Source: Bacilli bacterium
GTDB lineage: Bacteria; Bacillota_I; Bacilli_A; RFN20; CAG-826
NCBI GenBank assembly: GCA_017479485.1
Contig: JAFVCC010000012.1
Coordinates: 1 to 32,114, forward strand
Reading direction: 5' to 3'
DNA: 32,114 bases
Position numbers and translations under genes: made by a program. Below are positions 1-32,114 of this stretch, piece after piece. How positions within the stretch are numbered: position 1 is the first letter of the stretch; each line of letters starts with the position of its first letter. The notes beneath the pieces were generated by a model. That model did no database searches, was not told where the DNA came from, and saw only the letters and a list, made by a program, of their open reading frames with translations.

Positions 1-90
1 GAGAAAGCACATTTATAGGGTTCGATGGGTTTACTCATGCCCATATTGTAAAGCAATTCCAAGGGAAAAACATATCGGATGTATATTTTC

Positions 91-283
91 TTATATACCA
101 TTTTTATCGTTTCTTGCGCTTGGAGGAGTTGCGAAGCACTTTGACGTAAAAACAGCCTTAAGCTGTTCATTGGTGAGCTCGATGCGTCTTCTTTGGCGAA
201 CTTTAGAATCTCCTCTTGATTCTTGCACGCTTTAATCTTGGCAATCTGTTCCTCGGAAAGACTTTTAAAAGGTCTTCATTCAT
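91..283 (-). pseudogene. Relic of a Nif11-type leader peptide / small bacteriocin-like precursor
   Basis: The minus strand begins with ATG at 283 behind a fair ribosome site (AAAGGG). Read with one frame change it continues as SLSEEQIAKIKACKNQEEIL and KFAKED, and after a second frame change as IELTNEQLKAV. That pattern (LSxEQ, KACKxxEE, ELTxEQLxAV) is the known leader signature of Nif11-like ribosomal peptide precursors, which normally end in a GG cleavage site. Here no GG follows; the frame runs on through FTSKCFATPPSARNDKNGI to a TAA at 91-93. Both frame changes are explained by single-base deletions, the first in the AAAA run near 265-270. No modifying enzyme or exporter is in view. It is most likely a decayed gene rather than an active peptide. 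Confidence 0.5.
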
Positions 284-401
284 GACTTATTCCCTTTCTT
301 CGCCAATCGGATATCAAACGTTTCGTGGTCCGCCATAAAAAAGCTATAGCCCTTCCTCCTTGGACGCTACGGAGGCTTGACTATGGCCATATACAACGTA
401 T

Positions 402-431
402 AAGAAAAGGCGCTATCTTGCGATAACGCCT
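402..431 (-). terminator. Rho-independent terminator of thrS
   Basis: On the minus strand, just after the thrS stop, GGCGTTAT pairs with ATAGCGCC around the loop CGCAAG, followed by TTTTCTT. It closes the thrS transcript. Confidence 0.75.
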
Positions 432-442
432 AGTTTTCCGAT

Positions 443-2341
443 TTAGAAACGAGCCTTGGTGTCGATGTGCTCGCGGATGAGTTTCTTGAATTCCTCGAGG
501 GAGATGGTGATCTGCTTCGGGTCGCCATGGACGCGGTAGGTGACGGAGTTGTCGCTGGCCTCTTTTTCGCCAAGGACCAAGGTGTAAGGGATCTTGTTGA
601 CCTGAGCCTGGCGTAAGCGGTAGCCAAGTTTCTCGCTCGCGGGGGAGAGCTCTGCGCGGACGTCGATGGCCTTAAGCTCCTTCATGACCTTCGCGGCATA
701 TTCGCCATGGGCTTCGTCATTGACGGGGAGGACGGCGACTTGGACTGGCGCGAGCCAGGTGGGGAAGGCGCCGCCATAGTTCTCGGTGATGATGCCGATG
801 AAGCGTTCCACCGAGCCAAACACGACGCGGTGAAGCATGACGGGCTCGACTTTCTCACCGTTTTCATCCACATAGGTGAGGCCGAAGCGGTGCGGCAAGT
901 TGACGTCGAGCTGGATGGTGCCGCACTGCCAGGTGCGTCCCATGGAGTCTTTGAGCTTGAAGTCGAGTTTCGGTCCATAGAAGGCGCCATCGCCTTCGTT
1001 GATGGTGTAGGTGTGGCCGGATTCTTCGCAAGCCTTTGCCAAAGCGGCTTCGGATTCGTTCCAGAACTCGACCTCGCCGATGTAATCATCGGGACGGGTG
1101 GAGAGGACGATACGGTAATCGAGGCCAAAGACGGCGTAAACCTCATCAAAGAGGGCCATGATGTTCTTTACTTCCTCGCCGATTTGGTCGCGGCGGATGA
1201 ACATGTGGGCATCATCTTGGGTGAAGGCGCGGACGCGGAAGAGACCGTTTAAGGCGCCGCTGGCTTCATGGCGGTGGACGTGGCCAAGCTCCGTGTAACG
1301 AAGCGGTAAGTCGCGGTAGGAGTGGAGGCTATTCTGGTAGACCAAGATGGAGCCGGGGCAATTCATCGGTTTGATCGCGTAGTCTTCATCGTCGACCTTG
1401 GTCGTGTACATGTTCTCCTTGTAATGGTCCCAGTGACCCGAGGTTTCCCAGAGCTTGCGGGACATCATCGTCGGGGTGGTGATCTCCGTGTAGCCATGGG
1501 CTTCGTGGATCTTTCTCCAGTAGGAAATGAGCTCATTCATGAGCAATTGGCCCTTAGGAAGGAAGAAGGGCATGCCAGGGGCGTATTCGCTGAGCATAAA
1601 TAAGCCGAGTTCGCGGCCGAGGCGGCGATGGTCGTTGGCTTTGCGGCGCTCCAAGATGTCGAGGTAATTCTTTAACGCTTCCTCGCTCGGCCAGCAGGTG
1701 GCGTAGATGCGGGTGAGCTGTTTGTTCTTGCTATCTCCCCTCCAATAGGCGCCGGCGAGGGAAAGGAGCTTGAAGTGTTTGCAATAGGAGGTATTCGGAA
1801 CGTGAGGGCCGCGGCAAAGGTCGATGAAATCGCCCTGCTCATACATGGAGATGCCGCCTTCGAGCTCGTCGATGCGTTCTAACTTATAGGGGTTGTCCTT
1901 GAAGACTTCCTTGGCTTCCTCTTTGCTGATTTCTTTCCTCTTATAGGCGATGGCTTGCTTCGAGAGCTTCTTCATCTCAGCTTCGATCGCGGGGAAATCC
2001 TTGTCGGTCAAGACGCGGTCGCCGAGGTCGATGTCGTAATAGAAGCCCTCTTCAATCGCCGGTCCAAAGCCGAAGAGCACGCCCGGATAGAGGTGCTTGA
2101 GGGCCTGGGCCATCAAGTGGGAGCAGGAGTGGTTGAGGATTTCGAATCCCTCGGGCTCGTCACCGGTAAGGAAGGAGATCTCCTCCCCTTCCCTTAGCGG
2201 TCGGCTAAGGTCAAAGACGTTCTCACCGACTTTATAGGCGAGGGCTTTGTTCTTGATTTCGGGTTCCAGTGCTTTAAGGGCGACGAAGCCATTGGCCTCA
2301 TCGGGCATTTCCACGGGATTTCCCTTGTAAATGATGTTCAT
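443..2341 (-). CDS. thrS: Threonyl-tRNA synthetase
   Basis: This enzyme charges tRNA-Thr with threonine in the cytoplasm. The 632-residue protein has the full family layout: an N-terminal TGS domain (about residues 1-60), the editing domain with HSCSHLMAQAL, the class II catalytic core with LPKGQLLMNELISYW, MNCPGS and RHEASGALNGLFRVRAFTQD, and the C-terminal anticodon-binding domain after NYGGAFPTWLAPVQ. The zinc-site Cys of MNCPGS and the His residues of the core are present. The ATG at 2341 was chosen because GGAGGAAG lies at the right distance before it. A longer frame to 2407 would run into the T-box terminator hairpin. A T-box leader precedes the gene and a terminator follows it, so it is probably its own transcription unit, controlled by uncharged tRNA-Thr. 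Confidence 0.97.
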   Translation of the reverse strand: MNIIYKGNPVEMPDEANGFVALKALEPEIKNKALAYKVGENVFDLSRPLREGEEISFLTGDEPEGFEILNHSCSHLMAQALKHLYPGVLFGFGPAIEEGFYYDIDLGDRVLTDKDFPAIEAEMKKLSKQAIAYKRKEISKEEAKEVFKDNPYKLERIDELEGGISMYEQGDFIDLCRGPHVPNTSYCKHFKLLSLAGAYWRGDSKNKQLTRIYATCWPSEEALKNYLDILERRKANDHRRLGRELGLFMLSEYAPGMPFFLPKGQLLMNELISYWRKIHEAHGYTEITTPTMMSRKLWETSGHWDHYKENMYTTKVDDEDYAIKPMNCPGSILVYQNSLHSYRDLPLRYTELGHVHRHEASGALNGLFRVRAFTQDDAHMFIRRDQIGEEVKNIMALFDEVYAVFGLDYRIVLSTRPDDYIGEVEFWNESEAALAKACEESGHTYTINEGDGAFYGPKLDFKLKDSMGRTWQCGTIQLDVNLPHRFGLTYVDENGEKVEPVMLHRVVFGSVERFIGIITENYGGAFPTWLAPVQVAVLPVNDEAHGEYAAKVMKELKAIDVRAELSPASEKLGYRLRQAQVNKIPYTLVLGEKEASDNSVTYRVHGDPKQITISLEEFKKLIREHIDTKARF

Positions 2342-2355
2342 GTTTCTTCCTCCGA

Positions 2356-2545
2356 AAATAAATAAAGGCGTCCTGCTTATAAGGACGCCGAAATGACGCG
2401 GTACCACCTTATTTCGCCTCCGAAAAGGAGACGCTCTTTGGGATTCCTTTAACGCGGGAATGCACGCCTAGGTTATTTCCCTAGGAGCTCGGGAGTGGTA
2501 AGGGATGGCCTATAGGCGTCCCCCATGTCTCCGTCGACGCGAGTT
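2356..2545 (-). promoter_or_regulatory. T-box riboswitch of thrS (Thr specifier ACC)
   Basis: The minus strand carries the T-box core GGTGGTACCGCG (2397-2408). It is preceded by a stem III-like hairpin (GCGTCTCC/CGGAGGCG) and followed by a terminator hairpin GGCGTCC/GGACGCC (2367-2389) with an ATTTATTT-type tail. Upstream, a short hairpin closed by GGAG/CTCC contains TTACCA on its 3' side. The ACC at 2497-2499 is the likely specifier codon for threonine. The UGGU bulge fits a tRNA with discriminator A. The known mechanism is that uncharged tRNA-Thr stabilises the antiterminator and lets thrS be transcribed. Stem I looks much shorter than usual and its distal loop motifs were not recognised. 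Confidence 0.85.
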
Positions 2546-2594
2546 TATCTTACCCCCTTTAATGGAAAAGGGAAGCGAAATACTTTCGATTACC

Positions 2595-3107
2595 TTAGAT
2601 CCGCTTCACGATTTCGCTAAGAGGCTTCTTTTGGGTGTGTTTTGGAAGCGGGGCGAAGTTATCGGAATAGCCTAAGTCGAGCAAGAGGACGCTATGCTCG
2701 GTGGAGGGGAGGCCAAAAGCCTGTTCCAAGGCGTCATTGCCGAAATAGTTGATCCAGCAGGAGTCGATGCCTTCGTCTTTGGCCGCGAGCATCATGTGGG
2801 TGGCGATGATGGAGACGTCCTCGACGCCAGAATGGATTCCTACTTGGAGCGGGTTCTTCCATTCTTCTTTTTCTTCATAGACGAGGAGCAGCACCGTCGG
2901 CGCGTTATAACGGCAGGGCGTCAAAGCGTCGAGTTTAGCCAAAGCCTCGGGGCTTTCCAAGACATAGACGCGGTAGGGCTGCGCGTTAACGGCGGTCGGG
3001 GCGAGGTTGCCCGCCTCGAGGATGGCTTGAAGTTTCTCTTCTTCCACTTTTCTTGTGGAGAACTTCTTGCAGGAGAAACGTTCGTTGATGAGTTTCTTGA
3101 ATTCCAT
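2595..3107 (-). CDS. Nitroreductase family protein
   Basis: Members of this family are FMN-dependent NAD(P)H oxidoreductases that reduce nitro compounds, quinones or flavins; the substrate here cannot be told. The 170-residue protein shows the family pattern: RFSCKKF near the N-terminus (FMN phosphate contact region), LEAGNLAPTAVNAQPYRVYV, a middle helix EDVSIIATHMMLAAKDEGI with SCWINYF, and a C-terminal LLLDLGYSD...P..HTQKKPLSEIV. It has the compact length typical of small nitroreductases. AAGGAG stands nine bases before the ATG. It starts seven bases after the upstream membrane-protein gene, so the two are co-transcribed from the promoter at 3472-3500. Confidence 0.88.
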   Translation of the reverse strand: MEFKKLINERFSCKKFSTRKVEEEKLQAILEAGNLAPTAVNAQPYRVYVLESPEALAKLDALTPCRYNAPTVLLLVYEEKEEWKNPLQVGIHSGVEDVSIIATHMMLAAKDEGIDSCWINYFGNDALEQAFGLPSTEHSVLLLDLGYSDNFAPLPKHTQKKPLSEIVKRI

Positions 3108-3113
3108 TGAGTT

Positions 3114-3464
3114 TTACTCCTTTCTTTGAATTTCATGCCTTGCTTTCATGCCGAAGATGCCGGAAAGGATAAGGAAGGCGTTGAAGGATAAGATGCCAGA
3201 GAAAAGAAGTGCGCCAGACCCTTCCCCCGGGGCGTCATAGAGCTTATTTTTGCCGACGATTGCTGCAGGGAGGGCGATGATCGCAAGTCCCGACAAAATG
3301 CCGAAGATGATCGCGAGGGTAACCGCGGTGACGGTCATGGATTCGTCGTAGCTTTGCAATATGGCGGGAATCGCGAAAATAGCGGTCACCAGGAGATAGG
3401 AAGAAAGTTCCATCACCAGGAACACAAAGCCAACCGTGGAAAGGATGCGCGCTGCTTTCTCCAT
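3114..3464 (-). CDS. Small four-helix membrane protein, function unknown
   Basis: This is a 116-residue, very hydrophobic protein with about four predicted membrane segments: residues 8-33 (ILSTVGFVFLVMELSSYLL onward), a segment around ILQSYDESMTVTAVTLAIIF, LSGLAIIALPAAIV, and a C-terminal SGILSFNAFLILSGIFGM. It resembles the protein encoded at 3552-3917 in length and in its start (MxKAxxIL followed by a long helix), so the two are probably paralogs. No catalytic motif is seen. No ribosome site precedes the ATG; instead a good -10 box lies seven bases upstream, suggesting a leaderless message. It heads an operon with the nitroreductase. Confidence 0.7.
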   Translation of the reverse strand: MEKAARILSTVGFVFLVMELSSYLLVTAIFAIPAILQSYDESMTVTAVTLAIIFGILSGLAIIALPAAIVGKNKLYDAPGEGSGALLFSGILSFNAFLILSGIFGMKARHEIQRKE

Positions 3465-3471
3465 AATGATG

Positions 3472-3500
3472 ATTATCTAATCATTTGTTTCCTCGTGCAA
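3472..3500 (-). promoter_or_regulatory. Promoter for the membrane protein-nitroreductase operon (leaderless type)
   Basis: On the minus strand TTGCAC (3495-3500) is followed after exactly 17 bases by GATAAT (3472-3477). The start codon begins seven bases beyond, so transcription should begin at or next to the ATG. The -10 box lies inside a perfect inverted repeat ATGATTA-GA-TAATCAT, which could be an operator. Confidence 0.6.
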
Positions 3501-3501
3501 A

Positions 3502-3532
3502 AGAAAAACCCTCTTAGCTCACGCTTCGAGGG
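3502..3532 (-). terminator. Terminator of the 3552-3917 gene
   Basis: On the minus strand CCCTC and GAGGG pair around an inner AGC/GCT stem, followed by TTTTTCTTT. It ends just before the -35 box of the next promoter. Confidence 0.7.
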
Positions 3533-3551
3533 CATTCTGGATTAGGCTTGC

Positions 3552-3917
3552 TTAGGCGGGCTGACCTTGGTTATCCGCGACCATGCCGAGGATGGCGCCG
3601 ACAAGAAGTGGGCCACCAAAGCCATAGGCGACCATGCCGATGATGCCGAAGACCAAAGCGACTTTGTTGGACACCCTGCCAGCACGGGCACGAAGAGAAA
3701 CGATCGCGAGGACCAAGCAGAGGACGGCGGCGATGATCATGAAGATCGAAGAGCCGACACCTGCGGCAGCTGCAGCGACGGCTTCATCGCCGCTTCCGTT
3801 CGCGGCGGCAGCGATGCCACCGATGAGGAGAACGAGGCCAATAATGGCCCAAAGCGCGACGCCGACGAAGCTCAGAATCATGCTGACTAAGTAGAGGATC
3901 TTAGAAGCTTTTCTCAT
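3552..3917 (-). CDS. Small Ala/Gly-rich membrane protein, function unknown
   Basis: This is a 121-residue protein starting MRKASKILYLV, with about four membrane segments (roughly residues 7-35, 50-73, 86-101 and 101-115). An Ala/Gly/Ser stretch (AAAANGSGDEAVAAAAAG) sits between the first two. A short basic cytoplasmic loop (RARAGRVSNK) lies in the middle. It resembles the neighbouring 3114-3464 product and small integral membrane proteins common in Bacillota, but no function can be assigned. AAGGAG precedes the ATG at good spacing. It is monocistronic, followed by its own terminator, and divergent from enolase. Confidence 0.75.
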   Translation of the reverse strand: MRKASKILYLVSMILSFVGVALWAIIGLVLLIGGIAAAANGSGDEAVAAAAAGVGSSIFMIIAAVLCLVLAIVSLRARAGRVSNKVALVFGIIGMVAYGFGGPLLVGAILGMVADNQGQPA

Positions 3918-3996
3918 TCTGGTTTATCTCCTTTCTCCGTTATTGTGGACGTAACGAGCCCAAAATGAAAGCCAAAAATAGAGGTTTATCTTTATT

Positions 3997-4050
3997 TATG
4001 CGCACACGCAACGCGAAGCATTTCCAATTGACTTTAATTGGCGTTAAAAT
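3997..4050 (+). promoter_or_regulatory. Candidate enolase promoter region with inverted repeat
   Basis: The best promoter reading is TTCCAA (4022-4027), 17 bases, then TAAAAT (4045-4050); the -35 match is weak. Between them lies an inverted repeat CCAATT-N6-AATTGG (4024-4041), a possible operator. Further up, TATGCGCACAC (3997-4007) nearly matches a motif next to the pfkA -10 box. All functional meaning is inferred. Confidence 0.4.
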
Positions 4051-4091
4051 AAGGCAATCGCTTATGCGAAATCTTTTTAGGAGATAATTGA

Positions 4092-5390
<1,299 letters not shown>

Positions 5391-5406
5391 TCTCCTCCAA
5401 CGAAAC

Positions 5407-5440
5407 GAAAACCACGGCTTCAAAACCGTGGTTTTCTTTT
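5407..5440 (+). terminator. Terminator of eno
   Basis: AAAACCACGG pairs with CCGTGGTTTT around CTTCAAAA, followed by CTTTT. The roughly 180 bases between here and the next terminator hold no gene I can support. Confidence 0.85.
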
Positions 5441-5622
5441 ACCAAAATTTCCGGAAATCTCCGGCAGAAATCCCTTTAATTGTTAAAAGATCAGGGCGAT
5501 TACGTAGAACAAGATTTGCTCGGCGGAACAGTTGCTGGTGCGCAAAATGCGATACCGAGAACCTTCTTCTGACGAATTCGCCCTCGCGAAGAATGTTTGT
5601 TATTTCATAAAGATATCTAGAA

Positions 5623-5653
5623 CCAAAAGAAAGGCCTGGTTGACCAGGCCTCA
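5623..5653 (-). terminator. Terminator of the pfkA-pyk-ROK operon
   Basis: On the minus strand AGGCCTGG and CCAGGCCT pair around TCAA, followed by TTCTTTTGG. It lies 20 bases past the ROK kinase stop. Confidence 0.85.
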
Positions 5654-5672
5654 AGATGAACGTTTTGGGGGA

Positions 5673-6515
5673 TTACTGCAAAGCTTTTTGGAAGCCGAAC
5701 ACGGCCGCACCGATAAGTCCGGCCTCTTGGCCGCAAGCACATTCCTGAATGTTGGAATTGGGGCAGGCACGGCGGAGATCTTCCAGGAAGAGGTCCTTGC
5801 TCTTCATAACGCCTCCGGTGAGGGTGAAGATTTCGGGAGAGAGGATATCTTGAACCATTTCAAACCACTCCGAGAGCATCTTGATCCAGTCTTTATAGAC
5901 GCGTTTGGCGAGGGGATGATCGTTCTTGACGAGATTAAAGAACTCTCGCGCGTCAACGATGTTTAAGCCGTTCATATCGCAGAGCCTGCGGATACCCGTG
6001 CCCGAAGCCATGTGTTCGAACTCATGGATTTCGTTATGGTAGGCGGTCATGGTGTGGCCGATTTCATAAGAGGAGTTCCAGAGCTTGCCATCGATGCAAA
6101 GCGCACCGCCGACGCCGGTGGAGATGGTGACGAAATAGAGGGAGTGATAGTTCTTATAAGGACCAACGTTAGCTTCGGATAAAGCGGCGACTTCCGCGTC
6201 ATTACGGACGAAGACGGGAAGATGGAATTCCTTTTCGAGGTATTCGGAAAGAGGAATCGAAGAAATATGGATGTTGGGGAGGGCATAGATGAAGCCATCA
6301 TGGCGCACGCGACCTGGGACACCCGCGGAAATGGCGATGACGTCAGTGAAATCCTTGACGCCTTCGAGGATGGTTTTCTTCACCGATTCCAGAAAGAGGT
6401 CGAGGTTTCCGACGACGGTCGGATTGATGAGGATGCTTTCGATTTTATATTCCTCATTGATTAAAGCGACGCGGGTATTGGTGCCACCGATGTCGAGCGC
6501 GATGATTTTCTTCAT
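5673..6515 (-). CDS. ROK-family sugar kinase, probable glucokinase
   Basis: ROK kinases phosphorylate glucose or related sugars with ATP. This 280-residue protein has the N-terminal phosphate loop LDIGGTNTRVAL, the sugar-binding NDAEVAALSEA with the catalytic Asp, the second ATP motif TISTGVGGALCIDGKL, SYEIGHTMTAYH, and the C-terminal adenosine motif LTGGVMKSKDLF. The usual ROK zinc signature (CxCGxxGCxE) after the GHM motif is missing; only EFEHMASGTGI is there, so a zinc-free variant is likely. Its ATG overlaps the pyruvate kinase stop as ATGA, so the two are translationally coupled. The glycolytic context favours glucokinase, but fructose or N-acetyl sugar specificity cannot be excluded. 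Confidence 0.9.
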   Translation of the reverse strand: MKKIIALDIGGTNTRVALINEEYKIESILINPTVVGNLDLFLESVKKTILEGVKDFTDVIAISAGVPGRVRHDGFIYALPNIHISSIPLSEYLEKEFHLPVFVRNDAEVAALSEANVGPYKNYHSLYFVTISTGVGGALCIDGKLWNSSYEIGHTMTAYHNEIHEFEHMASGTGIRRLCDMNGLNIVDAREFFNLVKNDHPLAKRVYKDWIKMLSEWFEMVQDILSPEIFTLTGGVMKSKDLFLEDLRRACPNSNIQECACGQEAGLIGAAVFGFQKALQ

Positions 6516-7972
6516 TCTTCGATCTCCTTGATGTCGTTAACGCGAACAATGCGCATAAAGTTGGTGTTGCGCGCGCCAGTGGGGGTGCCGCCGGCGATAA
6601 TGATGGATTCTCCGACGCCGACGCCAAGTTCTCGAGCAATCTTTAAGGCAAGGACTTCCATTTCCTCGATGAAATCGGGCATCGAGGTCTTGAGCAAGAC
6701 GGAATAGACGCCCCAAACCCAAGCGCCTTGAAGGGCGACTTTGCGCGAGGCGGTGATGGAAATGATGGGGCAGCAGGGGCGAGCCTTGGAAATACGCCAG
6801 GAGGAATTGCCGCGCTCAGTGAAATTCACGATGAGTTTGGCACCGATAAGAAGGGCCGTATTGGCGACGGCGTTGGAGATGGCGTCGTTATTGGTGCGGT
6901 CACTGGTTTCGTAGGCTTGCAAGGCGAGCTTTTCGTAATTGAGGTGGTTATTTTCTTCAGTACGGGCGATGGCGGCTTGCATTTCCACGGCCTTGACCGG
7001 ATATAAGCCCGAGGCGCTTTCGGCGGAAAGCATCACGCAGTCGGATCCTTCGTCGACCGCGGTGGCCACGTCGGTGACTTCGGCGCGGGTGGGACGGGGA
7101 TGAGTGACCATCGAGTCGAGCATCTGCGTCGCGGTGATGACGGGCTTGCCTTTGTTGCGGCAAGCGGTGATGATCTGGCGCTGGAGATCAGGGACGAGTT
7201 CAGGTGGAACTTCTACCCCAAGGTCACCGCGGGCGACCATGACGCCGTCGGCGACGTCGATGATGGCGTCGATCTTCTCGCAGGCTTCCGGGTTTTCGAT
7301 TTTGGCGAAGATGGGGATGTCGGGTTTCCCATATTTGGCGAGGACTTCCTTCATTTCGAGGATGTCTTCGGGACGGCGGACGAAGGAAGCGAAGATGCAA
7401 TCCACGTCATTTTCACAGCCGAACTTCAAATCTTCCTCATCTTTAGGGGAAATAAAGGCCATGCCGAGCTTGGAGTGGGGGCAATTGACGCCTTTTTGGT
7501 TTTTCAGGACGTGCTTATTTTGGGCGACGACGATGATTTCGCGTTTGGCTTCGTCTTTGCCGGTGACGAGGAAATCGAGGTTTCCATCATCAATTAAGAT
7601 GTGGTGACCGACCTCAACGTCATCATATAAGCCCGGGTAGGTGACGGAGAATTTTTCGAGGGTGCCTTTGCATTCGACCATCGAAATGCGCATCTCGTGA
7701 CCATCGGGGACCTCAAAGGAATCTCCTTCCATGTAGCCCGTGCGGATTTCGGGGCCTTTGGTGTCTAAGGCAACGGGAATATAGATGCCTTCTTTCTCAA
7801 AGGAACGGGCGATATCGATTTTGGCTTTTTGCTGAGGATGGGTTCCATGAGAGAAGTTGATGCGCATGACGTTCATGCCGGCATCATAAAGCTCACGGAC
7901 TTTCTCCTTGGTGTCGGAAGCGGGGCCAATCGTGCAGATGATTTTCGTTTTCTTACTAATGTTGAGTCGCAT
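6512..7972 (-). CDS. pyk: Pyruvate kinase
   Basis: Pyruvate kinase makes pyruvate and ATP from phosphoenolpyruvate and ADP. The 486-residue protein begins KKTKIICTIGPAS and shows MRINFSHGT, LDTKGPEIRTG at the entry to the B domain, the catalytic-lysine motif FAKIENPEACEKID, MVARGDLGVE, and ITATQMLDSM followed by PRPTRAEVTDVATAVDEG. The C-terminal allosteric domain (from about residue 350) is present. The extra PEP-utiliser domain found in some Bacilli is absent. It follows pfkA by 53 bases that hold a terminator-like hairpin. The ribosome site AGGAG lies right after that hairpin. It overlaps the ROK gene by four bases. Confidence 0.97.
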   Translation of the reverse strand: MRLNISKKTKIICTIGPASDTKEKVRELYDAGMNVMRINFSHGTHPQQKAKIDIARSFEKEGIYIPVALDTKGPEIRTGYMEGDSFEVPDGHEMRISMVECKGTLEKFSVTYPGLYDDVEVGHHILIDDGNLDFLVTGKDEAKREIIVVAQNKHVLKNQKGVNCPHSKLGMAFISPKDEEDLKFGCENDVDCIFASFVRRPEDILEMKEVLAKYGKPDIPIFAKIENPEACEKIDAIIDVADGVMVARGDLGVEVPPELVPDLQRQIITACRNKGKPVITATQMLDSMVTHPRPTRAEVTDVATAVDEGSDCVMLSAESASGLYPVKAVEMQAAIARTEENNHLNYEKLALQAYETSDRTNNDAISNAVANTALLIGAKLIVNFTERGNSSWRISKARPCCPIISITASRKVALQGAWVWGVYSVLLKTSMPDFIEEMEVLALKIARELGVGVGESIIIAGGTPTGARNTNFMRIVRVNDIKEIEE

Positions 7973-7986
7973 AAAGCAGATTCTCC

Positions 7987-8018
7987 TAAAGAAAGGATGG
8001 CCTTAGGCAAGACCATCC
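7987..8018 (-). terminator. Attenuator-like hairpin between pfkA and pyk
   Basis: On the minus strand GGATGG and CCATCC pair, with an inner CTT/AAG stem, followed by TTTCTTT. The pyk ribosome site begins immediately after. It could be a partial terminator lowering pyk relative to pfkA, or a 3'-end stabiliser. Confidence 0.6.
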
Positions 8019-8025
8019 CGAGCGA

Positions 8026-8988
8026 TTATTGAAGAATGTCGATGAGACGGAGCATGGAAGCGTGCTTGTCGCGGGGGAGCTGAAGCGCTTCGTAAATGTC
8101 GTACGCAACGATTTTGTTGTTGACCATACCGACGCAGATGCCGCCTTTGCCATCGAGCAAGCAGTCGACCGCATAGGCGCCCATACGAGCGGCGAGGACG
8201 CGGTCAAAAGCGCTCGGCGAACCACCGCGCTGGACGCGGCCGAGGACTTCTGCCTTGGTTTCGAATCCGGTTTCTTCTTGGATCTTGGCTGCGAAGGCGT
8301 GGATGTCGTGGTAAATCTTTTCGGAGACGATGACGACGGCACGTTTCTTATCGGCGTCGTGCATGCGTTTCAAATTGGCGATGATTTCTTCTTCGGGAAT
8401 CGGGTGGTCGGGGGTGATGATCATTTCGGCGCCTTCGGCTAAACCGGTGAAGAGGGCGAGGTCGCCGCAGTGGTTGCCCATGACTTCGATGACGGCGCAG
8501 CGTTGATGGGATTCGGTGGTGTCGCGGATCTTATCGACGCATTCGACGATCGTGTTTTGGCAGGTGTCAAAGCCGATGGTGTAATCGGTGGAAGCGATAT
8601 CGTTATCGATGGTGCCGGGGAGACCGACGCAGTTGATGCCCATTTCGGTGAGCTTCTTTGCACCCATGTAGGAGCCATCGCCGCCGATGACGACGAGCGC
8701 TTCAATGCCGAGCTTGCGGAGATTATCGACCGCGATTTGGCGGACGGACTCTTCCTTGAATTCGCGTAGGCGCGCCGTTTGCAAAATCGTTCCGCCGCGG
8801 TTGACGATATCGGAAACCGACGAGCGGTCCATCTTGACGATGCTGCCTTCGACGAGGCCTTTATAGCCGTTGACGACGCCGTAAACTTCAAGCCCATAAC
8901 GGAGACCAGCACGGACGACCGCGCGGATGGCGCAGTTCATGCCCGGGGCGTCGCCGCCAGAAGTTAGGACACCAATTTTGTGGATCAT
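8026..8988 (-). CDS. pfkA: ATP-dependent 6-phosphofructokinase
   Basis: PfkA phosphorylates fructose 6-phosphate to the 1,6-bisphosphate, the committed step of glycolysis. The 320-residue length is standard. Motifs in order are IGVLTSGGDAPGMNCAIRA, GGTILQTAR, VVIGGDGSYMGAKKL, LPGTIDNDI, ESHQRCAVIEVMGNHCGDLAL and VLGRVQRGGSPSAFDR. GGDGS and PGTIDND are the signatures of ATP rather than pyrophosphate dependence. One oddity is that the Arg usually found in the MGR-x-x-G motif is Asn here (MGNHCGDL). AGAGG precedes the ATG and a TATAAT lies 26 bases upstream. It is the first gene of the pfkA-pyk-ROK operon. Confidence 0.97.
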   Translation of the reverse strand: MIHKIGVLTSGGDAPGMNCAIRAVVRAGLRYGLEVYGVVNGYKGLVEGSIVKMDRSSVSDIVNRGGTILQTARLREFKEESVRQIAVDNLRKLGIEALVVIGGDGSYMGAKKLTEMGINCVGLPGTIDNDIASTDYTIGFDTCQNTIVECVDKIRDTTESHQRCAVIEVMGNHCGDLALFTGLAEGAEMIITPDHPIPEEEIIANLKRMHDADKKRAVVIVSEKIYHDIHAFAAKIQEETGFETKAEVLGRVQRGGSPSAFDRVLAARMGAYAVDCLLDGKGGICVGMVNNKIVAYDIYEALQLPRDKHASMLRLIDILQ

Positions 8989-9014
8989 ATGTTTAACCTC
9001 TAAAAATCGTGGTC

Positions 9015-9036
9015 ATTATACCGCAGTGTGCGCGTA
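9015..9036 (-). promoter_or_regulatory. pfkA promoter -10 box and adjacent TACGCGCACAC motif
   Basis: On the minus strand TATAAT (9015-9020) is a perfect -10 box. No good -35 is seen at 16-18 bases. Instead TACGCGCACAC (9026-9036) lies five bases upstream of the -10, nearly the same as TATGCGCACAC before enolase. It may bind an activator or repressor of glycolysis genes; that is inference. Confidence 0.5.
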
Positions 9037-9059
9037 TGTGGGCACAAGAGTTTAGATAA

Positions 9060-9746
9060 TTACTCGTTTTCAGGTTTCTCGAGCTTCTTCGCATCGAGAA
9101 AGAACATCCCTGCGACGAAGAGATAGCAGATGGTTTTGGGAAGCATCAGCATACCAACCCAGCTTGCCATGCTTGCGAAGAGCACGACGGGAAGATAGAA
9201 AAGGAACGATAGCGTGACGGCAATGTAGAGGAGGCGGTAGGGACGGCGGTCGCGAAGATGAATGAAGCAAAGCACGATGAAGATCGCCCCGAGCAACGTG
9301 AAGGGGATATTCCGATAGATTCCCCAATCGAGAGGGCTGCCATTGGTGGTCCATTCGTTTTGTGGGAAGCACAATAAAACAATGCGGACAAAAAAGAGGA
9401 CGCAGACGAGGATATCGAGAACTTTGTTTTTGGAAAAGATGGCGGTTTTGCGGAAATAAAGGTACAAAAGTGCGTAGAAAACGGTCATGGTAATCGAGGT
9501 GATTAGTTTGCCGATCCCAAGATAAAACGCGAGCGATTCCGAGGGGTTATCAAGGGTTTCACTATAGATACCGATGGCCCGCGGAATGAGGTGGAAGGCA
9601 TCGCCTAATCCCAACGTTACGCAGGCGATTCCAAGAATCCAAAAGAGCTTCTTCTTACGGATTCCTTGGACGATAAGAAAGCCACCGATAAGTGCGATGG
9701 CGAGCAAATAGAGGTAGTAGAAGGAGGGCTCCATTACCTTGCGCAT
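9060..9746 (-). CDS. Integral membrane protein, function unknown
   Basis: This is a 228-residue hydrophobic protein with about seven membrane segments, starting with FYYLYLLAIALIGGFLIV, then KKLFWILGIACVTLGLGDAFHL, a segment near LITSITMTVFYALLYLYF, ILVCVLFFVRIVLLCF, IPFTLLGAIFIVLCFIHL, LLYIAVTLSFLFYLPVVLF and LMLPKTICYLFVAGMFFL. Charged residues and a conserved-looking GDAFHLIPR lie at the end of the second helix. No family is recognised with certainty. The ATG has an excellent AAGGAGGT. It follows the acetyltransferase-like gene by 12 bases, so the two form an operon. Confidence 0.75.
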   Translation of the reverse strand: MRKVMEPSFYYLYLLAIALIGGFLIVQGIRKKKLFWILGIACVTLGLGDAFHLIPRAIGIYSETLDNPSESLAFYLGIGKLITSITMTVFYALLYLYFRKTAIFSKNKVLDILVCVLFFVRIVLLCFPQNEWTTNGSPLDWGIYRNIPFTLLGAIFIVLCFIHLRDRRPYRLLYIAVTLSFLFYLPVVLFASMASWVGMLMLPKTICYLFVAGMFFLDAKKLEKPENE

Positions 9747-9758
9747 GGGGATACCTCC

Positions 9759-10238
9759 TTAGAATAGATGCAGCATGCCAGGGTCGAGGATGCCGTCGAA
9801 AGAGAGGACGCGCAGGGTCTTGAGATGCTGCTCACCTTCCCCTTCGAAATAGATTCCTTTTTCGGCGCAGGGCACAAAACCGAGTTCGCGTTCAAATGGC
9901 AGTTCCTCGCCGTCTAAATAGATCGCGCCGAGTTCGAGCCTCTTCGCTTCCTTGCGAATGAGTAGTAACAACGTCTCGACGTCCTCTTCCTCTTCACTCA
10001 TCAAGCCGAACTTGGTGATGAGGGCGGCGCTACGGTCGCCATGGATGCGGCATGTCGCGCCAAGGCGGAACTCCGCTAAACCGACGATTTTGCCTTCTTC
10101 GTGGAGGGAATAGATGAGGTTCCTTCCCTGAGGGGTGAAGTCATCGTCTCCGATATAGAAGTGGGCGCATTTCAGAAAATCGTCCAAAAGAGAAATGTCT
10201 TTGATGTCAAAGGCGTGGAAAGAAATTTGTGAGGTCAT
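9759..10238 (-). CDS. GNAT-like N-acetyltransferase domain protein
   Basis: The 159-residue soluble protein has a layout suggestive of the GNAT fold. A beta strand GKIVGLAEFRLG comes first, then the region ALITKFGLMSEEEEDVETLL, a helix LLLIRKEAKRLELGAIYLDG, and the late motif FERELGFVPCAEKGIYFEG, similar to the RxGF...Y element of YhbS-type acetyltransferases. A final LKTLRVLSFDGI follows. The glycine-rich acetyl-CoA loop is not obvious, so the assignment is tentative and the substrate unknown. There is no ribosome site; a perfect TATAAT lies seven bases before the ATG, so the message is probably leaderless. It is co-transcribed with the membrane protein downstream. Confidence 0.6.
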   Translation of the reverse strand: MTSQISFHAFDIKDISLLDDFLKCAHFYIGDDDFTPQGRNLIYSLHEEGKIVGLAEFRLGATCRIHGDRSAALITKFGLMSEEEEDVETLLLLIRKEAKRLELGAIYLDGEELPFERELGFVPCAEKGIYFEGEGEQHLKTLRVLSFDGILDPGMLHLF

Positions 10239-10245
10239 AGTCCAT

Positions 10246-10251
10246 ATTATA
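10246..10251 (-). promoter_or_regulatory. -10 box directly before the GNAT-like gene
   Basis: A perfect TATAAT on the minus strand ends seven bases before the ATG at 10238. The -35 region is poor (TAGTGA at 17 bases). The placement predicts a transcript beginning at the start codon. Confidence 0.5.
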
Positions 10252-10278
10252 GAGGAGGCCGATCGCTCTCACTAGGGC

Positions 10279-10305
10279 AAAAGAAACCCCGGAATCGCTC
10301 CAGGG
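10279..10305 (-). terminator. Terminator of the polyphosphate operon
   Basis: On the minus strand CCCTGGA pairs with TCCGGGG (one G-T pair) and is followed by TTTCTTTTG, just after the DUF4956 stop. Confidence 0.7.
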
Positions 10306-10311
10306 CAGGTC

Positions 10312-11013
10312 TTATAAGGATTTGTTTTCCTCTACGAAAGGCAGCAAGGAGATTTCGAGATTCCCGTTTTTGGTACGGAGTTCATCGATGAGTTCCTTCT
10401 GCTCGCGGTCGTCTTTCATCACGATGCGATAGGAGAGGCAGAACATGGAGCCCATATTCGTTGTCTTGACTCCGACGAGGTCGTGCTCGCTGGCGTAATG
10501 GGCAAAGGTTTGGTCGAAGACTTCGGAATAATCTAAGGACTCAGGAATCGTGACTTTCAGGAGGTGTTCCTTGCTGAAATGGCGGTGGGTGAAGATCGGT
10601 AGGAAGGTTAAGCCAACATAAGCGAGGGCTAAGGCGATGCCGATGATGAGGCCATAGGCAACGTAGCCGATACCGAATGCGACGCCAACCGCAACGCTTA
10701 GGAAGAGGAAGAGGATTTCCTCGGCTCTTCCGTTAGCGCTTCTAAAGCGAAGCAATCCAAACGCGACCGCTAAGGTGAGAAGCCGCGCCGTAGTGGTTAA
10801 AGAACTCGCCAGGAAATATTCCATCAAGACGAAGACGAGGGCGATGACCGCGGGCATCAACGCGCCGGTGATGAAGAGGCCTTTGCTTGCGCGGAGGCGG
10901 AAGCTGCAGATCCATGAGACGAGTAGTCCGGTGAGCAAGGCTCCGGCGACGCAGAGGAAGGTGCCCCAAATGCTCATTGAGCTAGCGAATACTGAATCGA
11001 AGATGGTGTCCAT
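10312..11013 (-). CDS. DUF4956 family membrane protein
   Basis: The 233-residue protein has an N-terminal membrane part with about five or six segments (residues 13-150, including LLTGLLVSWICSF, GALMPAVIALVFVLMEYFLA and ILFLFLSVAVGVAFGIGYVAYG). The cytoplasmic C-terminal domain has a ferredoxin-like look (KVTIPESLDYSEVFDQTF to LEISLLPF). The motif ARLLTLAVAFGLLRFRSANG matches DUF4956 proteins, which are regularly encoded next to VTC-type polyphosphate polymerases. Its role is unknown; polyphosphate transport or coupling is only a guess from gene neighbourhood. The start overlaps the end of the VTC gene by 40 bases, with AAAGGA before the ATG. Confidence 0.85.
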   Translation of the reverse strand: MDTIFDSVFASSMSIWGTFLCVAGALLTGLLVSWICSFRLRASKGLFITGALMPAVIALVFVLMEYFLASSLTTTARLLTLAVAFGLLRFRSANGRAEEILFLFLSVAVGVAFGIGYVAYGLIIGIALALAYVGLTFLPIFTHRHFSKEHLLKVTIPESLDYSEVFDQTFAHYASEHDLVGVKTTNMGSMFCLSYRIVMKDDREQKELIDELRTKNGNLEISLLPFVEENKSL

Positions 11014-11732
11014 AATTTCATGATCCTTTCTGAATTGATGACGTTGGCTTGGGATTTATAGGCCTCTCCATATTTGGAGAATGAGGCGCGGTAGATTTTT
11101 CCTTTATCGAGGATGTGGGTGAGCCACAAGGGCATCGCGAGCTGTACTTTGATTTCCAGGATGCTGCTTCCTTCGGGCAGGAGCGAGGTTCCCTCCATCG
11201 AGGTTTTGAGGTCGAGCCCATCGATGCGGTAGCGGGGGTTGCCATCGATCGTCAGCCGGAGGTCACCGCCAGGCTCGAAGTAGGCGACGCGGTCATAGAT
11301 GATGAGGCAAGCGGGAACGAGGGTCCCATAGAAGTCGCGGAAGTAGCGAATCTCTCTCGCGATTTGGCCGTTGGCAGGGATGTCCCCATCCCCATCGAGG
11401 AAGCGCTCGACGACCGGGATGGTCGAGGTGACGCGCCGCTTATAGACGATGCGGTCATACTTCCGTTTGAGTTCAAGGAAAACGGGAGAATCGTCCGTCG
11501 CTAACCCATACGAGCGCAGGCGAATCTTTTCTTTAAACGGTGGTTTTTCAATGGAGGCGCGAATGAGGCGGTAGTCGGGGGTGTCGTAGTAGAGCGAGGC
11601 GATGGAGGTGAGACCGTATTGGTCCACTTCCATGTGGCCAACGAGTTCCTTTTCCAAGAAGGCTCGCTGCTCGGCGGTGAGAATGTATTTGAGTTCATAC
11701 CGCTTCATGACAGAAATCGCAGGTGTGGGCAT
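10974..11732 (-). CDS. VTC-domain polyphosphate polymerase
   Basis: VTC domains polymerise polyphosphate from ATP in a tunnel lined with basic residues. The 252-residue protein is a free VTC domain. It shows VMKRYELKYILTAEQ at the start, SLYYDTPDYRLIRASIEKP, FKEKIRLRSYG, FLELKRKYDRIVYKRRV, and the late ILEIKVQLAMPLWLTHIL with YRASFSKYGEAYKS. The alternating Lys/Arg/Glu residues of those strands are the known nucleotide and chain contacts. AAGGAGGG lies at good spacing before this ATG. It is followed by DUF4956 with overlap and preceded by the two-component genes. A TTTAAG-N5-TTTAAG repeat just upstream suggests control by that regulator. Confidence 0.9.
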   Translation of the reverse strand: MPTPAISVMKRYELKYILTAEQRAFLEKELVGHMEVDQYGLTSIASLYYDTPDYRLIRASIEKPPFKEKIRLRSYGLATDDSPVFLELKRKYDRIVYKRRVTSTIPVVERFLDGDGDIPANGQIAREIRYFRDFYGTLVPACLIIYDRVAYFEPGGDLRLTIDGNPRYRIDGLDLKTSMEGTSLLPEGSSILEIKVQLAMPLWLTHILDKGKIYRASFSKYGEAYKSQANVINSERIMKLWTPSSIQYSLAQ

Positions 11733-11771
11733 GGTTCTACCCTCCTTTCGAATTCTATTGTGGGACCTCTT

Positions 11772-11788
11772 CTTAAAGAGAACTTAAA
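11772..11788 (-). promoter_or_regulatory. Direct-repeat operator before the VTC gene
   Basis: On the minus strand TTTAAG occurs twice with five bases between (11-base period). A TAGAAT, possible -10, follows about 14 bases later. The same repeat precedes the response regulator gene. Direct repeats of 11-base period next to the -10 are typical for OmpR/PhoB-type activators. Confidence 0.6.
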
Positions 11789-11797
11789 GAAACGGGA

Positions 11798-13018
11798 TTA
11801 AAGTTCGGCTTTGATAATAAATTTGCCTTCGACGCATTTGGCCATGATGCGGCCGCGATGGTTCGCGACGATTTCCTTGGCGATACTTAGCCCAATACCC
11901 GAGCCTTCGATGCCCGAAGCGCGAGCGACATCGGAACGGTAGAAGCGGTCGAAAACTTGGTCGAGGCTCCCTTCTTCTAATCCTTCGGCGTCGTTGATGA
12001 CTTTGATCATCGTGCGGCCTTCATTGCGGTAGAGGTGGAACTCGGCAGTGGTCAAAGAATACTTCAGAGCGTTATCTAAGAAGATGGAAATCAGTTTTGA
12101 AAGGGCGTTCCCATCACCTTTTATTTTTAAATTTGGAGGCAGTTCTGCGGAGAAATTGATGCCTTTTGCTTCAAATGCATCATGAAAGGAAGTAACGACG
12201 TCGCTGGCGATGGCGGAAATATCCACTTCCCCCATAGCCTGAGTTTCTTGTTCTTCCATGCGGGCTAGGGCGTTGAGGTTCTTGACCATCGCGGTAAGGC
12301 GCGAAACCTGCTTGGAGATGGCGACGGTCTGCTCGGATTCGCCGTGGACCGCTTCCATGATTTCGTTATTGGCCGAGATGATGGTGATCGGGGTCTTTAG
12401 CTCGTGAGAGGCATCCGAGATAAAGCGTTGCTGCTTACGGGTTGAGACCACAAGAGGTTTGACGAGGATTTTGGATACGGGAATCAGGAGGAAGAACGAG
12501 ATGAGGATGCCTGCGGCCGAACCGATGATTGAGCCCCATAAGACGCGGTAAGAAGGTGAAAGCTCACGGTTATAGTCGATGACGCTGACGTAGGTCGCGC
12601 CTTCGTAGTTATAGGAACGGAAGCGGTAGTAGGTGCGGGTCCAACCTTTGCTTTGGCTTTTTAAGGAAGCGCCCCAGGAGAGCGCTTCATTGATATCGAC
12701 GGTGAAACTCGTCATATGGAACGCGACCATAGAAGCGGTGCCGTCAGAATCGATTTTGACGGTGAAATAACGCGCGGACATCCGCATTTCGGGCCCATCG
12801 GGACGCATAGGCATGCCGCCTTCCCCGGGTTCTCCCTCGGGCTTTCCGGGATCTTTGAAATTGCCACCGGCATCTGCGAGAGCCTGGGTAAGGGAGTCCG
12901 CATCGGTAGCGACCATGGTGAAGTTGGTGATGTTGATGGCGCCTAAAATGAGCAAAAGCAGCAAGCCGATGGATAACGTTGCGTAGGCGATAAACTTTTT
13001 GCGGAAACGCTCGATCAT
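11798..13018 (-). CDS. Sensor histidine kinase
   Basis: This is a membrane sensor that autophosphorylates and passes phosphate to the partner regulator. From the ATG at 13018 the protein is 406 residues. The order is TM1 (about 9-28), an extracellular region (about 30-157) with a Pro/Gly/Glu/Met-rich insert near residues 57-80, TM2 (about 158-180), then the HisKA domain with H205 in SDASHELKTPI, the N box FLDNALKYS (313-321), NDAEGL (342-347), FDRFYR and GSGIGLSIAKEI. No PAS or clear HAMP domain is evident. The longer frame to 13120 is rejected because ATG 13018 forms an ATGA overlap with the regulator stop. The downstream genes suggest it governs polyphosphate synthesis; the signal is unknown. 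Confidence 0.93.
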   Translation of the reverse strand: MIERFRKKFIAYATLSIGLLLLLILGAINITNFTMVATDADSLTQALADAGGNFKDPGKPEGEPGEGGMPMRPDGPEMRMSARYFTVKIDSDGTASMVAFHMTSFTVDINEALSWGASLKSQSKGWTRTYYRFRSYNYEGATYVSVIDYNRELSPSYRVLWGSIIGSAAGILISFFLLIPVSKILVKPLVVSTRKQQRFISDASHELKTPITIISANNEIMEAVHGESEQTVAISKQVSRLTAMVKNLNALARMEEQETQAMGEVDISAIASDVVTSFHDAFEAKGINFSAELPPNLKIKGDGNALSKLISIFLDNALKYSLTTAEFHLYRNEGRTMIKVINDAEGLEEGSLDQVFDRFYRSDVARASGIEGSGIGLSIAKEIVANHRGRIMAKCVEGKFIIKAEL

Positions 13019-13683
13019 TTCTTTTCTCCTAATTGGTATCCGACGCCGCGCACGGCGATGATGGTGATGTTCGCGCCGATACTTTGTAACTTCTTCCTTA
13101 AAGCCGAAATATATGCCCAAACGACGTTGATTTCCGCATCGGAATCATAATCCCAAACGGCTTCCATGATGCGTTCGGTAGAGACGAGGCGCGATTTATT
13201 CTGCATGAAAAACTCCATCATTTGGAACTCGGTGCGGGTGAGACGGATGGTCTTTTCGGCGCGGAGCTCATAATTATCGCCATCCAAAGTGACGTTGCCT
13301 AAGGTATACGTCGGGGTTCCCTCTTTACCGCGGCGGAGCAACGCGCGAATGCGAGCTAAAAGTTCTTTGGTTTGGAAGGGCTTCGTGAGGTAATCGTCCG
13401 CGCCAGAATCAAGTCCGAGCACCTTATCGTCGGTCTCGGCTCGGGCGGTCAGCATGATGACGGGGGTCTTATCACCCTCGTTACGGACGAGGCGAAGCAC
13501 CTGAAAGCCATCCATCCGCGGCATCATGACGTCGAGGATGACGCAGTCGTAATGGCTCTCGCGAATCTTTTCTAGGGATTGCATGCCATCGAACGCTTGG
13601 TCGACGGTATAGCCGGACATCTCGAGAATTTTCTTTACGGCGGCGGAGAGATCGCGCTCGTCTTCGCATAGCAATAGTTTCAT
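13015..13683 (-). CDS. OmpR/PhoB-family response regulator
   Basis: This DNA-binding regulator is activated by phosphorylation from the adjacent kinase. The 222-residue protein has a receiver domain with the acidic pair E7/D8, the phosphate-accepting D51 in VILDVMMPRMDG, the switch Thr in VIMLTARAE, and DDYLTKPF. A winged-helix domain follows (about residues 125-220) with LTRTEFQMMEFFMQN, INVVWAYISALRKKL and AVRGVGYQL. AAGGAG precedes the ATG. It leads the operon with the kinase, and a direct repeat upstream, repeated before the VTC gene, points to self-control. Confidence 0.96.
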   Translation of the reverse strand: MKLLLCEDERDLSAAVKKILEMSGYTVDQAFDGMQSLEKIRESHYDCVILDVMMPRMDGFQVLRLVRNEGDKTPVIMLTARAETDDKVLGLDSGADDYLTKPFQTKELLARIRALLRRGKEGTPTYTLGNVTLDGDNYELRAEKTIRLTRTEFQMMEFFMQNKSRLVSTERIMEAVWDYDSDAEINVVWAYISALRKKLQSIGANITIIAVRGVGYQLGEKK

Positions 13684-13718
13684 ACTTCGTCTCCTTCGCC
13701 TTAAGAATGGATGCGTTA

Positions 13719-13735
13719 CTTAAAACCTACTTAAA
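13719..13735 (-). promoter_or_regulatory. Direct-repeat operator before the response regulator gene
   Basis: On the minus strand TTTAAG-N5-TTTAAG occurs 36-52 bases before the regulator ATG, extended as TTTTTAAGTAGG and TTTTAAGTAAC. It matches the repeat at 11772-11788 in sequence and spacing. This makes it the best candidate for the binding site of the encoded regulator. Confidence 0.6.
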
Positions 13736-13825
13736 AAAGAAATATAGGTCTAAACATATTGTAGAAAATCTTCGTCGCTTGGGGTAATGCTTCAAATTTT
13801 TAGCGGCGAGGGCTAAACTAGCGAT

Positions 13826-15952
13826 ATGCCGTTTGTTGAGCCGAAGAGTCCGATGATTCCACGGGAAAAGAGCGTCTACTATTGGTTGACGTTCCTCTCT
13901 CTGGTAGGGCTACTTGCCATGGGCGCTTTTTTTAATGAGGGCATCGCGTTTTTCTCCGACCATCCAACGACGTGGATGAATGACGCGGAGTTTTTTATCA
14001 CCTTCGCCGTAACGGTTTTGTCCATTGCCTGCTTCTTGGTTTTGGCGCATCGGAACTTCCATATTGGCTTCCATTGGCCTTTGGCCATACTTTTTGGGCT
14101 CTTATTTATCGGGAATACGATTGGCCTATTCAACTTGCAACTGGTGATCGAACATAGCCCTGACTTCACCGGAGTCCGCTCCCCATACCTTTATACCGTC
14201 AGCGCTATCCCTCATGTGCGCTTCATCGCGAGCTTTGCGATCACGTGTGTCTATCTGTACTTATTTTTCGCCGTTTTGCCGAAAGTGTTTCAAAACGTAC
14301 AAAGATTGTACTTAGTTTGCTATGGCGTGTTGCTCGCCATGGTGGCCGCGATCATCTACTCGTTGATCGCTGAACATGGCCTTTATACTTCCATGTTCAC
14401 CTCTGGTTCGGGCTGGCCGTTACATCATGCCCAATCCTTTACGAATAACCCGAACACCTTTTCTTTCTTTTTCTCTCTCGGCGCGATAGCGGTCGCCTTA
14501 CTCCATAACCGCAAAGCGCGGTGGTGGTGGCTCTTGATCATGTGCTTCATCGCGGCCATCGCCCTGTTCCACGCTTCGGGAACTGGCGCGGTATGCACCT
14601 GCTTCACGTTGCTTGCCTTCTTCACCTATCGTTTCGTTTTGACGGTCCGCTTGCACAAGAAGCGAAACATCATTCTCTATTCGCTTTTCATCGCGGCAAC
14701 GATCGCTTTTAGCGTATTGGTGTTCGTGGATTTCGGCAGCGAAGGCGGATTCCTTCGTAGATTCTATACTTCCGTGCGCGAGAACATTTTGGGCATCAAC
14801 GCGGTCAATAGCCGCGTGGATTTATGGGAAACCATCATCTCCCAGCTGGATAACCCTATGAAGTGGATCTTCGGCCTTGGCGATCAGCAGGTTTATTTCT
14901 ACTTTGGCTATACCTTAGGAACGCGCGGAATCAACGAGATTTTCCATGCGCATAACGGTTTTCTCCACCAGGTTTATGCTGGCGGCATCCTCCGCTTAAC
15001 GCTTTATGTTGTGTTGATCATCCGTTTCTACGTGATGTGCGCGAAAAGGTTCAACCATCGTTCGCGCTTAGCCTGGCCTTGCGCGATCGGGATGACCTCG
15101 GTGTTGATTCGCAGTTTGTTTGAAACGAATTCCTTCTTAGCTTTAGACACCATCTCCGTCGTGACGTTCTTGTTGCTTATTCTGCCGATCGAAGTGGAGC
15201 ATAACTTATTGAAACATCCGGAACGGATCGACGAGGAAGCAGCGGTGCTTGTGGCGTCTATAGAAGGAAAACCGCGCTTCCGTCAGGGTGGCAAGCAGTG
15301 GGGCACGTTCTGCTTCCTCTTCATCACTCCTATCGTCTCCATTGCGTTAGGCGCGATGCCCATCTATTCCGCGATGGGCTACTTAGCAGATTATCTTGTT
15401 TGGCCTTATTACGTCTTATGGATTGAGTTCGAGTTGCTCTTCCCGCTTCTATGCTATGGTCTAGGCAGCTTAGAAGGAAAAAAGAGAGCCGTCATCGGCG
15501 GCACGTTTATCGCGTTATTCCTTGCCTCTTTCGCCCTTGGCTTAGCGTTCATTACTCTGGCTCCTTGGGTTTCTTATGCCGCGTTAATCATCCTTTTCGC
15601 CCTCACGTGCATCGCGTTTGCCTTGGCTCATAAATGTGCCTTCAAAGCATTTGGGCAATTCGTCTTTGGCATCGCGTTACCGTTCTTTGCGGTGGCGGGG
15701 ATATTGATCATGCTTAGCTCGGTCGGGTATTTCATTCCCACCGACTTCCAGTCCATCTATAACCCCATCATGCTGTCCTTTGGCATCGTCGTGAGCTATT
15801 TCTTAATCATGTACCTTCCCTTCATGGACTGCTTGACTAAGCCCATCAATGAGCGCTGGGCGGTATTCGAATGTCAATGTGAAGCTCGGCTGATTTTGAA
15901 GCAGCTTGACGAGGACGCCATCGAATCGCTGCGCATGGGCTACCATTCCTAA
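13826..15952 (+). CDS. O-antigen ligase/polymerase-like polytopic membrane protein
   Basis: The 708-residue membrane protein has well over a dozen hydrophobic segments. The first ~460 residues resemble the Wzy/O-antigen ligase family. They contain FTNNPNTFSFFFSLGAIA, a long loop with NSRVDLWETIISQL, GLGDQQ, and FHAHNGFLHQVYAGGI, which matches the H-NxxL...GxxG signature of the periplasmic active-site loop. About 200 further residues form an unusual extension with six or so extra membrane segments and a soluble tail. Such proteins join or polymerise lipid-linked glycans; the substrate is unknown, and no glycosyltransferase genes are nearby. There is no ribosome site; TAAACT sits six bases before the ATG, so a leaderless message is possible. 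An ATG at 13853 is an alternative start. It is divergent from the two-component genes. Confidence 0.75.
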   Translation: MPFVEPKSPMIPREKSVYYWLTFLSLVGLLAMGAFFNEGIAFFSDHPTTWMNDAEFFITFAVTVLSIACFLVLAHRNFHIGFHWPLAILFGLLFIGNTIGLFNLQLVIEHSPDFTGVRSPYLYTVSAIPHVRFIASFAITCVYLYLFFAVLPKVFQNVQRLYLVCYGVLLAMVAAIIYSLIAEHGLYTSMFTSGSGWPLHHAQSFTNNPNTFSFFFSLGAIAVALLHNRKARWWWLLIMCFIAAIALFHASGTGAVCTCFTLLAFFTYRFVLTVRLHKKRNIILYSLFIAATIAFSVLVFVDFGSEGGFLRRFYTSVRENILGINAVNSRVDLWETIISQLDNPMKWIFGLGDQQVYFYFGYTLGTRGINEIFHAHNGFLHQVYAGGILRLTLYVVLIIRFYVMCAKRFNHRSRLAWPCAIGMTSVLIRSLFETNSFLALDTISVVTFLLLILPIEVEHNLLKHPERIDEEAAVLVASIEGKPRFRQGGKQWGTFCFLFITPIVSIALGAMPIYSAMGYLADYLVWPYYVLWIEFELLFPLLCYGLGSLEGKKRAVIGGTFIALFLASFALGLAFITLAPWVSYAALIILFALTCIAFALAHKCAFKAFGQFVFGIALPFFAVAGILIMLSSVGYFIPTDFQSIYNPIMLSFGIVVSYFLIMYLPFMDCLTKPINERWAVFECQCEARLILKQLDEDAIESLRMGYHS

Positions 15953-15995
15953 CCTACCAGTCGGTCTTTTATTGCAGTCATTTCTATTTAAAAAT

Positions 15996-16046
15996 CCAAT
16001 TAATCGTCGCAAAAACCCATTATTTTTGAGATTGATCGGTTTTTTC
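15996..16046 (+). terminator. Possible terminator after the ligase-like gene
   Basis: CCAATTAATC pairs with GATTGATCGG (one mismatch, one G-T) across a long 24-base loop and is followed by TTTTTTC. The long loop lowers certainty. Confidence 0.45.
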
Positions 16047-16117
16047 ACCTTCGCATTACGTAGTAGCAAAAGGAAACTCATGGGGTTAAGATAAATTCAA
16101 TTACGAGGTAAATACTC

Positions 16118-17560
16118 ATGGCGAAAAGCAATGCCGAGGTTTCTTCTTCGAGCCTCAAACTGAACTACAAGCGGACTTTTACTATCGGCTTCGCGTTCTT
16201 TGGAATCCTGCTTCTTTGGCAGGTCTATGATTCCTGGTGTCCCACCTTCTTGAGCGAACTATTCAAGAAGACGTTTTCCACCTCTTCGGAGCAGGAAGTC
16301 CAATATCTCGTCGGTATGATGATGGCTTTGGATAACTTAGCCGCCTTAATCATGCTGCCGATCTTCGGGCGGCTCTCCGATAAGACCCATACTCGCATCG
16401 GCAAGCGCATGCCTTATATCTTAGTGGGCACGTTCGTCTGCGCGGTGGCCTTCCCCTTCATCCCGGTTCTTTTCCATTATCAGAACCTCGCTGGCGTCAT
16501 CGTGCTCATGGCTGTCGTCATCTTCTTCGCGATGATGTACCGCAACCCCGCCGTTGCTTTAATGCCGGACATGACCCCGAAGCCACTTCGTTCGAAAGCC
16601 AATGGCATCATCAACATCATGGGCTACCTCGGCGGCGCTTTTGCTACCGTCGTCGGTATTTTCTTCGTCTTGTCCCAATACCTCGGCACCGAAAAGGCCT
16701 CCGACGGCTCCTTGAAGCCATTTACTTGGCAACATAACAACATCTGGGCCGTTGAGATTCCCTTCCTCGTCGCGTCGGTCCTCATGGTCGTCTCTGCCCT
16801 CTTCCTCTTCATCAAAGTCAAAGAAAACAAGATTGCCGAGGAAGTCAAAGAAGACATGGCCCGCGGCGAAGAACTCGCCGAAACCGTGGATAAAGTCGAA
16901 GAAGACAAACCCATGTCCAAAGCCAATTTCCGCATGCTCGTCTTCATCCTCGTCGCCGAATTCTTCTGGTTCATGGCGGACAATGGCATCGCGACCTTCA
17001 TGACCAATTATGCGATTTATTATCTTGGCACCTCGACCGCTTCGAGCATGATCAACACCATCGTCGGCGGCGTCGGCTCGGTCATCGGTTTCGCCATCGG
17101 CGGCATCATCTCCTCCAAAATCGGCCGTAAATGGACGGTCGTCGGCGGCCTCGCCTTGTCCCTTGTCGCCTATGTCTTATGGACTGTTCTCACCTTCTCG
17201 ACCAACGTCGCCGGAAGCGGCACGTTCCCATTCTGGATCTACATCGTTTGGTTCGCGAAAGGCTTTGGCATGTCCTTAGTCCACGTCAACTCCTTCCCGA
17301 TGGTCGTCGAGCTTTGCTCCAGCAAGAAGATTGGCGCCTTCACCGGCTATTATTACGCCTCCTCCATGGCCGCTCAGACCATCACCCCGATGCTCCTTGG
17401 TTTGTTGCTCCTCAACCCGCATATCGGCTGGGAATTCCTTCCGGTTTACGCTCTGGTTTGCTTGACCATCAGCGTCGTGGTCTTCCTCTTCCTCAAGAAC
17501 GTGAAAGTCGGCCGCGTCGGCACGAAGAAAGGCCTCGCTGCCTTCGACCAGGACGACTGA
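16118..17560 (+). CDS. MFS/GPH-type sugar transporter (SLC45-like)
   Basis: This is a probable sugar:cation symporter of the inner membrane. The 480-residue protein has twelve predicted membrane segments split by a charged central loop (about residues 244-268, rich in Lys and Glu). The loop motif GRLSDKTHTRIGKRMPYILVG after the second segment is characteristic of the GPH/SLC45 group that carries sucrose, maltose and related glycosides. A second copy, GGIISSKIGRKWTVVGG, follows in the C-terminal half. GAGGT precedes the ATG. It runs into the phospholipase C-like gene with three bases between. MalQ and the galactose genes downstream suggest an alpha-glucoside or galactoside substrate, but this is inference. 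Confidence 0.85.
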   Translation: MAKSNAEVSSSSLKLNYKRTFTIGFAFFGILLLWQVYDSWCPTFLSELFKKTFSTSSEQEVQYLVGMMMALDNLAALIMLPIFGRLSDKTHTRIGKRMPYILVGTFVCAVAFPFIPVLFHYQNLAGVIVLMAVVIFFAMMYRNPAVALMPDMTPKPLRSKANGIINIMGYLGGAFATVVGIFFVLSQYLGTEKASDGSLKPFTWQHNNIWAVEIPFLVASVLMVVSALFLFIKVKENKIAEEVKEDMARGEELAETVDKVEEDKPMSKANFRMLVFILVAEFFWFMADNGIATFMTNYAIYYLGTSTASSMINTIVGGVGSVIGFAIGGIISSKIGRKWTVVGGLALSLVAYVLWTVLTFSTNVAGSGTFPFWIYIVWFAKGFGMSLVHVNSFPMVVELCSSKKIGAFTGYYYASSMAAQTITPMLLGLLLLNPHIGWEFLPVYALVCLTISVVVFLFLKNVKVGRVGTKKGLAAFDQDD

Positions 17561-17563
17561 TCC

Positions 17564-18520
17564 ATGCCTGCGATATTGACTCACTACACCTTCGCTAAAG
17601 GTGCCATCCACGATTCTGAACGCGCCTATTCCGACGTTGTTTTCCTTGGCGCCCAGGGGCCAGATACCTTCATGGCCTGCGGCTCGATTCCTTGGAGGAA
17701 ACGCGTCGAAGGCGCCAAGAACGCCCAGTGGGGGCACACGATGCATTCTCTTCCCGTAGGCAGCGTCTATCCCAAAATGATGGAGTATGCCTACGCTTCC
17801 CCCGATAAAGACCTCCTCTTCGCCTATATCGATGGCATCTTGATGCATTATGCCGTAGATCGCCTTTGCCATCCTTATATCTTCTATCGCTCGGGCTTTG
17901 ACGAAAACGGAAAACTCGTGGGCTATTGGAGTTGGTCCCATGGCTTTTTTGAGGCGAACCTTGATCAGCGTTTAGCCAAAGAAGAAGGCACCTACCAGAA
18001 AATGTCGCGCTGCATCAAATGCCATGACGAAGAGCAGGTGAAGAAAATCTCGGAAATGTGGGCACACGCCTCTCCTGCCCATCTTAGCATAGACGCCTTC
18101 TATCAAAGCTATATCGATTTCGTCTCCGCGGAGAACATGCTCTATACCCCATCGGGGTTAAAGCGGCCTTTGTTCCGCCTCATTGGAAAATACTCCACTC
18201 CATGGGCGCAATCTCATCCTCGCTTCCCCAAGAAATTCGACGCCATCGATTTCTTAAACGAAAAGCACTCCGCTTGGTTTGACCCTTGCACGGGCGAAGA
18301 ACATCACACTTCCTTCCGCGAGCTTTTAGCCAAAGCGAAGGAAGAGTACGAAGAGGCGCATGCCTTGCTCCTTCGCGCGAAAAAAGGAGAAAACATCCAA
18401 GAGGAATTCGATCGGTGGTGCCGTAACCTCGACCACGATGGATCCCCTCTCGGTAGCAAGAAGGTCCATCAAGACCTCTGCTGGACCATCCTTGGAAAAG
18501 CGAAATTTCTCCCCAAATGA
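17564..18520 (+). CDS. Zinc-dependent phospholipase C-like protein
   Basis: The 318-residue protein matches the zinc-dependent phospholipase C / S1-P1 nuclease fold. It has an N-terminal PAILTHYTFAKGAI (His near the N-terminus as zinc ligand), VVFLGAQGPDTF with the metal-binding Asp, WGHTMHS, and the helix LMHYAVDRLCHPYIFYRSG carrying the HxxxD and His ligands. A later SWSHGFFEANLD fits another ligand. No signal peptide is present, so it is probably cytoplasmic; many bacterial homologs are. The substrate is unknown, and the label phospholipase comes from the family only. It is co-transcribed with the transporter and ended by a strong hairpin. Confidence 0.82.
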   Translation: MPAILTHYTFAKGAIHDSERAYSDVVFLGAQGPDTFMACGSIPWRKRVEGAKNAQWGHTMHSLPVGSVYPKMMEYAYASPDKDLLFAYIDGILMHYAVDRLCHPYIFYRSGFDENGKLVGYWSWSHGFFEANLDQRLAKEEGTYQKMSRCIKCHDEEQVKKISEMWAHASPAHLSIDAFYQSYIDFVSAENMLYTPSGLKRPLFRLIGKYSTPWAQSHPRFPKKFDAIDFLNEKHSAWFDPCTGEEHHTSFRELLAKAKEEYEEAHALLLRAKKGENIQEEFDRWCRNLDHDGSPLGSKKVHQDLCWTILGKAKFLPK

Positions 18521-18522
18521 AG

Positions 18523-18573
18523 AAAACGGTGGCCTAAGGCGCGCTCGCGCTTAACAAAAGCCGCCGTTTTCCT
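18523..18573. terminator. Terminator after the phospholipase C-like gene
   Basis: AAAACGGTGGC pairs with GCCGCCGTTTT around a loop that contains a smaller GCGC hairpin, with TTTTCC following. An A-run on the other side makes it nearly symmetrical. Confidence 0.75.
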
Positions 18574-18593
18574 TATCATAAGGAAGACCCATT

Positions 18594-19220
18594 ATGGAAA
18601 AGAAAAAACAGACCATGAAGTACTTCGCTTTATCCTATCGCGGCGACGCTTTGCTTTTGTATAAGCTCCCGGGTGGCGAGTATGGCTTGCCTGCGGCCAA
18701 AAGCCTGGGCGAACTCCGTAAACTCGTGAAAGAAACCCTCGGCTTCCAAAAAGCAAAACTCGAGAAGATGCCGCCTTTCTTTATCACTCGAAATCGTAAG
18801 AAATCCCGCGTAAATCTCTATCTAATTCGCGCTGAAGAATGGGAAACCCCTGCGGATGCGATGCTCCGCTACGCTCCTCTAGGAGAAGAGGAAATCCCTG
18901 CCCTTGATGAAGTCTCGCGCCTCGTGTTCCTTCGCGCCGATAGCCACGCTCCCTTATATTTAGGAACCTCTCGCACCGTTCCCTTCCTTCGCCTTGAAGA
19001 GGAGCGGGTGAAATACGAAGAGGACTGCTTAAAGTTCTTCCATCGTTACATTCCTTCTTCCGAGCGGAAGCAATTCCACTGGCTCCACGATTCGGCCACG
19101 AGCTTCCGCCGTATGAATCTTGCCTTTGGCTCGCTATGCAATACCTTCCGCGTCGATCCGAAGAACTACGACGAGTACCTCGTTTATAAAGCGAAACGGG
19201 ATGAGGCACTGAAGAAATGA
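18594..19220 (+). CDS. Unknown protein, possibly a degenerate Nudix domain
   Basis: This is a 208-residue soluble protein. Residues 8-55 (MKYFALSYRGDALLLYKL, PGGEYGLP, then LGELRKLVKETLGF) resemble the start of a Nudix hydrolase, but the Nudix box is not intact: most catalytic acidic residues are missing. The C-terminal half (about 130-208) is rich in charged and aromatic residues with helices such as EEERVKYEEDCLKFFHRYI. AAGGA precedes the ATG. It overlaps the cardiolipin synthase start as ATGA, so the two are coupled. A catalytic role is doubtful; a regulatory or binding role is possible. Confidence 0.6.
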   Translation: MEKKKQTMKYFALSYRGDALLLYKLPGGEYGLPAAKSLGELRKLVKETLGFQKAKLEKMPPFFITRNRKKSRVNLYLIRAEEWETPADAMLRYAPLGEEEIPALDEVSRLVFLRADSHAPLYLGTSRTVPFLRLEEERVKYEEDCLKFFHRYIPSSERKQFHWLHDSATSFRRMNLAFGSLCNTFRVDPKNYDEYLVYKAKRDEALKK

Positions 19221-20818
19221 AATTTTTCCGCCCTGGATATTGGCAAAAGCTGGTCCTCTTTTTGATTTTCTTAATCCAGTTCCTCGCGGTGGTCACGCTT
19301 TTGGTCATGCTGATCGATTTCGCCGGAAGCCGCGGATACGAGTTTCTCATTTGGGTTATCGGCTTTGCGTTCATCGCCGATATCGCGACGGCGGTCTATA
19401 TCTTCTCTACGCCTTCGCCCGACGTTTATAAGCTCTCTTGGCTTTTCGCGGTGTTTTTGATCCCCGTCGGCGGCGTTTTGATGTATGTCTTTTTCGCGAA
19501 CAAGCAAACCAACCGCCGGCAGCGGCATAAACTCCGTAAATATCGTGAACCCATCGAGCACGAGCCAAGCCTTCCTGAGACGGCGGAAGCGTTAAAAAAC
19601 GAACATATCGATGCCTACCGCATCTCCAATTATCTCGAAGCGAAGTCTCACGGCGGCATCCATCGGAATACCAGCGTAAAATTCTTCGCCCTCGTCGACG
19701 ATGCCTTTGAGCCGATACTTGAAGAACTGCGCAAGGCACGACATTTCATCTATTTGGAATTCTTCATCGTCGCCCCGGGCGTCTTTTGGAATTCGATGCT
19801 CGAAATCTTGAAAGAAAAAGCCTCAGCAGGAGTCGACGTCCGTTTCATCTATGATGACGTTGGATCGCTGACGACCGCGCCGATTGGCTATGCCCAAACG
19901 TTGACCAAAATGGGCGTTAAGACCATTTGTTACAACAAGTTCCGTCCCTTTATCGATATTCGTATGAATAACCGCGATCACCGCAAAATCTTGGTGATCG
20001 ACGGCCATACTTGCTTCTCGGGCGGCTTCAACTTAGCCGACGAATACATCAATAAGCTCGAGCGTTTTGGCCATTGGAAAGACAATGCCATCTTAATCAA
20101 GGGCGAAGCGGTGGCGAACTTTACCAACATGTTCCTCGCCACTTGGGTCGCCGCGCAGGCCTTCGACGAAAAGAAGCTTCGTCACGTCGTTAAGAAAGTG
20201 GAATTGGCTAAGGCCAAAGGATTAGCCCCGAAAGCCTATATTAATGAAGCGGGCGGTTTCCCCGAAAATGATGGATATGTTCAGCCTTATGGCGACCTTC
20301 CTTTCGATGGCGAAGCGGTGGGTGAACGCGTTTATATCGACCTCATCAACGCTGCCCATGACCACCTCTACATGGTTACCCCATACCTCATCATCGATAA
20401 GGAAATGGAAAACGCGATGATCCACGCGGCCTGGCGCGGCGTTGACATCCGTTTGCTCACGCCTCATATTCCGGATAAAAAGGCCGTCTTTAACTTGACC
20501 CGTTCCTATTATGGCAACCTCATCCGCGCTGGCGTTCGCGTCTATGAATATACGCCCGGCTTCGTCCACGAGAAAACGTTCATCTGCGACGGCCGCATGG
20601 CGACGGTTGGCACGATCAATTTAGACTACCGTTCTCTCTATCTCCATTTGGAGTGCGGAACGTTCATGGTCGGCTGCAGTTGCATCAAAGACATGGAAAA
20701 AGATTTCTTAGAGACCCTAGAAAAGTCGGAAGAAATCACCTATGCGCACTGGAGACATTGGAGAGACCGCCAGTACTGGTACTGGGCCGTATTAAGCATC
20801 CTTGGTCCATTCCTATAA
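19217..20818 (+). CDS. cls: Cardiolipin synthase
   Basis: Cls condenses two phosphatidylglycerol molecules to cardiolipin at the membrane. The 533-residue protein has three N-terminal membrane segments (about residues 11-33, 38-60 and 73-95) followed by two phospholipase D domains. Each has an intact HKD motif: HRKILVIDG near residue 254 and HEKTFICDG near residue 451, with GGFNLADEYI and GTINLDYRSLYLHLECG after them. Length and order are those of the Firmicutes enzymes. It is translationally coupled to the unknown 18594-19220 gene and lies near a phospholipase C-like gene, giving a small lipid-related cluster. Confidence 0.95.
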   Translation: MKFFRPGYWQKLVLFLIFLIQFLAVVTLLVMLIDFAGSRGYEFLIWVIGFAFIADIATAVYIFSTPSPDVYKLSWLFAVFLIPVGGVLMYVFFANKQTNRRQRHKLRKYREPIEHEPSLPETAEALKNEHIDAYRISNYLEAKSHGGIHRNTSVKFFALVDDAFEPILEELRKARHFIYLEFFIVAPGVFWNSMLEILKEKASAGVDVRFIYDDVGSLTTAPIGYAQTLTKMGVKTICYNKFRPFIDIRMNNRDHRKILVIDGHTCFSGGFNLADEYINKLERFGHWKDNAILIKGEAVANFTNMFLATWVAAQAFDEKKLRHVVKKVELAKAKGLAPKAYINEAGGFPENDGYVQPYGDLPFDGEAVGERVYIDLINAAHDHLYMVTPYLIIDKEMENAMIHAAWRGVDIRLLTPHIPDKKAVFNLTRSYYGNLIRAGVRVYEYTPGFVHEKTFICDGRMATVGTINLDYRSLYLHLECGTFMVGCSCIKDMEKDFLETLEKSEEITYAHWRHWRDRQYWYWAVLSILGPFL

Positions 20819-20864
20819 TGAGGCAAAGATAAATCGTTAGATTTAGACATATTCAAAGCAAAAT

Positions 20865-20892
20865 TTGTCATTAGCATAAAAGCGTCCATAAA
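20865..20892 (+). promoter_or_regulatory. Promoter of the galactose operon
   Basis: TTGTCA (20865-20870) is followed after 16 bases by CATAAA (20887-20892). Transcription would start near 20899, shortly before galM. No operator is recognised. Confidence 0.5.
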
Positions 20893-20920
20893 ACCTGCAA
20901 TGCTCTAAGAGATGAAAACG

Positions 20921-21790
20921 ATGATGACCAAACCCAAATTCTACGAACTCGGCCTCGATGGCGTCCGCGCCACATTTTGCGACGCTGGGGCGAGCATTTA
21001 CCAAATTGAGCTCGATGGCGTGCCCATGCTCTACACCAAGGACAAGGATTATTTCGCCAAGGGAAACATTGAATTCTTTGGCCAATTCGTTGCTCCAGTC
21101 GCCGGAAGAATCAAAGGCGGCACGCTAAAATCCTTCCATTTCCCACCAAATGAAGGGCTTAACGCCAACCATAGTGGTGGCCTTACTTTATGCTGGCAAC
21201 ATTTCGACGGCGAAACCTATGAAGATGACCAAGGAAAGCACGTCCGTTTCACCAAGAAAGGCGAACTCTTTGACGGCCATTACGAAGCTGGAGTCGATTA
21301 TTGCCTCCACAAGGAAGGCGAAGCGGTGGTGGTCCATGTGACACTAAGCTATTCCTCGGACGTCAATACCCCATGCAATTTAACCCTCCATCCTTATTTC
21401 TGCCTCGGCGAAACCGATATGGCCAAGATCTTCCTCAAGGTCAACGCCAAGGAGAGGATGAGCTACGATAAAGAGAACATCCCGCAAAAATTCATTCCCA
21501 CAGAAGGCGAATTCAATCTCCGCGAAGGACGCTTTCTTGACTATCCCTTCGACCACGCCTTCCATCTTGATGGAGCGGTCCAAGCGCAAGGCGAGCGTTA
21601 CCAGGTCCATATCTCCTCTCCCGCTCCCTACGCCCAAATCTACGTCGACGCGCCAAGCAAAGCTGCGACGGGTGCGAGCAAGGGATTCGCGTGCGAATTC
21701 CAATATCACCCCAAGATGGATGAAGATGCCATCATGTCCAAGAACGAAACTTCTACCGTGGAAATAACATATCGATTCGAAAGGAAATAG
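20921..21790 (+). CDS. galM: Aldose 1-epimerase family protein (galactose mutarotase)
   Basis: Aldose 1-epimerases interconvert alpha and beta anomers of galactose or glucose, the step before galactokinase. The protein (about 290 residues) shows the beta-rich family layout: ASIYQIELDGVPMLY, FGQFVAPVAGRIKGG, NHSGGLTLCWQHFDG, the catalytic-His region CNLTLHPYFCLGE, and the late CEFQYHPKMDEDA with the likely catalytic Glu. Three ATGs lie in frame (20912, 20921, 20924). AAGAG is nine bases before 20921, so that one is preferred. It is first in galM-galT-galK, two bases before galT. The motifs are somewhat divergent, but the operon fits galactose. Confidence 0.87.
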   Translation: MMTKPKFYELGLDGVRATFCDAGASIYQIELDGVPMLYTKDKDYFAKGNIEFFGQFVAPVAGRIKGGTLKSFHFPPNEGLNANHSGGLTLCWQHFDGETYEDDQGKHVRFTKKGELFDGHYEAGVDYCLHKEGEAVVVHVTLSYSSDVNTPCNLTLHPYFCLGETDMAKIFLKVNAKERMSYDKENIPQKFIPTEGEFNLREGRFLDYPFDHAFHLDGAVQAQGERYQVHISSPAPYAQIYVDAPSKAATGASKGFACEFQYHPKMDEDAIMSKNETSTVEITYRFERK

Positions 21791-21792
21791 CC

Positions 21793-23277
21793 ATGATTGA
21801 GAAATCCATCAAAAAACTCATTATCTATGCAAATCGGCACTTATTTTTAAGTGATAACGATTTGATTTATGCGCAGAACATGCTTCTTGGATACTTCGGC
21901 TGCGCTGCCCCGTATGAAGGAGAAGTCGACGTCAAAGCCATCGAGGAGATGGAAGTTCCCGATGAGATTGTCGCGGAGCTCACCGACGATTTGATCGCGC
22001 AGGGATTAAGCGCTGGCGAAGCGGAACGTAAAGTCGTCTTCGCCCTCGGCGCACTTTCGCCTCGCCCTTCTGCCGTTGAAGATGCTTTTGATGAACTTTA
22101 TCAGGCGGACCCGAAAGAGGCGACCGAATACCTCTATGGCATCTCCGTTGCCAACTGGTATGTCCGCAAGACGCAGATCGATAAGAACATCGTCTTTGAT
22201 GCAAAGTTCGATCAAGGGAGCGACCTTGAGGTCTCCATCAACCTTTCGAAGCCAGAAAAGAAGAATAGCGACATCGCGAAACTCCTCGTTGCCAAATCGA
22301 CCTCCTATCCGCTTTGCCTCCTTTGTCCCGAGAACCTCGGCTTCTATGGCCATGACCGCCATCCCGCCCGCGGCAATCTCCGTTACGTGGAGATGGAACT
22401 TGAAGGCAGGACTTGGTATCTCCAATTCTCGCCTTATGGCTATTTCGACCGTCACTGCATCCTCTTCCAGAAGGAGCATGAGCAGATGGTCGTTGACCAC
22501 CGCATCTATGCGACGCTTCTTGCGTTCGTCGAGCGTTTCCCGCATTACTTCATGGGCTCTAACGCGGACCTTCCGATCGTCGGTGGCAGTATCTTAAACC
22601 ACGAGCACTTCCAAGGCGGCGCCCACATCCTTCCGGTTATGAGGGCAAAAGAAAAAGCGCCTTTTAAGGTCTCTAGCCCCAACGTCCAAGGCGCCGTGCT
22701 CGATTTCTATGACACGACCTTGGTCCTAAAGAGCTTAGATAAAGAAGAACTACTCTCCGTTGCCGACAAGATCCTCGCCTGCTGGCGCGGGTATGATGAC
22801 GAAGAGAACGAGATCCTCCATGGCGATGCTTCAACTTGCCATAACACCATCACCGCGATCGCCCGCAAAGTGGGGGATGAATTCCGCCTCTACATGATCC
22901 TCCGCAATAACCGTTGCGATAGCCGTTATCCCGATGGCATCTTCCACGTCCATCCCGAACGCTCCCACATCAAGTCCGAAGGCATCGGCCTCATCGAAGC
23001 TTCGGGGTTATTCATCTTGCCCGCTCGCTTGAAGCGTCAAGGAGCAGAAGTTGAAGACGTTATTGCTAACGGCCTCAGCCATGAAGAAGCCCTTGCCAAA
23101 TATCCCGACATCGAACCCTTCTTCCCCATGATCGAAGAAATGAAGACCAAGAAGCTCTCGTTGCACGATTATCTTGGTTCCGTTTGCCAAAATATTCTTC
23201 ACGATGTCGCTGTTTTCAAAGATAATGAACGCGGGCGCGCTGGGCTCGCCAAATTCCTGGAGGTTTGTGACCTATGA
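21793..23277 (+). CDS. galT: UDP-glucose--hexose-1-phosphate uridylyltransferase (class II)
   Basis: GalT swaps UMP between UDP-glucose and galactose 1-phosphate in the Leloir pathway. The 494-residue length and sequence fit the Firmicutes-type class II enzyme. Features are an N-terminal helical domain, CLLCPENLGFYGHDRHPARGN, LQFSPYGYFDRHCILF, and the active-site motif GGSILNHEHFQGGAH near residue 268. That last motif replaces the HPHPQ motif of class I enzymes. The gene directly follows galM and overlaps galK by four bases (ATGA). Confidence 0.96.
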   Translation: MIEKSIKKLIIYANRHLFLSDNDLIYAQNMLLGYFGCAAPYEGEVDVKAIEEMEVPDEIVAELTDDLIAQGLSAGEAERKVVFALGALSPRPSAVEDAFDELYQADPKEATEYLYGISVANWYVRKTQIDKNIVFDAKFDQGSDLEVSINLSKPEKKNSDIAKLLVAKSTSYPLCLLCPENLGFYGHDRHPARGNLRYVEMELEGRTWYLQFSPYGYFDRHCILFQKEHEQMVVDHRIYATLLAFVERFPHYFMGSNADLPIVGGSILNHEHFQGGAHILPVMRAKEKAPFKVSSPNVQGAVLDFYDTTLVLKSLDKEELLSVADKILACWRGYDDEENEILHGDASTCHNTITAIARKVGDEFRLYMILRNNRCDSRYPDGIFHVHPERSHIKSEGIGLIEASGLFILPARLKRQGAEVEDVIANGLSHEEALAKYPDIEPFFPMIEEMKTKKLSLHDYLGSVCQNILHDVAVFKDNERGRAGLAKFLEVCDL

Positions 23278-24443
23278 TTCTCGCCGAAAAATCCCGTAAG
23301 CTCTACAAAGACCAATATGGCCATGGTAAGACCCGTATCTTCTATTCCCACGGCCGATTGGAACTCATCGGCAACCACACCGACCACCAAGGTGGCGTTT
23401 GCCTCGTCTCGGGTGTGAACCTCGGCATCACCGCGGCCGTCTGCCCCAATGACGATGGGGCGGTCCGCGTCGTCTCCGAAGGCTATTCCCCCTTCCTGTT
23501 CCATACCGACGAATTGCAGAAGAAACCGCGCGAAGTCGGCACGACTTTAGCGTTATTCAAAGGCGTTCTCTTTAAGATGAAGGAACTCGGCTACAAGATC
23601 GGCGGCTTCTCCTGCGCGCTTTGCAGCGACCTTCCTTCCGGCTCTGGGCTTTCTTCCTCCGCCGCGGTGGAAGCGTTAATCTGCGAAATCGTGGACGTCC
23701 TCTACAATAAAGGCAGCATCTCTGCCTACGACAAGGCCGTCATCAGCCAATTCGCCGAGCGCGAATATTTCGGCAAGCCTTGCGGACTTCTTGATCAAAT
23801 CGGCGTCTGCTATGGCGGCGTCGTCTACGTCAACTTCAACTATGAAGGCGGCACGAAGGTCGAGCGCATCCCTTATGACCTCACTCTCGTCCCCGTTTTA
23901 GTCAATACCGGCGGATCCCATGCGGGTTTGACCGATCTATACGCCTCCATCCCCAACGACATGTTCTCCGTTGCCCATAACCTCCTTGGCGTCCAAAAGC
24001 TGAGCGACTCCACGATGGAAGAATTCATGCGCCGCGTGAGCGTGCCTTGCGAGGGCTGCAGCGAGCGCGCCAAACTCCGCGCCCAGCATTATTACGACGA
24101 ATGCGCCCGCGTCAAAGAAGCGGTGAAGGCCCTTAAAGAAAAAGATTCCGTCACCTTCTTGCAAGATATCCGCATGTCGCAGGAATCCTCCCGTTCGCTC
24201 CTTGGCAACACCATGGTTCCGGGACGTTATGAACAATCGCCACAGCAGGCGGTCGATACCGCCAATCAGATCATCGGCCATGGCGCAGCGCGCATCATGG
24301 GCGGTGGATTCGCGGGCAGCATCCTTTGCTTCCTCTATCCCGACGACGTCAACGAATTCGTCGCGAACATGAGCAAATATTACGGCAAGAACGCCGTTCT
24401 CCCACTCTCCATTGAAGAAGGCGGAGCGAAGGAAATCGAGTAA
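23274..24443 (+). CDS. galK: Galactokinase
   Basis: GalK phosphorylates galactose at C1 with ATP. This 389-residue GHMP kinase has the sugar-binding motif GRLELIGNHTDHQGG (residues 27-41), the phosphate loop LPSGSGLSSSAAVEAL (about 118-133), CGLLDQIGVCYGG with the catalytic Asp, and the C-terminal IMGGGFAGSILCFLY. GNHTDHQ replaces the better known GEHTDYN; this variant is seen in some Firmicutes enzymes. It is translationally coupled to galT, and its stop overlaps the next ATG (TAATG). Confidence 0.96.
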   Translation: MILAEKSRKLYKDQYGHGKTRIFYSHGRLELIGNHTDHQGGVCLVSGVNLGITAAVCPNDDGAVRVVSEGYSPFLFHTDELQKKPREVGTTLALFKGVLFKMKELGYKIGGFSCALCSDLPSGSGLSSSAAVEALICEIVDVLYNKGSISAYDKAVISQFAEREYFGKPCGLLDQIGVCYGGVVYVNFNYEGGTKVERIPYDLTLVPVLVNTGGSHAGLTDLYASIPNDMFSVAHNLLGVQKLSDSTMEEFMRRVSVPCEGCSERAKLRAQHYYDECARVKEAVKALKEKDSVTFLQDIRMSQESSRSLLGNTMVPGRYEQSPQQAVDTANQIIGHGAARIMGGGFAGSILCFLYPDDVNEFVANMSKYYGKNAVLPLSIEEGGAKEIE

Positions 24444-25366
24444 TGGCTCACTTCCTTTTCGCCGTGCGGATTGGAAACTTTTACTATTTTCTCTTTATCT
24501 TCTTGCTGTTCGCCCTGGTGTTTTTCACCTTGTGGCTATGCCATAAATTCGGCAAAACCTTTTCCTATCGTTTCATCTCCATCGTCCTTTGGGCCAACTT
24601 TGCACTTCACTTTCTGAAGCAGTTTTTGCCCCATATCATGAACCAATGGCCCGTAAGCCTCACCGACTCTGCGTTGCCAAATCTTTGCGCGGTCCTCATC
24701 GTCGCGGCCCCGTTTATCTTCCATTTTGGCGACGTCTACACCAAGGACTACCTCTATTACATCGGCGTCCTTTCTGGGCTCCTCGTGTATTTCGTTCCCA
24801 CCGGGGCAATGCGCACCGACCTTGAAGCGGGCCATTATGCTTTTGAGGTGGCTCGTTTCTACCTCTGCCATTGGCCGCTTGTGGTATGCGGGCTTTTGAT
24901 GGTGGAACAAGGGTTCCATAAGCTGGATTGGAAACGCCTTTGGGCGATTCCGTTCCTATTCTGTGGCGTGCTTGCCCTCATTACGGTCGACCAGATCCTC
25001 TTCGGCCCCTTGATGAAGGTGCCCGGTTACCCGCACGAATGGATTGGGGAACACGGCGTCCTCAACCGCCTCAACTTCGAATCCGTCTATTCCAATCAGT
25101 CGATGCAGTTCGGTCCCCAACCGGGCGTCGACAAAATGTTCGGCTGGCTCTATCCCTATCTCATTCCAGGCTTAATGACTTACCGCGTCGAAGGGGCTAT
25201 CTATTTCACACCCGTCATCTGGATTTTCCCCTTCATCGCCTTAGGTGCGGCGATCATCGGCCCCGTCATGGCGCTTCCCTTTGAGAGCAAAGCGATGAAG
25301 ATGGACATCCTCGCCTGGCAACAAAAACGCAAACTTCGCGCGATGCATAAGCGCGCGGGCCGTTAA
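24443..25366 (+). CDS. YwaF/TMEM164-like membrane protein
   Basis: The 307-residue protein has about seven membrane segments, beginning FYYFLFIFLLFALVFFTLWL. The arrangement resembles the YwaF/TMEM164 family: the helix ANFALHFLKQFLP, a polar loop ending PNLCAVLIVAAPFIFHFGD, and a helix with VARFYLCHWPLVVCGLL whose Arg and His are the conserved pair. Bacterial members have no established function. The start overlaps the galK stop by one base, so it belongs to the galactose operon, although no link to galactose is known. The assignment rests on motif memory and is moderate. Confidence 0.6.
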   Translation: MAHFLFAVRIGNFYYFLFIFLLFALVFFTLWLCHKFGKTFSYRFISIVLWANFALHFLKQFLPHIMNQWPVSLTDSALPNLCAVLIVAAPFIFHFGDVYTKDYLYYIGVLSGLLVYFVPTGAMRTDLEAGHYAFEVARFYLCHWPLVVCGLLMVEQGFHKLDWKRLWAIPFLFCGVLALITVDQILFGPLMKVPGYPHEWIGEHGVLNRLNFESVYSNQSMQFGPQPGVDKMFGWLYPYLIPGLMTYRVEGAIYFTPVIWIFPFIALGAAIIGPVMALPFESKAMKMDILAWQQKRKLRAMHKRAGR

Positions 25367-25424
25367 CGTGCTACACTATATAAAACAAACTCCTTTTTAG
25401 TTTCATCTAGAGGTACTTACATTT

Positions 25425-26894
25425 ATGGAAAAACGTTCTGCAGGCATCTTGCTCTCCGTGACCGCGCTTCCTTCGCGTCACGGCATCGGTGACTTCGGCG
25501 AAAACGCGAAGAAGTTCATCGACGCCCTCGATGACATGGGATTCCGCGTATGGCAGATCCTCCCCCTCAACCCGCTGGGCTATGGCAACTCGCCATACCA
25601 GCCGTATTCGAGCTTCGCCATCGATGAGCAATTCGTCGATTTGGACGCCTTGACCAAAGAAGGGCTCATCGACCGCGTCCCCGATTTCAACGCCGACGCG
25701 CCGAGCGTCCAATATCACGCCGTGAAAGCGTTTAAGGCCGAATATCTCCGCAAAGCCTTCACCAATTATCTTTCAAAGCATGGCAAAAAAGCCATCGACG
25801 CCTTTGCCAAGAGCCACCCCTGGGTCAACGATTGGTCGGTGTTCATGACCTTCAAGAAGCGTTACCCGAGTTCTTGGAACGAGTGGCCAAAGGAAGTCCA
25901 AGATTGGATCTTCACTCGCCCCGAACTCGATAAGGATCTCGCAGAAGACGCGCTTTACGAACGTTGGATCCAGATGGTCCTTTACGCCCAGTGGGACGCC
26001 ATCCATTCCTATGCCAAATCCAAAGGCATCAAGATTATCGGTGATATTCCCTTCTATGTCGGCTTTGATTCTTGCGATGTCTGGTCCAATCGCGATACCT
26101 TCATCCTTGATCCCGAGAACTATAATCCCACCGTCGTTGCGGGCGTACCGCCGGATTATTTCTCTGAAATCGGCCAGCGCTGGGGCAACCCAATCTATAA
26201 CTGGAAGCTTCTCCAAGAAAACGGCTTTGATTTCATCTTGAACCGCATCCACCTCAACTCGGTTCTTTACGATATCCTCCGCCTCGACCATTTCCGCGCC
26301 TTCGACACCTATTGGGAAATCCCCGCTTCTTGCCCGACCGCGGTGGATGGCGAATGGAAGGAACCGCCGGGATATGAATTTTTCGACCTCTTGCTCTCGA
26401 AGTATCCCGACCTCGACATCATCGCCGAAGACCTTGGCGACCTCCGCCCTGAGGTGCTCACCCTTCGCGACCATTACCATTTCCCCGGCATGAACGTCAT
26501 CGAATTCACCTTCCATGACTACGAATTGCTCCATAAGGGAGATTGGGACGAAGAGAATTCCGTCGCTTATCTCGATACCCACGATAACGACACGATGCTC
26601 TCCTATTTCTACCTCCTTCCTGAGGAGGAGCAGGGGGCTTGGCTACAAGCGCTCCGCAACCTCGGCATCGAAGAAGGCACCGTCGTCGACCGGATGCTGA
26701 TCTACTGCATGCGCAAGAGCGCGAAGCTCGCTGTGCTTTCGATGCAAGACATCCTCAACCTCGACGTCCATGCCCGCACCAACGTTCCGGGCACCGTCAA
26801 CGACCGGAACTGGACCTGGAAGCTCGTGGACTTCGACGCCTTCTTAGGCCGTCGCGAATTCCTCAAGGGCATCATCAAAGACGCGGGACGTTAA
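25425..26894 (+). CDS. malQ: 4-alpha-glucanotransferase (amylomaltase)
   Basis: MalQ transfers glucan units between maltodextrins, releasing glucose for glycolysis. The 489-residue GH77 enzyme opens with RSAGILLSVTALPSRHGIGDFG and WQILPLNPLGYGNSPYQPYS. The catalytic elements are RLDHFRAFDTYWEIP (nucleophile Asp, near residue 288), DIIAEDLGDL (acid/base Glu, near 337), and YLDTHDNDTMLSYF (third acidic residue, near 386). NVPGTVNDRNWTWKL closes the fold. AGAGG precedes the ATG, and a TATATAA element lies upstream at about 25376-25382. rimO follows after one base. Confidence 0.96.
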   Translation: MEKRSAGILLSVTALPSRHGIGDFGENAKKFIDALDDMGFRVWQILPLNPLGYGNSPYQPYSSFAIDEQFVDLDALTKEGLIDRVPDFNADAPSVQYHAVKAFKAEYLRKAFTNYLSKHGKKAIDAFAKSHPWVNDWSVFMTFKKRYPSSWNEWPKEVQDWIFTRPELDKDLAEDALYERWIQMVLYAQWDAIHSYAKSKGIKIIGDIPFYVGFDSCDVWSNRDTFILDPENYNPTVVAGVPPDYFSEIGQRWGNPIYNWKLLQENGFDFILNRIHLNSVLYDILRLDHFRAFDTYWEIPASCPTAVDGEWKEPPGYEFFDLLLSKYPDLDIIAEDLGDLRPEVLTLRDHYHFPGMNVIEFTFHDYELLHKGDWDEENSVAYLDTHDNDTMLSYFYLLPEEEQGAWLQALRNLGIEEGTVVDRMLIYCMRKSAKLAVLSMQDILNLDVHARTNVPGTVNDRNWTWKLVDFDAFLGRREFLKGIIKDAGR

Positions 26895-26895
26895 C

Positions 26896-28188
26896 ATGAA
26901 GAAAATCGGCTTGATCTCGCTCGGATGCGCGAAGAACCTCGTGGATTCCGAGATGATTTTGGCCATGTTCCCTCATGACCGCTTCGCTTTTACTACGGTT
27001 TTATCCGAAGCGGATTTTATCATCGTCAATACCTGCGGCTTCATCGAATCCGCCAAACGCGAATCCATCGACACCATCCTTGGCCTTGCCAAATACAAGG
27101 CCAAGGTGATCGTCGTGGGGTGCCTCGCTCAACGCTATCTTGATGAACTCAAGGAATTAATTCCTGAAGCGGACCTCATCGTCGCGATCAAGGATTACGG
27201 CGAGCTCCATAACTATTTCAAGCAGTTGATGGGCGAAGAGGACATCCTCCCCATGAACCCGTTACGTAGGGTTGTCTCTACCTCCTCGTTTACGGCTTAT
27301 CTTCGCATTTCGGAAGGCTGCAACAATTTCTGTTCCTTCTGCGCGATTCCTTTTATCCGCGGACGTTTTGTCTCGCGCCCCTATGAGGAAATCTTGACCG
27401 AAGCGCGCCAACTAAAGGAGCAGGGGGTTAAAGAGATTTCCCTCATCAGTCAAGACACGACCATCTATGGTCAGGACTTCCCAAACCAGAAGCCCAATAT
27501 CTGCGACTTGCTTCGCGCATTAGAAGAAATCGGGTTCTATTCCATCCGCCTCCTATATCTATATCCGAGCGAAATCAGCGACGAACTCATTGACCTCATC
27601 GCTTCGTCCAAGGCCATCGCCCATTATTTCGACATCCCCGTCCAATGCGCTTCGGATAAGCTACTTAAGCTTATGAAGCGGCATTGCGACCAAAAAGAGA
27701 CCGTCGCCCTCTTCCATAAAATCAAGCAGAAGTGCCCCGATGCTGTGCTTCGCACCACCCTCATCGCGGGTTTCTCGGGGGAGACCATCGAGGATCAAAG
27801 GCAGACCTTGAAGTTCCTTGAAGACATCCGCTTCGACCACATGGGATGCTTTACCTATTCCCCTGAAGAAGGGACCTATGGGGCGACGCTTCCCCATAAG
27901 GTGCGTACCGCGACCAAGCAAAAGCGAGCCAACGAACTCATGGCCGCCCAACGCAAGATTTCCTATGAACTCAATAAAGCGCGCGTCGGTGAAGTGATGG
28001 AAGGCCTCGTCATCGACCAAGGCTCGAGAAAGAACGAATATCGGCTGCGCAGCTACTGGAATGCACCGGACGATATTGACGGAAATATCTATTTTTCCTC
28101 GCAAAAACCCCTCCAAATTGGAGACGTTGTGAAGGTTCGCATCACGGGAGCCTTCGTCTATGACCTTCATGGAGAGCTCGTGGAGTAA
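26896..28188 (+). CDS. rimO: Ribosomal protein S12 methylthiotransferase RimO
   Basis: RimO adds a methylthio group to an aspartate of ribosomal protein S12, using two iron-sulfur clusters. The 430-residue protein has the N-terminal MTTase domain with three cluster cysteines (C11 in SLGCAKNLVDSE, C47 in NTCGFIESA, C76 in VVGCLAQRY). The radical-SAM motif CNNFCSFCAIP lies at about 143-150, then SQDTTIYGQD, DIPVQCASDKLLKLMKR and a C-terminal TRAM domain. SLGCAKNLVDSE and SQDTTxYG separate RimO from MiaB. It follows malQ by one base, so it is probably co-transcribed and coupled. Confidence 0.94.
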   Translation: MKKIGLISLGCAKNLVDSEMILAMFPHDRFAFTTVLSEADFIIVNTCGFIESAKRESIDTILGLAKYKAKVIVVGCLAQRYLDELKELIPEADLIVAIKDYGELHNYFKQLMGEEDILPMNPLRRVVSTSSFTAYLRISEGCNNFCSFCAIPFIRGRFVSRPYEEILTEARQLKEQGVKEISLISQDTTIYGQDFPNQKPNICDLLRALEEIGFYSIRLLYLYPSEISDELIDLIASSKAIAHYFDIPVQCASDKLLKLMKRHCDQKETVALFHKIKQKCPDAVLRTTLIAGFSGETIEDQRQTLKFLEDIRFDHMGCFTYSPEEGTYGATLPHKVRTATKQKRANELMAAQRKISYELNKARVGEVMEGLVIDQGSRKNEYRLRSYWNAPDDIDGNIYFSSQKPLQIGDVVKVRITGAFVYDLHGELVE

Positions 28189-28193
28189 CGAAT

Positions 28194-28727
28194 ATGAAGT
28201 GTCCGAAATGCGGTAAAGAAGTTGATGTCGTGAATACCGTCTGCCCGGAATGCGGGGCGGAACTTCCCTCGTTAGAACGCGTCGCGATTACCCGTCGCCG
28301 CGGTCCTGGAATCGGGCAGTGGATCACGGTTATTTTTGGGCTATGCTTTTCGGCGTTGCTCATCACGCTTGCGTTTATCGCCATCGCCCGCCATAACGAC
28401 CAACCCATCGGCATTGGATTATTGCTCTTCTTTGGCTTTGCCATCCTTGGGTTACAGGTATTCCCCGCCATCTGCATCGTGGCCAACTTCATCCGCGTAA
28501 AGCCTTGCATCGAGTTTGTTCCTGGCGACCGTAGCTTCATCTTCCACCCGTTATTTGCCAAGCCTTTCTCCATTAAACCCCGGGAATTCGTTTGGATCCG
28601 CCGCTATCCCTTAACTTGTTTCGTCTTGGTCGTGCGCTTCCAGCGGGATGGAAAAATCTACCAAGCCTTCTTGGGATGGACCGATGATGTCGTGCCCTTC
28701 CAGATTCGCGTGAACGAACTTCGTTAG
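28194..28727 (+). CDS. Zinc-ribbon membrane protein, function unknown
   Basis: The 177-residue protein starts with a zinc ribbon, MKCPKCGKEVDVV...CPECGAELP (four Cys in two CPxCG knuckles). Two membrane segments follow (about residues 42-64 and 72-99), then a C-terminal soluble domain of about 75 residues with a beta-rich, PH-like look (CIEFVPGDRSFIFHPLF, REFVWIRRYPLTCFVLVV). No family or role is recognised. It begins five bases after rimO with a GTGGAG-type ribosome site, so it is last in the malQ-rimO operon. A short GC hairpin (about 28734-28750) without a clear U-run follows. Confidence 0.75.
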   Translation: MKCPKCGKEVDVVNTVCPECGAELPSLERVAITRRRGPGIGQWITVIFGLCFSALLITLAFIAIARHNDQPIGIGLLLFFGFAILGLQVFPAICIVANFIRVKPCIEFVPGDRSFIFHPLFAKPFSIKPREFVWIRRYPLTCFVLVVRFQRDGKIYQAFLGWTDDVVPFQIRVNELR

Positions 28728-28767
28728 TTTACGCGTGCATATGCGCGCATTAATATGAATTTTGTTG

Positions 28768-28796
28768 TTGCGCATGGCGTCGCACCTGTCTATAAT
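28768..28796 (+). promoter_or_regulatory. Promoter of tRNA-Thr
   Basis: TTGCGC (28768-28773), exactly 17 bases, then TATAAT (28791-28796). The tRNA begins 44 bases past the -10 box. Confidence 0.75.
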
Positions 28797-28840
28797 CTCA
28801 CCTGCTGGATGAGTTTGTAGCGAGCTCACTAGCAACAGCC

Positions 28841-28914
28841 GCCCCTATAGTTCAGCGGCAGAACGGATCCATGGTAAGGATCAGACCTCTTTTCGACTAA
28901 GGGTGGGGGCACCA
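28841..28914 (+). tRNA. tRNA-Thr (anticodon GGU)
   Basis: All arms fold. The acceptor is GCCCCTA/TGGGGGC, the D stem GTTC/GAAC, and the anticodon stem GATCC/GGATC with loop ATGGTAA (anticodon GGT). The T stem is CTCTT/AAGGG with loop TTCGACT, then discriminator A and an encoded CCA. The anticodon reads ACC, the same codon proposed as specifier in the thrS T-box, and its discriminator A fits the UGGU bulge there. Confidence 0.95.
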
Positions 28915-28920
28915 GTTAAC

Positions 28921-28948
28921 AAAAATCCTCGGGCGACCGAGGTTTTTT
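28921..28948. terminator. Terminator shared by tRNA-Thr and the convergent lipoprotein gene
   Basis: CCTCGG pairs with CCGAGG around GCGA. TTTTTT follows on the plus strand, and AAAAAT before it gives a U-run for the minus strand, so it can serve both directions. Confidence 0.8.
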
Positions 28949-28959
28949 CGTTCTTTGGA

Positions 28960-29550
28960 CTAGTCTTTGACGTAGGTTCCGATATCGCCAACGTACCAAT
29001 AATACATGTTATAGGTATTGCTTTCCCAAGGATCGGACCATTCATTTGGAATGGCGAATTCCTCAATCTGATCTTCCTGGGCGATGCCAAACTGGCTGAG
29101 TTTGAAGAATTGATTCGAAAGGTAAGCGATGCGGTGGGTCGCTTCATCATAATGGGCGAATTCGGTTTTGCCGCTTTGCTCGATGGAGAGGTAGCAGTGG
29201 TGGTCTTTCGCATGAAAGATGGGTTTTTCGTGCCCGTTTTTGAACGTGGCTTTAAGGGATGCGATGCGCGCGATTTCCGCTTCATACGATTCTTCCGATA
29301 ACGTTAAGGAAAGGTAGAAAAAGTAACTCCCCGAGAAAAGACCATCTTCCTTGGCGTAAACGAGTTGGTTGGATGTTCCGATCTCATCATGGTCTGGAAA
29401 AAGATAAAGCTCCGTATGGAAGTCCGAGTTATCGCGAGCTTCCATAAGGAATTCTTCGTAACGAGATATGTCTTTCTCCACTTGAAGCGAAGAAGTGCAA
29501 CCGGTAAGGCCCAAGCAAAAAGGGATGATGCAAATGACGAGGCGTCTCAT
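28960..29550 (-). CDS. Putative lipoprotein, function unknown
   Basis: From the ATG at 29550 the protein is 196 residues and begins MRRLVICIIPFCLGLTGCTS. This is a lipoprotein signal with lipobox LTGC, so it should be anchored to the outer face of the membrane. The rest is soluble and rich in aromatic and acidic residues (ELYLFPDHDE, YFFYLSLTLSEESYEAEIARI, YNMYYWYVGDIG). No domain is recognised. An ATG at 29574 would put eight extra residues before the signal; neither start has a ribosome site. CATAAT lies seven bases before 29550, which fits a leaderless message. It is a single gene between two tRNA genes. Confidence 0.7.
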   Translation of the reverse strand: MRRLVICIIPFCLGLTGCTSSLQVEKDISRYEEFLMEARDNSDFHTELYLFPDHDEIGTSNQLVYAKEDGLFSGSYFFYLSLTLSEESYEAEIARIASLKATFKNGHEKPIFHAKDHHCYLSIEQSGKTEFAHYDEATHRIAYLSNQFFKLSQFGIAQEDQIEEFAIPNEWSDPWESNTYNMYYWYVGDIGTYVKD

Positions 29551-29604
29551 GCAATTGATTATGGGCGAATTCATGGCGAGGCAAAAGCATTTTTACGGCC
29601 AAGG

Positions 29605-29633
29605 TTGACTTTAGGCTAAGAATTCACCAAAAT
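29605..29633 (+). promoter_or_regulatory. Promoter of tRNA-Ser
   Basis: TTGACT (29605-29610), 17 bases, then CAAAAT (29628-29633), 11 bases before the tRNA. Confidence 0.55.
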
Positions 29634-29644
29634 CTATCCCGCAC

Positions 29645-29736
29645 GGAGGCGTACCCAAGCGGCTGAAGGGATCGGTCTTGAAAACCGACAGTGGGGTCCT
29701 GCCCCAGCAAGAGTTCGAATCTCTTCGCCTCCGCCA
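29645..29736 (+). tRNA. tRNA-Ser (anticodon UGA)
   Basis: A 92-base class II tRNA. The acceptor is GGAGGCG/CGCCTCC and the anticodon stem TCGGT/ACCGA with loop CTTGAAA (anticodon TGA, reading UCA). The long variable arm is closed by GGGG/CCCC, the T arm is AAGAG-TTCGAAT-CTCTT, and the CCA is encoded. Base composition changes sharply right after its 3' end, a common site for integration of foreign DNA. Confidence 0.96.
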
Positions 29737-29880
29737 TCTAAATACTTAGTCCTTGATACAATTCGTATTGAGGATTTTTTCTTTGATTACACCGAACTAT
29801 TTTGAAACATTGGGCTTGTATAAGAACCTGGAATCTTATCATTCTGAAGATAAAAATAGTGTTGAATCTGATAAAGAGTT

Positions 29881-29940
29881 ATCGTATCTACACGTTATTC
29901 ATCATATCTACACAATATTCATCGTATCTACTGTTTTGAA
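29881..29940 (+). repeat. Three tandem 20-base repeats upstream of the OhrR-type gene
   Basis: Units at 29881-29900, 29901-29920 and 29921-29940 share ATCRTATCTAC; the first two also share ACNNTATTC. The exact 20-base period (about two helical turns) and the position just upstream of a promoter suggest a protein-binding array. Confidence 0.75.
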
Positions 29941-29962
29941 TATACTTCATCACATATATGTA

Positions 29963-29991
29963 TTGTATAAATATGTCGGATACGATACGAT
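29963..29991 (+). promoter_or_regulatory. Candidate promoter of the ohrR-type gene
   Basis: TTGTAT (29963-29968), 17 bases, then TACGAT (29986-29991), ending six bases before the ATG. No ribosome site is present, so the first message would be leaderless. Confidence 0.4.
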
Positions 29992-29997
29992 AATCTC

Positions 29998-30435
29998 ATG
30001 AAAGATGACGAACTTCTTTTATTAGATAATCAGGTCTGCTTTCCCACTTATGCAGTAGCAAATAAAATAGTGAGAAGATACCAACCTTTGTTAAAGGAAC
30101 TTGATTTAACTTATACCCAATACATCACTATGATGGTCATGTGGGAAAAAGAAGTGATACACGAAAAAGAATTAGTGGAACGCTTATATTTAAAAGCCAA
30201 TACATTAACGGAGCTGTTAAAAAAATTAAAACAAAAAGGTTATATTGATATTAATAAAGATAATATTGATAAAAGAAATATCATCATCTCTATTACTGAA
30301 GAAGGTAAAAAATTGAAAAAGAAAGCCATTAACGTTCCTAAAACAATCCAAGATGAACATTGGCTAAGTGATGATGAATTTAAAACATTTAAAAAGCTTT
30401 TATATAAATTATTGGAAGGAGAATGGGGAAAATGA
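29998..30435 (+). CDS. MarR-family peroxide-sensing regulator, OhrR type
   Basis: OhrR-type MarR proteins repress peroxide-defence genes until an N-terminal cysteine is oxidised. The 145-residue protein has LDNQVCFPTYAVANKIVRRY with the Cys at the sensing position (residue 14), followed by LLKELDLTYTQYITMMVMWE, as in OhrR/SarZ. The winged helix follows (ELVERLYLKANTLTELLKKL, then KRNIIISITEEGKKLKKKA). The downstream genes (thiol peroxidase type, rubredoxin and ferritin-like) fit that role. It overlaps the next start by four bases (ATGA). Codon use is AT-rich, unlike the rest of the window. Tandem repeats upstream may be its operator. Confidence 0.88.
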   Translation: MKDDELLLLDNQVCFPTYAVANKIVRRYQPLLKELDLTYTQYITMMVMWEKEVIHEKELVERLYLKANTLTELLKKLKQKGYIDINKDNIDKRNIIISITEEGKKLKKKAINVPKTIQDEHWLSDDEFKTFKKLLYKLLEGEWGK

Positions 30436-31376
30436 TTATTAAAGCAATTCAATTTCGTATCAATGGTTTTTATACCCAACCATTTGCGTTTGGTGGGGAA
30501 GAAGGAGTGGATAAATTTGATAAAAATATCCGCTATCGAGGGAGTTTACAAAACTATTTAATCGATACGGGAAAAGACGTCATTCTTGTCGATACTGGTT
30601 TACCACTTAACGCGCCAGAAGAAGTACCAGATGAAAACTCTATGGCCTATACAGGGGAGAATAAAAAAGATTATATTTCCGCTTTGCACGATCTAGGCTA
30701 TAAAGAAGAATAAATTACCAAAATATTGTTAACTCATCGACATAATGACCATTCGGGATGCCTATCGCATTTTCCTAATGCCAAAATATATGTCAACGAA
30801 GAAGAATTAGATGCGGAAGAATTAAAAGGAATTAATAATATCGTTCCGGTCATATTTAAAGATGGACCATATTATAATTTCCCTTTGCAAGAAGAAATTG
30901 TTCCTCACGTCCACTTTATTAAAGCTAAAGGCCATACGAAGGGTAATAGCATCGTCATCGTAGAAGATGAAAAAGAAGGTTTGTTCTATATGCTTCATGG
31001 CGATATCACCTATTGTGATGAAGCTTTATATCAAAACAAATTATCGGTCGTATATGATGATTTAGCGGAAGCTAGAAAGACAATGGATAGAGTAAGAGAA
31101 TTCATATCCTCTCATCCCACTATTTATTTATCTACTCATACTCCTCAAGGTGTAGAAAATCTTGAAGGTAAAAAAGTCATGGATTTAAATCATCCTTTTG
31201 AAACTATTCCAGTTGGAGAAATAGTATTTAAAACGAAAACTGGTAAATATGTCTGTTCAATATGCGGATATATCTACGATCCAAAAGAACATGATAACGT
31301 ACCGTTTGAAGAATTACCGAATGATTGGAAATGCCCAAGATGCCGTCAAAGTAAGGATAAATTTAACGCCGCATAG
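30432..31376 (+). pseudogene. Metallo-beta-lactamase fold/rubredoxin fusion interrupted by in-frame TAA
   Basis: One reading frame runs from ATG 30432 (AAGGAG ten bases before) to TAG 31374-31376, broken only by TAA at 30711-30713 between KEE and [15 protein letters not shown]. Without it the protein would be 314 residues. The MBL domain has THRHNDHSG (metal ligands), GHTKGN and HGDITY; the C-terminal rubredoxin has [10 protein letters not shown] and [11 protein letters not shown] with four Cys as iron ligands. The shape suggests an oxygen or peroxide detoxifying electron-transfer protein. All metal ligands lie after the stop, so the first 93-residue piece alone cannot work. Either a recent nonsense mutation, a sequencing error, or readthrough explains it. 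Confidence 0.85.
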
Positions 31377-31389
31377 GAGGCAACCAATT

Positions 31390-31929
31390 ATGATCTATGA
31401 TTATAAGATTCTAAAAAGAAATGGGGATTTGCTGGACTTATCATCTTTAAAAGGCAAGGTTATCCTCATTGTAAATACCGCGACAGGATGCGGATTTACT
31501 CCTCAATATGCTCCTATTGAAGAAATGTATAAAAAATATCATGACAAGGGATTAGAAATATTAGATATTCCCTGTAATCAATTCGGGGGGCAAGCACCGG
31601 GAAGTGATGAAGAAATTCATGAATTTTGTACCTTGCACTATAACACTACTTTTGAACAGATGAAAAAAGCGGATGTTAATGGAGATAAGGAATTACCGCT
31701 ATTTACTTATTTAAAAGAAAAACAAGGATTCAAAGGCTTTGGTCAAGGACCTATGGCGGAATTAATGCACAATATGTTAATGAAACAAGATCCTCATTAT
31801 ATGGAAAAATCCGATATTAAATGGAATTTTACCAAATTCTTAGTAGATAGAAATGGTGAAGTGGTGGAAAGATTTGAACCCACTGAGGATATGGAAAAAG
31901 TTAATAAATGCGTAGAAGCATTATTATAA
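31390..31929 (+). CDS. Glutathione peroxidase family thiol peroxidase
   Basis: These enzymes reduce hydrogen peroxide and organic peroxides; bacterial Cys forms usually use thioredoxin. The 179-residue protein has the peroxidatic Cys in NTATGCGFTPQYAPIE, the motif LDIPCNQFGGQAPGS with a possible resolving Cys and the catalytic Gln, and the catalytic Trp/Asn in IKWNFTKFLVDRNG. AGGAGG precedes the ATG at 31390; a longer frame from 31249 overlaps the rubredoxin domain and is not used. It is third in the AT-rich stress operon. Confidence 0.95.
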   Translation: MIYDYKILKRNGDLLDLSSLKGKVILIVNTATGCGFTPQYAPIEEMYKKYHDKGLEILDIPCNQFGGQAPGSDEEIHEFCTLHYNTTFEQMKKADVNGDKELPLFTYLKEKQGFKGFGQGPMAELMHNMLMKQDPHYMEKSDIKWNFTKFLVDRNGEVVERFEPTEDMEKVNKCVEALL

Positions 31930-31947
31930 AAAGAAGGAGAAACATTT

Positions 31948-32114
31948 ATGACAAAAGTCGAACTATTAAAGTCATTTGCGAAAGGTTGGTTTGGTAATAG
32001 CCAACAACACAGCATCCACGCGCAAATTTTAAAACAAAGGGGTTTTAACAAATTAGGCGACATGATCATGGCTGAATCCAATGAAGAATGGGAAGAAGCT
32101 AAAAAAGTTAATGC
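31948..32114 (+). CDS. Ferritin-like (bacterioferritin-type) protein, partial at window end
   Basis: The first 55 residues are visible; the rest lies beyond the window. AAGGAG precedes the ATG. The stretch SIHAQILKQRGFNKLGDMI followed by MAESNEEWEEAKKV aligns by eye with the first two helices of bacterioferritin (HARMLKDWGFKKLADH then HESIDEMKHA). The Glu that would bind iron in helix 1 is not at the expected place (WFGNSQQH), so it may be a divergent, non-ferroxidase member. Its place after the peroxidase gene fits iron or oxidative-stress defence. Confidence 0.5.
   Translation, partial: MTKVELLKSFAKGWFGNSQQHSIHAQILKQRGFNKLGDMIMAESNEEWEEAKKVN

Follow-up and report, generated by a model that had tools for sequence, protein, structure and literature searches.

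Probable CiaR-type operators and VTC genes

The streptococcal response regulator CiaR acts through the operator NTTAAG-N5-TTTAAG (PMC3091779, PMC8317062), and promoter searches in Streptococcus have used TTTAAG-N5-TTTAAG followed by TATAAT at a distance of 10 bp (PMC3091779). CiaR is described as an activator of most of its direct targets, with manLMN as the repressed exception, and CiaRH affects its own expression (PMC8317062). Streptococcal CiaR proteins are 80-99% identical to one another and share the recognition helix VVEVYVSKVRKKL with only V/I changes, while homologues of CiaH are reported only in streptococci (PMC3091779). In Bacillus anthracis, the CiaR-like BAS0540 binds TTTAAG-N5-TTTAAG upstream of its own gene in EMSA, and autoregulation was proposed (PMC4938410). 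Genes for VTC-domain proteins are known from another setting: cotH-PPP(VTC)-DUF4956-DUF4832 occur as accessory genes beside Gram-positive pel clusters (PMC7112168). The Cthe_2159 family consists of beta-helix proteins with binding activity toward cellulose and polygalacturonate (PMC6712302).

A repeated candidate operator at a two-component system and a VTC gene

The window, that is the whole stretch of 32,114 nucleotides that was analysed, derives from a rumen bacterium of the Bacilli. It carries, in the order of transcription on the minus strand, genes for a response regulator (RR), a sensor histidine kinase (HK), a VTC-domain protein and a DUF4956 membrane protein, with the following features.

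13719-13735, minus strand: operator R, TTTAAG-TAGGT-TTTAAG (TTTAAGTAGGTTTTAAG), 35 bp upstream of the regulator ATG
13704..13709, minus strand: -10-like hexamer CATTCT, 9 bp past operator R; weak, 3/6 matches to TATAAT
13015..13683, minus strand: OmpR/PhoB-type RR, 222 aa; Pfam Response_reg and Trans_reg_C
11798..13018, minus strand: HK, about 406 aa; HisKA and HATPase_c
11772-11788, minus strand: operator V, TTTAAG-TTCTC-TTTAAG (TTTAAGTTCTCTTTAAG), in the HK-VTC gap, 39 bp upstream of the VTC ATG
11757..11762, minus strand: -10-like hexamer CACAAT, 9 bp past operator V
10974..11732, minus strand: VTC-domain protein, predicted polyphosphate polymerase (tunnel metalloenzyme), 252 aa; PF09359, E = 3e-38
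10312..11013, minus strand: DUF4956 membrane protein, 233 aa; PF16316; 40-bp overlap with the VTC gene

The first-pass annotation had placed an exact TTTAAG-N5-TTTAAG in front of both the regulator and the VTC gene, in the orientation of transcription and with an 11-base period. This observation is confirmed to the nucleotide, and both copies lie outside every ORF. The HK ATG overlaps the RR stop (ATGA). By a signature-residue check the RR has its phospho-Asp51 and Lys101, and its recognition helix reads VVWAYISALRKKL; the HK has its phospho-His (ISDASHELKTP).

The locus shares with CiaRH the operator sequence, the 11-bp period, a -10 element about 10 bp downstream (9-10 bp here), an OmpR-type regulator composed of a receiver and a winged helix, and feedback on its own operon, which is predicted here. 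In contrast to the streptococcal proteins, only 8 of 13 residues of the recognition helix agree with VVEVYVSKVRKKL, outside the near-invariant range of that helix, and the candidate regulon consists of VTC-DUF4956 and Cthe_2159 genes instead of htrA and csRNAs. The window RR is roughly 40% identical to an approximate CiaR sequence; searched in the class and phylum samples, this sequence matched nothing. The RR thus appears CiaR-like in its operator and likely mechanism, and would not count as a CiaR ortholog by the streptococcal helix criterion. BAS0540-BAS0541 likewise has the same operator sequence before its own regulator gene, but VTC and polyphosphate are unmentioned in the text of that report (PMC4938410). 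The pel accessory set has the VTC-DUF4956 pair in common with the window, whereas the consulted passages of its description report neither a two-component link nor an operator (PMC7112168), and neither pel nor cotH was identified next to the window locus.

Operator R also adjoins a divergent gene for an O-antigen-ligase-like membrane protein (13826-15952; weak Wzy_C match). A role for operator R as the promoter element of this gene was set aside, as the neighbour is kept only in the nearest relatives (G018 and G003) and is no core member.

Genome-wide occurrence and distant Cthe_2159 genes

The source genome (G000) is an assembly of 1.7 Mb in 149 contigs and is 62% complete. It holds three exact copies of the repeat against two of a reversed control pattern, and nine copies with at most one mismatch against 19 of the control; in the window, six matches with at most two mismatches face 2.9 expected, which is no clear excess. 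Over-representation across the genome was accordingly dropped as evidence, the raw counts being not above the reversed control. Location is more telling. From the base composition of the window, 0.19-0.26 exact matches are expected in the whole 1.7-Mb genome, and the probability of one in a given 100-bp upstream stretch is about 6e-6. The intergenic copies, 32-39 bp upstream of start codons, comprise all three exact ones and a single one of the six with one mismatch; they stand in front of four genes: those for the RR, the VTC protein and two lipoproteins with a Cthe_2159 domain (PF14262). The other five one-mismatch copies all fall inside genes. The repeat therefore exceeds chance by location and conservation, with no enrichment in raw count. 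A repeat common outside promoters, which the first-pass annotation had named as grounds for abandoning its proposal, is not what the genome scan returned: copies are few, and every exact one is promoter-proximal.

The two lipoprotein genes are paralogues outside the window, on contig C64 (C64:11009-11025 and C64:2513-2529 for the operator copies; L001, L098, L064; 32-39 bp before the start codon). One has the third exact copy, 39 bp upstream, and the other the one-mismatch copy. Across the genus, a site with at most two mismatches lies about 30-45 bp ahead of 10 of 12 stand-alone Cthe_2159 genes; both of those that lack it belong to genomes without an RR ortholog (G013 and G022). Cthe_2159 genes that directly follow DUF4956 in an operon have a site in 0/5 cases (G025, G040, G006, G016, G011). 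Both groups act as natural controls and favour the operator reading. The regulon would then be wider than the gene pair originally noticed, extending to distant Cthe_2159 lipoprotein genes.

Conservation in related genomes

Genomes of the same genus conserve the site at RR, VTC and Cthe_2159 genes. Upstream of the RR gene it reads TTTAAGTATGTTTTAAG in G018 (L131), at the same distance as in the window, TTTAAGTATTTTTTAGG in G001 and TTTAAGTATTTTTCAAG in G002; upstream of VTC it reads TTTAAGTTCCTTTTAAC in G018 and G002, TTTAAGTTCGTTTTAGG in G001 and TTTAAGAAAACTTTAAG in G006. Within the genus, the RR orthologs that have sites share 54-79% identity with the window RR, while that of G024, which has an exact copy upstream, is 44% identical. 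G040, a member of another family in the same taxonomic order, has exact copies before both RR and VTC. The comparison of relatives that keep the cluster, suggested at the outset, thus finds the repeat conserved before RR, VTC or both. No recognisable site precedes VTC in G003, G004 and G011 despite the presence of the cluster; the HK-VTC gap is short in G003 and G004, and in these three relatives the RR promoter may serve VTC too. VTC and RR also occur together in the genus (11 genomes with both, 12 with neither, 2 discordant; p = 3e-5).

A survey of 80 named loci used the flanking genes as background; the loci come from Bacilli and Clostridia, for the most part ruminant gut or rumen MAGs. A site with at most one mismatch precedes VTC in 14/66 cases and other genes in 0/310 (p = 8e-12, with survey p-values optimistic because the loci are related and their independence is overstated). 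The reversed pattern was found at 1/66 VTC genes and 1/310 others, and the reverse-complement pattern at 1/66 VTC genes.

Within the survey, the operator co-varies with the type of recognition helix in the regulator beside VTC. Where that helix is Trp-type, 9/14 loci show the site at one mismatch or fewer and 13/14 at two or fewer, compared with 0/9 and 1/9 for loci with other regulator types (p = 0.0024 and 1.6e-4, respectively, both again optimistic for related loci). Rarity, conservation and this co-variation together support the tie between a two-component system and a polyphosphate-polymerase gene that the first-pass annotation had proposed, as far as sequence comparison can carry it.

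In G022 an exact repeat also lies 119 bp upstream of a ROK gene, and other genomes have one before an ABC-transporter or a metalloprotease-like gene; in these cases distance or conservation is too weak to add the gene to the regulon. VTC proteins are up to 74-75% identical between the Bacilli genus of the window and rumen Clostridia (L132-L146), which suggests horizontal transfer or mis-binned contigs.

Kinases without the phospho-histidine

The phospho-His is lost from the kinase next to VTC in 16 named loci, as in FIANVESDFKLPLTI of L134 (L134:3686-4966). Almost all of these loci are labelled Clostridia; they are L132, L133, L134, L136, L137, L138, L140, L142, L145, L146, L150, L153, L158, L172, L175 and L179. 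In the tree these kinases group together (support 95/77), nested in a well-supported clade to which the window kinase also belongs. Where a regulator is present in these loci, at least two of its five receiver signature residues are lost, in some cases by Asp to Glu. The ORFs remain long, near full length, and wherever an estimate of dS, itself near saturation, was obtained, dN/dS came to about 0.11-0.21, which points to purifying selection. Exact TTTAAG-N5-TTTAAG precedes the regulator in L134, L140 and L142. This clade of rumen Clostridia suggests control without phosphotransfer.

Promoter layout and proposed regulation

Among 44 distinct sites selected with at most one mismatch, the second-position A and sixth-position T of a TATAAT-like hexamer are most frequent 9-10 bp past the repeat, at 41-43%; other spacers give 0-20%. 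Of these 44 sites, 42 retain the G that ends the first half-site (position 6), and the second half-site drifts more. A promoter scanner returned no sigma-70 promoter in either intergenic gap, upstream of RR or of VTC, a result that fits an activator-dependent promoter but also the lack of any promoter. Some VTC or RR promoters have two TTTAAG dimers 23 bp apart (L012, L014, L015, L134, L148, L206), an arrangement that suggests cooperative binding.

The repeats very probably serve as operators of the RR at 13015-13683, which would activate its own operon, VTC-DUF4956 and the distant Cthe_2159 genes. A head-to-tail dimer of the phosphorylated RR would bind the two TTTAAG half-sites, which are one helical turn (11 bp) apart. 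The downstream half-site would overlap the -35 position, with the -10-like element 9-10 bp further on, and because of this layout the bound RR would most likely recruit RNA polymerase, as streptococcal CiaR does. Expression of the RR-HK operon, the VTC-DUF4956 operon and the distant Cthe_2159 lipoprotein genes would rise as a result, and one regulator probably switches on both itself and a cell-surface/polyphosphate module. The repeat, its location, its conservation, its co-variation with regulator type and the promoter layout are read from the sequence; from them we infer binding, its dependence on phosphorylation and the sign of regulation.

The site could in principle work in the opposite direction, as a repressor site for negative feedback at which the downstream half-site blocks RNA polymerase. 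Its overlap with the -35 position and the precedent of manLMN among CiaR targets (PMC8317062) are compatible with this, but activated CiaR promoters have this very layout (PMC3091779), activation is the rule among direct CiaR targets (PMC8317062), and without an activator these promoters would have no good -35 hexamer, so that repression is unlikely. It is very unlikely that the sites belong to another regulator of the genome with the same recognition sequence, for which the neighbouring two-component system would be just one target. Genomes of this kind do encode several OmpR-type regulators (17 first-look candidates in G000), and the clade with His-less kinases retains exact sites next to a regulator whose helix has diverged. 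Against this, presence of the site goes with the helix type of VTC's neighbouring regulator, and Cthe_2159 genes of regulator-less genomes lack it. That A/T-rich upstream stretches simply yield TTTAAG repeats by chance or composition seems extremely improbable: genome-wide counts are indeed not above the reversed control, but at the same genes the contrast is 14/66 to 0/310, with 1/66 for the reversed pattern, and the site, down to the first half-site G among the sites selected with at most one mismatch, is conserved across diverged genomes.

Activation by the neighbouring RR therefore remains the preferred reading, and its parts differ in novelty. The operator and self-regulation are of a known kind, since sequence and layout equal the CiaR operator, which is also bound by BAS0540. 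Self-activation, which goes beyond self-regulation and had been predicted in the first-pass annotation, is suggested by the operator position. The link to VTC-DUF4956, which that annotation had considered new, holds up as such: no report tying VTC-DUF4956 or Cthe_2159 to a CiaR-type operator was found in the searchable literature, largely outside subscription sources, and the regulon of VTC-DUF4956 and Cthe_2159 is new to that literature.

To our knowledge, the bacterial VTC-DUF4956 pair is widespread and its membrane partner has no known function. Through the shared operator the pair is joined with a two-component system and with exported Cthe_2159 proteins, making the function of VTC-DUF4956 and Cthe_2159 testable via co-regulation. 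Work on the CiaR-type operator has dealt with streptococci and B. anthracis; here it would mark a regulon that extends over uncultured Bacilli and Clostridia of the rumen.

Products of the candidate regulon

The VTC protein matches the structure of yeast Vtc4 (3g3q; E = 1.5e-7). K15, R71, R73, K89, R148, E193, K195 and K220 are invariant in 11 aligned sequences (alignment A1), and most of the invariant Lys/Arg/Glu residues stand opposite Vtc4 tunnel positions. The window protein thus shares with the yeast VTC complex a homologous tunnel domain with conserved catalytic positions, but no SPX domain was found in it and its partner is DUF4956. By homology, it would make polyphosphate.

An AlphaFold2 model of DUF4956 (pLDDT 83, pTM 0.62) has five helices followed by a ferredoxin-like C-terminal domain. 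Compared with the PDB, it gave no significant match; VTC subunits were absent from the top 50, and the weak matches include the MgtC C-terminal domain. A VTC-like channel was rejected for DUF4956, as no solved structure matched significantly.

A surface or envelope role of the regulon is plausible. A joint reading as a surface polyanion module is conceivable but doubtful: VTC would make polyphosphate, DUF4956 would pass or anchor it at the membrane, and the Cthe_2159 lipoprotein, whose family binds acidic polymers like polygalacturonate, would hold or bridge it outside, all under one envelope-sensing two-component system that in one clade of rumen Clostridia would operate without phosphotransfer. 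In G040, an exact repeat with a good layout (G040:C22:135962-135978; L062) lies 36 bp before the gene for a secreted lipoprotein whose HETGH motif resembles that of metalloproteases, a possible lineage-specific member of the regulon.
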